Below, piece after piece: positions 1 to 64,000 of a stretch of 64,000 nucleotides of DNA. Origin of the DNA: Candidatus Scalindua sp. SCAELEC01 (lineage in GTDB: Bacteria > Planctomycetota > Brocadiia > Brocadiales > Scalinduaceae); NCBI GenBank assembly GCA_004282745.1, contig SHMT01000024.1:1-64000 (forward strand), written 5' to 3'. Every line of letters starts with the position of its first letter. Positions within the stretch are counted from its first letter, which is position 1. The translations under genes and the position numbers were made by a program. Below the pieces are notes generated by a model. That model was not told the origin of the DNA, ran no database searches, and was given only the letters and a program-made list of their open reading frames with translations.

Positions 1-2
1 TA

Positions 3-431
3 ATTGAATACCTTGGAAGGTATACACACAGAGTGGCCATTTCAAATGATAGGATAATAAGGCTCGAAGGCGACAGCGTTACATTTCGCTACAGGGACTA
101 TGGTGATGGCAATAAAAACAAGCAAATGACTTTAGATGCTTTTGAGTTTATCAGGCGATTCTTATTGCATATTTTACCATTTAAATATTTTAAGATCAGA
201 TACTACTGGCTTTTCAACAACCGAAACCGTAAGAATAAGATTAAGCTCTGCAAAGAGATCTTAGGTTCTTTAGATATCGATAAGGAAGAATTACCAAAGG
301 CGGAAAGCTGGGAAGAGTTGTTGTTTAGATTGACAGGTAAAGACCCCAGGATATGTCCTTGTTGTGGCAAAGGCAAGATGGTGAGAAGGGGAAAATTGCA
401 GCCTGATCGACCATTTGCAATCAAGACATAA
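3..431 (+). CDS. IS91/IS801-type transposase, C-terminal part (cut by window edge)
   Basis: The reading frame is open from the window edge and ends at TAA 429-431, so only about the last 142 residues are visible. The start YLGRYTHRVAISNDRI is the signature that follows the catalytic tyrosine region in Y2-type (IS91/IS801) rolling-circle transposases. The tail carries a CPCCGKG zinc-binding-like motif. The family nicks one strand and moves by rolling-circle replication. The GTG at 33 is only an internal valine, not the true start. Whether the full gene is intact depends on sequence before the window. A perfect palindrome lies 60 bp downstream, where this family keeps its replication-origin end. 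Confidence 0.8.
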   Translation: MEYLGRYTHRVAISNDRIIRLEGDSVTFRYRDYGDGNKNKQMTLDAFEFIRRFLLHILPFKYFKIRYYWLFNNRNRKNKIKLCKEILGSLDIDKEELPKAESWEELLFRLTGKDPRICPCCGKGKMVRRGKLQPDRPFAIKT

Positions 432-491
432 ATGCTGTCATAATATTATTGTCTTTTAAAAGTATTCTCATATTCGCATAGGAGAGGTACG

Positions 492-511
492 CACTTTTCA
501 TATGAAAAGTG
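492..511. repeat. Perfect 20-bp palindrome downstream of the transposase
   Basis: CACTTTTCATATGAAAAGTG reads identically on both strands. It may be the hairpin of an IS91-type terminal site or a terminator. No long T-run follows it, so the terminal-hairpin reading is slightly preferred, but this is inference. Confidence 0.5.
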
Positions 512-526
512 TAAAATTAAGTAACA

Positions 527-859
527 TCAGGCAGGTGTAATAGGTGCTTTTTTTATTTTATTCAATTGAAAAGAGAAAAAACAGGTAGTAATATGCAATA
601 TTAAAGTCTCAAGTAACTCAAATTGAAATAAGTCTGCTGATTGAATACCCATAGACCCAGCGGCTTCGCACAACTGGATTTTATCTGTTATCCCTTGAAT
701 TGTAGAAATATGATGTTCCTCAAACAATTCCTCAGAATGATAGGATGAAAACTTATTGGCCATTTTTTTGGTATACTCAATTTTCTCTTGAGTATTCATA
801 TTTTTGCAATTTTGATACTTCTCATAAAGCCTTATGGTTGAACGAAAACTATATATCAC
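527..859 (-). CDS. Hypothetical protein, 110 aa
   Basis: I do not recognise this protein. It opens with GTG inside the last 11 bases of the GIY-YIG gene, and an internal ATG at residue 21 (MNTQEKIEY) is an equally plausible start. The sequence is mostly helical and polar, followed by a hydrophobic stretch near residues 80-97 (LLETLILHITTCFFSF) that could be a membrane or amphipathic helix. It is the last gene of a small minus-strand group with the GIY-YIG gene. No good ribosome binding site is visible, so coding status is moderate at best. Confidence 0.35.
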   Translation of the reverse strand: MIYSFRSTIRLYEKYQNCKNMNTQEKIEYTKKMANKFSSYHSEELFEEHHISTIQGITDKIQLCEAAGSMGIQSADLFQFELLETLILHITTCFFSFQLNKIKKAPITPA

Positions 860-1121
860 TGATCTTGATTGTACCCTCTACCAACATCTCTTTTTGAATT
901 TTTAATAGTTTTTTCACTTTTGCTTCAATCTTCAACGCCATTCCCCTGCTGCCGATCTCCTTTTTCAAAACCAGCGCTAAAGGAGCTTTCCCTCGTAAGT
1001 ATTTTGATCCTCTCTTATCACCGCTATTGTGTTCTTCAAATCTTCTTTCTACATCAGTTGTTATGCCGGTATATAATCTTCCCTGCTTACATCTTATCAA
1101 ATACAAAAACCAATTATTCAT
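849..1121 (-). CDS. GIY-YIG domain protein (YhbQ/UPF0213-like)
   Basis: This 90-residue protein is essentially one GIY-YIG nuclease domain. It begins WFLYLIRCKQGRLYTGIT, with the first tyrosine followed by the YTGIT form of the second motif, then the conserved arginine of DVERR and HNSG. Single-domain members such as YhbQ are stand-alone proteins of about 90-100 residues with poorly defined nucleic-acid roles, so the length fits an intact gene. The ATG overlaps the TAA of a short upstream reading frame (TAATG). AGGAGG sits 13 bases before the ATG, which is somewhat far, so translation may rely on that coupling. Confidence 0.85.
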   Translation of the reverse strand: MNNWFLYLIRCKQGRLYTGITTDVERRFEEHNSGDKRGSKYLRGKAPLALVLKKEIGSRGMALKIEAKVKKLLKIQKEMLVEGTIKISDI

Positions 1122-1219
1122 TATATTTTATTGGCCTCCTCAATTATGCGATTGAGCTCTCTCTCAATCAAATTCCCCTTTTTGCATATTTCATGCAAAT
1201 CCAATTTCAATTTTGCCAT
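1121..1219 (-). pseudogene. Truncated Smr-domain fragment, 32 aa
   Basis: This short frame encodes MAKLKLDLHEIC...IIEEANKI and stops with TAA overlapping the GIY-YIG ATG. The LDLHE motif followed by an amphipathic helix ending EEA matches the first strand and helix of small Smr (MutS2 C-terminal) domains, which normally run to 80-90 residues with a later GxG motif. The rest of the domain is absent. It may be a decayed smr gene or a short leader peptide that couples translation into the GIY-YIG gene. Assignment rests on motif resemblance only. Confidence 0.4.
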
Positions 1220-1421
1220 AATGTGTCTAATCAATAAGAATTACTTTGAATCCACTTTCTTGTCTCTTTAATGCAAGATACTGAATACTCCACACCGGAA
1301 GATAAAGGCAAGGAGCGGGTAAAATGCTAATCGTAATTCACAAATCCCTGGCCCAGACCGCATAACGGGTAGTACAAGGGCGGACTAAAATCGTAAATTA
1401 AATCGGAATTTTCATAACTGA

Positions 1422-1577
1422 TTACTTCAGAAATTTTATGACATAGTCACAATACTGAACATACTGGCTTATAGCATCTCCTACTTTTTTGTAAATTATT
1501 GCTTTGTCCAGACTGTTGTACTCATGGACAATTATGTTTCTTAATCCTGAACTCTTAGAAATTTCTTCGGTTAAATT
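1422..1577 (-). pseudogene. hepT: hepT remnant (HEPN toxin C-terminal part)
   Basis: The region immediately after mntA, in a different frame, encodes 51 residues ending in a stop. It contains GLRNIIVHEY, the R-X4-H-X-Y catalytic motif of HEPN ribonucleases, followed by the typical C-terminal helix. HepT toxins are about 135-145 residues, so roughly the first 85-90 are missing. An in-frame TAA lies directly upstream and no start codon is usable. The order mntA then hepT matches the normal MntA-HepT (type VII) toxin-antitoxin operon. The toxin looks inactivated by an N-terminal deletion. Confidence 0.7.
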
Positions 1578-1984
1578 TTAAAACTTCGTATCCTTTTCTT
1601 GATTAAGATTTCTTTCAGCCTAAAAAGGTCTTTACTATCATGGTACGCTCGGAAGGAATATGCCTTAAAGGTAAAAAAATCATAACTTCTTCCGTACAGG
1701 AGTACTGCATTAAGCATTACCTGATAACGGAACAGAGGATCAGTATTATGCAAGGATTTTACGTCAATGTTATAGGATTCAAATATCTGTGCAAAATCAT
1801 TATTTAAGGCAATGAGATCATCAGTAGAAATTTGTTTGGTCCCCAAAACCGCAATATCTATATCGCTCTCTTTCCGTATCTTCCCCTTTACCTGCGAACC
1901 ATAAAGAAGTACCAACGAAAGATTATACTTCTTTGCAAGGTTTCTTATTCTCTGTTTCAGATTTTCTAATTCTTCCTTTTCCAT
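1571..1984 (-). CDS. mntA: MntA-type nucleotidyltransferase antitoxin
   Basis: The 137-residue protein carries the minimal nucleotidyltransferase signature: GSQVKGKIRKESDIDIAV is the G-S-X10-D-X-D motif of MntA, near residues 30-47. In known systems MntA adds AMP groups to a tyrosine of the HepT HEPN toxin and neutralises it. Length is normal for the family. Its C-terminus overlaps the surviving tail of hepT, so the antitoxin is intact while the toxin is broken. The final residues (IKKRIRSFKI) may come from a junction with deleted hepT sequence. It is transcribed away from the phosphoglycerate kinase gene. Confidence 0.8.
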   Translation of the reverse strand: MEKEELENLKQRIRNLAKKYNLSLVLLYGSQVKGKIRKESDIDIAVLGTKQISTDDLIALNNDFAQIFESYNIDVKSLHNTDPLFRYQVMLNAVLLYGRSYDFFTFKAYSFRAYHDSKDLFRLKEILIKKRIRSFKI

Positions 1985-2210
1985 AGTTTCTTACTATACC
2001 ATACTTTAGTAAAGCCACAATCAAATAAATAGGCTCTCTTTATAGACACACCCACCAGGGTAGCCATACCTGCAAGGCACGCTTTTTAGCCGGAACACGT
2101 TAATGAAAATTGATAGCTTAATAACGAAACCATAAAAAAGAGAAAATTTTTCCGGACAATATGTTGCTTGCACTCCCATAATGTATATGATAAACTCTTT
2201 TTCATATTTG

Positions 2211-2268
2211 CCTCCTGCTGTATACTGCAAATCTTCAGGTATTCCAACATGCACTACACAGCAGGAGG
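2211..2268 (+). promoter_or_regulatory. Candidate SD-sequestering leader hairpin
   Basis: CCTCCTGCTGT at 2211-2221 is the exact reverse complement of ACAGCAGGAGG at 2258-2268, with 36 bases between. The right arm contains the AGGAGG that is the only strong ribosome binding site before the phosphoglycerate kinase ATG at 2286. Folding in the mRNA would hide it. The 17-base gap from AGGAGG to ATG is long. Confidence 0.5.
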
Positions 2269-2285
2269 TTTCTTTTAATTATCAA

Positions 2286-3551
2286 ATGAAATACAAACTC
2301 CTTAATCAATTCGACTTCAGTAATAAAAGGGTATTCCTTCGTACAGATTTTAACGTTCCAATAGTAAATAGAAAAATCCTTGATGATTTAAAGATCAAGG
2401 CTCACTTCCCCACCATTGACTACTTAACAGATAAAGGGGCCAGAATTATATTGGGTAGCCACATCGGCAGACCAAATCTACATGCTGTTGGTTCAAGAGA
2501 GTCCTTACTACACAAAAACCCGGACACAGATGCCAAAATAATTTTTACCTATCTGAAAAAGCTTTATAGAGATAAGATTTCATTTATCGATACCGGTATA
2601 GGCGAAGAGGTAAATAGTTGTATAAAGGACTTACCTCAGGGACATATACTCCTCCTCCAGAATTTAAGATATGAAAAAGGTGAACAATCTAAGATTGAGA
2701 ATGAAAAACAGGAATTTGCGAAGCTCCTATCTTCTTATTTTGATATATATGTCAATGATGCCTTATCTGTCTGCCAAAACAGAGATGCGTCGGTATCGTA
2801 TCTACCCCAATTAAGCAAAAAAGCCACTATCGGTTTTTTATTGACTGAAGAGATAAAGCGAATGGAAAAGCTTATCAAACCGGAGCTCCCTGCAGCCGCA
2901 TTTTTTGGTGGGTTTAAGGTGAAGGACAAAATTGGAGCATTTCAGAAATTATTGGGAAAGGGTTTTGAGATATTTATCGGTGGTGCCATGAGAAACCCCT
3001 TTCTGAAATATCAAGATTATCATATCGGAGGGTCAACATTAGATCCCGGATGTGATGACATAATAAACCAATTAATGGATGATTTTGGGGACAAAATACA
3101 CATCCCCGTAGATGTAAGGGTGGGAAGAATGACGGGCAAGGAGAAGACTGAAATCAGCAATATACGATTCGTAAATTTCCTGAAGAACGAAGAAATTCGC
3201 CCCGAAGAGGAGGCGTTAGATAACGGACCCAGGACCATGAAATTGTACAAAGAGATAACAGAACAGCGTGGTATAAAGACTATGGTTGCGAACGGCCCGT
3301 TTGGCTTAATAGAGAACAGGTCTTTTCGGTTCGGAACCTTCGAGGTCGCCCGTATTTTTCTTGAAAACCAGCATGCTTTCAGGGTTTTCGGTGGTGGAGA
3401 GCTTAATCATGGTTTCAACCTCTTTTCAAAGAGGTTCAAGATTGATACGAAAACTCTCGGTGAACGCTGTTATGCCGGAAATGGTATGTTACAATACATT
3501 GCTAACGATGGAGACTTACCTGGACTTCGGGCTGTACAGGATAACCAATAA
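2286..3551 (+). CDS. Phosphoglycerate kinase, divergent family member
   Basis: The protein has the order of phosphoglycerate kinase motifs: FLRTDFNVP near the N-terminus (substrate binding), GSHIGRPN, LLLQNLRYEKGE, VNDALSVCQNRDASV, FFGGFKVKDKIG, VANGPFGLIE and GGGELNHGF, ending LPGLRAVQ. PGK transfers phosphate between 1,3-bisphosphoglycerate and ADP. Several normally strict blocks are altered: the usual NDAFG..HRAHAS is VNDALSVCQNRDAS, and the nucleotide-site GGGDT is GGGEL. At 421 residues it is longer than the usual 390-400. I chose ATG 2286 because alignment to the family starts there; the frame is open further upstream. It may be a paralogue rather than the housekeeping enzyme. Confidence 0.8.
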   Translation: MKYKLLNQFDFSNKRVFLRTDFNVPIVNRKILDDLKIKAHFPTIDYLTDKGARIILGSHIGRPNLHAVGSRESLLHKNPDTDAKIIFTYLKKLYRDKISFIDTGIGEEVNSCIKDLPQGHILLLQNLRYEKGEQSKIENEKQEFAKLLSSYFDIYVNDALSVCQNRDASVSYLPQLSKKATIGFLLTEEIKRMEKLIKPELPAAAFFGGFKVKDKIGAFQKLLGKGFEIFIGGAMRNPFLKYQDYHIGGSTLDPGCDDIINQLMDDFGDKIHIPVDVRVGRMTGKEKTEISNIRFVNFLKNEEIRPEEEALDNGPRTMKLYKEITEQRGIKTMVANGPFGLIENRSFRFGTFEVARIFLENQHAFRVFGGGELNHGFNLFSKRFKIDTKTLGERCYAGNGMLQYIANDGDLPGLRAVQDNQ

Positions 3552-3743
3552 ACAGCGGAACCGCGGTTACCTCCTTCCACACACGACCGAATTCTGGAAT
3601 GGCTTTATTCCCCCACTATACACCCAATTAAAACGCATTATTCCATAGGGTTCAGGAAAACAATTCAAAACAGGAGTAACATTTTCGTCATACTATTTTA
3701 TTTCAATTTATACTCGTGAACCCGGGAAAGAATAAAACGAAAT

Positions 3744-5810
3744 ATGCCATTAAGCCTCTTAAACGAAGAACAACTAAACGCCGCTACTGCTAAATTCGGT
3801 CACAACATTGTTATTGCGTCTGCCGGAACAGGAAAGACTTCAACAATCGTGGGAAGAATCGCTTCTCTTCTTGAATCTCAAGTGGCTCCACAAGAAATTT
3901 TATTACTCACTTTTACCAATAAGGCAGCGACTGAAATGGTGGAAAGACTTACCCGTTTTTTTCCTAAAGATGTTACTGAGAAAATTGAAGCGGGTACTTT
4001 CCACGCAATCTGTTATAAGCTTTTAAAAAAGCATAATCCAGACCTTTTGTTAAAGCAACAGACAGAGCTTAAAACACTTTTTAGAAGCATTTATGAAAAA
4101 CGTGAGTTTAAAAAGCTTAATTGTAAGATAGCTGAATACTCCGCTAATTATCTTTATGATATCTATTCATTTTATCAAAATACTGAACTGAAACTTGGTT
4201 TTGCCGACTGGATATGCGAGAACTATCCAGATCACGAATTTTTTTGCGATATATACGAAGACATCTCTCATGAATATGAGTTGACAAAAGAGAGCTACGG
4301 CTACATAAATTTTAATGACCTGCTTATAAAAACGAGAGACCTCTTAAGCACTGATATCTTTGTAAACTTTAAAGAGGTATTAGTGGATGAGTACCAGGAC
4401 ACAAACTCCCTTCAAGGTTCACTCATAGATAAGATGAACCCTTCTTCTCTTTTTTGCGTCGGTGATTATGATCAGAGCATTTTTGCGTTTAATGGTGCCA
4501 ATATAAATCTAATCGGTACTTTTTCTAAAAAATTTCCTGACTCAAAAGTCTTTTCTCTCAAAAAAAATTATCGATCAACAGCCTTAATACTCTCCCTCGC
4601 AGATAGAGTGATAAAATTCAATGATAGAATATATCCAAAAGAGTTAATCGTTGTGAGAAAAGATGACCCCATAAGCCCATCACTCTTAGAATTTAATGAA
4701 CTTTTTGAGCAGTATAGTAAAGTTTCTTTAATGATAAAATCAAGTCCAACGAAACATGAAGATGTAGCCGTGATCTTCAGAAACAACGCTTCTGCGGACG
4801 GAATAGAAGCAAGTTTAAGAGAGCTTGGCATACCCTGCAAAAGGAAAGGCGGGAAGAGTTTCTTTGATGCGAAAGAGGTAAAAGTGCTTTTTGACATCTA
4901 CTCATTCTTTGTAAACACAAAAGATTTGATGGCCTTTATTCACATCTTCGAATATGCGAAAGGCCTAGGTAGCGCAACGGCAAAGGATATTTTTGAAGCG
5001 TTAAAAAGGTTAGGCCATGGTTCAGTCTATGACGGTATCCTACACCCAGATACCACTATTGCCAATCCATTTGAAAAGAGAAAAGTGTACTATCAACTGG
5101 CCCTTTTTGATGATTTAGTCAATTTAGAAAGTGAATCAAAATTCTCGCATCTTGATTTAGATAGAAAGATTTCGGAAAGCCCCATACTCAAACACCCGAA
5201 GTTTACCGATGAAAGTGTTCAGTTTTTTAATGATTTTTATCTATTATATAAGAGAATAAATAGAATCAAAAAACCTATCTCTATGGTTGAGGCGATAAGT
5301 GAATCAAATATTTATAAATACATAATAGATATTTTGGCTACTAAAAGGGCGTTAGATATTAATAAAAAAGTGAATGCTGAAGCAAAAGAGCGGGCGCTGG
5401 TAAATATACAAAGAAAGATTGTCCTTATCAAGGACCTCACAAAGAATTATTCCGATAATCAACGCTTTTTAAACGCTATGGTACTGGGCTCAAATGAACT
5501 TACAAAAGGAGAGGGCGTTAATCTCTTGACTATTCATGCCAGCAAGGGCTTGGAGTTTAAAGACGTTTATATCCTGGATTTAATGGATGGTCGTTTTCCA
5601 AATAGAAAGTTAGCGGCAAAAGGTGGAAGCATTGATGAAGAGAGAAGGCTTTTTTATGTGGCCGTAACAAGGGCGAGGGATAGATTATGGCTCTCCTATG
5701 CAAAGCTCGACAAGGTTAAGAAACTAAGGTTTGCACCATCTCTCTTCTTGTATGAAGCAGGGCTGATAAACAATCAAGCAGAGTACCGAAAACTCTTGAA
5801 GGAAAAGTAG
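3744..5810 (+). CDS. UvrD/Rep-type SF1A DNA helicase
   Basis: This ATP-driven 3'-5' DNA helicase has the superfamily motifs in order: ASAGTGKTST (Walker A, residues 25-34), LTFTNKAATEM, GTFHAI, DEYQDT (Walker B, about residue 215), GDYDQSIFAFNGA, LKKNYRS, LLTIHASKGLEFKDV, and VAVTRARDRL near the C-terminus. Length of 688 residues fits the Rep/PcrA/UvrD group. Motif III reads GDYDQSIF instead of the common GDxDQSIY. Roles would be in repair or in removing proteins from DNA. No strong ribosome binding site precedes the ATG. Its TAG directly abuts the stop of the convergent histidine kinase gene. Confidence 0.92.
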   Translation: MPLSLLNEEQLNAATAKFGHNIVIASAGTGKTSTIVGRIASLLESQVAPQEILLLTFTNKAATEMVERLTRFFPKDVTEKIEAGTFHAICYKLLKKHNPDLLLKQQTELKTLFRSIYEKREFKKLNCKIAEYSANYLYDIYSFYQNTELKLGFADWICENYPDHEFFCDIYEDISHEYELTKESYGYINFNDLLIKTRDLLSTDIFVNFKEVLVDEYQDTNSLQGSLIDKMNPSSLFCVGDYDQSIFAFNGANINLIGTFSKKFPDSKVFSLKKNYRSTALILSLADRVIKFNDRIYPKELIVVRKDDPISPSLLEFNELFEQYSKVSLMIKSSPTKHEDVAVIFRNNASADGIEASLRELGIPCKRKGGKSFFDAKEVKVLFDIYSFFVNTKDLMAFIHIFEYAKGLGSATAKDIFEALKRLGHGSVYDGILHPDTTIANPFEKRKVYYQLALFDDLVNLESESKFSHLDLDRKISESPILKHPKFTDESVQFFNDFYLLYKRINRIKKPISMVEAISESNIYKYIIDILATKRALDINKKVNAEAKERALVNIQRKIVLIKDLTKNYSDNQRFLNAMVLGSNELTKGEGVNLLTIHASKGLEFKDVYILDLMDGRFPNRKLAAKGGSIDEERRLFYVAVTRARDRLWLSYAKLDKVKKLRFAPSLFLYEAGLINNQAEYRKLLKEK

Positions 5811-8135
5811 TCAGGAAGATGATTTCAAACACTCCTCAATCGTCTGACGAAGCGTTTTCAAATCTATTGGCTTCATCAGATACCTGCAAATCCCCATTGC
5901 CTTAGCTTCTTCTCGGGAAAACCTCTCACTATAGCCGGTAGCCAGAACAATGGGAATTTCCGGTTGAATAGCCAATAGTTCTTGACACAACTGTTTCCCT
6001 GTCATATATGGCATTCCCTGATCGGTGAACACAAGATCATACCGGCCTGGATTCTCCTTAAATAATTCCAAGGCTTCAGAACTACCACCACATGCTGTTA
6101 CTGCATATCCCAATTTTTTTAAAATCTGATCGTATGTTTTAATCAGGATCAGGTTATCATCCACTATGAGAATATGTCGCTTCGGTGGGACATCTTCTGT
6201 TTGCCCCACGAGTTCCTCTTTTGTGGACTCAGCCTCAATTATTACCTCTTCTCCTACAGGAAAGAATATTTTAAAGGTTGAACCTTTACCTATTTCACTC
6301 TCAATAGCGATTTCTCCATGATGCTTTTGTATAATTCCGTGGACCATCGCAAGTCCCAGTCCTGTTCCCTTACCCCTTTCCTTGGTTGTGAAAAAAGGGT
6401 CAAATATTTTCTTCCGGTGTTCGGGTAAAATACCACACCCAGTGTCTCGTATACTCATCATTAAATAGGGTTTATCTCTATCGGTTACCGTTTTGGGGAA
6501 ATCCTTACAGTACAAACCCTGAGCGGCTGACCACTCTAATTGCTTCAGTGTGATTTCCAATACCCCACCTTTCTCTTCCATTGCGTGATACGCATTAGTG
6601 CAGATATTGAGAATTATCTGGTGAATCTGGGTGACGTCTGCCATAATATGGTCACAGTCCTCTTGTATTTCCTGCCGGATTTCAATATTAGCAGGAAGTG
6701 TCGCCCGTAGCATGTTAAGTGTTTCTCGTACGGAAACAGCCAGATTGACTGATTGAAATTTTGTGGGTTCCATTCTACTGAATGTCAGGATTTGCTTAAC
6801 CAGGTTTGCTGCACTGGTTCCTGCTTCTGAGATATTAGTGATATATTCCCTCTCACTATTATCCTGAGGAAACTTCAGGTTTAACAATTCAGTGTTACCG
6901 ATAATTACTCCCAATATATTATTGAAATCATGGGCAATACCACCTGCCAAGGTACCTAACGCTTCCATTTTCTGTGACTGCAGAAGCTGTGCTTCAAGTT
7001 TCTTATATCCCGTTATGTCAGTAGAAATACCACCAACTCCATAGGGGTTTCCATCTAGGCCATAAAGAGGAAATTTAATTGATAGGAAGGTATGGGTTCC
7101 ATCATCTTGTGGAAAATTTTCTTCTCTTTGGATTTCAGCTCTTGCCGCTAATACTTCCCTATCCATTTTTCTAAAGGCATCGGCCACTTTTTTTGTGAAT
7201 AGGTCAAAGTCCGTTTTACCTTGAACTTCTTTATTGGTAATATGAAATAATTCTTCAAATCGGTGGTTAACAAGGAGATATTTCCCTTCCAAGTCCTTGA
7301 GGAAAATAATGGCGGTAGAGTTATTGATAATGGCACTGAATAGATTTTGACTTTTCGACAGATGTGCTTCTACCTGTTTTCGTTCTACAATTTTTTGCTG
7401 TAACTGTGTATTCACCTCTGTTATTTTACTGGTACGCTCAATTATCTGCTCTTCCAAGCTCTCTTTGCTATTTCGAAGTTGTTGTTCAATAGTAAGACGC
7501 TCTTTTAAATGTCTTCTTATCCAAACGAGGACCAAACTCCAGATGAATATTAAAAGCAGGAGAATGAAAATGGAAAATAAACTTCCTAAAAATATTCGGT
7601 ATTGATGTAATTGTAGTTTATTCTTAATACGTGTATTGATAGACCCTATTATACTTTCCACACCGTTAATATAGATCTGTCTATATTTTTCATACTCCTC
7701 GCCAAACAGGAGCGTTTTGGATTCAGCATGCTTCCCCTGCCGGAGGAAGTCAAATGCCTGAAGCTGTAAATTGACCAATTTAAGGTTAGCAAGACCAAAA
7801 ATTTTAGCTTCAATTTTTTCATGCTCTTCCGGAGAAAGTTCAATAGTTTTCTTGATAGCCTCATTCAATTTAGGCGCGAACTGATGATACCGTTTCTCCC
7901 ACATTACATCTCCCGTAACAACAGCCATCCTTGCTGACATTGTCAAGACTTCATCCAAATAGATAAATTCCTTCGAAAACTTTTGAAGCCTTATCTCGGT
8001 TGTTGCTGCTTTGGTAAACGCTTGATATTCACTCCAGATTAAATAAACCATTATTGTGATGACCATTAAGGTCAAAACTAATCCATTAACCAAAACAATA
8101 TTTGGATTTCTCGTTACATTAAATAAACTATTCAT
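5811..8135 (-). CDS. Membrane hybrid histidine kinase (sensor-PAS-HisKA-HATPase-REC)
   Basis: An N-terminal membrane helix (about residues 10-33), an extracytoplasmic helical region, and a second helix (about 180-205) are followed by a coiled coil, a PAS domain (about 265-380), HisKA with [10 protein letters not shown] (phospho-histidine near 402), HATPase with DTGCGI and GTGLGLAMV, and a C-terminal receiver with ILIVDDN and phospho-aspartate in FTDQGMP near 705. It would autophosphorylate and pass phosphate to its own receiver. ATG 8135 is used; the frame also allows TTG 8168, and neither has a clear ribosome binding site. It follows ubiB after a short gap, suggesting an operon. Convergent abutment with the helicase gene leaves no room for a terminator. 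Confidence 0.92.
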
Positions 8136-8220
8136 GATTTGGATATCATAAATTGCAATATTTTCCAACTGTCTTAATCAACACTTTTGCCTCGTCCGGT
8201 ACATCGACTTCATTTCTTGG

Positions 8221-9906
8221 TCATAACCGACCCGACCGTAATATTCCTATGGCCAAACCTAATCCCAAAAAACTGGCCACAAGAAAGCCGACAATACCCA
8301 AAACCGGAAACCCCAGCAGTAAGAGGCCTTTATCCGTTTGCATTATGATTGAAGAACCAATAACCAAGGCAGCAATAATCACACTGAAAGCGATCCGATT
8401 GCTCACTTTGTCCATATGCAATATTAAATCTTCCAATCCCTTGTGCTCAAAATCTATCTTTAACGTTCCCTTTTTTATTTTATTGAGAATAAGATTTAGA
8501 TCTTTTGGAAGATTATTTTTGAGTCTATTTAAATCTTTTGCAAATTTTCTTATCTCCTTCGCTATCTTTTTGGGACTGTATCTCGATTTTAACAGGGTAA
8601 CTACAAACGGTTTTGCCTGAGCTACCATATCAAATTCAGGATACAAGCTTTTCCCGATGCTTTCAATAGTGAGAACTGTTTTTGCTAAAAGAAAGAGTTC
8701 CGGGGGCACCTTCACCTTATACTGTGTAACAAGTTTCACAATATCAACTAAAAGAGGTCCCACCCTTAAATCCTTTAAAGGGACACCGTAGTAGCTATCC
8801 ATAATGATGCTAAGACCTAGATTGAGCTTTCTCACATCCACCCCTTCTATCATACCCATTGCGAGAAAAGTATCACTTATCTCGGAAACATCTCGTTCTA
8901 TGATGGCCGTCAGGATAGTGGCAAGTTGATCCTTGGTCTCTTCATCTATGCGTCCAACCATACCATAGTCAAGAAAGACAATTTTGTTCCCCTCTATGAT
9001 AAATATGTTGCCCGGATGGGGATCTGCGTGAAATAAACCATCGATAAAGACCTGCTTTAAGATCGCGTCTGCTCCATTTACGGCTATCTGTCTCCTGTCC
9101 AGTCCTAATTTCTCTATCTGATCTCTATCCGTTATTTTTGTTCCCTCAATCCTCTCTAACGTTAAGACCTTTCCTGTTGATACGTGGCGAAATATTTTCG
9201 GGACATATACGGTCGCATCATCTTTAAAATTCAACTGAAATCTTACAACATTGGTGGCTTCCGCGTTAAAATCGATCTCTTTCAGGATTGATTCTTGGAA
9301 TTCATCTACAATAGCTACAGGATTATATGCTCTGCTCTCCTCCATATGTTTCTCTAACAACTTTGCTAATCCTTCCAAGATCTTTAAATCTGTCGTAATT
9401 ACCTTCTTTATGTTGGGCCTCTGTACTTTTACGACGACCTTTTCACCGCTCTTTAACTCGGCATAATGCACTTGCGACAGGGAGGCAGCTGCTACCGGCG
9501 TGTCTGAAAAATTATTAAACAGTTCATGGGTAGACTTTTTTAGCTCTCGCTGGATCACCTCTTCTACTTTATTCAATTCAAAAGGAGGCACCTTATCCTG
9601 CAGTTTCTCAAACTCTTTACAGAACTCTAACGGTACAATATCGGGTCGGGTACTCAAGATTTGTCCCAGTTTAATGAATGCGGGCCCAAGCTCTTCCAAT
9701 ACCTTGCGGGCCCTCACCGGAACAGGCAGATCGAAAACCTTGAGCCTGTTCATGGGACCAAACCGAAAGAGGTTAGTCGGTATGATACTTTGGTTGATCT
9801 TCAAACGGTCAACAATATAACCAAACCCGTATTTGGCGAGGACCTGAAGTATCTGTCGCAGACGATCTATGTTATAGATTTTTTGTGTTATATCTCCAAA
9901 CAGCAC
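8221..9906 (-). CDS. UbiB/ABC1 (AarF) family atypical kinase
   Basis: The protein has the hallmarks of the UbiB family: FIKLGQILSTRPD (the KxGQ motif), the alanine-rich loop AAASLSQVH in place of a glycine-rich loop, KVQRP with the ATP-binding lysine, HADPHPGN (catalytic loop) and LDYGMVG (metal-binding aspartate). Two hydrophobic helices near residues 500-555 anchor it in the membrane. Family members support isoprenoid-quinone metabolism or transport; the exact substrate here is unknown. The start is GTG, preceded by GGAG. A phasin-like gene lies 65 bases upstream in the same orientation, an association seen repeatedly for this family. Confidence 0.92.
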   Translation of the reverse strand: MLFGDITQKIYNIDRLRQILQVLAKYGFGYIVDRLKINQSIIPTNLFRFGPMNRLKVFDLPVPVRARKVLEELGPAFIKLGQILSTRPDIVPLEFCKEFEKLQDKVPPFELNKVEEVIQRELKKSTHELFNNFSDTPVAAASLSQVHYAELKSGEKVVVKVQRPNIKKVITTDLKILEGLAKLLEKHMEESRAYNPVAIVDEFQESILKEIDFNAEATNVVRFQLNFKDDATVYVPKIFRHVSTGKVLTLERIEGTKITDRDQIEKLGLDRRQIAVNGADAILKQVFIDGLFHADPHPGNIFIIEGNKIVFLDYGMVGRIDEETKDQLATILTAIIERDVSEISDTFLAMGMIEGVDVRKLNLGLSIIMDSYYGVPLKDLRVGPLLVDIVKLVTQYKVKVPPELFLLAKTVLTIESIGKSLYPEFDMVAQAKPFVVTLLKSRYSPKKIAKEIRKFAKDLNRLKNNLPKDLNLILNKIKKGTLKIDFEHKGLEDLILHMDKVSNRIAFSVIIAALVIGSSIIMQTDKGLLLLGFPVLGIVGFLVASFLGLGLAIGILRSGRL

Positions 9907-9971
9907 ACTGGCGCTCCTTTTTGTGTTGGGTCTATTACCGATTTATCGAAAGACATCATTAAAGTATCCGT

Positions 9972-10274
9972 TTACGCCTGCTTATCTATCTTCTTTTTTA
10001 ACTCTTCTACTTGAGCCTTAAGCTCATCGAATTCTTTACGAGTAGGTAGACTCAGTCTTTCTGCAACACTCTTTACACTCTTCTCAATCTTAGCCTCTAA
10101 CTCATGCACACTTGCTTCACCCTTTTCCATCAACTCACTGACCAGCGTTTTCCCCTCCTCTTGACCAAGCTCACCCTTTTTTACCAATTCATTTACCACC
10201 TCTTCCGCTTTATCTTTCGATACCAACATCGCTCCTAGCCCTAAACTGAGTACCTTTTTTAAAAGATCTTGCAT
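9972..10274 (-). CDS. Phasin-like / granule-associated helical protein
   Basis: A 100-residue, highly charged helical protein: MQDLLKKVLSLGLGAM, then SKDKAEEVVNELVKKGEL, and a long C-terminal coiled coil ending in a lysine-rich tail. This is the pattern of the small phasin/PhaI-related proteins often found next to ubiB-family genes. In polyhydroxyalkanoate producers such proteins coat storage granules, but no polymer synthase is present here, so a membrane-associated partner of the UbiB kinase is as likely. AGGAGG nine bases before the ATG supports the start. It is the first gene of the likely phasin-ubiB-kinase operon. Confidence 0.75.
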   Translation of the reverse strand: MQDLLKKVLSLGLGAMLVSKDKAEEVVNELVKKGELGQEEGKTLVSELMEKGEASVHELEAKIEKSVKSVAERLSLPTRKEFDELKAQVEELKKKIDKQA

Positions 10275-10309
10275 AATTCACTTCCTCCTCTTAAATAACC
10301 TTTCACCGA

Positions 10310-10493
10310 TATACCCATCACGCACTGGTTTTAGGTTTTCAGAACCCGATTTCAGCAGAAATTTCGCTTTTTCTCAATCACAAAATCCTCGACTTAGTAA
10401 CACTAAGACTCTGGTTTTGTTCAATCGAAAAATCTAAATTTCAAGCAAACTCCGGCCCAAAAATCCCTAAAATCAATTCGTGACGGGTATATA
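10310..10493. repeat. Family C interspersed repeat, copy 1
   Basis: About 184 bp bounded by inverted ends (TATACCCATCACG ... CGTGACGGGTATATA), with the internal block GGTTTTCAGAACCCGATTTC. It is clearly homologous to the copies at 29970-30152 and, inverted, 55595-55754. It carries no reading frame and looks like a non-autonomous MITE-type element. Confidence 0.75.
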
Positions 10494-10771
10494 AAATAGA
10501 TACATTCCGTAATCTTAACCAACATAGATGTGTCAATTCAATAGAAATCATCTCTCTCTTCATTGTAAATGAGGCAGCATCTCCATCGGACCGTTTACGA
10601 GTATGAAACCGTCACTATAACAGAGAGAGAAGCTACCGTACAATAAATTACCAAACCTCACGGTTTTCCTAATAACCAGGTAGACGCTAAAAGGTACGAT
10701 TATGACGTCAAAATCCTGCCCCATTCAGCACATCTCAAAAGTCTAACGTCAGGGCACCCACTATTGGGTGA
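10494..10771. other. Intergenic, nothing recognised
   Basis: No convincing gene, RNA or repeat is seen between the family C copy and the end of the papain-like gene. Confidence 0.5.
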
Positions 10772-12355
10772 CTAATTCAATCCGGTAAATACCGCCTCTC
10801 CAAGCCCCGTTAGCGGATTCAGAAAATCTCTCTCGAACTCGGCCCGGGTCATGACGGGGGCGTTCTTAAATCCTGCACGTACGGCAGCCTGACGTGCTTT
10901 CTCTGAATTAATGAGACTGAGATTTGCCGGATCTCGCACCACTACCAACTCTCCCGTTGGAGTAGGAATAATCCCGTCAACAACCACCGCATGCTGGCCG
11001 TTTAAGCCAACGATGGCCGGATCACCCTTGCTGGTAGCAGCCGCCAGCTCGTCAAAGGTAACCCTTTGCAATCCCTTATGGGGTATCTGCATCTCGCTGA
11101 GAAGTTTTGGAACAGTTTCGGGAAGTGTACGTCCGCCGAAGTATTTGTCCGGTGCAATACCCTTGGTGATACCTTGATACCACTCCTCTGGGTAAGAGAC
11201 ACCTTTCTGGGTCTCATGAACCATCTTCACGCAGGCCTGAACGCACGATTGATCTTTCTGTTGGAGGTACGTGGGCCGTGGACGAGAGTTAATGGCAGGA
11301 GTCAGTTTGTCTCCAGGGGGTAGTTGTGCCTTCCAGACCTGTTCGGTTATGATTACTTCACCGATACTCGTAGGAGGAGGTGGAACATCTACAATTGGTC
11401 TGTGCGGTTTAGGAGGCGCACTCTTCAAAGGTGGAGGAGGAGCAAACCCACTTTCATCCGGACGGAAACGTGGGGGTGGAGAGTGATCAATGGAAGGCTT
11501 TTTCGTTAATTGAGGAGTTTTCAAATCATCAGTCAACTTCGGAGGAGCCCCCACCTCCTCAAGTAAACTACCTGAACGGCTGCCTATGTTCCCGACACCT
11601 CCCCCAATCTCATCGACTGCTCCCGTCCCCTTCACTGCTGCGCCCCCGGCACCCTCCGCAAGTTCATCGACAGCTCCCGCCGCCTTGGTAGCCCTTACCC
11701 AGGGTAACCCCTTAACAAGATAACTCAAACCAGCCTCGCCGAGGGTCGCTGCAACCATTTCAAAGGCCACCTTGTGGCCGGTACCCTTTTTGGTCATATC
11801 AAAGTCAGATGACTCTTCAAGAAAACTGTCGATAGCGAACAATACCGGAATCTTATCCAGAGCGTGATCGAGATTCTCTGCCCAGTCCCTGACCCTCCTC
11901 TTGAACCCCTTATCGGCGCCCAGCAGTTCCGCCTTTACTGCATGCTCGATGGGATCTCCCTTATCGGTGTAATCATCGGGAGTGATGACCCGATCAAATC
12001 CCAAGGTACTATTCACACACTCCTGATAGTTGTTCATAGCAACAGTACGTTCTACACTTTTGGCATTCGCTATTTTCACCATCGCAAGTCTCGCCTCTCT
12101 GGATTTATCGAGGTGATGGTGTGGGTGCAATTCCAGCGTCTCCATTTCAAGGATAACCGCATCCCGGAGGTATGACAGGCAAGTTCTTCCTTTGTATTCA
12201 GTCCGCTTCTGTTTCTCCTGCTCTTCGGGGGGTAACTTATAGAAGTTGTCAAGGGTTTGACAGGCCCACCCGATGCACTCTCCCACCTCATGTGCCTGGG
12301 ATTGAATCGATATAAAGAAGAGGATTAACGGTGCTATCAGAAACAATATTTTCAT
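10772..12355 (-). CDS. Secreted protein with C-terminal papain-like (C39-like) domain
   Basis: A signal peptide (about residues 1-22, ending SQAHE) is followed by a helical region, a glycine-rich hinge, a proline-rich linker (about 280-345) and a C-terminal domain resembling bacteriocin-processing C39 peptidases. That domain has QQKDQSCVQACVKM (candidate catalytic cysteine), GQHAVVVDGI (candidate histidine) and VVRDP (candidate aspartate). This fold cleaves peptides, or in some secreted proteins crosslinks or deamidates targets. There is no transporter gene nearby, so it is not an obvious bacteriocin exporter. AAGGAG precedes the ATG at a good distance. The modular build resembles secreted toxin or adhesion-processing proteins; function is unknown. 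Confidence 0.7.
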   Translation of the reverse strand: MKILFLIAPLILFFISIQSQAHEVGECIGWACQTLDNFYKLPPEEQEKQKRTEYKGRTCLSYLRDAVILEMETLELHPHHHLDKSREARLAMVKIANAKSVERTVAMNNYQECVNSTLGFDRVITPDDYTDKGDPIEHAVKAELLGADKGFKRRVRDWAENLDHALDKIPVLFAIDSFLEESSDFDMTKKGTGHKVAFEMVAATLGEAGLSYLVKGLPWVRATKAAGAVDELAEGAGGAAVKGTGAVDEIGGGVGNIGSRSGSLLEEVGAPPKLTDDLKTPQLTKKPSIDHSPPPRFRPDESGFAPPPPLKSAPPKPHRPIVDVPPPPTSIGEVIITEQVWKAQLPPGDKLTPAINSRPRPTYLQQKDQSCVQACVKMVHETQKGVSYPEEWYQGITKGIAPDKYFGGRTLPETVPKLLSEMQIPHKGLQRVTFDELAAATSKGDPAIVGLNGQHAVVVDGIIPTPTGELVVVRDPANLSLINSEKARQAAVRAGFKNAPVMTRAEFERDFLNPLTGLGEAVFTGLN

Positions 12356-12551
12356 ACATGCGCTCCTTAGGGTCCAGGACCCTTATCTTCGCTGTTATTA
12401 CTACACAGCAGTGAAAAAAACATGAATAAACTTTAAGTGGAAATTCCTATACAATCAAGATTCCCCATAAGCTTCTCCTCGTAAAACCCGGTAAGCGAGC
12501 GGGCATGACCAATACCGAACACCTACTCACCACGATGACCCTATTTTGGAG

Positions 12552-14051
12552 CTAGTTTAAGCGTGAAATAGCCAGCTTTAAAAGCCCAATCAGTTTGTCG
12601 GTATCGGCGGGTTTTGGCGCCATAGGTGATCGTGCGAATGCCTCCCAATATATGTCGAGAGTACTGTTACCCAAGAGGGCCCCCACCTCTAACTTTCGCA
12701 GATTGTTACCGCCATAGTGCAAGTAGGCGTCATCACCAATACCTTTCACATGAGTCCATCCTTGGCTCTTAGAATGTATATCCCAACCCCTCTTTACAGA
12801 ACCTATCGTTCTCAAGAAAAACGTTATTCTAACTTTACCATGGCCCTGCATATTCACAAAATGGCAAGTGGACTGCTGCATCTCGCCCTTGCCATCATCG
12901 GTGGTCACAACCGTTTTTGTGACCGTGAAACCTAAGTGTTGCTCAATCTCGGCTTCTGAAACCAAACAGGGACCGGTGACGGGTAACGACGGTGTGTTTC
13001 CGCTAAGAAATGATCGCCACGACTGGCGAATGGCAGATTTTTGGCCACTAACGCCACCTTTGTTGCTCGTAATCACACCCTTGATTTCCTCTTCAACCTT
13101 TCCGAAAAGCCCCTTTTTCCCGGACCCCTGATTCCCCGAACCCAGGTTATCGGAACCCGAGTTACCGGAATCCGAGCTACCTGAATTCGATCTGTCAGGA
13201 ATAGGTAATGGGCTGATGCCGCTGTAGCGGCTATACATCAGGTGTGCAAGCTCTGTTAGCTTTGGCAGATCATCCATTGTCGCTTTCGGTTTGAGATAGA
13301 GCGTGATCTCAAACCTAGCACCCGTAAAAGCCTTGCTGCTCTCGTCCCGCGTCTCCTTTTCCAGTATGTCCAGTTTAAGCAGTCTGTTTCCAGACAGGGA
13401 TGCGTAGGCGGTGTCGGCAAGCCCGGGAACGTCAACGGGGGAGTCTGCACCGTTCCGCTTTCGGTTAAATGAGTTAGAGATAGCGCCGATAGAGGCATCT
13501 GTCTTTATTCTGTTGATCCGTATATCCACTCGGTCGAAGCTGCTGAACTGCGAACCGAACTTACACCCTTCCGTTGCCACTCCGGATTTGATTGCAAAGG
13601 CTGTACCGTCTTTCACCGGCGCATCAAGCACGATCGACACCTCCTCAGGAGTCAAAAGACCGCAATCTCCACCGATGCTGGCAATACTGTTTTGTGGTTG
13701 GTCTGGATACCAGACACGTTTCCATACACCCGGTCCCAGTTTACCCGTTGCCTTCCAGGTGTCTGCATCGGGTAATTCATATGCCCCCCCATCCTCCCAC
13801 TGGGGAGAGCTGAGTGACCATCTATCACTGGTTGCCTCGAACCTTCCACGATGCATTACTTTCGGGTCCTGGCCGTGTATTCGATAGTGTCCGTCTGCTC
13901 TTACCACCCAGTAGAGGTCCCAATTGATGCCGTCGAGCTTCCATGTCCCCACGAGCCGCGAATCTACTCCACCCTGCGACAGATCCGAACAAACGATTAC
14001 GAGGATAAATACACATGTTAACATTAAGGCAAAGCGGAATGTGGATTTCAT
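12552..14051 (-). CDS. Secreted protein with an internally duplicated domain, function unknown
   Basis: The protein has a signal peptide (residues 1-27, through SDLSQGG) and then a small beta-rich N-terminal region starting LVGTWKLDG, similar in style to lipocalin-like domains. Two related domains follow, one beginning CGLLTPEEVSIVLDAPV (about 130-265) and one beginning CLVSEAEIEQHLGFTV (about 360-497). They are separated by a Gly-Ser-Asn-rich linker and a basic segment. Each copy has an early cysteine and a second one in a C-X-F context, suggesting a disulfide. The pattern recalls DUF3558-type extracellular domains, but I am not certain. A good ribosome binding site (AAGGAG) precedes the ATG. 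Confidence 0.6.
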   Translation of the reverse strand: MKSTFRFALMLTCVFILVIVCSDLSQGGVDSRLVGTWKLDGINWDLYWVVRADGHYRIHGQDPKVMHRGRFEATSDRWSLSSPQWEDGGAYELPDADTWKATGKLGPGVWKRVWYPDQPQNSIASIGGDCGLLTPEEVSIVLDAPVKDGTAFAIKSGVATEGCKFGSQFSSFDRVDIRINRIKTDASIGAISNSFNRKRNGADSPVDVPGLADTAYASLSGNRLLKLDILEKETRDESSKAFTGARFEITLYLKPKATMDDLPKLTELAHLMYSRYSGISPLPIPDRSNSGSSDSGNSGSDNLGSGNQGSGKKGLFGKVEEEIKGVITSNKGGVSGQKSAIRQSWRSFLSGNTPSLPVTGPCLVSEAEIEQHLGFTVTKTVVTTDDGKGEMQQSTCHFVNMQGHGKVRITFFLRTIGSVKRGWDIHSKSQGWTHVKGIGDDAYLHYGGNNLRKLEVGALLGNSTLDIYWEAFARSPMAPKPADTDKLIGLLKLAISRLN

Positions 14052-14084
14052 ATCAGCTCCTTTCGTTAAAGTTAATTTTCTGAT

Positions 14085-14117
14085 GTTATGGTGAATGAAC
14101 CGCTCGCCACTTTTTTC
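14085..14117 (-). repeat. Remnant of the TPR protein's C-terminal domain
   Basis: 33 bases here match 14498-14530 at 31 of 33 positions. On the minus strand they encode KKVASGSFTIT, the last strand of the domain that ends the giant TPR protein, followed by a stop. This is the tail of a lost gene copy upstream of the 499-residue protein. Confidence 0.7.
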
Positions 14118-14135
14118 TTTTGTCTTTTTCTCTTA

Positions 14136-14163
14136 TTGACATCAAAAACATACTTTATATAAT
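14136..14163 (+). promoter_or_regulatory. Consensus sigma70 promoter
   Basis: TTGACA (14136-14141) and TATAAT (14158-14163) are both perfect and 16 bases apart. The ATG of the next gene begins 10 bases after the -10 box, so the transcript should start almost at the start codon. Confidence 0.75.
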
Positions 14164-14172
14164 GACAGTATC

Positions 14173-14442
14173 ATGCCTATAACCGAAGAGCTAAAAAATC
14201 TTAAGAAATTTGAATCTGTAGGGTTTTCGCACGAACAGGCCGAGGCACTTGCAGAGACCATTGAACAAGCACAAGTCTCAAGTCAAGAAGACCTTAAGAG
14301 TTTTATCCGCAACGAATTTGATAGTAAATTAAACAGCCTGGAAGCACGCTTAGTGGCTTCACAAAAAGACCTTCTCATTAAGATTTTTGGTATAATCGTA
14401 GGAACCGTTGGCATTGCAGTTACAATCTTAAAACTATTCTAA
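14173..14442 (+). CDS. Small coiled-coil membrane-anchored protein (DUF1640-like)
   Basis: This 89-residue protein has the layout of the DUF1640/CCDC90-like family: an N-terminal segment FESVGFSHEQAEALAETI, a coiled coil (about 35-68), and a C-terminal transmembrane helix (IFGIIVGTVGIAVTIL). Such bacterial proteins are small, often encoded near mobile elements, and of unknown function. There is no Shine-Dalgarno sequence; a perfect promoter sits so close that the mRNA is probably leaderless. It is the only plus-strand gene between 5.8 and 36 kb and lies between two copies of a 33-bp coding repeat, so it may have been inserted into a duplicated gene boundary. Confidence 0.75.
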   Translation: MPITEELKNLKKFESVGFSHEQAEALAETIEQAQVSSQEDLKSFIRNEFDSKLNSLEARLVASQKDLLIKIFGIIVGTVGIAVTILKLF

Positions 14443-14490
14443 GATTCCATTCGTAGGGTGCTTTCATACGCCGCTTTTCTCTCCAATAAA

Positions 14491-17400
14491 TCAATGCGTT
14501 ATGGTGAATGAGCCACTCGCCACTTTTTTCCCTTCGACAGTAATATCGACGCGGTAGGTACCGGCCTCCCAGTTCCCGGGCTGACCCCAACCATACCCGT
14601 GAAAATGGGTAGATGAGCTCCTGCCCGGTTGAATGGAGAACTCCCTCGTCTGACGTATGATTATGTCTCCGTGAGGGCCGTAGTACTCTGCCGTTACGCT
14701 GAAATAGCTCTTACGGTTCAGGGGGGGGAACGTAAGGCTCAACTCCCAATTTATGTTCCTCGTTGTAGACCTGGGGAAACTGGTTCCATACCCACCCTGA
14801 CCAGAGGGTTTCCAGCTATTTCCCGTCTCATAGAAACGTAACCCCACTAACCTTGCATTAATGGACGGTATAACGATGACCTCACTCTCTGAGACCATAC
14901 GAGGGTTATGTATCGGCTTGGAGTCCACAGCTCCCCCTCTCTCTTGCAGCTTACGTCCACTCTCTGCACTTTTATTTATCTGTTCCACGTCCCTGAATTC
15001 TCCCACATCCTCCTGCCTTGCACTCGTAGGGCTATTTTCAAGTGGTACATTTCCCGATGTTACGGTAAAGGACCCGCTTGCCACTCGTTGACCATCGATA
15101 GAGAGCTCTACCCGATAGCTGCCCAACCTCCAGTTTCCAGGCTGATTCCAGCCATATCCTGAATTGTGGTACGAGGAGCTCCAACCCGGTTCGATATTAG
15201 ATTGCCTCACCCACTCTTTTACCACATCTCCATGTGGATCGTAATATTTTGCCGTTATGTCAAACACTCTCTTCCGATTCAGCTTGGAAAAGGCGAGGGT
15301 GATCTCCCAGTAGATGTACCTTGCACCAGACTGGGGAAAAACGGTTTGATATGTTCTCTCTCCATACGGTCTATCTTTCGATCCGCTCTCATAAAAGCGC
15401 AGCCCTGTGACAGAGCCATTAATCGATGAAATAAAGTCCTCTTTTTCTCCTGTGGGTCTATTGAGATCCTTGACCGGCTTTGAGGGTGCCTCTTCCTGAG
15501 AATCCTGCGGCTTTTGCAGGTCGAGTCTGTTTTTGTCCACACCCTCTCTGCTCTCTGACACCAGAGTATCGGCCCCGCTCGAACTCGACTGATCACTCTT
15601 CGATGACCTGTGGAGCTCCGCGAGAAACTCTGCATCAACCTTATGGCCGAGATCCACCGCCCTCTCTACATCCTCCAGGGCTTTACGGAACCCACCACTC
15701 TCTTTGTGAGCAACTCCTCGGTTATAGTAGGCAAGGGCATACGAAGAATCGAGTTCGATGGCTTGAGTCAAATCGGCTATCGCCTTCTCATACTCCCCTT
15801 TTACTATATAAAGGCCTCCCCGGTTGTGATAGACAACAGCCTGTGCCGACCCCAATTTTATTGTCTGTGCATAATCGGCTATCGCTTTATCGTACTCACC
15901 TCTGCTGCGATAGGCGTTTCCCCGCTGATAGTAGGCTTGGGCATTCTTGGGATCAATCTTTAAAACCCGATCAAAGTCGCTAATGGCTTTGTCAAACTGA
16001 CCTTTTCTGTAATAGGCGAGGCCCCTCTGATTGTAGGCATCTCCAAACTCAGGTTCAAGGGCAATTACCTTGGTAAACTCCACAATGGCATCATCCCACA
16101 GTTTCTCATCCATACGGGCTTGCCCTTTTGCAAAATCGGAAAATGCGTCGAGAGAGAGAGAAGCGGTTTGCTCCTTTCCCGATTGCTTTGCCGATGTATT
16201 TTCCGGTGTTTTTCCCGAACCCTTTTCCGCAGCCTTTCTGATCTTCTCAAGTAACGCTGGATCCACCTTCTGCCCAAACTTCACTGCCTTCTCTAAATCC
16301 TCCAGGGCTTTATCGTAGTTACTTTTCTTAATATAGACCCGCGCCCGGTTGAAGTAGGCGAGCGGATACTTGTACCTCTGCTTTATGGCCTGGTCGTAAT
16401 CGGAGATCGCTTTATCATCCTCTCCCTTCATTAAATAAGCGTTCCCCCGGTTGAGATATGCCAGAGCATACTTTGGTTTGAGTTTTATCGCCTCCGTATG
16501 GTCGGTTATCGCCCTGTCGTACTCACCTTTGGTATAATAGACATAGCCCCTGTTGTTATAAGGGTCGGCGTACTCCGGTTCCAGTTTAATGGCGTAGGTA
16601 TAGTCGGCAATCGCCTTCTCATTCTCTCCCTTTCTTCTATAGGTAAGTCCCCTGTAGTTGTAAGGAACAGCAGACTTTCGCTTGAGTTTAATGGCCTGGT
16701 CGAATTCGACGATCGCCTTATCATACTCCCCTTTGTTAGAGTAGACAAGGCCGCGGCCGTAGTAGGCCTCCGCATACTTCCGATCAAGGCCGATGACCTT
16801 GTCAAAGGCCACAATGGCCTCATCCCACCTCTTTTTTTCCCCATACACCACACCGTCAAAGTAACGGGCATCCGCCTGAATAGTCTTCGGAGCGCCCTCT
16901 CCCGAGACCATACGGAGCTTCTCGATAAGCTTCTGGTCCATAAAACCGCTCTTCTTCTGTACCGTCAACAGGTCCTTCCACGCCTTGCCGTATTCACCTG
17001 CCTCATAATAGGCTTTTGCCCGTTTTTCGTGGGTAGAGCCGCCAAATAGCGTATCAAAGTTCAAAATTTGTGGTTGCAACTCTATAGCCTGCGTGTAGTC
17101 GTCAACGGCCTTCTCGTACTCTTTGATGTTGTAGTAGGCATCTCCCCGTTTAAGATACGCATCAACAAACGTGGGCCGATATTTAATGCCCTTCCCGTAA
17201 TCCTTCACCGCACTGTCATACTCCTTTTTTTTGTCATACGCCTTCCCACGGCTGTAATAAGCCTCCGCATGTTTCCGATTCAGGTCGATGGCCTTGCCCA
17301 ACTCCGCAATGGCCTTATCCCACTCCTTTTTTCTCAGATACTCCATACCGTCATAGCAGTGGAGGTCCGCCTGAAGGGCCTTTGCGGCCTTCTCTCCCGA

Positions 17401-20142
17401 TACCTTGCGGAGCTTTGCAATAAACTCCTTATCCACCCCTCCGCCCAACTCCCGTATCCGCAGCACATCCTTCCACGCCTTACCAAATTTAGCTCTCTCA
17501 TAATAGGCCTTTGCCCGTTTTTTATAGGGCCCAGAAAGACCAAAATTAGCAATAAAATAACCCAAGTAGGGCTCTAACTTTATGGCCTGCGTGTAGTCGG
17601 CAATTGCTCTCTCATACTCGCCCTTGTCGGAATAGACATCTCCCCTCTCTTCATATGCATCTCCAAACTTGGGGTTATATTTAATGGCCTTCCCATAATC
17701 CTTCACCGCATTGTCATACTCCTTTTTCTTAGCATACGCCATCCCACGGTTGTAGTAGATGTCTGCATTCTTGGAATCGTGTTTGATTGCCCTCTCAAAC
17801 TCGGCAATCGCCATATCCCAGTTCTTTTTCTTATAATACTTTTTCCCTCTCTGAAAATAGGTTTCTGCCTTGTCTCCCTGAGGAGGCTCCACTCCCGAGG
17901 CCTCGCGGAGCTCATCGAGAAGGTCCAAATCCACCACTCTACCCAGATCAACCGACTTCTCTATATCCTCAAGGGCCTTACTGTCGTCACCGATTTTATT
18001 GTGGGCAAGTCCACGATTAAAGAATGCGTCTGCAAACTTGGGTTTCAGTTTTATTGCCTGGGTATAGTCAGCTATCGCCTTCTCATACGACCCTTTTTGA
18101 TAATAGGCCTTCCCCCTGTTATTATGGGCACCAAAATTTTTTGGATTAAGTTTTAGGACCTGAGTATAATCGGTAATAGCTGTGTCGTACTCACCCTCTT
18201 TGAAATAGCTCAACCCTCTGCTGTTATAGGCGTTTGCAAATTCTGGTTTGAGCTCGATAGCTCGGTCGTAATCGGCTATCGCCTTCTTGTACTTCTTTTT
18301 TTCTCGATAGGCATCTCCCCTATAATAGTATGCTTGTGCATCTTCAGGTTTGAGCTTAATGATCCGGGAATAATCGGCAATGGCTTCATCATACTCTCCC
18401 ATTACGGAATAGGTGCTGGCCCGAATTGAGTAAATTTCAGTATCTTTGGGTTTGAGTTTAAGGGCCTTGGTGTAGTCTGCGATCGCCTTCTCATCCTCTC
18501 CTAAGTCAAAATAGAAGTCACCCCGCATAAGATAGAGTTCCGCATCCTTGGGCTTAAGCTGTATGGCTTTATTATAATCCGCAATAGCCAGTTCATCCTC
18601 ACCCATCCAAAAATAGGCATCCGCCCGTATGAGATAGGCCTCTGTCTCCTTGGGGTTGAGCCTAATGGCCTCTGTATAATCGGCTATCGCCTCTTCATCC
18701 TTGCCCTTATCGAAATAGGCGTCTCCCCGGGCGATGTAGAGATCAGGATTTTTGGGGTCACGCTCTATGGCGTTGGTATGGTCAGCAATTGTCTTGTCCT
18801 TACCTTTTTCGGAGTTAAAAAAATCGATAATTTTCTTATCAATCCCAAACAGTGAGGTATCCGGACCCTCCTTTTTGAGGGCAAGCTCCCGATTCCGTTT
18901 CGCAGACTCAAGCTTTGGATTGAGCTGTATGGCCTGATCGTAATCGGCAACGGCCTCCTTATACCGCCCCTTTTTATGATGTGCCAATCCCCGGTTGTAA
19001 TAGACATTCGTATACTTGGGACTGATCTTTAAGGCCTCGTCATAGTCTCTGATGGCCTTACCATACTCACCTTTATAGTAGTGGGAATAGCCCCGACCGA
19101 AATAGGCATTTACATCATTAGGATTAATTTTTATGCACTCGGTATAATCTGATATCGCCTTCTCATACTTCCCCATCTTGTGATAGGTAAGCCCCCGACT
19201 GTAGTAGACATCGGTATACTCGGGTTTAAGGTTTAAGGCCTGATCGTAATCGGCAACTGCCTTGTCATACCTACCTTTTTCAAGATGGATGAGGCCACGG
19301 TTATAGTAAGCTAGGACATCCTTGGTGTTGAGTTTTATGGCCTGTCCGTAATCGGCAACCGCCTTCTCATCCTGACCTTTCATCTCATACGCTAAACCAC
19401 GACTGATATAGGCATCTGAATCTTTAGGATTAAGGGCAATAGCCTTGGTAAACTCAACAATCGCTTCATCCCACTTCTCGTCATGAGAATAATCCATCCC
19501 CTTTTCAAAATGAATGTCCGCATCGTTTACTGTAGGAGCTTTCCTCTTCGGCAGCATGCCTCCGTACGTTATGGTGAAGGTGCCGCTGGTTACTTTTTGG
19601 TTGTCAACAAAAATATCTACCCGGTAGGTACCTGTTTCCCAGTTACCCGGTCTCTTCCAACCATATCCATGGTGATGATGATACCCGGTCCAGCCCGGTT
19701 CAATGTGACCTTGTGTTGTTAAGCGTGTCATGAAGTTTCCGTGGGGATTATAGTATTTTGACACTATGTTAAAATAGGTGGTCCGGTTTGGTTTGGGGAA
19801 AGTTATCTTAAGCTCCCAGTATATGTACCGGCTAGCAGATTTTGAGAAAACGGTGCTATAATTTCTCTTGCCGTGTGGTGGCCCAGAAGCATCACCTTCA
19901 TAAAAACGTAATCCCGTTACCTTGGCATTGAGTGACGAAATGTATTGCCCATCGCATAAAGATGGTTGCGCCGTTAAGAGCAGTGTGAAGAGGCAAAGCC
20001 AGAAACCGTAACATACACATCCTGTCCGAAACCTGCGAACAGATAGAGACTCAGATCTCACCTGTTTTTCGATCGTTTTGATGCGTGGAGTGATGAGGGA
20101 AGTTGCTACTGGATCTTCCGATGAAAGATGGTGATTCTTCAA
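14491..20142 (-). CDS. Giant secreted TPR protein with three copies of a beta-rich domain
   Basis: The 1,883-residue protein starts with TTG, supported by AGGAGG six bases upstream. A late signal-like helix (about residues 42-64, ending PSLCDG) follows a 40-residue polar N-terminus. A domain of about 125 residues occurs once at residues 70-193 and twice more at about 1572-1693 and 1761-1883. Its hallmarks are GLRFYE, NR, YY.PHG, GYGW..PGNW, G.YRV and SG.FT.T. Between them lie some 35 tetratricopeptide repeats of the AYY.RG..Y..KGEYDKAIADY type, with a longer period of about 165 residues in the middle. TPRs bind other proteins, so an extracytoplasmic scaffold is likely. The beta-rich domain is not one I can name. 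Confidence 0.85.
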   Translation of the reverse strand: MKNHHLSSEDPVATSLITPRIKTIEKQVRSESLSVRRFRTGCVCYGFWLCLFTLLLTAQPSLCDGQYISSLNAKVTGLRFYEGDASGPPHGKRNYSTVFSKSASRYIYWELKITFPKPNRTTYFNIVSKYYNPHGNFMTRLTTQGHIEPGWTGYHHHHGYGWKRPGNWETGTYRVDIFVDNQKVTSGTFTITYGGMLPKRKAPTVNDADIHFEKGMDYSHDEKWDEAIVEFTKAIALNPKDSDAYISRGLAYEMKGQDEKAVADYGQAIKLNTKDVLAYYNRGLIHLEKGRYDKAVADYDQALNLKPEYTDVYYSRGLTYHKMGKYEKAISDYTECIKINPNDVNAYFGRGYSHYYKGEYGKAIRDYDEALKISPKYTNVYYNRGLAHHKKGRYKEAVADYDQAIQLNPKLESAKRNRELALKKEGPDTSLFGIDKKIIDFFNSEKGKDKTIADHTNAIERDPKNPDLYIARGDAYFDKGKDEEAIADYTEAIRLNPKETEAYLIRADAYFWMGEDELAIADYNKAIQLKPKDAELYLMRGDFYFDLGEDEKAIADYTKALKLKPKDTEIYSIRASTYSVMGEYDEAIADYSRIIKLKPEDAQAYYYRGDAYREKKKYKKAIADYDRAIELKPEFANAYNSRGLSYFKEGEYDTAITDYTQVLKLNPKNFGAHNNRGKAYYQKGSYEKAIADYTQAIKLKPKFADAFFNRGLAHNKIGDDSKALEDIEKSVDLGRVVDLDLLDELREASGVEPPQGDKAETYFQRGKKYYKKKNWDMAIAEFERAIKHDSKNADIYYNRGMAYAKKKEYDNAVKDYGKAIKYNPKFGDAYEERGDVYSDKGEYERAIADYTQAIKLEPYLGYFIANFGLSGPYKKRAKAYYERAKFGKAWKDVLRIRELGGGVDKEFIAKLRKVSGEKAAKALQADLHCYDGMEYLRKKEWDKAIAELGKAIDLNRKHAEAYYSRGKAYDKKKEYDSAVKDYGKGIKYRPTFVDAYLKRGDAYYNIKEYEKAVDDYTQAIELQPQILNFDTLFGGSTHEKRAKAYYEAGEYGKAWKDLLTVQKKSGFMDQKLIEKLRMVSGEGAPKTIQADARYFDGVVYGEKKRWDEAIVAFDKVIGLDRKYAEAYYGRGLVYSNKGEYDKAIVEFDQAIKLKRKSAVPYNYRGLTYRRKGENEKAIADYTYAIKLEPEYADPYNNRGYVYYTKGEYDRAITDHTEAIKLKPKYALAYLNRGNAYLMKGEDDKAISDYDQAIKQRYKYPLAYFNRARVYIKKSNYDKALEDLEKAVKFGQKVDPALLEKIRKAAEKGSGKTPENTSAKQSGKEQTASLSLDAFSDFAKGQARMDEKLWDDAIVEFTKVIALEPEFGDAYNQRGLAYYRKGQFDKAISDFDRVLKIDPKNAQAYYQRGNAYRSRGEYDKAIADYAQTIKLGSAQAVVYHNRGGLYIVKGEYEKAIADLTQAIELDSSYALAYYNRGVAHKESGGFRKALEDVERAVDLGHKVDAEFLAELHRSSKSDQSSSSGADTLVSESREGVDKNRLDLQKPQDSQEEAPSKPVKDLNRPTGEKEDFISSINGSVTGLRFYESGSKDRPYGERTYQTVFPQSGARYIYWEITLAFSKLNRKRVFDITAKYYDPHGDVVKEWVRQSNIEPGWSSSYHNSGYGWNQPGNWRLGSYRVELSIDGQRVASGSFTVTSGNVPLENSPTSARQEDVGEFRDVEQINKSAESGRKLQERGGAVDSKPIHNPRMVSESEVIVIPSINARLVGLRFYETGNSWKPSGQGGYGTSFPRSTTRNINWELSLTFPPLNRKSYFSVTAEYYGPHGDIIIRQTREFSIQPGRSSSTHFHGYGWGQPGNWEAGTYRVDITVEGKKVASGSFTITH
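14498..14530 (-). repeat. Second copy of the 33-bp coding repeat
   Basis: It encodes the last strand of the third beta-rich domain of the TPR protein and matches 14085-14117 with two mismatches. Confidence 0.7.
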
Positions 20143-20404
20143 TACTATCCTCCTGTTTTTGACTTACTCGTTGACCAAATAGAACCGATAAGATAGTTTT
20201 AAAGGCTAACAGTCTAACACAGAAGTTGTTACAATATCAATTCAAAACTGCAAGGTGACACACCCGGAAACTGCTAAACCAAAATAGTAAAATTCTCCTT
20301 TAACGCAGCCGCCGAGGTCGCAGAGATTTTGTCAAACTGCTAACTTTATCGTCCTCCTTGAATGTTTCCCTGACATGTTCGAACACCCTCTTTCCTATAC
20401 CCGA

Positions 20405-22519
20405 TCACCTGATAGATCCGGCCAGCCGGACCAGGTTGATGAATTCATGCCGGTACCCATACGGGTCTTTCCCCGTTGCAGACTCCGCCAGTTTGATAAC
20501 GTCTCCGTAGGTGAACTGAGCCGTAAAGGTACCGCCCCGCAGAAGCTGCCCGAATGCCGCTACCGATGCGGCAAATCGGATATCGGCAGGGACCTGATCT
20601 ATCCGTGAATACTCATTTTCACGATTAATTGGCGTCTGAAGCAGTTCGCTCTTCTCCGAATCGGGTAATTTATAGCGGATCTTCAAGTAGGCATACTCAC
20701 CCTCCATTGATCCAGTTGTCGCCGCTTGCTCCTCCTTGTCGGAATAGCGCAGGTCATCAACTAGTTTACCCTTACTCGTACTGGGCGTAATCTCATAGAT
20801 TGCCGTTACTGAATGCCCGGACCCAATATCTCCCGCATCAACCTTGTCGTTATTAAAGTCCTCCCGTTTCAACATGCGTGACTCGTACCCTATCAAACGA
20901 TACTCAGCCACAAGTTTTGGATTGAACTCTATCTGTATCTTGACATCTTTTGCAATCGTAAAGAGTGTTGAGCTCGCCTCGTCCACCAGGACCTTTCTCG
21001 CCTCATTGAGGTTGTCAATGTATGCGGCATTCCCGTTTCCATTTTGGGCAAGTTTCTGCATCAGGGCGTCATGATAGTTTCCCTGACCAAATCCAAGGAC
21101 GGAGAGGAAGATGCCCGTTTCCCTTTTTCTCTCGACAAAACTCTTCAACTCTTCGGGGTCGCGAATACCGACATTAAAATCTCCATCGGTGGCAAGTATC
21201 ACCCGGTTAAGGCCATCTTTCGTGAAATTGGCCTCTGCCAGCTCATATGCCTTTCTGACTCCTTCCCCTCCTGCGGTCGAGCCTCCCGCCTGCAATTGAT
21301 CCAGGGCCGCTAAGATCTTTCCTCTCTCGTTTCCCTTTGTCGGCTCTAAGACCGTACCTGCCGCCCCGGCATAGACGACGATAGAGACCGTGTCATCTTC
21401 ATCCAGAGTGTTGACGAGTAATCGGAAGGAATTTTTCAGTAGGGGTAATTTGTCATGTGAATTCATCGAACCTGAGACGTCTATGAGAAAGACCAGGTTT
21501 GAAACCGGTTTTTCCTCCGGGACAATATCATATCCCTTTATCCCTATATGCAGCAACCGGGTATCCGGGTTCCAGGGAGTTTGGTAGAGCGCAGTGGTTG
21601 GCTGAAATGGTCTGCTCTTGTCTGCAGGTACGGAGTAGTCGTAGTCAAAATAGTTGATCATCTCCTCTACCCGCACCGCATTTTTTTGTGGAAGCACACC
21701 GTTATTCAACTGTCGGCGCACAAAGGCGTATGATGCGGTATCAACGTCCACAGAAAATGTTGAAACCGGCTCCTCCGATACCAGCTTAAGGGGATTGGTA
21801 ACAATGGTCTCAAATTTGTCCCGACCGACATCTTTATACTCATTTGATCGATAATCATCAGCTGGAGCTTGAAGAGAGTAAGAGGCACCTCGACCTGCAC
21901 TCTCCGGACGCCTCTTTGCCATCGTTTTTGCCATCGATCTCATTGGTTTTGTGGCTATAATTGAAGGATTCTTCAAGGAATCAGCATCAGTAAAACCTTC
22001 GGTTTCTTTATCTGCTTTGGCTGTTACAGAACCTAACTCTCTCTGCTCTGTTGGGTTCACTGGCAGTTTCTTAACGATCAACTCCTCAAGAATGCTGTCA
22101 TCCACAAACGTATCATGACGGGGCACTCCTTCATTTTTCTCTGCCTCATCCCTCTCTCTTATCTCCGCTCTTCCGCCAGCACTTTGTGAAACTGGTTCCT
22201 GTTCTGTTGAGACCCTCATCATGAGTGATGGTCCCATAAATACCGAGAAATATACAACTAAGAGAGCGACAAGGGCGGTAGCACCCCCCGTAATAATAAA
22301 CGACTTCTTCATGGCAAATTCTCCTAAAAAGGTAAAAAATGTTTTTGTTTTACCCCTTAGACGCCGTTCCTCTTCAATTCCTTTGAAATTTTTTTGAAGA
22401 GAGAGCTTTTGTTGATGAAATTCCGTCATAACGGCTTTTATGGTAGCCTTTTTCTTTATTTCATCCGGTTCCGGGATCTCCACTCCCTGCAAGATTTTGT
22501 TTATCTCTTCATCCTTCAT
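20405..22519 (-). CDS. VWA domain protein with anti-sigma-like membrane anchor (YfbK-like)
   Basis: The protein begins with a cytoplasmic segment (MKDEEINKILQGVEIPEPDEI) and a single membrane helix near residues 73-95, the layout of a sigma-factor-binding anchor. After a disordered stretch come a vWF-N-like region (MINYFDYDYSVP), a von Willebrand A domain with the metal-site motif DVSGSMN, and a C-terminal DUF3520-type region (LRYSDKEEQ, ADIRFAASVAAFGQLLRG), as in E. coli YfbK. Its ATG overlaps the sigma factor TGA (ATGA), so the two are translationally coupled and probably form a sigma/anti-sigma pair. The VWA part would face outside the cytoplasm and bind proteins through a metal. Confidence 0.88.
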   Translation of the reverse strand: MKDEEINKILQGVEIPEPDEIKKKATIKAVMTEFHQQKLSLQKNFKGIEEERRLRGKTKTFFTFLGEFAMKKSFIITGGATALVALLVVYFSVFMGPSLMMRVSTEQEPVSQSAGGRAEIRERDEAEKNEGVPRHDTFVDDSILEELIVKKLPVNPTEQRELGSVTAKADKETEGFTDADSLKNPSIIATKPMRSMAKTMAKRRPESAGRGASYSLQAPADDYRSNEYKDVGRDKFETIVTNPLKLVSEEPVSTFSVDVDTASYAFVRRQLNNGVLPQKNAVRVEEMINYFDYDYSVPADKSRPFQPTTALYQTPWNPDTRLLHIGIKGYDIVPEEKPVSNLVFLIDVSGSMNSHDKLPLLKNSFRLLVNTLDEDDTVSIVVYAGAAGTVLEPTKGNERGKILAALDQLQAGGSTAGGEGVRKAYELAEANFTKDGLNRVILATDGDFNVGIRDPEELKSFVERKRETGIFLSVLGFGQGNYHDALMQKLAQNGNGNAAYIDNLNEARKVLVDEASSTLFTIAKDVKIQIEFNPKLVAEYRLIGYESRMLKREDFNNDKVDAGDIGSGHSVTAIYEITPSTSKGKLVDDLRYSDKEEQAATTGSMEGEYAYLKIRYKLPDSEKSELLQTPINRENEYSRIDQVPADIRFAASVAAFGQLLRGGTFTAQFTYGDVIKLAESATGKDPYGYRHEFINLVRLAGSIR

Positions 22520-23055
22520 AGGGATTCTCCTCGTTCTAAATTCCTCTTAAGCGCTCTTTTTGCCTGGAACACTCTCCAGGAGACGGTCTTCTCTGCGCAG
22601 TTGAGGATGGCTGCCGCCTCTTTGTGGTTCATTCCCTCACTAAAGACCAGGAAAGCGGTCTCTTTCAACTTCTGGGGAAGATTTTCAATCATCTGGTGTA
22701 CTCTTTCTGCTAGGGAGGATTCTTTCTGCTGCTGAATGCTCGTTTTTCTCTCTTCAATATAGGCGCTCTCTTTTTTACGCTTTCTCTCGTTCATCTTGGC
22801 AAGGTCTTTGGCCGTATTAATGGCTATTCGATAGAGCCAGGTCTGAAACGTTGACTCCTCTTTAAAGTACAAGATGTTTTTTGAAAGCTTCATAAACACC
22901 TCCTGAGTCACGTCTTCCGCATCTTCTTTCGTTCCGCACCACTTATAGGAGATCGTATATACGAGCATATAGTTTCGTTCAACCAGATTCTCGAAGGCGG
23001 TCGGATCTCCCTCTTTGGCACGGATAACTAATTCACTCTCTTTGAGATTCTCCAT
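22516..23055 (-). CDS. ECF (RpoE-type) RNA polymerase sigma factor
   Basis: This 179-residue protein has the two ECF regions: sigma2 (about 10-80) with DAEDVTQEVFMKL and FQTWLYRIAINTAKD, and sigma4 (about 120-170) with LPQKLKETAFLVFSEGMNHKEAAA and the helix EKTVSWRVFQAKRALK. It directs transcription in response to a signal relayed by its anti-sigma partner, most likely the coupled downstream VWA protein. No strong ribosome binding site is visible before the ATG. The upstream 590 bases hold the promoter region and a family A repeat. Confidence 0.93.
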   Translation of the reverse strand: MENLKESELVIRAKEGDPTAFENLVERNYMLVYTISYKWCGTKEDAEDVTQEVFMKLSKNILYFKEESTFQTWLYRIAINTAKDLAKMNERKRKKESAYIEERKTSIQQQKESSLAERVHQMIENLPQKLKETAFLVFSEGMNHKEAAAILNCAEKTVSWRVFQAKRALKRNLERGESL

Positions 23056-23372
23056 TATCTAACGCTATCGAAACAGAAACAAAGTCTTTATGGGAACTTT
23101 TGCAGGTGGATAGAGACCCCCATAAGCGCAAAGTTACAATTAAGGATTATTTTAAGCCTGTAATGAATTACAAATATAGAACAAGGAATATCGAATTATG
23201 AAGTTTTTTTATCCTTCTTTTGTTTCGCAGTATTTACAATCATCAATAACCATATCCTTGATTGTTAGACGACAGAAAACTCAATATCCTTTGAAAAAAT
23301 TTCTACAGAATCTTCTGCCCTGAAATTCCAAACAAACTGGTTTGATAATTCGAACATTGTAATTTGACATTT

Positions 23373-23555
23373 AGGGTCCAGGAAAAAATAACTTGTTGTT
23401 TTATAGCGCTCAGTTTTAGATCAGATTTGGTCGATCTGATCGAGCAGGACCGCAGGCGTAGCCTGAGCTACAGCGAGGATACTGCGAGTGAAGAGCGGCC
23501 GAAGGTGACCTGAAAATGAGATGCAAGAACGACAAGTTATTCTTTCCTGGACCCT
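23373..23555 (+). repeat. Family A interspersed repeat, copy 1
   Basis: About 183 bp with inverted ends AGGGTCCAGGAAA ... TTTCCTGGACCCT followed by TAACTTGTTGTT. The interior has two hairpins, GATCAGAT..ATCTGATC and GTAGCCTGAGCTAC. Near-identical copies lie at 47889-48073 (inverted) and 53171-53358. It carries no gene and lies in the AT-rich gap upstream of the sigma factor. Confidence 0.85.
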
Positions 23556-23646
23556 TATTTGGATTTTGGAAATTGAGATTTGTAATTTATTAACCCCCTG
23601 TTTTGTTCTGGCTTGGCCAGGTTGGGTATATCTCATACACCGAACA

Positions 23647-26592
23647 CTAGTTACTTTTTTTCCCTGTACGTTTATATTCACTGATATCATGACCATATAC
23701 ATTTACATAATCTGCCTCTTTTACCGGAACGAACTCCAACATAAAAATGCGTTCCCCAAATCTCTCTTCCATCCGCTTGCTTTCATTTGATGTACGCACT
23801 TTCTTTGCGATATTTTTCCAACGCGTTGGTAGCTTATGGTTTAGCTTGCATTTCCAGCTCTCTAAGAATGAGAAACTCGCATCATTTGCAAAGAGTACCG
23901 TACCGTCCTGTGCAATTCTCAACACGGGATTTGGATTCTCGCTTGGGAAGTTCCCTAAACTCCTTGCCCTTTCATCCGCCTTCATCTGTGTAGTAATATC
24001 AACAAACGTAATAACCACACCATCTATTATATTTTCTACTGTTCTGTAAGGCAAAATGCGCATATTGTAACAGTGCTGGTCCTGAGTATTAATGTTTGCC
24101 TCTTTTGGTATCAGGGTTCTCAACACTTCCCGAGTATCGTAATTAAGACTATCATAATCGAATTTTGCGTTAATATCGCTAATTGGACGATTTATATCTG
24201 TAGATCTAAAGCTGAACAGAGAGGTTGCTGACGGAGTAAATCGAACAACGTTAAGTTTCGTATCAAGAAAGATGGTGGCAACCTCTGTGCTAGCAAGGAG
24301 GTTATTGAGGTCGTTGTTGGCGCGAGATAATTCATTTACCTTATTCTGGAGCTCTGAATTTACGGTCTCCAGCTCCTCGTTGGTTGATTGCTGCTCCTCC
24401 TTGGAGGTCTCCAGCTCCTCATTCGTGGACTGCAGCTCTTCGTTGGTGGATTTGAGCTCTTCATTAGAGGTCTCCAGTTCTTCAATAGTGGCCTGCAAAT
24501 ACTCTTTGGTAGATTTCAATTCCTGTTGCAGGACCGTTATTTTAACATCTTCCTTTTTCATTTTAGAAGAGGGCCTTCTCTCTTGAACAATTTTTTTCTG
24601 CGGCGTTTTCTCTTCAAATATAACGATCATTAATCCCTTTTTATCATCCTCAATAAAAAGAGGTCTGATTGTCAAGTCAATAGTTAAAAAACCGCCGTTG
24701 TACTTTATTGTCAGTCCGCTCGTGGTGATTACTTCTCTTTTTTTAGTCATTTTGTGAAGAAGCGTACTGAGTTTATAACGCAGGTCTTCATGCGCCATCT
24801 TTATGATATTAAAACTGGGCACACCTACCGGTGTTAATAGATACTTGTATACCTGACCATTGACATAGAGGACGTCATGTTTTTCATTGATCACCACAAA
24901 TGGAGGGGCATAGGTATTAATAACCTCCCTCTCTGCCAGTTGATACATATTAATGCCTTTGAGACCATTCTTTTCATCCTGCTTCTGTTGGTCTGTAATT
25001 CTGTCGTCAATTGGAATGATAGGGAAGCCCGTTACTCTTTCAATAACTGTTCCTCTGCGCTGATAAATTTTCCATTTAGAATTCACCGTTGAAAAAAGGT
25101 CGGTAAATTCTCCTATGGTTTCAGAAGTACCGAGGAACAGATATCCATCCGCATTAAGTGTGTAATGGAAGATAGGCAGTATTCTCTTCTGCAACGTCGT
25201 ATTCATGTATATCATCACATTCCTGCACGAGACCAGGTCCAGCCTTGAGAATGGAGGGTCTTTGATGAGACTTTGGGTAGCAAAAACCAGCATTTCCCGT
25301 ATCTTTTTCTTTACTTTATAGGAGCCTTCGTCTTTTATAAAGTAGCGGTTTAATCTCTCCACTGTCACGTCTGCAGCAATACTATCGGGATAGATTGCCC
25401 CTCGGGCAAACTCTATGGCGTCGTTATCTATATCAGTGCCAAATATCTGGACATTGTAATGCCTTTGCATCTTATCTATTATTTCCGCAACGAGTATCGC
25501 TATCGAGTAAGCCTCTTCACCGGTAGCACAACCGGGGACCCATATACGGAGATTACTATTGGATCTCTTGCTGTTCAACAAACCAATGAGGACCTTCTCT
25601 TTCAGGATCTCAAAGGCATCAGGATCTCTGAAAAAATTGGTAACCCCTATGAGCATGTCTTTGTAAAGGGAGTCTACTTCAAGAGGGTTTTCCCGGAGAT
25701 ACTCGAGATAATCTGATACCTTGTCAATCTGGTGAACGGCCATTCTCCTCTCAATCCTTCTCCGGGTAGTATTCTGTTTGTAGCTGAAGAAATCATGGCC
25801 TGTTTTATTTCGGATCTGTAAAAGTATCTTTGTTATCGTATTTTGGTATGTTTGTTCAGTGGTACCAACGGCATCAGGTGTTTCGATATAGGGATGTTTA
25901 ATGTATTTTATCAATGCCCCCGGCATTTTTTCCACCGGCAGGACAAAATCGACAAGTCCGGTATTTATGGCGCTTCTTGGCATGCTGTCATATTTTGCCT
26001 GCTCCTCTGACTGGACCATCGTCATTCCACCAGCTCCCTTGATCGCTTTAAGTCCCAGGGTACCATCAGTTCCGGTGCCGGAGAGGACAATGCAGATTGC
26101 TTTCTCTCCCTGATCTTCGGAAAGTGAACGAAAAAAGTAATCAATGGGTAATCTGACGGCATGAGTTTCTAAAGGCTTTATTAACTGGAGAGTACCATTC
26201 ATAACGGCAACATCACTGTCGGGCGGGTTCATATATACGGTGTTCGGCGCAATCTCCACTCCGTCTTGTATTTCCACTATGTTCATATTCGTATATTTCG
26301 AAAGAAGATCGCCCATAATGCTCTTATACTTAGGGGCAAGGTGCTGGATAACCACCATGGCAAGGTTACTATAAGCAGGCATATTGGAAATGAATCCTTC
26401 TAAGGCCTCAAGTCCTCCAGCAGAAGCTCCTATGCCTACAATAGGAAAACATTTTTCAATAGTATGAGAACTCCCTAGACCCTGACTCTCTCTCTTTACC
26501 GTGGTATTAATGGGTGAGGTGGTTTTTTTCTTGAGTGTACTCACCTTTTGCTTTGTACTCCTTTTCGGTTCTATTTTTTTCTTCCCGGCCAT
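23647..26592 (-). CDS. CheB-CheR fusion protein with PAS domains
   Basis: A lysine-rich N-terminus precedes a CheB methylesterase domain (about 46-235) with GIGASAGGLEAL (catalytic serine), IQHLAP (histidine) and LSGTGTDGTLG (aspartate). Then comes a CheR methyltransferase (about 255-520) with GVTNFFRDPDAF and WVPGCATGEEAYS for S-adenosylmethionine binding. A coiled coil rich in TNEELQSTNEELE repeats (about 680-760) leads to two PAS domains. The protein has no kinase domain at the end. Such fusions modify receptors or other regulators by adding and removing methyl groups on glutamates. No chemoreceptor gene lies in the window, so its target is probably not a local operon partner. AGAGGA supports the ATG. 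Confidence 0.93.
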   Translation of the reverse strand: MAGKKKIEPKRSTKQKVSTLKKKTTSPINTTVKRESQGLGSSHTIEKCFPIVGIGASAGGLEALEGFISNMPAYSNLAMVVIQHLAPKYKSIMGDLLSKYTNMNIVEIQDGVEIAPNTVYMNPPDSDVAVMNGTLQLIKPLETHAVRLPIDYFFRSLSEDQGEKAICIVLSGTGTDGTLGLKAIKGAGGMTMVQSEEQAKYDSMPRSAINTGLVDFVLPVEKMPGALIKYIKHPYIETPDAVGTTEQTYQNTITKILLQIRNKTGHDFFSYKQNTTRRRIERRMAVHQIDKVSDYLEYLRENPLEVDSLYKDMLIGVTNFFRDPDAFEILKEKVLIGLLNSKRSNSNLRIWVPGCATGEEAYSIAILVAEIIDKMQRHYNVQIFGTDIDNDAIEFARGAIYPDSIAADVTVERLNRYFIKDEGSYKVKKKIREMLVFATQSLIKDPPFSRLDLVSCRNVMIYMNTTLQKRILPIFHYTLNADGYLFLGTSETIGEFTDLFSTVNSKWKIYQRRGTVIERVTGFPIIPIDDRITDQQKQDEKNGLKGINMYQLAEREVINTYAPPFVVINEKHDVLYVNGQVYKYLLTPVGVPSFNIIKMAHEDLRYKLSTLLHKMTKKREVITTSGLTIKYNGGFLTIDLTIRPLFIEDDKKGLMIVIFEEKTPQKKIVQERRPSSKMKKEDVKITVLQQELKSTKEYLQATIEELETSNEELKSTNEELQSTNEELETSKEEQQSTNEELETVNSELQNKVNELSRANNDLNNLLASTEVATIFLDTKLNVVRFTPSATSLFSFRSTDINRPISDINAKFDYDSLNYDTREVLRTLIPKEANINTQDQHCYNMRILPYRTVENIIDGVVITFVDITTQMKADERARSLGNFPSENPNPVLRIAQDGTVLFANDASFSFLESWKCKLNHKLPTRWKNIAKKVRTSNESKRMEERFGERIFMLEFVPVKEADYVNVYGHDISEYKRTGKKSN

Positions 26593-26721
26593 TTTCTTTT
26601 CCTCTGCTTTTATGATGGCAAATGGTTAAAAAGCATCTATCACGTATGTAAAATATTTGTACTGTTATGACAGGTAGAAGAGTAATGAAAACAAGGGGAA
26701 ATTACAAGGGGAAAAAACGGC

Positions 26722-26767
26722 TAAGGGCCCAGGAAAGAATAACTTGTTGTTCTTTCCTGCACCCTAA
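26722..26767 (-). repeat. Family A minimal copy, possible terminator
   Basis: Only the two inverted ends of family A remain here, joined by about 10 bases (AGGGTGCAGGAAAGAA ... TTCTTTCCTGGGCCC). It starts seven bases after the stop of the GGDEF-EAL gene and would form a stable hairpin, so it may act as its terminator. Confidence 0.65.
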
Positions 26768-26773
26768 GGGTCG

Positions 26774-28987
26774 TCATGCGTATTGAATCTTAACCTCTTG
26801 ATTTATGGCTTCGGACGTAACACTCGGAGCGGATATATAATAGCCCTGAGCATAATCCACACCAAGTGTTCTCAACAACCTTAATACTTCCGCATTCTTT
26901 ACAAACTCCGCAATGGTCTGTTTTTTTAATCCTGAGGCAACCTCGACCATTGCCTTAACAAGATGCTGGTCTACAGAATTGCAAGACAAGTCACTGATGA
27001 AACTCCCATCAATTTTCAAGTAGTCTACTGGCAAATGCTTTAGATAACTAAAGGTAGAAAAGCCCACACCAAAGTCATCGAGCGCAAAACGACAACCAAT
27101 TTCCTTAAGAGTATTAATAAAATTATTTGCCTCAGTGAAATTTTCTATTATGGCACTTTCAGTGATTTCAAATACGAGGTATTGCTGATTAATGCCACTC
27201 CTTGTCAGCTCTTCCTTGATCATGGGGAGTAATTCAGAATCGGTAAAGGCCTTACCCGATACATTTACCGTTACCTGTAATCTTCTCCTGTCCAGTGCAT
27301 ATTCTGCTATCAGTTGAATGGCACGGCAAATTACCCAGCGGTCAATACTATGAATATGGCCGAACTGTTCCGCTAAAGGAAAAAAGTCTTTCGGTAAAAT
27401 ATGTTCTCCTTTTTCTCCAACCATGCGTAGCAACACTTCATACCCATACAATATTTTCTTACTGATATCTATTATCGGCTGTAGATACAAAACAAATTTA
27501 TTCTGTGCAAGTGCATCTCTCATACTTGTGTCCCAGTTTTGCTGTGACTCAAGCAGCATCTTATCCGCATTTGAAAAAAGACACACTTTATTTCTTCCCT
27601 GTTGTTTTGCCTTATACATTGCCCTATCTGCATAGGAAAGCAACGTATCAATGTCAGATCCATATTCCGGGAATAAGACGATACCAATGCTTGCCGTTAA
27701 GCAGAGTGATTTGTTTTCAAGTAAAGGAATATATTCTCGAACTATTCCAAGGATGTGTTGAGATATTGACTGGGCCTCTTCTGCCCCAGCAAAGGGAAGT
27801 ATTATGGCAAACTCATCGCCACCTAATCTCGCAAGGGTGTCCGTTTCTCTAATGTTGTTCTTGAGAACACCAGCCAATTTCACAAGAAGTTCGTCTCCTT
27901 TCAGATGACCGTAGGTATCATTATAATACTTGAAGTTATCCAGATCTAAAAACAGAAGCGCTCCCGTCGTATGATAACGTTTTGACTGGACCAAACAACG
28001 CCCTAATTCTTCATGAAAACGACGGCGGTTATAGAGATTTGTTAATGGATCGTGATCTGCCAGAAATATCAGTTGTACCTCAAAACGTTTTCTCTCAGTA
28101 ATATCCTCCTTCACTCCAAGATAGTGGGAAGTCATTTTCATTGAGTTTTTGATAGGCAAAATGTGTGCATGTTCCCAATACAATTCACCGTCTTTTTTCT
28201 TATTGTGGAATTCCCCTTCCCACTCTCCCCCTTTTGCAATAGTCTTCCATAAGTCCTCATATACATCGGGAGTTATCGTACCCGATTTTAATATACGAGG
28301 ATTTTTCCCTATAACTTCTTGCGAAGTATATCCTGTTAATTGTGAAAATTTATTGTTTACATATTCGATGTTACCGTTGATGTCAGTAATAATGACTATG
28401 CTTGGGCTCTGTTCTACCGCTTGAGATAAATTTCGAAGTTTTTCCTGAACCTGTTTCCACTGTGTAATGTCACTTATAATGGTATGAAGTTGTTTGAAAT
28501 CCCCTTCACTGTCTCGAACTGCTATACTTTCAAGTCGAGCGCAAAATTGAACGTTGTCATTTTTCTTAAAAGTCAATTCACATGCTTCACGTTTTTTTGT
28601 TTCAAAAGCCCGTTCCCTGTGCCGGTAATAAATATCCTGCTCTTCCCTCCTCATAAAGCTTGTGAGATGCTTTTTCATTAAAACGCCTCGCTCCAAGCCC
28701 AGCATGGTCGCCCCTGTCAGGTTCACTTCCAGAATTAACCCTTTTTCACCAATGGTAAAATATCCAACGGGTGCAAAGTCATAGAGCCTAACGTATTTTT
28801 GCCGAGATTCTTCTATCTGTACCTGGGCCTTTCGAAGCTCTTCATTCTGCATTTCCAGTTGAGTTTGATACACTTGAAGTTCGTGTGACAATTTACCAAC
28901 TTCTTCATTTGGCAACTTCTGTTTTGGCGCTGTCTTGGAACGTATCATTGCTTCCGCTTTCCGGCGTAAGTTAGGGTCTTTTTTCAT
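26774..28987 (-). CDS. PAS-PAS-GGDEF-EAL cyclic-di-GMP protein
   Basis: A helical N-terminus (HELQVYQTQLEMQNEELRKA) leads into a PAS domain (about 60-185) with YDFAPVGYFTI, a second PAS (about 190-310), a GGDEF domain with an intact active site near residue 389 (RLGGDEFAI) and the inhibitory-site motif RETD exactly five residues before it, and an EAL domain. The EAL signature is YEVLLRM, with NVSG, EITES, DDFGVGFST and KIDG, so key metal-binding residues appear retained. It could both make and break down cyclic-di-GMP. Its first 185 residues are clearly related to those of the sigma54 activator at 33.4-35.6 kb. PilZ proteins nearby could be receptors for the product. Confidence 0.94.
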   Translation of the reverse strand: MKKDPNLRRKAEAMIRSKTAPKQKLPNEEVGKLSHELQVYQTQLEMQNEELRKAQVQIEESRQKYVRLYDFAPVGYFTIGEKGLILEVNLTGATMLGLERGVLMKKHLTSFMRREEQDIYYRHRERAFETKKREACELTFKKNDNVQFCARLESIAVRDSEGDFKQLHTIISDITQWKQVQEKLRNLSQAVEQSPSIVIITDINGNIEYVNNKFSQLTGYTSQEVIGKNPRILKSGTITPDVYEDLWKTIAKGGEWEGEFHNKKKDGELYWEHAHILPIKNSMKMTSHYLGVKEDITERKRFEVQLIFLADHDPLTNLYNRRRFHEELGRCLVQSKRYHTTGALLFLDLDNFKYYNDTYGHLKGDELLVKLAGVLKNNIRETDTLARLGGDEFAIILPFAGAEEAQSISQHILGIVREYIPLLENKSLCLTASIGIVLFPEYGSDIDTLLSYADRAMYKAKQQGRNKVCLFSNADKMLLESQQNWDTSMRDALAQNKFVLYLQPIIDISKKILYGYEVLLRMVGEKGEHILPKDFFPLAEQFGHIHSIDRWVICRAIQLIAEYALDRRRLQVTVNVSGKAFTDSELLPMIKEELTRSGINQQYLVFEITESAIIENFTEANNFINTLKEIGCRFALDDFGVGFSTFSYLKHLPVDYLKIDGSFISDLSCNSVDQHLVKAMVEVASGLKKQTIAEFVKNAEVLRLLRTLGVDYAQGYYISAPSVTSEAINQEVKIQYA

Positions 28988-29172
28988 ATTTTCTGACTCT
29001 TCGTTTCTCTCTCTCCAGCTAAACTACTCAAAAGTGATAACGTTTTACATCAACGTTTTCCGGTAAACAACAGAAAATTTGGCGTGTAAGAAACTTGGAA
29101 GTATTATTTGGGGACACGGACCTATTCTTGTGGTGTGTCTACATAAACATACAGAAAACGCTTTATCTATTT

Positions 29173-29318
29173 AGTGTTTGAACGAAAACCCTGTGTTTGA
29201 ATGAAAAGTGCCTAGGTACAAGGCGCGTAATAATTTCGTAACCGGAACGTACAATTGTACTTGAGGATTGCGAAATTATTGCAGCAACGCAGTAGATGGG
29301 TAGTTTTCGTCAAACACT
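29173..29318 (+). repeat. Family B repeat, copy 1
   Basis: 146 bp with inverted ends AGTGTTTGAACGAAAAC / GTTTTCGTCAAACACT and an internal palindrome around AATAATTTCG..CGAAATTATT. It is almost identical to the copy at 57787-57933 except for one missing T near the right end. Confidence 0.85.
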
Positions 29319-29502
29319 ATTTAAGCCGTTTGTGAATTGCCCTTAATGCAGATAGCTTTGTTAATATTCTCTGAAGCATATTATACTCATCCCATAGAGC
29401 TCCGCTACTTGGGTACTTACGTCCATGAGTACGCTCCAGGTACAAATCTATTATGCGACCGATATGTGCATAGTTTTGATATAACCACATGCTTCCATTC
29501 AA
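29317..29502 (-). CDS. Hypothetical protein, 61 aa, inside the family B unit
   Basis: The protein MNGSMWLYQNYAHIGRII..RAIHKRLK is not recognised. It is basic and probably helical. It lies 41 bases downstream of the HTH gene on the same strand, suggesting co-transcription. Its stop codon falls on the last bases of the flanking family B repeat, so the repeat may have truncated a longer gene. It may be the second half of a split regulator or a transposase fragment. Confidence 0.4.
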   Translation of the reverse strand: MNGSMWLYQNYAHIGRIIDLYLERTHGRKYPSSGALWDEYNMLQRILTKLSALRAIHKRLK

Positions 29503-29543
29503 GCCCTATTTATTGAATACTCATAATGATGAACATCAATGAA

Positions 29544-29723
29544 TCATGCTCCTCTTTCAAAGTAATGTGCCATTTCTTGAACATCAAATTGATCGTACAT
29601 TCTCCAGCCTCGATAATTTCTCTTAGCTTTTTTTACCTTCCTTGCTTTTTCCCACCTCTTTATTGTTCTTGGAGTAATTCCTAACCTTTTTGCTACTTCT
29701 GTGATCGTTACCATTTTATGCAT
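29544..29723 (-). CDS. MerR-like / excisionase-type HTH protein, 59 aa
   Basis: The protein starts MHKMVTITEVAKRLGIT and continues PRTIKRWEKARK..NYRGWRMY, the winged helix-turn-helix of MerR-type DNA-binding domains, followed by FDVQEMAHYF. There is no effector domain, so it resembles excisionase-like or the HTH parts of resolvase-associated proteins. AAGGAGG lies nine bases before the ATG, strongly supporting translation. It sits between two family B repeats, and could regulate or assist movement of the unit. Confidence 0.75.
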   Translation of the reverse strand: MHKMVTITEVAKRLGITPRTIKRWEKARKVKKAKRNYRGWRMYDQFDVQEMAHYFERGA

Positions 29724-29760
29724 GAGTAAAGACCTCCTTCCATACCTTCTCTTCTTAAGT

Positions 29761-29907
29761 AGTGTTTGAACGAAAACTGCTCAGGTACAAGACGTGTAAT
29801 AATTGAGTAACCAGAACGTACTCAAGTACTTGAGGATTACGAAATTATTGCAGCAACGCAGTAGATGGGTAGTTTTCGTTCAAACACAGGGTTTTCGTTC
29901 AAACACT
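29761..29907 (+). repeat. Family B repeat, copy 2
   Basis: It is in the same orientation as copy 1 but more diverged inside. Its right end is doubled (two successive GTTTTCGTTCAAACAC blocks), mirroring the doubled left end of copy 1. Confidence 0.85.
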
Positions 29908-29969
29908 AAGTAACATAGCTCACAAGACATATGTGATGATCAAATTCAGTTAAACCATCAAAGCTGCTG

Positions 29970-30152
29970 TATACTCATCGCAAATTGGTTTTCGGTTTTC
30001 AGAACCCGATTTCACCAGACCTTTAGATCTTTCTCAATCACAATATCCTCGCCTTGATAGCACCAAGGCTCTGGTTTTGTTCAATCGAAAAATCAAAATT
30101 TCAGGCAAACTCTTGCCCAGAAATTCCAAAAATCAATTCGCGATGAGTATAT
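29970..30152. repeat. Family C repeat, copy 2
   Basis: Inverted ends TATACTCATCGC ... GCGATGAGTATA, interior as in the copy at 10310-10493 (GGTTTTCAGAACCCGATTTC; CTCTGGTTTTGTTCAATCG). With the family B unit it fills the gap between the GGDEF-EAL and PilZ genes. Confidence 0.8.
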
Positions 30153-30206
30153 ATACTTAAAAATGCCCCTGCCAATCCAGATGATAAAAGCGTGATAGCG
30201 GTTACC

Positions 30207-30590
30207 TCATTCACAACGAGAAAATTCGATAGAATCATAGATAATCTCAAGTCTTTCATCAAATCGCACTGCAACACCCCAAACCTTTTTGTGTAAGCTG
30301 CTGCCTATGGGAGTTTTTCTAATAACTTTGCCGCTTCCACTGAGCCTAATGGTTCTCAGGGGAAACATAGTCGATGTAGTCTCTGCCACTATTTCAAAAG
30401 TCACGCTCTTTCCAAGACAAAACCCCTTACTATATTCCGTAACTATCTCAAAATAGACTCCAGCAGAACTTATGTTCTTAGATTTAACTTTCTGGTTTGG
30501 CAATAGTATGAATAGTGAAAGTTCTAATCTTCCCTGGAGACGCCTCTCTAAGCCTTTCACATTGTTTGACCTCATAGTTTTTTCAATCAT
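30207..30590 (-). CDS. PilZ domain protein
   Basis: The 127-residue protein is a single PilZ domain, the common receptor fold for cyclic-di-GMP. It has RRLQGR (the RxxxR motif, about residue 16) and KNISSAGVYFE, where the usual D-x-S-x-x-G has Asn in place of Asp. It ends with WGVAVRFDERLEII. It is clearly related to the PilZ protein at 55.8-56.2 kb. Position beside a GGDEF-EAL gene suggests it reads a local cyclic-di-GMP signal, although the Asn substitution could weaken binding. Confidence 0.85.
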   Translation of the reverse strand: MIEKTMRSNNVKGLERRLQGRLELSLFILLPNQKVKSKNISSAGVYFEIVTEYSKGFCLGKSVTFEIVAETTSTMFPLRTIRLSGSGKVIRKTPIGSSLHKKVWGVAVRFDERLEIIYDSIEFSRCE

Positions 30591-30652
30591 AGCTCATGAT
30601 GTAGACAAAAGTTACAACGTCTTAATAATATTAAAAAAAACATCCGCTACCC

Positions 30653-31087
30653 TCAAAATATACTCAGAAAGTTCGACCATTCCGGCCATTTCTCACGAGT
30701 ATCACCATGGCATGTAATGCATTCAAATCTCTTCTGGTTTCCCTCGATACCCCCCTTTACTGCATATTCATCGCTGTTTTTTAGAGACACAAGCGTCCAA
30801 TCACGCTGCTTCACTGCATGCAAAATACCAGCCTCTGACCCGATATCGACTACTCCGTTTCCCATAGGCTTAGTATGAGACAGAGGCCCATATGACATTC
30901 CACTCTTTGGAATAGTTTCAGATAGCACTTCCCTGCTTTCCTCCCATAATGAGTCACTTTTATGGCAAACAAAGAAACCTGGGGAAACAAGGCTCGTCGT
31001 TGCCATTACAAAAATTATTATGTAACTGAAATTATTTATGATTGAAATAAACCGTTTTAGCCGATTTTTTTCCACGTATCCTCTCAC
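30653..31087 (-). CDS. Exported monohaem cytochrome-like protein
   Basis: A hydrophobic N-terminal segment (about residues 14-38, ISIINNFSYIIIFVMATTSL) is a likely signal peptide or anchor. Near the C-terminus is a single CITCHGD haem c attachment motif, with a methionine-rich middle region (SGMSYGPLSHTKPMG) that could give an axial ligand. Covalent haem would place it outside the cytoplasm. The start is GTG with no clear ribosome binding site. Only about 17 residues follow the haem motif, so it may be shortened. I do not recognise the specific family. Confidence 0.6.
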   Translation of the reverse strand: MRGYVEKNRLKRFISIINNFSYIIIFVMATTSLVSPGFFVCHKSDSLWEESREVLSETIPKSGMSYGPLSHTKPMGNGVVDIGSEAGILHAVKQRDWTLVSLKNSDEYAVKGGIEGNQKRFECITCHGDTREKWPEWSNFLSIF

Positions 31088-31168
31088 GGTAAATACCGAT
31101 CTGTAAAATAAGACATTCTCCCCTGCTTTCCCCTGCCACTAGTACCTATTACGCTCGCTCATAACCCT

Positions 31169-31585
31169 TCATAAAATTGGAACCGTCTTACGGCTCAGTG
31201 CCGTGCGAACACTCTGTAGGAGGATTTCTCGTTCTATAGGTTTGGACAGATAATCGTAAGCACCCATCCGTCTGGCTTCGGTCTCAGCCTTGATATTGGG
31301 AGCTGCAGTGTGTAAAATTACCGGACAGGAGAGATCTTTTTTTCTCACCTCTTTCATGACATCGATTCCTGTTTTATCTCCCAGATCAATATCCGTAAGC
31401 ACTAGATTGAAATCTATTCTGGTCATCTTTTCCATTGCACCAAAATAGCTGCAAGCAGTAGAGACATCATAGCCCTCACGTGAAAGGAGCATTTCAAGCG
31501 CAGTTAAAATAAATCCCATGTCATCAACTACAAGTATCTTACCCTTCAATCTAACCCTCTTATTACCCTTATTAGGCCTCATCAT
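31169..31585 (-). CDS. Stand-alone response regulator receiver
   Basis: The protein is a single receiver domain: ILVVDD near residue 18, phospho-aspartate in VLTDIDLG, the conserved Thr/Ser position in ILHTAAPN and the lysine in LSKPIE. It has no output domain, so it probably works by protein contacts in a phosphorelay, for example with a kinase encoded elsewhere. It shares the unusual ILHTA / IIHTA switch segment with the receiver at 32.2-32.6 kb. Confidence 0.9.
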   Translation of the reverse strand: MMRPNKGNKRVRLKGKILVVDDMGFILTALEMLLSREGYDVSTACSYFGAMEKMTRIDFNLVLTDIDLGDKTGIDVMKEVRKKDLSCPVILHTAAPNIKAETEARRMGAYDYLSKPIEREILLQSVRTALSRKTVPIL

Positions 31586-31677
31586 GGTGTCCCTTTCATC
31601 TCTAATCTCGATTTATACATTTTGAATTCCTCTTCTCACAGCCTCTTTCTGGAAACCTCAAGCTTACATAATTGCTG

Positions 31678-31875
31678 TCAAACCTGTCTTACATTCATTA
31701 AATCACATTTCACACATATACGATTGTAAGGTCCCACACTGGGAAATTCCTTTCCACATTTCAAGCATGTTCTCTTCTCTTCCCATCTATTCACCACCGT
31801 TGTAAAATTATCAGGTTTGTACTTTTCCCCTTGTTTTTCGCTATTCACATCTGAATTGTTATAAGTATTTCTCAT
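31678..31875 (-). CDS. Small zinc-ribbon protein
   Basis: The 65-residue protein ends in CLKCGKEFPSVGPYNRICVKC, two Cys pairs that form a zinc ribbon; the F-x-S-x-G-P-x-N-R core is a widespread small-protein motif of unknown role. The N-terminal half is polar and probably disordered. GAGGAGGGG before the ATG supports translation. It lies among receiver genes, so a regulatory role is possible but unproven. Confidence 0.75.
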   Translation of the reverse strand: MRNTYNNSDVNSEKQGEKYKPDNFTTVVNRWEEKRTCLKCGKEFPSVGPYNRICVKCDLMNVRQV

Positions 31876-31978
31876 TTATCACCCCTCCTCATTAAAAGCA
31901 GTCCTAACCTATCAGTCAATCTCCAGACCACTAGCCGGATTATTATTAACCATAATTATTCAGATTTTGGTAAAGATG

Positions 31979-32003
31979 GGAGGATTTGAGGAAATCCGCC
32001 TCC
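31979..32003 (-). terminator. Candidate hairpin terminator
   Basis: On the minus strand GGAGGCGGATTT and AAATCCTCC pair around CCTC (with a small bulge), just after the stop of the 73-residue gene. The following T-run is weak, so this is tentative. Confidence 0.35.
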
Positions 32004-32009
32004 TCGTTG

Positions 32010-32231
32010 TTACTCATTATATCGGTAAATGAGATTGTCATTTAGTATCAGTTCGGCCATAATCTGCGCCTCATTACAAAGCAGCTCATAGTTATCTCTT
32101 GTTTTCCACTCTCCTATTGATCCATTAATGGTTTCGTGTGCAGAAGCAAATTCTCCGTTACGGACATCCTCATTAATCATCCGTGCTAAACCTGACACCT
32201 GAAACTTTCGAAATTTATCCACTGGTTTCAT
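32010..32231 (-). CDS. Hypothetical protein, 73 aa, paired with a receiver
   Basis: I do not recognise this protein. It is helical, starting MKPVDKFRKFQVSGLARMIN and ending LNDNLIYRYNE. A good ribosome binding site (AGGGGGG, eight bases before ATG) and a 14-base gap to the upstream receiver gene indicate co-translation from one mRNA. It may be a small partner of that receiver. Confidence 0.6.
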   Translation of the reverse strand: MKPVDKFRKFQVSGLARMINEDVRNGEFASAHETINGSIGEWKTRDNYELLCNEAQIMAELILNDNLIYRYNE

Positions 32232-32245
32232 TGTTTGACCCCCTA

Positions 32246-32644
32246 TTAAAATATGTTTGTATTTATAACTTCATTTAGTGCGAAAGCAGATTCCTCTGTG
32301 ATCAACGCTTCTATTTTACTCTTTAATTCGGTTAAATCTGGGGATTTGACAATATACGCATTTACCGCCCATGACAAAAATGTATCCCTATGGCTACCAT
32401 GAGCAGTGTGAATAATAATTGGATTTCTTTTGCTCTTACCGATAATCCTGCCTATTGCTCCAAGGCTCTCCATATCTGGTCTGTTTATGTCCATTATAAT
32501 AATATCTGGATGCAGCCATTGAACTTTATCTAACGCCTCCTTGCCACTCGCTGCTGTTATGACTTCATTGCCAGCAAAATTCAATTCTTGCTCATAAAGT
32601 AAGCGCTGTTTTTTGCTGTCGTCTACGCACAGGATAGTAATCAC
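32246..32644 (-). CDS. Stand-alone response regulator receiver
   Basis: The receiver domain has ILCVDDSKKQR at the start, phospho-aspartate in IIIMDINRPDM, and IIHTAHGSH in the switch region. The lysine motif is VKSPDL rather than the usual KP, a mild deviation. I place the start at GTG 32644, which has AGGGGGT nine bases upstream; an upstream ATG at 32686 would add 14 residues not typical of the family. It is followed by the 73-residue gene in an apparent operon. Confidence 0.88.
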   Translation of the reverse strand: MITILCVDDSKKQRLLYEQELNFAGNEVITAASGKEALDKVQWLHPDIIIMDINRPDMESLGAIGRIIGKSKRNPIIIHTAHGSHRDTFLSWAVNAYIVKSPDLTELKSKIEALITEESAFALNEVINTNIF

Positions 32645-32781
32645 GTGTATGGACCCCCTTTCTTTTGACCAGGTTTGCATGGGCAAGTCAATCTATCAAC
32701 CATATCTTTCGTAAGGGAATTACGATTAAGCATTTGGTATCAAGTTATAATACCGGTACGAATTGATGAATATACATTGTT

Positions 32782-32926
32782 GTATACTCATCCCATAATG
32801 GTTTTCGGATAAAATCCGAGTTAAAATTGAGCGAGTATACCTTCACCAAGATTTTGTTTCCGGCCCGCCCGGCCTGTCAGCCATTCGGACGGGTAAAACC
32901 GAAAACCAAATCGGTTTTAGTATATC
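32782..32926. repeat. Family D repeat, copy 1
   Basis: It begins TATACTCATCCCATAATGG and ends CAAATCGGTTTTAGTATA, with TTTTCGGATAAAATCCGAG and ACCTTCACCAAGAT inside. Homologous to 46853-47023 and 53040-53172. It is shorter in the middle than copy 2. Confidence 0.8.
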
Positions 32927-33296
32927 ATCATCTTGGCAACATACGGTAATAAGCAATAAATATACCAAAGATGATATCTGGCTGCAGATAAAATCACTAT
33001 TGGGAAAAGGGTGTGTTATCATTTTGAATCTAAGGGAAAACGGTACCGTATGTTGGAAAGAAGGAAATGGATGGGTTGTATGAGAAGTAAAGATCGTAAT
33101 CGTATTCTAATTCCCACCTCATGAACAGGTTAAAGAATCAAAGAAGATTGTTTATCTGTGTAAATAGGACGAGAGGAGAATGGCAATAGTGAAAGTGAAG
33201 GGGTCGCCCTGAAAAGCATCAGGGGATAGGTAAATTATTTTCTATTTCTCTGATATGTTAGATATCAGTTTCACAAAGTGAAAGAAAGTATAGCCT
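32927..33296. other. Intergenic, nothing recognised
   Basis: No credible gene, RNA or known repeat is seen. Confidence 0.45.
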
Positions 33297-33332
33297 GCTA
33301 CACTTGTGTAAGTGGCTACACTTGTGTATGGT
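33297..33332. promoter_or_regulatory. Tandem 18-bp repeat, operator-like
   Basis: GCTACACTTGTGTA occurs twice with an 18-bp period. Each contains TACAC-TT-GTGTA, a short inverted repeat, as expected for a dimeric regulator's binding site. It lies 36 bases past the end of the sigma54 activator gene. Confidence 0.4.
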
Positions 33333-33367
33333 CTTTTACGCAAGTGATTGACTCGTATCTCCTTTAA

Positions 33368-35581
33368 TTATTCTTTAATACTGTACTTTTTCATCATCTT
33401 GTAGATTGTCACCCGATGTACGCCAAGCAAACGTGCGGCTTTGGCCTTGTTCCAGCCACTTTTTTCTAATGCATTGACGATTTGTCGCCGATTGCTTATA
33501 TTGCCTGTTTCTTCGCTTAGCCTGTCACGATCTCTCATATTTTTAAAATCTGATGGCAGATCGTCTCCCGTGATGACGGCTTTGTCACAAACGACAAAAG
33601 CGTATTCCAAAGTATTATAGAGCTGCCTCACATTACCCGGCCATCTGTAGTCCATAAATCGCTTTAAAACAGTTGTGGATACTGCTTCGATGTTTTTATG
33701 TAACCTCTTATTAAGTTTTTTTATAAAATACTCTACCAAGAGTGGAATGTCTTCGCCTCTATCCCTAAGAGGAGGCATCATAATTTCCACCACCTTTAAT
33801 CTGTGATACAAGTCCTCTCTGAATTTCCCCTGACTAACCTTTCTTCTCAGGTCCTGATTCGTAGCTGCTATGATCCTGACATCTACTTTGATAGGAACGG
33901 ACTCTCCAAGACGTTCAAAGATTCTCTCCTCAAGGGTCCTTAATAAACGCAATTGCATCATATTGGATATATCTCCTATTTCATCAAGAAAGAGAGTACC
34001 ACCGTCAGCCTTTTGAAACCTTCCTACTCTATCATTAACAGCACCGGTAAATGCACCCTTAACGTGCCCAAACAGTTCACTCTCCAGTACGCTATCAGAC
34101 AGAGAGGAACAACTTACTATCACAAACGGTTTTTTTTCACTCCCCTTTTGATTACGGTGCAATGCTTCAGCTACCAACCCCTTTCCCGTACCGTTTTCAC
34201 CCGTAATCAAGACAGTTGTTGATGTTCCCGACAAACTCTCAATCAAAGAGAAAATCTTCTGTAAATGATCACTTTTGCCTATAATATTATGTAATTGTTG
34301 GCGCTCTCGCAAATTCTCCTCAAGGACGGCAAGCCGGGTTTCATCTCTGACAACGAGGGTACAACCTTCAAATTGTCCCCGGATGTCAAGAATCGGGTTT
34401 GTATGTACACTCACCAAGCATACGGAACATTCAAAGCGACGGCTGTCAACGGGAAGCTTTGTATCTAGTGTCTCGATAAGGGCCTGTAAACACTCCCCCT
34501 CACATTTTTTTATGAGTGTTTCAAACTTCTTACCCCTGGCTATCGAGATATCGGGTAAGCCGCAAATCCTTCTCGCTGAGTCATTGAATTCTACTATTCT
34601 CTGTTCACTATCTAACAGAATAATACCATCCTTAATACTCTTAAAGATTGCCTCAAAGTTTTGTTTAAATCTCCGGACATCTTTAAGTGCCATCTGAGTT
34701 CTTTTCTCAGCCAACTTTCTCTCGGTAATATCCATTCCATACAGATTAACATAGTTTGTTCCCATTACAGGTGCAATCACGAAAGAGAAGGTTCTACAAT
34801 CAGATTCAATTTCTATTTCTTTATCTGTCTGAGTTTCGCAACTACTTATGATTACTTTCATTATACCCTCCGGCATTCCTTCTCCAACTCTCAAACTCCA
34901 ATCTTTTAACAAGTGTCGACTGCTATCATTGGCATAAATGATAATTCCGTCTTTACGTATACGTAAAACAGGACTAGGGTTTTCAGAAGGGATTTTAGAC
35001 AAACTCGATACCCGTTCTTCTACCAGTTTTCTCCTGGTAATATCAATTAATAATACTTTGCATTGTCTGGTATCCTCACCTGCAAGAAGTACTCCAGTGT
35101 ATTTAAGGTGTGCATGGAAAACGGTACCATCTTTTTTGACCATCTTTAATTCACACGCATTCGTTTCATTCCCATCATCAACAGCTCTGCGGTAAATGTA
35201 GTATTTATCTTGATCTTCACTGGCTATGAATTTTGATATGGGTTCTTTAATTAAAACACTTCGCTCTACTCCCAGCATCGCAGCACCGGTTAGATTGGCT
35301 TCCAGGAACAATCCTTTTTCACTGATGGTAAAATATCCAACCGGGGCATAGTCAAACAGCTCGGCGTATTTCTGTCGGGACTCTTCAATGAGTATCTGGT
35401 GTTTGCGGAGCTCTTCATTCTGCATCTCCAACTCAATCTTATGTACCTGTAGCTCATGGGTCAGTTTGCGGACCTCTTCATCCGGCAGTTTCTCTATTGG
35501 TACTATCTCCGGTTTGAGTTTTCTCTCTGCTCTTTTGCGAAGCGCAGAGGACCTTTCACGCGTATGGTCTTCTTTTTTCAT
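33368..35581 (-). CDS. Multi-PAS sigma54-dependent transcriptional activator
   Basis: After a helical N-terminus (HELQVHKIELEMQNEELRK) come three PAS domains (about 60-190, 195-300, 310-420), then a sigma54-interacting AAA+ domain with GENGTGKG (Walker A, about 459), ESELFGHVKGAFTGA (sigma54 contact loop intact, about 508), GGTLFLDEIGD (Walker B) and RWPGNVRQL. It ends in a Fis-type helix-turn-helix (NKAKAARLLGVHRVTIYKMM). It would respond to a small-molecule or redox signal and open sigma54 promoters. There is no receiver domain. Its N-terminal 190 residues match those of the GGDEF-EAL protein, and its second PAS matches the last PAS of the CheB-CheR fusion. Confidence 0.95.
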   Translation of the reverse strand: MKKEDHTRERSSALRKRAERKLKPEIVPIEKLPDEEVRKLTHELQVHKIELEMQNEELRKHQILIEESRQKYAELFDYAPVGYFTISEKGLFLEANLTGAAMLGVERSVLIKEPISKFIASEDQDKYYIYRRAVDDGNETNACELKMVKKDGTVFHAHLKYTGVLLAGEDTRQCKVLLIDITRRKLVEERVSSLSKIPSENPSPVLRIRKDGIIIYANDSSRHLLKDWSLRVGEGMPEGIMKVIISSCETQTDKEIEIESDCRTFSFVIAPVMGTNYVNLYGMDITERKLAEKRTQMALKDVRRFKQNFEAIFKSIKDGIILLDSEQRIVEFNDSARRICGLPDISIARGKKFETLIKKCEGECLQALIETLDTKLPVDSRRFECSVCLVSVHTNPILDIRGQFEGCTLVVRDETRLAVLEENLRERQQLHNIIGKSDHLQKIFSLIESLSGTSTTVLITGENGTGKGLVAEALHRNQKGSEKKPFVIVSCSSLSDSVLESELFGHVKGAFTGAVNDRVGRFQKADGGTLFLDEIGDISNMMQLRLLRTLEERIFERLGESVPIKVDVRIIAATNQDLRRKVSQGKFREDLYHRLKVVEIMMPPLRDRGEDIPLLVEYFIKKLNKRLHKNIEAVSTTVLKRFMDYRWPGNVRQLYNTLEYAFVVCDKAVITGDDLPSDFKNMRDRDRLSEETGNISNRRQIVNALEKSGWNKAKAARLLGVHRVTIYKMMKKYSIKE

Positions 35582-36252
35582 TACCGTATCAAATGACTAA
35601 AATTATTCTGATTAATAAATAGGGGAATCTCTTTTTAAGCTGATCGTGATACCAATCCAGATATTTTCATATTTGTAAGACTTTATTATCTCATGTTTGT
35701 CAATATGACAAAGTATGACAATCCAATATATGATAACTCTTTTAGGTGATCAAGAGTAATAATTATTCAGAATTGAAGATATTATTTATCACTACAATTC
35801 CGAAATATTCGTTTAATACCTTAGTGAAGCGATTTACAATCGACAAAATCGGTTAAAACTCACTTAAAAGAGCAATAGAATCCTGTGATAAATAAATAAG
35901 CGAAAAACATACGCTATCACCCAATAAACCCTGCCTTTGCCTGTCGAAATGTCGTTGTTTAGTAGGTGCAAACAGACGTCTAAGTCGTTTCAGGTCAGGA
36001 CATAGGTATCATGAAGAAAAAAATATTTAAAAGCAAGCACAAGATTAACAAGGGGTTGAAAAGCTGAAGACCGAAAATCAATTTGTTACGAGTATAACCA
36101 GAAAAAATCTGATGTTAACAATTTTTCCTGTTATAATGGTAATGAGGCAAACAACGCGCTTCATAAAAAACCAACTGCACTACAAATTTGGAAAGTCAAA
36201 TTTTATCTCTGTGAGTAAAAAATTCACAACTCTACATTTCTTAGAAACTGGT
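35582..36252. other. Intergenic, no gene recognised
   Basis: This AT-rich divergent region lies between the activator and the amidohydrolase and should hold both promoters. A short family C-like end (GAAAATCAATTTGTTACGAG, then TATAACC) lies near 36076-36102. The frame of the amidohydrolase is open back to 36112, but that extra sequence does not resemble the family. Confidence 0.45.
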
Positions 36253-37446
36253 ATGAGAGAGACGATCCGTAAAGAGGTGGCTGAATTACTTGAGAACGCA
36301 ATCGAATTGAGACATCGCTTTCATGAGATACCTGAAAAATCTTTTGAAGAGAAGAAGACCGCACAGTTAGTTGCTCACGAATTGAGAAAAATGGGTCTTA
36401 CGGTTGAAGAGGGCCTGGCTGGAACAGGAGTTGCCACGACTATACAGGGAGAACGGGTTGGAAACACCGTCGCCTTGCGGGCTGATATGGACGCACTTAA
36501 CATTGAAGAGGAGACCTCAACACCCTATGCATCCAAGCATAAAGGTTTTTCACACTGCTGTGGACACGATGGGCACATCGTCTGTGCACTAGAAACGACC
36601 CGGGTGCTTGTGAGACTGAGGAAACAGTTAGCGGGTAGTGTGAGGGTTATTTTTCAGCCTGGAGAAGAAAACGGTACCGGTGCACAGGAAATGATAAACG
36701 CCGACGCATTGGGCAGCCCTCTACCATCTGCAATCTTTGCACTACATGCATGGCCCCATTTAGAATCGGGTGTCGTAGCTTCAAAATCTGGCTTGATAAC
36801 CTCTGCAATTGATTATTTTCGCATCACCGTAAAAGGGAAGGGTGGCCATGGAGCACGGCCTCATGAAAGCATCAGTCCTATCATAGGTATTGCACGAATC
36901 ACGGAAAATATAAGTGCTCTTTCGGGAAAAGGTGACCATGACACCCCTCCATGTGCCGTGAGTGTGGGAATGATCTCTGGAGGAAAACAGTCAAACGTAA
37001 TACCTGATCATGCAGCTATCGAAGGTACGATTAGGTCTCTTAATGAAACAGACCGCCAACAAACCGTTGAGAGATTTAGTAGCATGGTGAAGACAATCTG
37101 TTCTAAAGAGCGCCTAGGTTTTGACATCGATTTTTTGAAATATTGCCCTCCCGTACAGAATCATCCCGATTTGTATCATCTGTTTGAAAAGGTTGGGGCA
37201 GAGCTTATCATACCTGAAAAACGGGCGTATATTACGGAACAGAGTATGGGATCAGAAGATTTTGGAAATTTCACCCAACTCCTCCCCGGTCTTCTCATTC
37301 GATTAGGAATGGGGAGCTCTTCACCACAGCTTCATACAAGCAAGTTTGATTTCAGTGACGCATCCCTTGAGACAGGAATCACGATATTGGTTGGATTGGC
37401 AATGAAGGCAACGGAAACCGATTTTAAGATCGGTTTAGGACAATAG
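36253..37446 (+). CDS. M20 family amidohydrolase (hippurate/IAA-amino acid hydrolase type)
   Basis: The enzyme type hydrolyses N-acyl amino acids with two metal ions. Family motifs are visible: LRHRFHEIPEKSFEE at the start, ALRADMDAL, FSHCCGHDGH (metal-binding Cys/His and Asp), QPGEENGTGA, GKGGHGARPHE and TEQSMGSEDF. ATG 36253 gives 397 residues, the normal length; upstream in-frame starts would add an atypical 47-residue extension. No strong ribosome binding site is visible. The next gene starts one base after this stop, so the two form an operon with a YbdK-type ligase, suggesting linked amide or peptide metabolism. Confidence 0.9.
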   Translation: MRETIRKEVAELLENAIELRHRFHEIPEKSFEEKKTAQLVAHELRKMGLTVEEGLAGTGVATTIQGERVGNTVALRADMDALNIEEETSTPYASKHKGFSHCCGHDGHIVCALETTRVLVRLRKQLAGSVRVIFQPGEENGTGAQEMINADALGSPLPSAIFALHAWPHLESGVVASKSGLITSAIDYFRITVKGKGGHGARPHESISPIIGIARITENISALSGKGDHDTPPCAVSVGMISGGKQSNVIPDHAAIEGTIRSLNETDRQQTVERFSSMVKTICSKERLGFDIDFLKYCPPVQNHPDLYHLFEKVGAELIIPEKRAYITEQSMGSEDFGNFTQLLPGLLIRLGMGSSSPQLHTSKFDFSDASLETGITILVGLAMKATETDFKIGLGQ

Positions 37447-37447
37447 A

Positions 37448-38563
37448 ATGGAACCTTTTAAACAAAACAGTTTTCCGACATTGGGTGTGGAAGAGGAGTT
37501 CCACCTGATAGATCCAGAGACTGCAGACCTCACACCATCTGTGAATGAGATCATGGTACATCTTGATGCCGATATGCAACAGAGGGTCTGTTATGAACTC
37601 CTACAGTGTGTAATTGAGAATCGCACGGGTGTTTATCGGACTGCAGACGAACTCGTAAAAAATGTGTCCCAAGGGAGGGCCCTCCTTGCAGAGTGCTGTA
37701 ATGCTCACAATATAAACCTTGTCGCCAGTGGAAGCCATCCTTTCGGTGATTGGAAGAGACAGCCTTTTATAGACACCGAGCATTACCAATGGGTACGTAG
37801 CAACCATGGATATATTGCCAACCGTATGTTCGCCTTCGGACTACACATCCATGTCGGGGTGCAGAATGCAGAGAGTGCCATTTACGTAATGAATGAAATG
37901 AGACGATGGACTTATCCTTTACTCGCCTTTTCAGCAAACTCTCCCTACTATGATGGTGTGGAAACGGGACTTGACTCTACGCGAGCACATCTTTTCCACT
38001 CTATGCCCCGCACCAAATTTGCACCTCACTTTAAGTCATTTTCCGAACTCGCTGATTATTATGAAAAGCTTCTTGCCGCTGGTGATATTACTCAACCTGG
38101 GGACCTATGGTGGATCATACGCCCTCAACCCCCGCTTGGTACTGTTGAATTCCGTATCTTTGATCTCCCGACATCAGTTCACCGTATTGGAACGTTTGCC
38201 GCCATCTTACAAGCGGCGGTTGCTACCTATCAGGACTTTTTTTTCGCAGGAAAACCTCCTACACCTCTTCACTCAGGATATCTTGAACAAAATTGGTGGT
38301 CGGCGGTGAGTAAGGGGCTCAAAGGGAAGATGATCGAACCAGAAACGGGAGAGGTCCTCTCCACGCGCTGTCAACTGGAGCGCCTTGTAAAGTTTGTCAC
38401 ACCGAAGGGAAAAGAGCTCAACTCCAGGCAACATTTCGATTTTGCAAAGACAATGCTCGAACAGGGAAACGAGGCAGATCAACAACGAGTCATTTATCGA
38501 GAGTGCAAAAGAGACTTTCGTGCGCTTGAGAAAGAACTCGTCATGAAAACTGTTCAGCCCTAA
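37448..38563 (+). CDS. YbdK-type carboxylate-amine ligase (GCS2 family)
   Basis: The 371-residue protein begins FPTLGVEEEFHLIDPET, the signature of the GCS2/YbdK group, with further conserved blocks ECCNAHNINLVASGSHP, HIHVGVQ, ANSPYYDG and RPQPPLGTVEFRIFD. These ATP-dependent enzymes join a carboxylate to an amine with weak gamma-glutamylcysteine ligase activity in some members; the real substrate is unknown. Length fits the family. It is one base downstream of the M20 gene and converges on the 838-residue gene with seven bases between stops. Confidence 0.92.
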   Translation: MEPFKQNSFPTLGVEEEFHLIDPETADLTPSVNEIMVHLDADMQQRVCYELLQCVIENRTGVYRTADELVKNVSQGRALLAECCNAHNINLVASGSHPFGDWKRQPFIDTEHYQWVRSNHGYIANRMFAFGLHIHVGVQNAESAIYVMNEMRRWTYPLLAFSANSPYYDGVETGLDSTRAHLFHSMPRTKFAPHFKSFSELADYYEKLLAAGDITQPGDLWWIIRPQPPLGTVEFRIFDLPTSVHRIGTFAAILQAAVATYQDFFFAGKPPTPLHSGYLEQNWWSAVSKGLKGKMIEPETGEVLSTRCQLERLVKFVTPKGKELNSRQHFDFAKTMLEQGNEADQQRVIYRECKRDFRALEKELVMKTVQP

Positions 38564-38570
38564 TGAAGAC

Positions 38571-41087
38571 TTAATTCTTGTTACCATATGTTTTAACGAC
38601 CGCTCTCTTTTCGATTTTTTTCATTAAATTCTTAATCTCGGCCTTTTTTGGTTCGGCAAATGTTTCCCCGACTTGATATTGAAAGATAATGTTAACACTC
38701 TCGTTATACATATCTTCCGTAAGTTTGGTCAAGTCCAATGCCCTCACATCTGTATTGCTTAACAAGAAGGTGATCTGGTCAAAGAGGACACTACTGGAGA
38801 CTCCCGAATGGACAAACGAATGTTGGTCGAGAAAGTCTTTGATTGTTTGAATAAAATTAAGCGCCTGGGATATTTGTCTCTGCACAAGAAGAATCGTGTC
38901 TTCTAAATTTTTCCTGGTAACCATAGAGGCTTTTAAGAAATCGATGCGGGGGGCAGACGCTCCACTTATCGTATTATTTTTACCTCTTTCCTTCGATGAT
39001 ATGCGATGTTCAATGTCATTCACCTTTTCAATCAGCTGATCGAATTTGCTTTCTGTCTCTTTGAAGTTTGATATCTTTCCAAAATATTTTGTATCCTTCA
39101 ACTCCTTATAAAAGGCCACTAACTCCTCCAGGTAAACGTCCAACTCCTTCTCGCTCAAGGAGAGAAACTCAGGTTCATCTTTAAACGTTTTCGTTCCCCG
39201 AATCTCTTTTTCCTTCTGGAGAATATTTTGAATTCCCGCTCTTATATTCATAATATTCCTGTACGTTTCGTTCTGGCTTAACTCCTTGGGTATCGATTGT
39301 GCCGCTTCAGATTTTTTTTGTGTTGGAGCGCTCTTTTTAGCAATAGAACCTTCCAGCTTGTTAATAGTATCTACAATCTGTTTGTATTTATCTGCTTTTA
39401 ACGGTTTATCATGAAGCAGTTTTTGCAGATCATGCAATATCCCCTGGATCGATTTTTCCTCTCGCTTCGTTTTGAACTGAACAGATTTAGTCAGTTCATT
39501 GAAAAAGGAGACAAACTTATTCTTCCTGTCAAAAATACTCCTAAATTGCTCCTGAATGTCTTTTCCGCGTTCAATATCCGTAATGAGTTTTTTTAATTCT
39601 TTCAACGCAACTGATAGATTTGTGAGAAAAGGGACATTTTTCTTTGCATCGAGATAAGCGCTTACACCAGAAGTTGTCTTCAATTCAGATATGTTCCGAA
39701 GTGGCTCCTTTACCTGTGCCAGAAGCTTACGAACCTCATCTCCCTGTTTCTTTATCATCGCCTCTTCTTTCTGTGATGAGTCCTTTTGGGAAGAATCGGG
39801 AGCTGAAGCCAAAATAGATTTTGTATAGTTTCTTACGGTTTCAAGAAAACCTTTCGTTTTCTTTTTTGGTACCGATTTTCTCTCTTTAATTCCCTCAGTG
39901 TCTCCGGCTTCAGCATTTTGACTCGATAGAGAGTCCACGTACTCCTGCAGATTCACAAGCGAAGTGAGTAATTCCTGAAAGTCATCCCTTAATACCGGGT
40001 GGTGAGAAATCAATTTCAAATTTCTGAACTCATGGTAATTTGCATCGAGAGCGCCCAGTTCATCCTTTACATCACTACTTCGTTTCAGTAATTTCTCCTC
40101 CAATTTCTCTGAGGATTTTTCCACACCATCCGCATATGTTAAAAAGAGGCCAAACTCTTCCAGAAATTCCAGATGGCTATCAAGACTTTTTGATGCGGAA
40201 TATACATAACTATCGTAAGCGGGTAGCGATTTCCAGTTACCTTTTTCGATAATATGTTCAAGCCTTATCAGGTCAACGAAAAGATCATTATTATACAGTA
40301 GCGGGTTCGCTTCGTCACCAATGCGTTCAAACAATTCAGTAAAAAGCCCAAGATTATCGATATTCTCTTCTACCGCTTTCAGATCATCTTCCTGTGCACA
40401 AAATATCCTATATTTAAAGTAGTGTTGCTCTAGATCCAGAATCAGGACCAATGTGATAAATTGCATATGTAAAAATATCTCTTTTAACCCTGCACTGGTA
40501 TAGACTTTGTTCTTTGTCTCAATGATGTTAAATCGCAGTTCACTCCCCAAAGTCTCTGCCGATAAGGGTATACCATTATCAATTAAAAAATCTCCCAATC
40601 TCCCGGTATACTTTTCACACACTTCCGCCCCGGTAACGTAATTACAGTGGACTTTATCGGGTTGAAAATCACCCAATTTCTTTTTCTCTTTTTCATCGAT
40701 GATCAATAAATTGCTCGCATCCTTAGAAATTGCCTTTTTCAGATGCAATACTACATGCCGTTTCATGAGATACCTGATCAGTTCCTCGATTTCGGTTTCT
40801 GTAGCAACAAAATAGGCTTCCACCAAACCACTCTCACTTATTGTGTTGTAATCGAAAAACTTCCCTTTCAGAAAGAGAAGTCTGGAGATGATTTTAAGTG
40901 TTTTTTCAAACGAAGTCTTTACAACCTGCCCACGAAAAGTAACGGAAACCATTTTTAACGGCTCACTCATTACCCCATTCTCGATTTTTTCTTTAATTGC
41001 AGCTATTTGTGAACGTACAATTTCAGAGGTGTGATACTTCTTTCTAAATAATTCATAATAATAGTTTTTCGATTCCGATGTCTTCAT
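38571..41087 (-). CDS. Large coiled-coil protein of unknown function, 838 aa
   Basis: I do not recognise this protein. It has no signal peptide or membrane helix. The N-terminal half (about 1-330) is mixed alpha/beta with CEKYTGRLGDFLI and a hydrophobic stretch MQFITLVLILDLEQHYFKYR. The middle (about 400-460) is basic and low-complexity (SVPKKKTKGF, SSQKDSSQKEE). The C-terminal half is long charged helices interrupted by a short linker (SAPTQKKSEAAQ). Cysteines are few. The domain layout suggests a cytoplasmic scaffold or cytoskeletal-like protein. It is a single gene upstream of a convergent ligase gene and downstream of a potassium channel gene 280 bases away. Confidence 0.85.
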   Translation of the reverse strand: MKTSESKNYYYELFRKKYHTSEIVRSQIAAIKEKIENGVMSEPLKMVSVTFRGQVVKTSFEKTLKIISRLLFLKGKFFDYNTISESGLVEAYFVATETEIEELIRYLMKRHVVLHLKKAISKDASNLLIIDEKEKKKLGDFQPDKVHCNYVTGAEVCEKYTGRLGDFLIDNGIPLSAETLGSELRFNIIETKNKVYTSAGLKEIFLHMQFITLVLILDLEQHYFKYRIFCAQEDDLKAVEENIDNLGLFTELFERIGDEANPLLYNNDLFVDLIRLEHIIEKGNWKSLPAYDSYVYSASKSLDSHLEFLEEFGLFLTYADGVEKSSEKLEEKLLKRSSDVKDELGALDANYHEFRNLKLISHHPVLRDDFQELLTSLVNLQEYVDSLSSQNAEAGDTEGIKERKSVPKKKTKGFLETVRNYTKSILASAPDSSQKDSSQKEEAMIKKQGDEVRKLLAQVKEPLRNISELKTTSGVSAYLDAKKNVPFLTNLSVALKELKKLITDIERGKDIQEQFRSIFDRKNKFVSFFNELTKSVQFKTKREEKSIQGILHDLQKLLHDKPLKADKYKQIVDTINKLEGSIAKKSAPTQKKSEAAQSIPKELSQNETYRNIMNIRAGIQNILQKEKEIRGTKTFKDEPEFLSLSEKELDVYLEELVAFYKELKDTKYFGKISNFKETESKFDQLIEKVNDIEHRISSKERGKNNTISGASAPRIDFLKASMVTRKNLEDTILLVQRQISQALNFIQTIKDFLDQHSFVHSGVSSSVLFDQITFLLSNTDVRALDLTKLTEDMYNESVNIIFQYQVGETFAEPKKAEIKNLMKKIEKRAVVKTYGNKN

Positions 41088-41369
41088 AACATTCCCACTA
41101 TGCCTTCTAACAAGTTCAAAAATAATAAAATGCCGGTCTCTTCACACTTCCTGCCAGAACTGATTGGTCACCCTCCAAAATTACCTTGTCGGGCTTTGGG
41201 AAGATAGCCACTTTTACTTTTTGTAAGATTTAAGCTCTTTTGGATAAAAGAAGTTTTTACTGAGTAATATTATTTATAACTTCACAAAAAGGGTACTGGT
41301 CATTTTTACATCTCGTATTTTGAGTTAATTTGTCCTCTTTGTCAATTATCTTTTCTCAAGACTCACCTG

Positions 41370-42200
41370 TTACATTTTTGCACCGCAGAATTTGCAGTAC
41401 ACGGCATCGTTTTCATGGCCCTCGGCGCTGCACTCAGGACATGCCTGGGTAGAAACCTTCTTCTGCCCCATAGCTTGAGTTAATTCCGCAGTCATGATCC
41501 CGGTTGGAACAGCAATAATTGCAAACCCCATGATCATGACCAATGCGGCCAAGGCCTGTCCCAAACTCGTCTTTGGAGATATATCTCCATAGCCTACCGT
41601 TGTAAGCGTTACAATAGCCCAGTAAACACTCCGCGGTATACTCGTAAATCCACTCTCTTCACTCTCAATGAGATACATCAGTGAACCCACTATTATCACA
41701 ATGGTGAGGACTACAAACAGGAAGACCGTTATCTTACGACGGCTCGCACGTAAAGCCTGTATGAGAATACTCGCTTCATCAAGATAATAGGCAAGTTTCA
41801 GAACACGAAAGACGCGAAGGACCCTGAGTAATCTGATTACGAGGAGATATTGGCTACCCGGTATCAACATACTAAGATAGGTAGGAGCTATTGCCAGTAG
41901 ATCCACTACCCCGAAAAAGCTTTTTGCGTACATAAACGGACGACCAACACAGAGCAGTCGCAAGATATACTCGATGGTAAAGAGGATGGTACAGACCCAT
42001 TCAATATGATAGAGTATCCTACCATATTGGCTATCGATAGCACTCACGCTGTCCAACATTACGGCAATAACGCTCATCGCTATGCAACAAAGCAAGACAA
42101 TATCAAACGCTTTACCCACCGGAGTATCCGCCTCAAAGATTACTTCATGTAGAACAGACCTCCATTTGCTATGAGAAAGACTATTGGTATTTGGCTCCAT
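41370..42200 (-). CDS. Voltage-gated-type potassium channel with C-terminal zinc ribbon
   Basis: Six membrane helices are visible. The fourth has regularly spaced arginines (LVIRLLRVLRVFRVLKLAYY), the voltage-sensor pattern. The pore loop TLTTVGYGDISP (about residues 198-209) is the potassium selectivity filter. The last 25 residues form a zinc ribbon with CPECSAEG and CKFCGAKM. Each subunit would assemble as a tetramer in the cytoplasmic membrane with the ribbon inside. A zinc ribbon fused to a Kv-type channel is less common than ligand-binding RCK domains and may sense metal or redox state. It stands as a single gene. Confidence 0.93.
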   Translation of the reverse strand: MEPNTNSLSHSKWRSVLHEVIFEADTPVGKAFDIVLLCCIAMSVIAVMLDSVSAIDSQYGRILYHIEWVCTILFTIEYILRLLCVGRPFMYAKSFFGVVDLLAIAPTYLSMLIPGSQYLLVIRLLRVLRVFRVLKLAYYLDEASILIQALRASRRKITVFLFVVLTIVIIVGSLMYLIESEESGFTSIPRSVYWAIVTLTTVGYGDISPKTSLGQALAALVMIMGFAIIAVPTGIMTAELTQAMGQKKVSTQACPECSAEGHENDAVYCKFCGAKM

Positions 42201-42375
42201 ATGTTGGTAAACCCACGTTCGCTTCTCTAAATTCCCATCACTACAGAACGGGTAATAGCTATACCCGTTGCAGCCTAAAAAATCCTTAGGGTTCCGTAAA
42301 GAATAACCTCACAATTAATCACTCGGTAAATGTATCTTAACACCGTTGATTATGATAGTCTGCCTATCTTCAAAA

Positions 42376-42999
42376 TCAAGTCCAAAAATCTCCCAGAGCT
42401 CCAAATCCTTTTTCCCAGTCCAGGGTATTTTTTTCAAGTTCCCTCATCGCCCTTGACATGTTATCTACAAAAATTTTATCTTTTATGGAGGACAAGTTAA
42501 TTTTAACATTGTAGAGGGCAGAAAGAACCGCCGTTTTAGCCATTACGACACCCACGGACCCATCAGAAACGGTATTTCTGTTCCCTTTCACCACCACCTC
42601 TCCTGCCAGTACCATCACCCTGAAGGCATCTTCGGCCACGCCCATCGGGATAACGGCAGACTGTTTCAACCCATTTTGGATCTCCTTTTCTCTTTGCTGT
42701 TTTTCCTCGTCAGTGCCTTTGGGTAGGCGCATAGCAGAGACAACATTGCCATAAGCATTTGAGTCGTTGTCAATAGCAGAAACAAGCCTCTCTCTTAACC
42801 GAACTGTCTCTTGGGCCAAGACCTGCATATCCTCTTCCACCACTTCATAACCCTTTCTGCCGATAGTCAGATTTGCTACCATCTCTATCAGGCTCGCTGC
42901 AAGTGCCGCGCTCAAAGCGGCCACACTCCCGCCACCAGGAACAGGAGATCCAGATCCTGTCTGTTTCAGGAACTCTTTAATGGTAAGATCTGCCAACAT
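42376..42999 (-). CDS. fchA: Formimidoyltetrahydrofolate cyclodeaminase-type protein
   Basis: The 207-residue protein has the start of the FTCD C-terminal family: FLKQTGSGSPVPGGGSVAAL, and later DSNAYGNVVSAMRLPKGTDEEK, GVAEDAF and NRNTVSDGSVGVVM. The enzyme releases ammonia from 5-formimino-tetrahydrofolate to give methenyl-tetrahydrofolate; some relatives are methenyl-tetrahydrofolate cyclohydrolases. Downstream of hutU and hutI it suits the folate-dependent branch of histidine degradation. The separate formiminotransferase domain is not in the window. GAGGA precedes the ATG. Confidence 0.88.
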   Translation of the reverse strand: MLADLTIKEFLKQTGSGSPVPGGGSVAALSAALAASLIEMVANLTIGRKGYEVVEEDMQVLAQETVRLRERLVSAIDNDSNAYGNVVSAMRLPKGTDEEKQQREKEIQNGLKQSAVIPMGVAEDAFRVMVLAGEVVVKGNRNTVSDGSVGVVMAKTAVLSALYNVKINLSSIKDKIFVDNMSRAMRELEKNTLDWEKGFGALGDFWT

Positions 43000-43034
43000 G
43001 ATACATCCTCTTTATCTGCTTAAATTACTAATCC

Positions 43035-43267
43035 TCACACAAAGGCACGGAGACACAAAGAAAAGCAATATTTATAATTTAGGGTCGTTTCCCCTCCTGA
43101 ATGACAAGTCGTCAGGCCAAGCGGACCTTTATTATTATTTGGGCTGTTTTCTCCGTCCGAACGGATTCATCCGGGCTGGCAAACAGCCCACACCTTTTGA
43201 TGCGCTTAAAGCAGTTTATCTTTTCGTTTCCTCTGTTTTTCTTAGTGTTCTTCGCGTCTTTGTGTGA
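43035..43267. repeat. Family E repeat, copy 1
   Basis: Ends TCACACAAAGGCACGGAGAC and, inverted, GCGTCTTTGTGTGA bound a 233-bp segment with an inner inverted pair (GGGCTGTTTTCTCC / GGCAAACAGCCC). It separates fchA from hutI. Related ends appear at 48272-48300. Confidence 0.65.
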
Positions 43268-43391
43268 TTATTTTTTTAAATGTTTTACTTTTCTACATTC
43301 TCTATGTTCCCTTCATTTAAAGCTGACAGCTAATTTACCACAACACATTCAAGCTACAATGTTTCAAATGAAAATTCCTCATACAATCAAG

Positions 43392-44648
43392 TCACCGGCT
43401 TTTATCAAATACAAGCTTACCGTTTTTTATGACTTTTTCGACACAGCTGACACCGGTATGATAGGGAATGAACTTGTATGACGGAAACTCAAGGATTACT
43501 ACGTCACCGTCCTTTCCCACATCGAGACTGCCTATTTTGTCTGCACGGTCAACTGCTGCTGCACCATTAATCGTTAACGCCGTAATTGCCTCTTCAATGG
43601 TAATATCCATGGAGAGGGTGGCCAATGCATGCACAAGTGGGACAGATTCAGAAAAGCAGCTACCCGGGTTCAGATCAGTCGCCAGTGCAACCGCACACCC
43701 TTGATCGATCATGTAGCGTCCCCGAGCATACGGTTCCCGTAGACTAAACGCCGTCCCGGGAAGGAGCGTTGCAATGACACCCTCTTCTGCCATCTTTACA
43801 ATACCCTTGTCTGAGGCTTGGAGCAGGTGATCAGCCGAAATTGCACCGAGATCAGCGGCCAGTTCTGCCCCCCCAAGCGGAAATATTTCATCCGCATGCA
43901 ACTTCACCTTAAATCCGAGATCTTTCGCTTTGAGCAGCAATCGTTTGGATTGCTCGATCGAAAAGACACCTTTCTCACAAAAGACATCGCAAAATTCTGC
44001 GAGGTTTCGATGGGAGATCTTGGGCAGAACAGTGTTCGCGACATAGTCGATATAGTGATCTGCTCTTCCTTTAAAATTTAGGGGGATGGCATGGGCACCA
44101 AGAAAGGTCTTCACGACATCTACTGCATGCACCCTGTCAAGCACCTCCATCACTTCCAACTGCTTGATCTCCGTCTCTTCATCCAGGCCGTAACCGCTCT
44201 TCCCTTCAACGGTGGTAACCCCGAAAGACAGCATCGAATCAAGGCGTTTTCTGCCAAATGCTATCAACTCTTCCCTGGTGGCTTCCCGTGTCGCCTTTAC
44301 GGTACTGGCGATCCCGCCACCTCGGTTCATTATCTCCATATAGTCATCACCAGACAACCGCCAGGAGAACTCTTCCGCCCGGTAACCGCCAAAGACAAAA
44401 TGGGTATGAGAATCAACAAATCCGGGTAAGACCGCCTTTGCCGTAGCATCGATGCTCTCGATCCCGCTTTGCCCAAATCTGCTCAAGACCTCTGAACTCT
44501 TACCCACAGCCGTTATTACGCCATTCTCCACAACCAATGCCCCATCTTCGATTATGTGTAAATCCGCCATGGCCTTTCCCTGTTTGGCTCGAGACCCACT
44601 ACAGGTCACCAGTTGAGAAGCATTTTTAATCATTATACTCTTTTTCAT
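43392..44648 (-). CDS. hutI: Imidazolonepropionase
   Basis: HutI hydrolyses 4-imidazolone-5-propionate to N-formimino-glutamate in histidine breakdown. The 418-residue protein has the amidohydrolase-fold motifs VDSHTHFVFGG (metal site), YRAEEFSWRLSGDDYMEI, GGGIASTV, KSGYGLDEETE, LGAHAIP, HADEIFPLGG and ATDLNPGSCFSESVP, all characteristic of imidazolonepropionases. Length is normal. Its ATG overlaps the hutU stop by four bases (ATGA), so the two are translationally coupled. Confidence 0.96.
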   Translation of the reverse strand: MKKSIMIKNASQLVTCSGSRAKQGKAMADLHIIEDGALVVENGVITAVGKSSEVLSRFGQSGIESIDATAKAVLPGFVDSHTHFVFGGYRAEEFSWRLSGDDYMEIMNRGGGIASTVKATREATREELIAFGRKRLDSMLSFGVTTVEGKSGYGLDEETEIKQLEVMEVLDRVHAVDVVKTFLGAHAIPLNFKGRADHYIDYVANTVLPKISHRNLAEFCDVFCEKGVFSIEQSKRLLLKAKDLGFKVKLHADEIFPLGGAELAADLGAISADHLLQASDKGIVKMAEEGVIATLLPGTAFSLREPYARGRYMIDQGCAVALATDLNPGSCFSESVPLVHALATLSMDITIEEAITALTINGAAAVDRADKIGSLDVGKDGDVVILEFPSYKFIPYHTGVSCVEKVIKNGKLVFDKSR

Positions 44649-46678
44649 TCAAATGCCTTTGAGACCAGTTTTGCAATGAGCGTCTCATCCACAATAAAGG
44701 GAAGCGTAATATGGTCAAGCCCCTTTCGTTCAACATTATATTTCATGCTGGTTTCTAGAGAGTGCTCATTTCTTGCCCAACTACGTCTGGCAACACCGCC
44801 CATTATGTCCCAGGGAATTGCCCGTCGGATAATGGCATCAACTCTGTCACTCCCATCCAAGACAAGCCCAAACCCTCCGTTAATGGCCTTTCCAATGCCG
44901 ACGCCACCACCGTTATGGAGAGAAACAAGGCTCATACCCCTGGCAGCATTTCCGGCAAAACACTGCGTCGCCATATCCGCCATAATGTTACTGCCGTCCT
45001 TTATGTTCGCCGTCTCTCGAAAGGGTGAATCGGCGCCCGCGGTATCGTGGTGGTCCCGTCCCAGCATAATCGGTCCAATACGGCCCCCTCGGACCAATTC
45101 ATTAAATCTGAGAGCAATTTTCACCCTCCCCGTAGCATCCTGATAGAGTATCCTGGCTTGTGTACCGACGATGAGGTTGTGCTTTTGCGCATCTCTAATC
45201 CAGCAATAATTATCTCTATCCTGGAACCTTCTTTCAGGATCAATACACTCCATGGCCGCTTTATCGGTTGCAAGAAGGTCCTCCTCTCTTCCACTCAGAC
45301 AAACCCATCGAAACGGTCCATAGCCGTAATCAAACAGGAGAGGCCCCATGATGTCTTCAACATAAGAGGGAAAGATAAATCCCCCTTTAGGATCCTTTCC
45401 GTCTTTACAGATCTCTTGAACGCCAGCATCAAAGAGCGCCTTGAGGAAGCTGTTCCCATAGTCAAAGAAGAAGGTCCCTCGGTTTACCAATGACCTGATC
45501 AGCTCAAAGTGACGTCGTAATGACCTGTTTACAGACATCCTAAACCCTGCATAATCGGTCCTTAACAGCTCTGTACGCTCTTCAAAGGTCAACCCCTGAG
45601 GGCAATAGCCCCCTTCGTAAGCCGCATGGCATGAGGTTTGATCAGATAACAGATCGACACTGATGTTTTTCTTCACCGCGTATTCCAGCAGATCTACGAT
45701 GTTTCCGTAAAATGCAATACCCAGGGTCTCTTTTCTCTTCTGGTACTCCTTTGCCACACTGAATGCTTCCGCAGGATCGTCAATAATCTCTTTAATCCAG
45801 CCCTGTTTATGCCTCGTCTTGATCCTTGAATAATCAACCTCAGCAATTATGCAGACACCCCGTGCAATTTCTACCGCCTTACCCTGGGCGCCACTCATCC
45901 CGCCAAGACCGGAAGATACGAAAAGACTCCCTCTCAAGTCCCCCTCTTCACCAATATTGAGCTTGAGCCGGCCGGCATTGAGAAGAGTACTGTATGTCCC
46001 GTGAACAATACCCTGCGGACCAATATACATCCATCCGCCCGCTGTCATTTGTCCATAATTGGTAACACCCAAAGCTGCCGCCCTATGCCAATTCTCCTGG
46101 TCATCAAAGCACCCAACCATAAGGGCGTTGGTAATGATTACGCGTGGCGCTTCTGGTGAGGATTCGAACAACCCGAGTGGATGGCCCGATTCAACAACAA
46201 GCGTCTGCTGCCGCGTCATCTGCTCCAGATAACGCTTGATGAGCCGAAACTGCATCCAATTCTGACACACCTGCCCCGTCTCACCATAGGTAACTAATTC
46301 GTACGGATAGAGGGCAACAGCAAAATCGAGATTATTATCGATCATGAGTTGAAATGCCTTTCCCTCTATACATTTACCCCTGTATTGATCAATAGGTCTG
46401 GCGATTATGTTTCCTTGAGGTCTGAATCGATATCCATAAATCCGGCCGGTGGTAAGCAGTTCCTCTAAGAACTCAGGTGCCAATACTCGGTGCCACTCTT
46501 CAGGGATATAGCGAAGTGCATTTTTCAGGGCAAGTTCCGTCTCTTTCTGGGATAAGGTAAGAGCTCTTTTTGGTGCTCTCCTTATCTCTTTAACAAATCG
46601 GGGCATCTGTGGCAATTGACAAAACTGTTCTGAAAGCTGGATTGTCATTGCCTGGGAAATATCACCATTGAGGACCAT
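44645..46678 (-). CDS. hutU: Urocanate hydratase, long form
   Basis: Urocanase adds water to urocanate using tightly bound NAD. Strong family blocks are present: QNWMQFRLIKRYLEQMTRQ, VVESGHPLGLF, NYGQMTAGGWMYIGPQGIVHG, GLGGMSGAQ, DQTSCHAAYEGGY, FPSYVEDIMGPLLFDYG and HNGGGVGIGKAINGG. At 677 residues it is of the long type, with about 120 residues more than the well-known 557-residue bacterial enzyme, including an N-terminal region starting LPQMPRFVKEIRRAPKR. No hutH lies in the window, so histidine ammonia-lyase would be encoded elsewhere. It is the first gene of the hut operon here. Confidence 0.96.
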   Translation of the reverse strand: MVLNGDISQAMTIQLSEQFCQLPQMPRFVKEIRRAPKRALTLSQKETELALKNALRYIPEEWHRVLAPEFLEELLTTGRIYGYRFRPQGNIIARPIDQYRGKCIEGKAFQLMIDNNLDFAVALYPYELVTYGETGQVCQNWMQFRLIKRYLEQMTRQQTLVVESGHPLGLFESSPEAPRVIITNALMVGCFDDQENWHRAAALGVTNYGQMTAGGWMYIGPQGIVHGTYSTLLNAGRLKLNIGEEGDLRGSLFVSSGLGGMSGAQGKAVEIARGVCIIAEVDYSRIKTRHKQGWIKEIIDDPAEAFSVAKEYQKRKETLGIAFYGNIVDLLEYAVKKNISVDLLSDQTSCHAAYEGGYCPQGLTFEERTELLRTDYAGFRMSVNRSLRRHFELIRSLVNRGTFFFDYGNSFLKALFDAGVQEICKDGKDPKGGFIFPSYVEDIMGPLLFDYGYGPFRWVCLSGREEDLLATDKAAMECIDPERRFQDRDNYCWIRDAQKHNLIVGTQARILYQDATGRVKIALRFNELVRGGRIGPIMLGRDHHDTAGADSPFRETANIKDGSNIMADMATQCFAGNAARGMSLVSLHNGGGVGIGKAINGGFGLVLDGSDRVDAIIRRAIPWDIMGGVARRSWARNEHSLETSMKYNVERKGLDHITLPFIVDETLIAKLVSKAFE

Positions 46679-46852
46679 ATTCTTTTCCCGCTCAGGGCTT
46701 GGTTAAAGATAACATATCAAGGGTGATAATAGCATACTAAAGGCGTGAGATGCCACCGAATTCCTGGTCAGCAATATGAATCCTCCAGCAAAATAAATTT
46801 TTTGATATCCTGGGCCCTTATCATATAATCCTTTTTCACTTTCTCATCATAC

Positions 46853-47023
46853 TATACTCACCTCATAATGGTTTTCGGATAAAATCCGAGATCAATTGAG
46901 CGAGTAAAGTCCTCTGCGTCCGAGGATACCTTCACCAAGATTTGGTTTCCCACCCGCCCGGGCGGGCGACGCTCTTTCTGGCGGGGACGGGTAAAGCCGA
47001 AAACCAAATCGGTTTTAGTATAC
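46853..47023. repeat. Family D repeat, copy 2
   Basis: The longest family D copy: TATACTCACCTCATAATGG ... CAAATCGGTTTTAGTATAC, with a GC-rich middle (CCCGCCCGGGCGGGCG). It lies in the divergent gap between hutU and the ferritin-like gene. Confidence 0.8.
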
Positions 47024-47040
47024 ATGCCTAATAAAATAGG

Positions 47041-47068
47041 TTGATATGTATCCTATAAAGAATAAAAT
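47041..47068 (+). promoter_or_regulatory. Candidate sigma70 promoter of the ferritin-like gene
   Basis: TTGATA (47041-47046) and TAAAAT (47063-47068) are 16 bases apart, each one mismatch from consensus. The leader would be about 65 bases. Confidence 0.5.
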
Positions 47069-47139
47069 AGAGCATTTCCTTAATAAAATATTTATTCAAT
47101 TTTTTCATTAATTTTTTCTATTCAATATTGGAGGGGGTT

Positions 47140-47649
47140 ATGTACGAGAAGAGTATAGAACTACTGAACAGGGCGGTAGCTGATGAATTAGAGGCGGTAC
47201 ATCAGTATATGTATTTCCATTTCCATTGTGATGACCAGGGGTTTGATCTCCTGTCAAATTTGTTTAAGAAAACTGCAATAGAAGAGATGCTTCATGTTGA
47301 ATTGCTTGCGGAGAGAATTCTCTTCCTCAAGGGAGATGTGGAAATGAAACCAAAATCTTATCCGGATAAACTCCACGATGTGAAAGATATGCTGAAGCAG
47401 GCTCTCGCTATGGAAGAACAAAGCGTGAAAGACTATAACAACTCAGCGGTAGAGTGCTCAACAAATTCTGATTCTGTCTCTCGTAAGCTTTTTGAGCAAC
47501 TCGTTGCCGATGAAGAGCGTCATATGAGCCAATTCGGGACAGAGTTGGAAAACTTGAAAAAATTTGGTGAGCAATACCTGGCTCTCCAATCTATTGAGAG
47601 AAGCAAAACATTGGCAACACAGACAGGAGCAAGCCAAACAAACGCTTAA
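47140..47649 (+). CDS. Ferritin-like diiron protein (bacterioferritin-type)
   Basis: This four-helix protein carries the diiron ligands of the ferritin family: ADELEAVHQYMYFHFH (first Glu and a histidine-rich helix 1), EEMLHVELLAERI (E-x-x-H of helix 2), and later KQALAMEEQS and EERHM (second E-x-x-H). Length is 169 residues, close to bacterioferritins. It could oxidise and store iron or protect from peroxide. GGAGGGGG directly before ATG 47140 fixes the start; the frame is open for four more codons upstream that overlap this site. The C-terminal tail (SKTLATQTGASQTNA) is extended and polar. Confidence 0.9.
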   Translation: MYEKSIELLNRAVADELEAVHQYMYFHFHCDDQGFDLLSNLFKKTAIEEMLHVELLAERILFLKGDVEMKPKSYPDKLHDVKDMLKQALAMEEQSVKDYNNSAVECSTNSDSVSRKLFEQLVADEERHMSQFGTELENLKKFGEQYLALQSIERSKTLATQTGASQTNA

Positions 47650-47752
47650 AACCCTTTGTGTGCAATAATATACCCATCGCAAACATGTTGTCGATGATTT
47701 GTAAGCAGCTATTTTCATTGTGCTTAAATTGATACTTTCAGACTAAACGGCC

Positions 47753-47841
47753 TTAACGCAGAGGGCGCGGAGAAAAAACAAATTATTGTTGTATGGGTTT
47801 GAAATTGAAACCCTACTTTCACTCTGCGTCCTGCGCGTTAA
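47753..47841. repeat. Family E-like inverted repeat
   Basis: TTAACGCAGAGGGCGCGGAG at the left and CTCTGCGTCCTGCGCGTTAA at the right are near-perfect inverted ends around a smaller inverted pair (GGGTTTGAAATTGAAACCC). Confidence 0.7.
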
Positions 47842-47888
47842 AATAGAATACTACCCGCTGACAGCGGCTTCTTTTCTCAGCTTGGCTT

Positions 47889-48073
47889 AGGGCCCAGGAA
47901 AGAATAACTTGTCGTTCTCGCATCTCATTTTCAGACCACCTTCGGCCGCTCTTCACTCGCAGTATCCTCGCTGTAGCTCAGGCTACGCCTGCGGTCCTGC
48001 TCGATCAGATCGACCAAATCTGATCTAAAACTGAGCGCTATAAAACAACAAGTTATTTTTTCCTGGACCCTTA
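47889..48073 (-). repeat. Family A repeat, copy 3 (inverted)
   Basis: It has the same interior as the copies at 23373 and 53171 but on the opposite strand (TTCGGCCGCTCTTCACTCGC ... GATCAGATCGACCAAATCTG). It ends TCCTGGACCCTTAG. Confidence 0.85.
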
Positions 48074-48151
48074 GAGGAAATTTAGTGTCTTTACAAAAAT
48101 ATTTTGACCAATACCTACTCTAAACATGCAGGGACAAGCTTTGAAAAAAAA

Positions 48152-48210
48152 TTACGAATTACGATTTTAGATGTACGGTTTAAATACCAAAAACAAATCG
48201 TAATTCGTAA
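48152..48210. repeat. Perfect 16-bp inverted repeat
   Basis: TTACGAATTACGATTT (48152-48167) and AAATCGTAATTCGTAA (48195-48210) are exact reverse complements 27 bases apart. It belongs to no family A-E copy. A further family E-type end (GTGTCTCTGTGTCTTTGTGT) follows near 48273. Confidence 0.65.
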
Positions 48211-48328
48211 ATCTAAAATATTCATCCGGCTCGTTCGGGTTAGGTGTAGTATTCTCCGTCTATAATTCTTTGTGTCTCTGTGTCTTTGTGTGATTACTTT
48301 TTTTAAAGGTTTTAGTTTTTTCTGAACT

Positions 48329-48871
48329 CTAATCCGGACTTGACAGGCCCGACTCTGACATGGCTTGCCTCACGTGTTCTTCTTCGATATTGTACGCCCC
48401 CTCCCTCTCACGTAGGGTCTGGGCCCGTGCGATGATGTCTGCCTCGTCTGCACCCCTTGGCAGAGGCGTCTTCCACGTCATCAGTTCCACCTTAATTCCA
48501 TTCGGGTCATGAAAATAGAGGGAGCGTTCATACCCCCGGTCAATGGGTCCCTTAAATTTGATATTGTACCTGTTTAATGTCTCCATGGCCTCCTCGATCG
48601 ATACGGTGAGATTTAATGCAATATGCTGAAGAGAACCGATCCCTTCACTACCTTCGCTTAGTTTAAGATCTCCATCGTCATTGGGTATAAAGAAGGCAAA
48701 AAAAGCCCCGCCTCCTGCCGAAAAGAACAGGTGTGTCAAACGGGGCTCATCCAGGTTTGGTTGACGGAGCACCAGGCGCATACCCAGTACTTCGGTATAA
48801 AACGTAATGGTTTCATCCAGATTACGCCCATAGAAGGCTGGATGGTTGATACCCTTCGTCGTAATAGGCAT
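48329..48871 (-). CDS. VOC (glyoxalase/dioxygenase fold) family protein
   Basis: The protein starts MPITTKGINHPAFYGRNLDETI, the first beta-alpha-beta unit of VOC proteins with a metal-type histidine, followed by FYTEVLGMRLVL. The second unit has LQHIALNLT and SLYFHDPNGIKVELM with the conserved histidine and glutamate. Substrate cannot be read from sequence; relatives are ring-cleaving dioxygenases, lyases and resistance proteins. AGGAGG six bases before ATG 48871 favours this start over an upstream one that would add 12 residues. A C-terminal helical tail of about 45 residues extends past the fold. It appears to be a single gene. Confidence 0.88.
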   Translation of the reverse strand: MPITTKGINHPAFYGRNLDETITFYTEVLGMRLVLRQPNLDEPRLTHLFFSAGGGAFFAFFIPNDDGDLKLSEGSEGIGSLQHIALNLTVSIEEAMETLNRYNIKFKGPIDRGYERSLYFHDPNGIKVELMTWKTPLPRGADEADIIARAQTLREREGAYNIEEEHVRQAMSESGLSSPD

Positions 48872-49108
48872 AAGATACCTCCTTTGGTTTTCAATGTAGT
48901 AGCTCAATATAATTCCCCCTTTGAAGGGGGATTGAGGGGGATGTAATACCCACCTCCATCTACCGGTAGGTGGGGCAGGCAGAAAGTTAATAATAAAGCT
49001 TCAGGCTAAATCTCTCCATAATATGCAGACTTTTTATCAAATATCTCTTCTCAATCGACACCTTTTGCATAGAACGAAAACTGCACCCCGAACAAAAACC
49101 CAATTGGA

Positions 49109-49675
49109 TTATATATCCAAACTTTTGCACTGCCGGGCAAGCCTCTCAGCTCCGGGAACGAGCTCTTTTGAAGATTTCGAGGATTTAATAGCCTCCCAGA
49201 GATCTTGGATAACACCACTCTCATATAATTTTTTACACCGTTCACTCTGCAATCCTTCGGCAACATCAACATCAAACAGAACGTATTCAAGCTCTCGCCA
49301 GAAAAAGTTGCTCCCTACCATTCCACCACCCTTCATCTCCTCAATGCCATCCTTATAGAATCTGTTAAAGGTGACTTCCAGTTTTGGATAGCGTTGGCAG
49401 AAATGATAATTCACATAGGCCTGCTCAAGCGTATCTAAAGCGGTAGATACCTCGGAATCCAGACCGGTAAGAGGCACCTCAGTACTAAACATAACCTGGG
49501 CAACTTCATGTAACGCTGCCTTTAAGATCATAAAGAAATCATATTGGTAGTCTGGGAGCACAATCTCCCTTTTGTCGGGTAGTGCGTAACCTGCAGGTAC
49601 GTCTTTAAATTCAACCCGTATATCAGGATCTAATACTTGAACACATTTCACAACCATTTCGTGAATTTTTTCCAC
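49109..49675 (-). CDS. Protein of unknown function with a degenerate zincin-like HE motif
   Basis: I do not recognise the family. The 188-residue protein has KAALHEVAQVMFS, which resembles the HExxH zinc helix of metallopeptidases except that the second histidine is glutamine. The following SEVSTALDTLEQAYVNYHFCQRYP could supply later ligands. It might be an inactive relative of the zincin-like domain in CobT-type proteins. GTG 49675, with GAGG eight bases upstream, is preferred over TTG 49681. No signal peptide is present. Confidence 0.7.
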   Translation of the reverse strand: MEKIHEMVVKCVQVLDPDIRVEFKDVPAGYALPDKREIVLPDYQYDFFMILKAALHEVAQVMFSTEVPLTGLDSEVSTALDTLEQAYVNYHFCQRYPKLEVTFNRFYKDGIEEMKGGGMVGSNFFWRELEYVLFDVDVAEGLQSERCKKLYESGVIQDLWEAIKSSKSSKELVPGAERLARQCKSLDI

Positions 49676-49721
49676 GCTCAATACCTCATAGAGAGAATTA
49701 AAAAAATAGTGACTCGAAGGA

Positions 49722-49760
49722 TAAAGAAAGGCCCTCTTACTTCATTCCGGTAAGAAGGCC
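49722..49760 (-). terminator. Rho-independent terminator of the cupin gene
   Basis: On the minus strand GGCCTTCTTAC pairs with GTAAGAGGGCC (one mismatch) around a nine-base loop, followed by TTTCTTTA. It lies 70 bases past the cupin stop. Confidence 0.7.
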
Positions 49761-49832
49761 CTCTATACATCCGCATGAACGTGAATTGTCCATCAGATCG
49801 TTACCTTTTTTTCACCAGTTTCATGAGAGAAA

Positions 49833-50273
49833 CTAGCCTACTTCTTCACGGAGTGCGATACCCGTATTCAACAACTCTGGCGCATTTTCAAATGTCAAAT
49901 ATTCAACAACTTCATCATGCGGATTGTGGAGCTGGTGCCACGCCCAAACAGGAACTTCAAAGATGTCTCCTGCCTCATAATCCAATTTGTTTCCCTCTAT
50001 CTCAACATACCCTTTCCCTTTGGTAATAAATGAAATCGCGTGATAGGTATGCCGATGTTTTCTCCCCTGTGACTTGGGAGTTATCTCAGAGAACGTCACA
50101 CTATATTTTTGCGACGGTAAATCTGCCATAGCAATTGGGTGTTGCCTCTCAGCAGAGAACGCTTTGTCCACACCGGTTTTTCTCACCTGTCGGTGTATCC
50201 ATTTGTTCGGGTCATCGCAAATCTGCGGTTTCAATGCAGACCCAACCTTTGGAAAATCTTTTGCGGTAAACAT
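49833..50273 (-). CDS. Cupin domain protein
   Basis: A single cupin barrel of 146 residues. The metal-binding motifs are GRKHRHTYHAISFITKGKG (histidines of motif 1) and FEVPVWAWHQLHNPH (motif 2 histidine). Such proteins may be dioxygenases, isomerases or ligand-binding regulators. ATG 50273 has AGGAG at a good distance; an upstream start would add 19 residues. A clear terminator follows. The next gene upstream is glutamine synthetase, about 140 bases away, so separate transcription is likely. Confidence 0.88.
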   Translation of the reverse strand: MFTAKDFPKVGSALKPQICDDPNKWIHRQVRKTGVDKAFSAERQHPIAMADLPSQKYSVTFSEITPKSQGRKHRHTYHAISFITKGKGYVEIEGNKLDYEAGDIFEVPVWAWHQLHNPHDEVVEYLTFENAPELLNTGIALREEVG

Positions 50274-50414
50274 ATTAAATCTCCTTCCTTTTAATGATCT
50301 GAAAATCTTGTTTCCCCTTGATTGATACAAAATCTCGGGAGAGTTTTTTTTGTTTTATAATCGATACAAACCTACACTTGTAGACTTTGTACTAATTTTC
50401 TACTCCGTTAAAAA

Positions 50415-52523
50415 CTACAATGAGAACAGGATGTCCGCATACGTCGGTACCGGCCACAGCTTCCGAGGTATAATTGCCTCCAGTTTATCGATATCTTCCC
50501 GCAAATCATTCATTGCCACAAATACTTTATCTCTAAATTCTGTTGCCCGTTTAAAACCATGCGAGACATCGTGTGGGATATTAAATGCTTTCTCTAACTC
50601 AACCTCCAGCTTCTCTGTCTTGCCATATGCCGATTCTAAAAGAGTCGAAACCTTTGCAAGCAACCCTTTCTGGACCACTGAGGACCCTTTCACTTCTTCC
50701 AACTGATTGATCGTTTCTGCAAGCTCTTTTGTAAACTGTATAACTGCCGGAATATACAAGCTTTTCACCATATCGAGAGAGGCCTTAGCTTCAACGTTAA
50801 TCTGCATAGAGTAGAGATCAACATAGATATCAAACCGGGCATGCATCTCTTCTTTTGAAAGTACTTTATATTTTTCAAACAGATCTATCGATTTTTTTTC
50901 GTTAAATGTCTTAAACGCTTCTATGGTTGAACGAAAATGGGGTAACCCGCGTTTTTCAGCCTCTTTGACCCAGTCATCTGAATAGTTATTACCGTTAAAG
51001 ATGATCCTCCCATGCTCTTTCATGATGTCCCGTATGATGGCGGCTGTCTCTTTGTGAATGTCCGTCGCCTTCTCCAGACGGGTCGCTATCTCATCAAGCG
51101 CTTCAGCCACTATAGTGTTCAATACCGTACTCGGACCGGAAATTGAATTCGATGAGGGAACCATTCGAAACTCAAATTTATTCCCTGTAAAGGCAAAGGG
51201 AGAGGTCCTGTTTCTGTCGCTATTATCTTTTGGCAACGGTGGTAAGGTGTCAACCCCTACCTGAATACTCTTAAAGCTCTTTGATGTTGTTTTCTTTCCC
51301 TGAGCAATTGACTCAAGGATCCTCGTTAGCTCATCTCCCATAAAGATCGAAATAATCGCGGGTGGGGCCTCATTCGCGCCAAGACGATGGTCGTTACCTG
51401 AATTTGCGGCAGACCTTCTCAATATATCTGAATGGCGGTCAACTGCCATAATAAGTGCACAGATCATAAGCAAAAACTGCGCATTTTCGTGTGGGGTTTT
51501 TCCGGGTTCAAGTAAATTCATCCCGTTGTCGGTGCTCAACGACCAGTTTAAGTGTTTCCCCGAACCATTAATGCCTGTATAGGGTTTTTCATGGAGAAGA
51601 CAGACAAGACCATGCCGGATGGCAACTTTATCCATAATCTCCATAACGAGCTGATTTTGATCCGCGGCTATGTTTGTTGTGGTATAGATCGGGGCCATCT
51701 CAAACTGTGATGGAGCAACTTCATTGTGCTTAGTGGTTGCCGCAATCCCCAATTTCCACAGCTCTTTATCCAGGTCCTTCATGTAATGGGCTATACGGTC
51801 TTTAATTTGCCCGAAATAGTGATCTTTCATCTCTTGTCCTTTTGGTGCCGGAGCACCAAAAAGAGTCCGGCCTGCAACGATCAAATCTAACCTTTTTTTA
51901 TACATCTCTTTATCTATTAAGAAGTACTCTTGTTCTGCACCGACCGTTGAAGTAACTTTTTTAACCGCTTTATATTCCATTGCATGTAAAAAGCGAAGCG
52001 CCTCTTTTGAAACAGCCTTCATTGATCGCAAAACAGATGTCTTCTTGTCCAACGCCTTGCCCGTGTACGAACAAAACGCTGTTGGTATACAGAGGGTAAC
52101 ATCTCCGGCTCCATCTTCTTTTAAAAAGGCGGGGGATGTATAGTCCCATGCGGTGTAGCCACGCGCTTCAAAGGTGGCCCTGAGTCCACCACTCGGGAGA
52201 CTTGAGGCATCAGGCTCTCCCTTTATGAGCTGTTTTCCGGAAAATTCCATAACCACCCCACCCTGTTCGGTTGGTGCGATAAACGAGTCATGTTTTTCTG
52301 CCGTACTCCCCGTTAATGGTTGAAACCAATGGGTATAATGTGTCGCACCTTTTTCAATTGCCCAATCTTTCATGGCATTTGCCACAACATCTGCCACCCT
52401 TGATGGTAAAGAGGCATTGTTATCAATCGCCTGCTTAAACAGTTTATACGTATCTCTTGGTAATCTCTTCCTCATCGTCTCATCATTAAATACGTTTAAA
52501 CCGAATATCTTTGTAACATCCAT
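50415..52523 (-). CDS. glnN: Glutamine synthetase type III
   Basis: The enzyme makes glutamine from glutamate and ammonia with ATP. The 702-residue length and the motifs are typical of type [13 protein letters not shown]-like [21 protein letters not shown] reduced here to the block around residue 60, [51 protein letters not shown] and [20 protein letters not shown]. The last 130 residues are the helical C-terminal domain of the family. AGGAGGGG precedes the ATG. Other than the hut operon 4 kb away, which releases glutamate and ammonia, no nitrogen regulator gene is adjacent. Confidence 0.96.
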
Positions 52524-53039
52524 TTTACCCCTCCTATTGTCATTGTCTAAGCATAGAACAAAACTCTAGATAGAAAAACCCGCTAGCAGATAAGTTAGCA
52601 ATTATCATACCAAAAAAAAACTACCCTCATATTGCCTCTCTCGATATCTCCCTAACGATAAATCGTATTGAGTCTTATGAAAAAATTTTCGTTCTGTTAT
52701 CGTCATAATAATAATCAATTTGTGTTCTCCCATTTCATAATGCCACTTACATTTTCACTATTTTCGGATTTACCTCAAAGCAATCCGAAATATTTGCGCC
52801 TTGGCGTGCTTGAAAGCGCATTGCTTACAAACAATTCAATCAAACTCATTCATTCTACAAAAGAGTGACCCCGTTTGTCTATCGATACTTTTCTCTTGTT
52901 CATTCTTCTGCCCGTATATTCCCAAGGGAGTATACGGCATTGAAGATATGAAAGAATATGCTGAACGATCAGCGGCTGACGGGCAAAGCCCGACAAAAGT
53001 CATTGAAGGGACGAAATTGGAGATTGAATTGGGGACAGG
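52524..53039. other. Intergenic, no gene recognised
   Basis: It holds the glnN promoter region. Short reading frames are present but look non-coding. A small hairpin (CCGTATA..TATACGG near 52911-52941) and GACGGGCAAAGCCCGAC are the only structures seen. Confidence 0.45.
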
Positions 53040-53172
53040 AATACTCATCTCATAATGGTTTTCGGATACAATCCGAGATCAATTGAGCGAGCAAAGTCCT
53101 CGGCGCCTTTTGTCCGGGGATGCCTTCACCAAGATTTGGTTTCCAGAAAAACCGAAAACCAAATCGGTCTTA
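53040..53172. repeat. Family D repeat, copy 3
   Basis: Starts ATACTCATCTCATAATGG; its right end (CAAATCGGTCTTAGGG) runs directly into a family A copy, so the two elements abut or one inserted into the other's end. Confidence 0.75.
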
Positions 53173-53358
53173 GGGTACAGAAAAAAAATAACTTGTTGTT
53201 TTATAGCGCTCAGTTTTAGATCAGATTTGGTTGATCTGATCTAGCAGGACCGCAGGCGTAGCCTGAGCTACAGCGAGGATACTGCGAGTGAAGAGCGGCC
53301 GAAGGTGGTCTAAAAATGAGATGCCAGAACGACAAGTTATTTTTTCCTGGATCCTTAG
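53171..53358 (+). repeat. Family A repeat, copy 4
   Basis: Same orientation as the copy at 23373 and nearly identical inside. Its left end is altered to AGGGTACAGAAA at the junction with family D; the right end reads TTTTTCCTGGATCCTTAG. Confidence 0.85.
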
Positions 53359-53539
53359 TATCGCCTACTCAAAGAGGGGCTATAGTGCGTATGGTTGTAA
53401 AAAAAAGAGGTATCGTTGAGCAGGACAAGAAGCGACCTGCTCAACGATCGAAAAGAGAAGTAAATGTATTTAACATTTATAAAGATAGTAACATTACTCA
53501 GGTCTCTTTTGTTCCCATAAAACTTTTTTTCTTGAATAC

Positions 53540-54079
53540 TTACCGTAACAATTTATCTATCAGGTTGTTCGCACTATCTACATCAAAGTTTCCCAGTTGT
53601 TTAAAACGAATCGTACCTCTTTTATCAATAATGGTAATACAGGGCGTTCCGCCAGTCTTGAATGTGCTCATCGTAATCGGAATAGTTTCTCCCGGACCAA
53701 ACATATCCACACCAACTGGGTGGGTTATTCCTTTTTTACGAACATACTCTTTAAGGAGAGAAGGCGCTTGGTCTTGATGATGTTCAAAGACCGTATGGAT
53801 AGATAAAAATATAATATCTTCTCTCTCTCTATACCTCTTTTCCCAAAAAAGCATCAAGGGGATTGAGAAGGTTTTACATCCAAAACATTTCATCTGAAAG
53901 AAGTTAATAACGATAACATTTCCTCTCATACCTTCTAATGTTCCAGGAGAATCATCATCGATCCATTCTGATATAACCAGCTCAGGCGCTTTCTCATTGA
54001 CCACACTACCTTCTGCAATGAGTTCGGGTAACACCAATACTAATAGATAAAGTGCAATTATATAGCGAATTCTCTTCAT
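53540..54079 (-). CDS. Exported TlpA/AhpC-type thioredoxin-like protein
   Basis: A signal peptide (about residues 1-23) precedes a thioredoxin fold. The redox motif is MKCFGCKTFS (C-F-G-C, in place of the usual CPPC or CGPC of TlpA) near residue 63-70, and GGTPCITIIDKRG holds the cis-proline and an extra cysteine. Long loops such as HTVFEHHQDQAPSLLKEYV resemble AhpC/TSA-like redoxins. It would act outside the cytoplasm in disulfide exchange. No strong ribosome binding site is visible before ATG. The next gene upstream on this strand is the polytopic glycosyltransferase, 51 bases away. Confidence 0.8.
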   Translation of the reverse strand: MKRIRYIIALYLLVLVLPELIAEGSVVNEKAPELVISEWIDDDSPGTLEGMRGNVIVINFFQMKCFGCKTFSIPLMLFWEKRYREREDIIFLSIHTVFEHHQDQAPSLLKEYVRKKGITHPVGVDMFGPGETIPITMSTFKTGGTPCITIIDKRGTIRFKQLGNFDVDSANNLIDKLLR

Positions 54080-54130
54080 GCGATTTGTGAACTACCAAAA
54101 TTTCTTCAAAAATATGTTTTTTGTCTACTG

Positions 54131-55597
54131 CTACTTCCCCTTCAACGGTTCAGGACAAACTATTTTACCGATACGGGGATATTTTAACAATTCATAGAGT
54201 AAAAGACAATAAAAAGGAACATATTCAGGCAACTTTAACCAATGTACTTCTCTCCACACCCATTCATTGTTGTGCTCAATCAGTGTTGAAAAGAGAGCAT
54301 GATTCATCAAATAGTAGAAGACTATTGAACCGGTAAACAAAATCCAGGCTTTACTATGATAAAAGCAGAGAAAAGGAACGATCCAGGTCAAATACCATGG
54401 GTGAACCGTCGGTGCCAGTAGTATAAGTGTACCTATCGACAAAAACGCGAACCTTAAGGCCTCACCACCATGATACAAACCACCCGGACAATATTCCACC
54501 CTGTTCGATTGTTGGAATGAGCCTGAAGGAATCATATACTCATCTTGTTTTAGATTGCCCTTCGCAGAGATACACAAATAGAGCATTACCAAACTAAAAA
54601 TGGCGAGAATGACAACTTTAGATATTACGGATGACCCCCCTGTTATACAGAGAATCAGAAAATGGACAGAATCATTAAAATGGTAGTGTGTACCAAAATG
54701 AAAAAGGGTCGAAAACAGCCCTTTACCTGCACTCAAATAGGGTATGTACAGGAGAGCAATCAGGAGCAACATGAGAGCAAGATACTTTAGCTTATGTTTA
54801 GGGAGTAAAAAAGGAACAACAATGACAAAAACAAATTTTGACATAACGGCAAGGGCAATAGAAACCGTTGACAGTATAATCTTTCTGGCTGAGAAAAGGT
54901 ATATTGCAAGCATTACAAAGAAAATCTGCAAGGAATCACAATGCCCTCTACCCGCAAAACTCATAAGAATTAGGGGGCTCCACGCGTATATTAAAACATG
55001 CTCTGGCGCTCTCCTCATCCTTTTTAAGAACTTTGCTAATAGTACAATTGAGAGGAGATCAAATACCAAAAAAATCGCTTTTAATGAAAGAACAGAGTGG
55101 GAGACATAATCCGCTATGGCAAACACTATCAAGGTAAGTGGAGGGTAGATTGTTGTGAGGTGTTTATGGTTAATGCCTTCGAAGAAATTATCACGAAGAT
55201 ATTCAAGCTCTGGAGATCCAGGGGGATACAAATAGGGATTAATCCCGTGTAATTGCAACCGCCCCTCCCATAGATAACGAAACACGTCATCTGATGGCGT
55301 CATGGGAAATAACGTAAAACGGAAGATGAATGCAAAGACCAGAATTGACCAAAACACGAGTCTACGAGAGCTCGTTTCCTCCGTATCAGGTGTCACAAAA
55401 TTTTTTAATACATAGAATACAGAAAAAACGTATACAAGAAAAGAAGAGGTGTACAATAAAGCGAAGAGTGGTATTTTTTCCTTAATATCACCAATAGACA
55501 AAATCAGAACGGAGAGAATTTCAATACATACACCGAAAGTTACTACGGTTATAAATTTTTTCTTCATTTCTCTTGGGAAGGGAAAAATTGCGCCCAT
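54131..55597 (-). CDS. Polytopic GT-C type glycosyltransferase (mannosyltransferase-like)
   Basis: About 12 membrane helices with the first-loop acidic motif TPSDDVFRYLWEGRLQLHG and NPYLYPPGS, then TTIYPPLTLIVF and HPWYLTWIVPF, the pattern of polyprenyl-phosphate-dependent GT-C enzymes (GT87 and relatives). It would transfer a sugar outside the cytoplasmic membrane to a lipid or glycan. ATG 55597 lies inside the end of a family C repeat; an internal start at 55567 (MKKKFITVV) is also possible, and no clear ribosome binding site exists for either. It may form a unit with the downstream thioredoxin-like gene. Confidence 0.85.
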   Translation of the reverse strand: MGAIFPFPREMKKKFITVVTFGVCIEILSVLILSIGDIKEKIPLFALLYTSSFLVYVFSVFYVLKNFVTPDTEETSSRRLVFWSILVFAFIFRFTLFPMTPSDDVFRYLWEGRLQLHGINPYLYPPGSPELEYLRDNFFEGINHKHLTTIYPPLTLIVFAIADYVSHSVLSLKAIFLVFDLLSIVLLAKFLKRMRRAPEHVLIYAWSPLILMSFAGRGHCDSLQIFFVMLAIYLFSARKIILSTVSIALAVMSKFVFVIVVPFLLPKHKLKYLALMLLLIALLYIPYLSAGKGLFSTLFHFGTHYHFNDSVHFLILCITGGSSVISKVVILAIFSLVMLYLCISAKGNLKQDEYMIPSGSFQQSNRVEYCPGGLYHGGEALRFAFLSIGTLILLAPTVHPWYLTWIVPFLCFYHSKAWILFTGSIVFYYLMNHALFSTLIEHNNEWVWREVHWLKLPEYVPFYCLLLYELLKYPRIGKIVCPEPLKGK

Positions 55598-55754
55598 CAC
55601 AAATCGGTTTTTGGAATTTCTGAGCTGGAGTTTGTATGAAATTTTGAGATCTCAATTGAACAAAACAAGACGTTGAGAACTTTGTAATTGCAGAGAATTG
55701 AAAATTTTAAGTGAAATCTGGCTCTGAAAACCGAACAGTAATTTGTGATGGGGA
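55595..55754 (-). repeat. Family C repeat, copy 3 (inverted)
   Basis: CATCACAAATCGGTTTTTGG ... CCGAACAGTAATTTGTGATGGGG, homologous to the other C copies in reverse. Its left end overlaps the start of the glycosyltransferase gene. Confidence 0.75.
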
Positions 55755-55833
55755 TAAACGCCTAAACCGCCGTTTCACCCTCTCTTTCCCCGCCCATTCT
55801 GCTGCCCCGTTCCCGAAAGTAACGTTGCAAGCG

Positions 55834-56232
55834 CTACATATCGTAGAGATAATTATCGTTTATTATTTTGAGCTTCCCAATAAAATGCAAGGCCACCCCC
55901 ACCTTTTTTGAAGTACCCACTATTCCTAAATTTTCTATCTCATCTACTCTTACGACCTCTCCTGATCCCGTAAGCTTGATAGTCTTACTTGAAAACCAAT
56001 TTTTATCTATTGAAGCCGTTATTTCTAACTGAACCATTTTCCCTACAGAGAAGTGTTTGCGACATTCAGTTATCACCTCAAGATAGGCTCCACTAGGACT
56101 TACATCCCTTGTCATTGCCTTATGACCCGGTAGCACAACCTGCAGTGAGTGCCCTAGTCTCCTGTCAGAACGCCTTTCGATCCTATTAAGAAAGTTCTTC
56201 ACATCCCTATTTTCAGTAAAATTTGTGTTCAT
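55834..56232 (-). CDS. PilZ domain protein
   Basis: A single PilZ domain of 132 residues with RRSDRRLG (RxxxR) and RDVSPSGAYLE (D-x-S-x-x-G), both complete, so cyclic-di-GMP binding is likely. The remainder aligns with the PilZ protein at 30.2-30.6 kb (IRLSGSG versus IKLTGSG; GVAVRF versus GVALHF). GGGAGG seven bases before ATG supports the start. Neighbouring glycosyltransferases suggest, without proof, a link to surface glycan control. Confidence 0.9.
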   Translation of the reverse strand: MNTNFTENRDVKNFLNRIERRSDRRLGHSLQVVLPGHKAMTRDVSPSGAYLEVITECRKHFSVGKMVQLEITASIDKNWFSSKTIKLTGSGEVVRVDEIENLGIVGTSKKVGVALHFIGKLKIINDNYLYDM

Positions 56233-56410
56233 TTATTACCTCCCTTTTCTCAATATATTTTACCTAACATAGGTACATGAACAATCGTTATAACAAAATT
56301 GTTCATTTTATATTTCTTTCCTTTGGCCTCCCCTCCAGAATATGGAAACAAATTATCGAAATAACGGTCTGAGAATAATTCAACACCCTCATACCAATGA
56401 TCCAAGTACG

Positions 56411-57715
56411 TTATAAATTTGCCTCAATTACCTGCTCCATCCGAACAGGCTCCGACTTCTTTTTACAATAGTTTCTATCATTACGATCGGATAGATATTC
56501 AAAGAGAGGGCAAATTACTTTTTTCCTGCTCCTCCTTATGCCTTCATCCCGAGAATAATTGATAATTTTGGTGAAACTTTCCCATCTCGGAGAAACTCTC
56601 CCTGCCTTAATTTTCTCTATTTCAACACTCCCTACCTTTTCAACCCTTATACCATAAGCTATAGAACCATTGGTAACAATGAGTAAGGAGCACTCCCTAT
56701 CGAAGTAAATTTCTGGAAATCTTGGTTTCGCATTTCTATACAAATTCATGGCTACATTAACTTTGGCAACAATCTCTTTCGCCTGCTTTATGGGGACATC
56801 CCCAAAAAGGGAGAAGGCATAGGACGAAAATTTTTCCGGTGGCTGCTCGGCAATAATACGGACCTTACGGTTCGAAAAAAGACCAACCATAACAACCTTA
56901 TCCATGGTTTTACGATAATCCCAGTAATAAGGTAGCATTATCCGTTTGTCATTCTTGTCTGGACCATAGAAAGCGGCCCTCTTTCTTTGCCCTTTACCGT
57001 CACCTTTTCTGAAAATAACTCCTACCTCCCACAACAGTTGTTTAAAATCTTTTGATTTATCGAACAACTTGGGATCAAATTGTGGACTTAATCTACCGAT
57101 GTAAACTTTAGGATTACCCTGAAACATCATTCGGACACCCTTCAAGCAAAATGGATATTTTCCCCCATTACGAACAATCATATACTGAAAACGCTTTCCA
57201 AAATCCTCAACAATGGAGATCGGTACATATTCCCCCAATTGTAGTCTATCCAGACAATTTAATTGAGCATGACTCCTCACTAAATCAATGGCCGCCTCCA
57301 TTTCAGCATCGTTATCCACCATCACCACTTGCGAGTCAATAAAATGGTTAACAATCTCACACATTGTGCCATGGTACTTTGCTGGCACTTCGAGTTGTTT
57401 CAACTTATCAAACCATTTCTCAGGTATCTTCCCTTGGGAGGGAAAAGAGTTGAAAGCTACCATTGATCTCTCTTTTTCTGAATTTACCGTTTGTATCTCT
57501 TCAATGATTATCGTTGCTTCGTTTACACTATCCATATTTTGCATAGTGTGTAAATTTTCAATCCATGGTTTAACACGAAGGCGTCTACTACCGATACGCT
57601 TTAATGACTTGAGATTCTTTAATACCTCTTTATCTTTGGCTTTAATAATTTTTGCCCGTTTAGGACTTTTCGTTTGGTTACACGATTTTTCAATTTCCTT
57701 ATCAATTTTTTCCAA
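56411..57715 (-). CDS. Protein of unknown function, 434 aa
   Basis: I do not recognise this protein. It begins with a lysine-rich region (KSPKRAKIIKAKDKEVLKNLKSLKRIG) shortened here to its character: very basic and probably disordered. The core (about 90-400) is alpha/beta with PAKYHGTMCEIVNHFID, FPEIYFDRECSLLIVTNGS and YAFSLFGDVPIKQAKEIV. There is no signal peptide or membrane helix. TTG 57715 is the apparent start, with AAAGGGG too close and GGAGG farther upstream, so the start is uncertain. The basic N-terminus could bind nucleic acid. Neighbours are a PilZ gene and a family B repeat. Confidence 0.7.
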   Translation of the reverse strand: MEKIDKEIEKSCNQTKSPKRAKIIKAKDKEVLKNLKSLKRIGSRRLRVKPWIENLHTMQNMDSVNEATIIIEEIQTVNSEKERSMVAFNSFPSQGKIPEKWFDKLKQLEVPAKYHGTMCEIVNHFIDSQVVMVDNDAEMEAAIDLVRSHAQLNCLDRLQLGEYVPISIVEDFGKRFQYMIVRNGGKYPFCLKGVRMMFQGNPKVYIGRLSPQFDPKLFDKSKDFKQLLWEVGVIFRKGDGKGQRKRAAFYGPDKNDKRIMLPYYWDYRKTMDKVVMVGLFSNRKVRIIAEQPPEKFSSYAFSLFGDVPIKQAKEIVAKVNVAMNLYRNAKPRFPEIYFDRECSLLIVTNGSIAYGIRVEKVGSVEIEKIKAGRVSPRWESFTKIINYSRDEGIRRSRKKVICPLFEYLSDRNDRNYCKKKSEPVRMEQVIEANL

Positions 57716-57786
57716 TGCCCCTTTCTCAACCTCCCTTCTTCTGTTTATTCATCTGTCTAATTTTGGTAATAGTATCTAGAATAATT

Positions 57787-57933
57787 AGTGTCTGAACGAA
57801 AACCCTGTGTTTGAATGAAAAGTGCCTAGGTACAAGGCGCGTAATAATTTCGTAACCGGAACGTACAATTGTACTTGAGGATTGCGAAATTATTGCAGCA
57901 ACGCAGTAGATGGGTAGTTTTCGTTCAAACACT
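57787..57933 (+). repeat. Family B repeat, copy 3
   Basis: Nearly identical to copy 1 at 29173-29318, including the doubled left end (AGTGTCTGAACGAAAACC then CTGTGTTTGAATG). Flanked by AATT on both sides, a possible target duplication. Confidence 0.85.
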
Positions 57934-57954
57934 AATTAAGCAGGAATTTATCAT

Positions 57955-58010
57955 TAGTGGCTGTATTAAAACCGCCCAGATACAAGACGCATGATGACTT
58001 CGTAATTTGA
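57955..58010 (+). repeat. Family B remnant
   Basis: GCCCAGATACAAGACGCATG followed by ACTTCGTAATTT resembles the left half of family B, truncated. Confidence 0.45.
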
Positions 58011-58041
58011 GAAAAATATCAATCGAAACACTTTTTTACCG

Positions 58042-58710
58042 TTAACGAGTCAGACTCTTTCGTCTTACTAAATATAAAACCAATAATAATTGATTTCTCA
58101 GGGAGGTTCTTAATAAACCTTTTTCCCCCCATCGTCTCACTGATGCAAAAATCTCCTTATCAACAATCATTATTTCCCCATACCTTCTTAACCGATATAC
58201 AAAATCGAGGTCCTCACAAACTTCCATCACCTTAAAACCCCCCAGTTTTTTGAATAAAGATCTCTTAACAAACAACCCTTGATCCCCATACGGCAATTTG
58301 AAAATTTTTGAGCGGAGATTTATGCCTATCTCGATCATCCGGTAGGAGAACTTGCCTGATAACAGTTTTATCTTAAATGCACCTCCAACCGCCAATGATT
58401 CTTCAATTACGTGTGGAACCTCCAGAACAATTTCTCCAGACAGGATACAATCAGCGTGGAGAAAAAGAAGAATATCACCGTGGGAAACCGATGCCCCTAG
58501 GTTCATTTGAACAGCCCGGCCTCTGACAGAAGAGAGAACCTTAACTCCTTTATACACTCTTGCAACTTGAACGGTACTATCATCACTACCACCATCCACA
58601 ACTATAATCTCAATACCAGGAATTTTGACCAACCCCTCTAAACATCTCTTAATATTTTCTTCCTCATTAAACGTTGGAATTATTATTGAGATACATTTTT
58701 CTCTACCCAT
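58042..58710 (-). CDS. GT2 glycosyltransferase (TIGR04283-like)
   Basis: The protein opens CISIIIPTFNEEENIKRCLE, then IIVVDGGSDDSTVQVA, RAVQMNLGA and LLFLHADCIL, the blocks of the TIGR04283 branch of family 2 glycosyltransferases, including the DxD-like HAD. The C-terminal part has GGAFKIKL and YGDQGLFVKRSLF. It uses a nucleotide sugar in the cytoplasm; the acceptor is unknown. I place the start at ATG 58710 (MGREKCISII). The frame is open to 58782, but those 24 codons come from a family C repeat fragment. It may be co-transcribed with the next GT2 gene upstream. Confidence 0.9.
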   Translation of the reverse strand: MGREKCISIIIPTFNEEENIKRCLEGLVKIPGIEIIVVDGGSDDSTVQVARVYKGVKVLSSVRGRAVQMNLGASVSHGDILLFLHADCILSGEIVLEVPHVIEESLAVGGAFKIKLLSGKFSYRMIEIGINLRSKIFKLPYGDQGLFVKRSLFKKLGGFKVMEVCEDLDFVYRLRRYGEIMIVDKEIFASVRRWGEKGLLRTSLRNQLLLVLYLVRRKSLTR

Positions 58711-58714
58711 TGCA

Positions 58715-58799
58715 AAAAATTTTTGGGAATTTCTGGACAGGAGTTTTTCTGAAATTTTCATTCTTCGATTAAGCAAAACCATTATCAGATGAGTATACC
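58715..58799 (-). repeat. Family C fragment at the 5' end of the GT2 gene
   Basis: GGGAATTTCTGGACAGGAG and GAAATTTTCATTCTTCGATT match the inverted right half of family C. The end GATGAGTATACC is the repeat terminus. It supplies the leader, and possibly an extended N-terminus, of the glycosyltransferase. Confidence 0.65.
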
Positions 58800-58858
58800 A
58801 ATTCAGATGGCGTGGAAGGCTTGACAGCTCTGTCTGGTGATTTCCATGGGCACTGGTA

Positions 58859-59554
58859 TTATCTGAGAAAACTATATTTAATAATAGTAAAAATAATTTT
58901 AACCCCTGCTTTTATTGACCCTGATACCGTACCCGTAATCTTTGATGTGCCAATTCGCTTTCTATACCGAACAGGCACTTCAACTACCCTTAATCCCTTC
59001 TGTATGGCCCTAATCTGCATCTCAACGGTCCACCCGAAACCTCTATCTCTCATTCCCAAGCCCATCAACGCATCGTATCTAATAGCTCTGAAAGGTCCCA
59101 AATCAGTATACTGAAACCCGTAGAATAAGCGGATCAAGAAAACAGCAAGTTTATTGCCGATAATCGCTTGCGGTAATAATGCCCCCTTTTCCCTTCTCCC
59201 TAATAAACGTGAACCAATTACCAGATCGGCTTTATTGCTCAACAACGTTTCTAAAAGTATATGAAGGTCCTGAGGGTAATCACTGTAGTCTGCATCAATA
59301 AAGACCACAATCTCAGTATTGTGATCAAGCGCAGACATACCCCTCCAGCAAGCGGAACCGTAACCCCTTATTGGTTCGGCAACTACCTTTGCCCCACGAT
59401 CAACAGCTACTTGCGCAGTCCTATCATAGCTACCATTATCTACAACGACAATTTCTCTCACAAAATCTTTCGGGATATCACGAATGACAAAATCAATTGA
59501 CTCTTCTTCGTTTAGGGCAGGTATGACGAAGGAAACTTTTGGGATCTTATGCAT
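58859..59554 (-). CDS. GT2 glycosyltransferase (dolichol-phosphate mannose synthase-like)
   Basis: The 231-residue protein starts KVSFVIPALNEEESIDFVI, with IVVVDNGSYDRTAQVA, IRGYGSACWRGM, VVFIDADYSDYP (DxD metal site) and VIGSRLLG, then TDLGPFRAIRYDAL and FGWTVEMQIRAI. This is the pattern of polyprenyl-phosphate sugar synthases, lacking the C-terminal membrane helices some carry. It could supply a lipid-linked sugar to the GT-C enzyme 3 kb away. It ends 76 bases before the next GT2 gene. Confidence 0.92.
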   Translation of the reverse strand: MHKIPKVSFVIPALNEEESIDFVIRDIPKDFVREIVVVDNGSYDRTAQVAVDRGAKVVAEPIRGYGSACWRGMSALDHNTEIVVFIDADYSDYPQDLHILLETLLSNKADLVIGSRLLGRREKGALLPQAIIGNKLAVFLIRLFYGFQYTDLGPFRAIRYDALMGLGMRDRGFGWTVEMQIRAIQKGLRVVEVPVRYRKRIGTSKITGTVSGSIKAGVKIIFTIIKYSFLR

Positions 59555-59579
59555 GGGGTCTCTAACCCTTACCTATTCT

Positions 59580-59602
59580 CTTAGGATCCAGGAAAGAATC
59601 CT
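59580..59602. repeat. Family A end fragment
   Basis: TTAGGATCCAGGAAAGAAT matches the family A terminus only; the rest of the element is absent. Confidence 0.5.
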
Positions 59603-59642
59603 GCAACTTCAGAACTCCTGACCCAGTATATTTGCCATAAAT

Positions 59643-59762
59643 AGTGTTTGAACGAAAACTGCCCAGGTACAAGGCGCGTAATAATTGCGTACTCCTCACG
59701 TACTTGAGGAGTACGCAATTATTACAGTAACACAGTAGATGGGTAGCCTTCGTTCAAACACT
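59643..59762 (+). repeat. Family B repeat, copy 4
   Basis: A shorter, more diverged copy with a stronger internal hairpin (GCGTACTCCTCACGTACTTGAGGAGTACGC, shown only by its two arms GCGTACTCCTC and GAGGAGTACGC). Ends AGTGTTTGAACGAAAACTG and TTCGTTCAAACACT. Confidence 0.8.
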
Positions 59763-59770
59763 CATTATGT

Positions 59771-60586
59771 TCACTCCACAATGATGCCCGCATACCCTAC
59801 CACTTGGTCGTAATCTCCTGATACCTTTCCACTCGTTTCATAGCCGATTAATTCCGCTTTCGTTGCCGCTCTCTCTTTTGAACAGATGAGCATTGAAATT
59901 GCCGGGGCAATACCACACATAGTGATATTGTGTTCCTGCACCACACGATAAAGACCTTCCTCTCGTAATGCCACGATTTCGGTAATGGCTAACGTATCTT
60001 TCCTATTCGCTGATTTTTGGTTCTCATAATGCGTCATATCAGATGAGGCAATTACAAGGGCGTTCCGACGTATTTTCAGAAGAACCTCCCCAATCGATTT
60101 ACCGAAAACCTTCAAATCCTTATATCTATTTGAGCGTATGACGATAACGGCAATCTTTACCAGCGGATTCAAGTATTGCAAAAAAGGCAAAAGCACCTCA
60201 GCTGAATGTTCGCGGACATGTGCCTCTTGGTCTATTTTCACAAGATCACACGAGCCTATAATTTTTTGAACCAGTTCTACATCCGTAGGAACTTTACCGA
60301 GGGGTGTACGCCAACACCCTTCAGGCCAGATCGAAAAGGGAGACCCCAGCCCGGTATGATTTGGTGCGAGTATCACTACCGTATCAGGTACAACTATTCC
60401 AGAAAATACGCTTCCCATCACTCTACCGGAATAGACATACCCTGCATGAGGACTTATGAGGCCTAATACCTTTTTTCGCTCTGCTTTCGCATCCACAAGT
60501 CTCCCCAGCTCCTCAATGAGCGCTGCTTTATTTCCCGGATAAAAACTCCCGGATACGACAGGTAATCGAACGATTTCTCTTCCCAC
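59771..60586 (-). CDS. MEMO1 / AmmeMemoRadiSam system protein B
   Basis: The protein has the MEMO fold signature: RLPVVSGSFYPGN near the start, ISPHAGYVYSGRVMG, ILAPNHTGLGSPF, REHSAEVLLPFLQY, VIASSDMTHYE and VGYAGI. Family proteins resemble class II extradiol dioxygenases and are often encoded with a radical SAM protein and an AMMECR1 protein, neither of which is in the window. GTG 60586 gives 271 residues, the usual length; the frame is open to 60688 but the extra 34 residues are atypical. No strong ribosome binding site supports either. Confidence 0.88.
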   Translation of the reverse strand: MGREIVRLPVVSGSFYPGNKAALIEELGRLVDAKAERKKVLGLISPHAGYVYSGRVMGSVFSGIVVPDTVVILAPNHTGLGSPFSIWPEGCWRTPLGKVPTDVELVQKIIGSCDLVKIDQEAHVREHSAEVLLPFLQYLNPLVKIAVIVIRSNRYKDLKVFGKSIGEVLLKIRRNALVIASSDMTHYENQKSANRKDTLAITEIVALREEGLYRVVQEHNITMCGIAPAISMLICSKERAATKAELIGYETSGKVSGDYDQVVGYAGIIVE

Positions 60587-60859
60587 GGTATTTAGAGCAA
60601 AATGGTACGTTGTAAAAACCAACCAAACACATTCAGTGTAACAATGAGCCATTTTTATGTCAAAACCTTTTATTAGTCTCAAAATCAAACAGTTTCATCA
60701 TTTAGCAATTTCTGAGAGAACGTCTTCCTTGGTGTTATCCACACCGACGTCTGGGACAGGGTTTAAAAACCACCGGTCCTCATGTAACAAACTGGCCGGA
60801 CAAAAACAGATGAGAAATGTATCTCTTTTTGTCCTGACTCATCCAGGTTGACCTTTTGT

Positions 60860-60887
60860 TTGACAAAAAAATTTTTTTTGATACCAT
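60860..60887 (+). promoter_or_regulatory. Candidate promoter of the PP-loop gene
   Basis: TTGACA (60860-60865) and TACCAT (60882-60887) are 16 bases apart with an A/T-tract spacer. The -10 box matches at four of six positions. Confidence 0.4.
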
Positions 60888-60967
60888 GGACCGGTTCCGC
60901 AATCGACGCGTTTTGCGGGTTGAATAACCAAATCAATAATGAAATTTATAGTACCTAATTAGAAAAA

Positions 60968-61975
60968 ATGACAAAAGCATTAGCATTACTATCAGGCGGT
61001 TTAGATAGCACGTTAGCCATTCGAGTAATTCAGGAACAGGGAATAGAGGTTATTGCCCTGAACTTTGTAACGGTCTTTTGTCTTTGCACGTCCAAAGGGA
61101 GTTGCAAGCTTGAGGCAGTAAAGGTTTCTGAAAAACTTGGTATCCCGATAAAAGTAATAAACACAACGAAGAGTTTTCTGGAAATTGTCAAGAAGCCAAA
61201 ACATGGTTACGGCAAGAACATGAACCCCTGCATAGATTGCCGCATAAATATTTTTAGAGCTGCAGGGGAATATATGAAGGAGATTGAGGCCTCTTTTTTA
61301 ATCACTGGGGAAGTTCTGGGACAGAGGCCCATGTCACAAAGGAAAGAGGCCATGAAGACAATTGATAAAGAAGCGGGGCTAACGGGACTTGTTTTAAGGC
61401 CTCTTTGTGCACAACACCTGGAGCCAACAATACCTGAGAAGAACGGACTTGTTGATAGGGATAAACTCTTACAAATTAAGGGTCGTTCACGAAAAGACCA
61501 GATACAGCTTGCTGATATTTTCCAAATCACCGATTATCCATGTGCATCCGGAGGATGCTTACTCACTGATCCGGAATTTGCTAACAGGATGAAGGATTCG
61601 CTTGATCATGAAAATCCTGTAGTCAATGATGTTAATCTGTTAAAAGTTGGTAGACATTTTCGTATTGATGACAAGACAAAAGTCGTGGTTAGTCGACAGG
61701 AAGATGAAAACCTCACGATTCAGAATTTGGCAAAAGAGGACGATTATCTCCTGCAACTAAAGGATTTTCCAGGCCCTCTGACACTTGTTCGGGGAGAAGT
61801 CAATGACGAAAAATTGAAGCTTGCGGCACAACTTACAGCCAGAAGTAGTAAGGCAAAAGACCTTGAAAATGTTGAAGTAGTAATATCCAAGGCCAAACAG
61901 ACTTCTCCACAACACATCTTACAGGTACCTCGAATTGCCCCTCATATAGCTGATGAACTCATGATAAGAAAATAG
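60968..61975 (+). CDS. PP-loop ATPase with NFACT-R (DUF814)-type C-terminus
   Basis: The N-terminal domain has the pyrophosphatase loop LLSGGLDSTLA (residues 7-17), with CLCTSKGSC, NPCIDCRINIF, ITGEVLGQRPMSQR and YPCASGGCLLTDP, the layout of ThiI/MnmA-like tRNA-thiolation enzymes. The conserved cysteines suit sulfur handling or a metal cluster. The last 120 residues (NLLKVGRHFRIDDKTKVVVS, LVRGEVN) match the NFACT-R domain, a proposed RNA-binding module known to be fused to such enzymes. It probably modifies RNA; the exact nucleotide is unknown. The start ATG is the first in the alignment. Confidence 0.88.
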   Translation: MTKALALLSGGLDSTLAIRVIQEQGIEVIALNFVTVFCLCTSKGSCKLEAVKVSEKLGIPIKVINTTKSFLEIVKKPKHGYGKNMNPCIDCRINIFRAAGEYMKEIEASFLITGEVLGQRPMSQRKEAMKTIDKEAGLTGLVLRPLCAQHLEPTIPEKNGLVDRDKLLQIKGRSRKDQIQLADIFQITDYPCASGGCLLTDPEFANRMKDSLDHENPVVNDVNLLKVGRHFRIDDKTKVVVSRQEDENLTIQNLAKEDDYLLQLKDFPGPLTLVRGEVNDEKLKLAAQLTARSSKAKDLENVEVVISKAKQTSPQHILQVPRIAPHIADELMIRK

Positions 61976-62031
61976 TTTTTTACCGTGCTACTAAATATGA
62001 AAAACTTATTAACTGCAAGGTTAATATAATC

Positions 62032-62060
62032 TTGACATTTATCACCTACTTTACTAAAAT
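62032..62060 (+). promoter_or_regulatory. Strong sigma70 promoter
   Basis: TTGACA (62032-62037), 17-base spacer, TAAAAT (62055-62060). It points at the MaoC-like gene 50 bases downstream. Confidence 0.7.
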
Positions 62061-62110
62061 CCAGCATACCCATAATTTTGTAATACTATATTTTGTGACC
62101 TTCCGATCCC

Positions 62111-63052
62111 ATGAAGAACCCGACTGGCGCCTTACAATACAACAAAAGGGAGCTCCATCCCGTTTTTGGTATATCAGTAAACAGGCTTGATGAATTTCTC
62201 CAGGATTCGATATACTTTAGGGATGCAAAGGCCCGTACGCGTTCGCCGAGTTTGAAGTTTGGGGAAACAGCGAACGGAGAGGAGAGAATATACGCATACG
62301 ACAGATTCTTAATGCACCATGATTACGTTATTCAAGATACATTAGGAAAAAAATTTGTAGAGATAACAAACGATAAAAATGAGATTCATAGGGAAGGTAA
62401 TGTTGTCCCCGGTGCAATGACGGCATCAAAAATAATTCTACCACTTGAAATACTCATACCTGAACTGGAAATATCGAACATTAACGTTAAATTTACAAAT
62501 ACCTCTGTCTACGGTGAAAAAACAAAAAATCTGTTTTCTTTTCGATTCACCAGTCCGTTTCACGTCCACGTTGAGGTAAGCACCATTCAAATGCAGAAGA
62601 CCGTGGCTAAAACCGTAATAATGGGAAAGATTTCTACCGATACAAGAGCAAAAACAACCATTAACGAAGAAGATGTTAACGAGACAAACCTTAATCTTCT
62701 GAGACAATATTTTGATACTTTGGCAATCGAAAGTGAAGCTTACATACAAAAAGATGGCTACAGAGATTACACATACCCACTCTCTTATATTTCAGCACTT
62801 CCTTCTGCTGAAATTGTTAAGCAAATGGAGGGTGAAGGCGGAATGATTAATGTCCTAAGGATGAATTTTGGTAGCGTTGACAGAATACCCATCATCGATG
62901 CAAGGGGACCCGAGGTTAAGTTGGCAAGAGCTCGTGAAAGGACCACCTTTAATAAGATTATTACAGAAATTTTCACTGACGTTGTGACATATTACCGTGG
63001 CCTCGCAATAGTAAATCCGGTTGCTAAATTTAGGGGTAGTACAATTTCATAA
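62111..63052 (+). CDS. MaoC-like hotdog-fold protein
   Basis: The region FVEITNDKNEIHREGNVVPG (about residues 82-101) followed by AMTASKIIL resembles the MaoC hydratase signature (F-A-x-x-S-G-D-x-N-P-x-H ... G-x-x-x-H-G-M-x-x-A-S), retaining the catalytic Asp and His spaced by five residues. The total of 313 residues allows two hotdog units, but the second half (GGMINVLRMNFGSVDRIP) is not clearly recognisable. MaoC proteins hydrate or dehydrate acyl thioesters. No fatty-acid genes are adjacent. A near-perfect promoter precedes it. Confidence 0.6.
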   Translation: MKNPTGALQYNKRELHPVFGISVNRLDEFLQDSIYFRDAKARTRSPSLKFGETANGEERIYAYDRFLMHHDYVIQDTLGKKFVEITNDKNEIHREGNVVPGAMTASKIILPLEILIPELEISNINVKFTNTSVYGEKTKNLFSFRFTSPFHVHVEVSTIQMQKTVAKTVIMGKISTDTRAKTTINEEDVNETNLNLLRQYFDTLAIESEAYIQKDGYRDYTYPLSYISALPSAEIVKQMEGEGGMINVLRMNFGSVDRIPIIDARGPEVKLARARERTTFNKIITEIFTDVVTYYRGLAIVNPVAKFRGSTIS

Positions 63053-63076
63053 TCTCTCCCTTGTAAAAAACCCTCT

Positions 63077-63589
63077 ATGATTGTATCCCTTCCCATTATG
63101 AGAAGCACCAGATTGGTTTTAAGAGGTCACCACTTACGATCTGCCCTCCCTTTGGTTTTGCTCTCTTTACTCTGCAGTTGCACCAAACATCCATCCTCAA
63201 CGAGCGACCAAATATACGAAATATTCGTGGACGGCAAACAGATACGAGTCGAAGTTGCATCAACACACGAGAAACGAAGATTGGGTTTGATGCATCGGGA
63301 CAAACTCAACAAAAACAGTGGTATGTTATTTATTTTTCCACAGGAAAAATATCTCTCTTTTTGGATGAAAAACACGAAAATACCTCTATCCATTGCCTAT
63401 ATAAACAACAGAAAAGTAATAACCCAAATAGAGTCCATGACGCCATACAGTCTTACCAACCATACATCGAAGGACAGGGTGAAATATGCACTTGAAATGG
63501 AAGACAAATGGTTCAGCAAAAACGGAATTACCGTTGGGAGTAAAGTTGATTTAACATCAAACCTTCTTAACATGAACGTAGGTGAGTAA
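63077..63589 (+). CDS. DUF192 family lipoprotein
   Basis: The N-terminus is a lipoprotein signal ending in LLSLLCSC, with a lipobox cysteine near residue 33. The DUF192 domain has RRLGLMHRDKLNKNSGMLF, YLSFWMKNTKIPLSIAYI and YALEMEDKWFSKNGITVG. The small fold is found across bacteria and archaea without known activity. It follows the MaoC-like gene by 24 bases and precedes the HAD gene by three, so the three may be co-transcribed. An alternative start is ATG 63098. Confidence 0.9.
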   Translation: MIVSLPIMRSTRLVLRGHHLRSALPLVLLSLLCSCTKHPSSTSDQIYEIFVDGKQIRVEVASTHEKRRLGLMHRDKLNKNSGMLFIFPQEKYLSFWMKNTKIPLSIAYINNRKVITQIESMTPYSLTNHTSKDRVKYALEMEDKWFSKNGITVGSKVDLTSNLLNMNVGE

Positions 63590-63592
63590 ATC

Positions 63593-64000
63593 ATGAAAGC
63601 AATTATTTTCGATCTTGACGATACGTTGTACGACTGCACGGGATCACACCTTGCCGCATCTCGAAAACGTTTGGCAAAAGCTATGGTACAGACAGGATTG
63701 CCATGCACAGAAGAAGAGGCATATCTCATGCAAGAAAAGCTTTCAGAGAAATATGGCCCCCCTTACCAAGTAATTACAGAAATGGCAAAAATGTTTGAAC
63801 TGGATAACGAATTCATTAAAAACGCAAGCAATGCATACAATAGTAATGAAATTTCAGATATCAAACTGTTCCCTGATGTTATTCCAACATTAAAAGAATT
63901 GGCACGTGAAAACTATATGCTCTTTCTCCTGTCTACGGGAATCCATGAAAGACAGCAAAAAAAGGTGGAAATATTAGAACTTGAACCGTATTTTGACGAA
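63593..64000 (+). CDS. HAD-superfamily hydrolase, N-terminal part (cut by window end)
   Basis: The protein starts MKAIIFDLDDTLYDCTGSH, the HAD motif I with the nucleophile Asp in DxDxT, and continues to motif II (FLLSTGIHE). The cap region lies between (AMVQTGLPCTEEEAYLM). The gene runs past the window, so type and C-terminus are unknown. Relatives are phosphatases or pyrimidine 5'-nucleotidases. It starts three bases after the DUF192 stop. Confidence 0.9.
   Translation, partial: MKAIIFDLDDTLYDCTGSHLAASRKRLAKAMVQTGLPCTEEEAYLMQEKLSEKYGPPYQVITEMAKMFELDNEFIKNASNAYNSNEISDIKLFPDVIPTLKELARENYMLFLLSTGIHERQQKKVEILELEPYFDE

Follow-up and report, generated by a model that had tools for sequence, protein, structure and literature searches.

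A giant TPR protein of Candidatus Scalindua flanked by predicted Ig-like domains: a candidate exported scaffold

Introduction

What is the function of a domain that a giant protein of Candidatus Scalindua sp. SCAELEC01 carries once before and twice after a long array of TPRs? The question was raised by a sequence-only reading of 64,000 nt of contig SHMT01000024.1 (the whole of this stretch is hereafter "the window"), which described the domain as beta-rich, could match it to no known family, and proposed an extracellular scaffold with sticky ends. The biofilm matrix of anammox bacteria matters for wastewater treatment, and the large exported proteins of these bacteria are poorly annotated; the TPR/Ig-like protein may be one that scaffolds the envelope or the matrix. 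Both TPR proteins and Ig-like sandwiches are well known, whereas the domain family is missing from the libraries searched. The Scalindua protein adds modestly to annotation and does not represent a system of a new kind.

Protein architecture

The TTG start of the gene (Table 1) is preceded, 6 nt upstream, by the Shine-Dalgarno sequence AGGAGG. The three domain copies (D1, D2 and D3) share 52-53% identity with one another over ~127 residues, with E values in the D1 search far beyond chance, and the same search found no further copy in the window's genome. The coordinates first proposed for these copies were right within a few residues, and the initial count of ~35 TPRs compares with 34 in our own repeat model, distributed over residues 208-411, 432-737, 759-903, 925-1068, 1090-1293 and 1333-1502. 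These tandem 34-residue repeats belong to the TPR family (PF00515, 752 bits over 30 stretches, above the Pfam cut-off); scores to the NCBIfam equivalogs MamA, PilW and NlpI reflect generic TPRs and not orthology. At the DNA level, the array includes segmental duplications of ~495-498 nt that are 63-74% identical to the reference copy.

The N-terminus appears hydrophobic and signal-like by eye, with a recognizable counterpart in the sibling species (G001, see below), which suggests that the protein is probably exported. The n-region of this segment is unusually long (~40 residues) and similar in the sibling (NHHLSSEDPVA.. / NYHFSSGVPLA.., then RSESL...GC..YGFW). A long TPR array and a signal-like N-terminus are also features of exported bacterial TPR scaffold proteins, but the Ig-like flanking copies set this protein apart, and no family name fits it as a whole.

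Table 1. Features of the TPR/Ig-like gene and its neighbors in the window, and selected proteins carrying the domain in other records.
Feature	Record	Position	Strand	Remarks
499-aa protein, hydrophobic N-terminus, downstream neighbor	window	12552..14051	-	63% identical in sibling G001, neighbor there too
TPR/Ig-like protein gene, 1883 aa	window	14491..20142	-	open frame from TTG; orthologue of 1000 aa in G001
Domain copy D3, residues 1757-1883, very C-terminus	window	14494..14874	-	E 1e-41 in search with D1
Domain copy D2, residues 1570-1697	window	15052..15435	-	E 3e-46 in search with D1
TPR array, 34 repeats in six blocks	window	15637..19521	-	repeat model built from the protein
Domain copy D1, residues 67-194	window	19561..19944	-	sequence search and AlphaFold2 model
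Export signal-like segment, residues 1-64	window	19951..20142	-	N-terminal, long charged n-region; letters RRFRTGCVCYGFWLCLFTLLLTAQPSLC followed by DG; by inspection
VWA protein of YfbK type, 704 aa, upstream neighbor	window	20405..22519	-	Pfam YfbK_C, vWF_A, VWA
ECF sigma factor, upstream neighbor	window	22516..23055	-	Pfam Sigma70_r2, r4_2; 4-nt overlap with VWA gene
Five tandem copies	L037			
Two copies	L036			lipoprotein-like protein
Three copies after bacterial Ig-like repeats	L038			
Three copies, then C-terminal region	L012			C-terminal region without assigned family
TIR domain, membrane segment, one copy	L015	7323-8360		TIR_2, E 1e-18
TIR match, then two copies	L040	347-1750		TIR match weak; no obvious membrane segment

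Predicted fold of the flanking domain

An AlphaFold2 model based on 16 sequences confidently predicts the flanking domain to be an Ig-like beta-sandwich of eight strands (mean pLDDT 95.9, pTM 0.87). The strand number and the matches to several Ig-like sandwiches fit a two-sheet Greek key, in agreement with the "beta-rich" character first read from the letters. The best-conserved positions are F33, R39, G95, W96, G100, W102, G105, Y107 and F123, and the GYGWxxPGNWxxGxY loop is among the most conserved stretches. This loop resembles the "tyrosine corner", a structural element of Ig-like sandwiches, and may serve stability instead of binding.

A fold search with this model returned the C-terminal sugar-binding domain of Wzt as top match (TM 0.63 with 8dky) and the matrix protein RbmA, both in the TM ~0.5-0.6 range, along with GH2 beta-sandwiches. 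Together with several conserved aromatic residues in loops, the Wzt and GH2 matches could be taken to indicate that the flanking domains are glycan-binding modules and the whole a lectin-like matrix protein. We consider this unlikely, as matches of equal strength were obtained to AlkC and to two binders of lipid-modified proteins, RhoGDI and UNC119, and identities across the fold matches are ~11-17%. For Wzt itself, the likeness is that of a top-ranked beta-sandwich (TM ~0.6), whereas there is no sequence relation, and both the ABC-transporter context and the sugar binding belong to Wzt. Since the matches span so many unrelated functions, the fold does not give the function.

Relation to DUF3859

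Searched copy by copy against Pfam and NCBIfam, no single domain copy scored over any cut-off, so that the initial failure to name a family stands at this level. The closest family was DUF3859 (PF12975), to which 13 of 31 copies gave weak Pfam matches (best E 7e-4). The curated cut-off of this family is 24 bits, and both the best single copy in the window (D2, 19.2 bits, E 0.0012) and the genome search (18.5 bits) fall below it. Added up over copies, the scores come to 26.3 bits for D2 plus D3, and the sibling gives 28.8 and 32.2 bits; as whole-protein sums these lie above 24 bits, a value that no single copy attains. Comparing our profile (hhalign) to one of true DUF3859 members, taken from another phylum, gave a probability of 69-71% and an E value of 4e-5 (best of 20 column-shuffled controls, 0.12), over only 38 columns at the C-terminal end; an alignment over the whole domain was not obtained. 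The member profile in turn matched 3n6y (PA1606) at E 6.5e-19, which identifies this entry as the solved DUF3859 structure, and a Foldseek search with our own model retrieved 3n6y in sixth position (E 7.8e-5, 127 columns, TM 0.49-0.50, rmsd ~6).

On these models, the Ig-like fold is common to the domain and 3n6y. Taken together, the weak Pfam matches, the partial profile match and the independent fold match point to DUF3859 as a distant relative, which does not thereby make the flanking domain a DUF3859 member. Hence, the domain that the sequence-only reading could not match to a family can be placed as Ig-like and distantly related to this one. The two share an Ig-like beta-sandwich (3n6y is annotated as "immunoglobulin-like protein"), a similar length and a C-terminal end alike in sequence (G.Y/W...V...g..lA.k.F.V), but DUF3859 has neither the N-terminal hallmark LRFYE/FFE nor the GYGWxxPGNW loop of the flanking domain, and the members retrieved are mostly small single-domain proteins. 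In the literature searched, we found no paper naming DUF3859 and none describing the function of PA1606. An Ig-like family missed copy by copy in current libraries now has a profile and a confident model, and is tied to a family itself without known function.

Macroglobulin-type Ig-like domains (MG2, PF01835) also matched D2 weakly in the same C-terminal half, and the profile of DUF3859 has a weak hit in a thioester protein, but the MG2 match (E 0.03) is far below cut-off and the window protein lacks a thioester protein context. A hint of S-layer similarity (8qox, a Sulfolobus S-layer protein) appeared at E 0.032 with a seven-copy profile and was gone with the 31-copy profile. Single weak matches to SEF14 adhesin, pertussis S1, CsgH, ClfB and expansin were taken as chance.

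Conservation of the layout and proposed role

The nearest named relative, Candidatus Scalindua sp. RBC_AMX3, is G001 of the genome collection (JALDRB01), where it is listed under the same genus. Its orthologue presents one domain copy before and two after an array of 12 TPRs, amid the same flanking genes. Between the two species, identity at the same position is 77% for D1, 69% for D2 and 76% for D3, vs. 48-58% between copies at different positions, and in a tree the pairs D1/D1', D2/D2' and D3/D3' are recovered with good support. As each copy is closest to its same-position counterpart, the one-before, two-after layout is older than the species split. The dN/dS ratios between the window and G001 (Nei-Gojobori) are ~0.14 for D1, ~0.21 for D2 and ~0.18 for D3: all three copies are under purifying selection, and the layout is kept while the length of the TPR array changes, almost threefold in number (34 vs. 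12). The internal duplications noted above favor some growth of the window's array.

The sequence-only reading had made its case dependent on homologues sharing the domain copies, and these are present in the homologues. Its symmetric build is thus retained in a second Scalindua species, but is not a general rule: a second G001 protein (L010, 766 aa) has a single copy followed by 14 TPRs and none after, and the domain copies seen outside Scalindua come without TPRs. The N-terminus of this paralogue is lipocalin-like (weak match).

The reading we favor, with a probability of about one half, is that of an exported scaffold. Its body would be the TPR solenoid, of changeable length and binding partner proteins, while the one sandwich in front and the two behind would be fixed modules for attachment or recognition that link the solenoid to further components of the envelope or matrix, whether protein or glycan. 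What we computed here is the anatomy, predicted fold, conserved placement, selection and TPR variation; we infer export, partner binding by the TPRs, ligands of the Ig-like copies and the role itself. Support comes from the D1-TPR-D2-D3 order, which is the same in G001 despite the difference in repeat number, from the signal-like N-terminus and its counterpart there, from the pairing of the copies and the selection on them, from the predicted sandwich, whose fold matches include binders of sugars or partners (Wzt, RbmA), and from relatives of the domain behind signal-like or lipoprotein-like N-termini. Points against it are the many unrelated functions among the fold matches, the possibly structural role of the conserved loop and the relatives joined to TIR domains (see below). 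The proposal of an extracellular scaffold with sticky ends remains a plausible inference.

Alternatively, the flanking domains could shield the two ends of the solenoid as structural caps or spacers and have no partner of their own. Ig-like domains often act as spacers, and the strongest conservation falls on structural-looking residues (F33, G95, W102, G105 and Y107). We regard this as very unlikely, because one copy before and two in tandem after the array is more than a cap needs, and the domain also occurs in proteins without TPRs, some of which contain little else.

As to the niche of the favored exported scaffold, a different anammox surface protein, Brosi_A1236, has been reported to consist of Ig-like folds (PMC7482068). 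This makes such a niche plausible by analogy, not by homology, and is no evidence for the TPR/Ig-like protein.

Distribution and architectures of the domain

Overall, 34 copies of the domain were collected from at least five phyla, occurring singly or as two to five in tandem (examples in Table 1). Within the order (62 genomes searched), the domain is present in the two Scalindua genomes and in no other. It was detected in 9 of 392 genomes of the window's phylum (one by a weak partial match), in 2 of 125 and 1 of 338 for the phyla of a Cloacimonadota and a Verrucomicrobiales genome, respectively, and in 2 of 4 for the phylum of G418; the phylum of an Anaerolineaceae genome yielded 1 of 301 at full length plus six weak partial matches. 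Three copies come from a "Deltaproteobacteria" record assigned to Myxococcota by the tree tool. The distribution is rare and patchy. A viral or plasmid origin was considered and set aside, as phage and plasmid records gave no match to the domain.

Relatives of the domain are found as tandem copies in proteins with signal-like or lipoprotein-like N-termini. TPR partners were seen only in Scalindua, which makes the symmetric build local to this genus. Two relatives are linked to TIR domains, and since one of them has no obvious membrane segment, the domain is not always extracellular. These TIR-linked relatives offer a lead on what the domain recognizes, and it is tempting to speculate that the domain is a mobile recognition module, built by bacteria into exported scaffolds (here on either side of a TPR solenoid) and also, as the sensor, into TIR proteins, with one Ig-like family serving surface assembly and TIR signalling alike, although we hold this broader view to be quite improbable.

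Gene neighborhood

The ECF sigma factor, VWA, TPR/Ig-like and 499-aa genes lie side by side on the same strand in each of the two Scalindua genomes. They could form an envelope-stress or signalling unit, in which the TPR/Ig-like protein would pair with the VWA protein in the periplasm and be co-regulated through the sigma factor. Another genome of the order (G014) likewise has a TPR protein, albeit a different one, downstream of its VWA gene. The ECF-VWA pair, however, is conserved across the order without the TPR/Ig-like gene: among four other genomes with the pair, unrelated genes adjoin it in three (G006, G019 and G021), so that the link to the TPR/Ig-like gene is at the genus level only. 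For the same reason, a Bat-like or sigma-factor-linked system was rejected. Further points against a VWA partner are the absence of the domain from the order outside the genus, the location of the Scalindua paralogue elsewhere, gaps of 262 and ~400 nt between the VWA and TPR genes, and a weak promoter-like site in the window's gap that is no better than chance, and we consider such a partnership doubtful.

For the 499-aa neighbor, no Pfam or NCBIfam family was found and the structure prediction is uninformative (pLDDT 44). In the gap between this gene and the TPR gene lies a perfect 12/12 match to a sigma-70-type promoter (TTGACA-16-TATAAT, + strand, 14136-14163), antisense into the TPR gene; the promoter scan as a whole gave no more sites than shuffled sequences.

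The genes between positions 10772 and 23055 each have a GC content of 45-51%, vs. 41% in the rest of the window, and GC is partly raised in the sibling cluster as well; foreign origin and expression-linked codon use are both candidate sources. The same region encodes a 527-aa protein (10772-12355, - strand) whose N-terminus is signal-like. Searches of Pfam, NCBIfam and the PDB assigned this protein to no family, and only a similar fragment is kept at the sibling locus. By eye, its C-terminal part has the look of a papain/C39-type peptidase (SCVQACVKM ... GQHAVVVDG).
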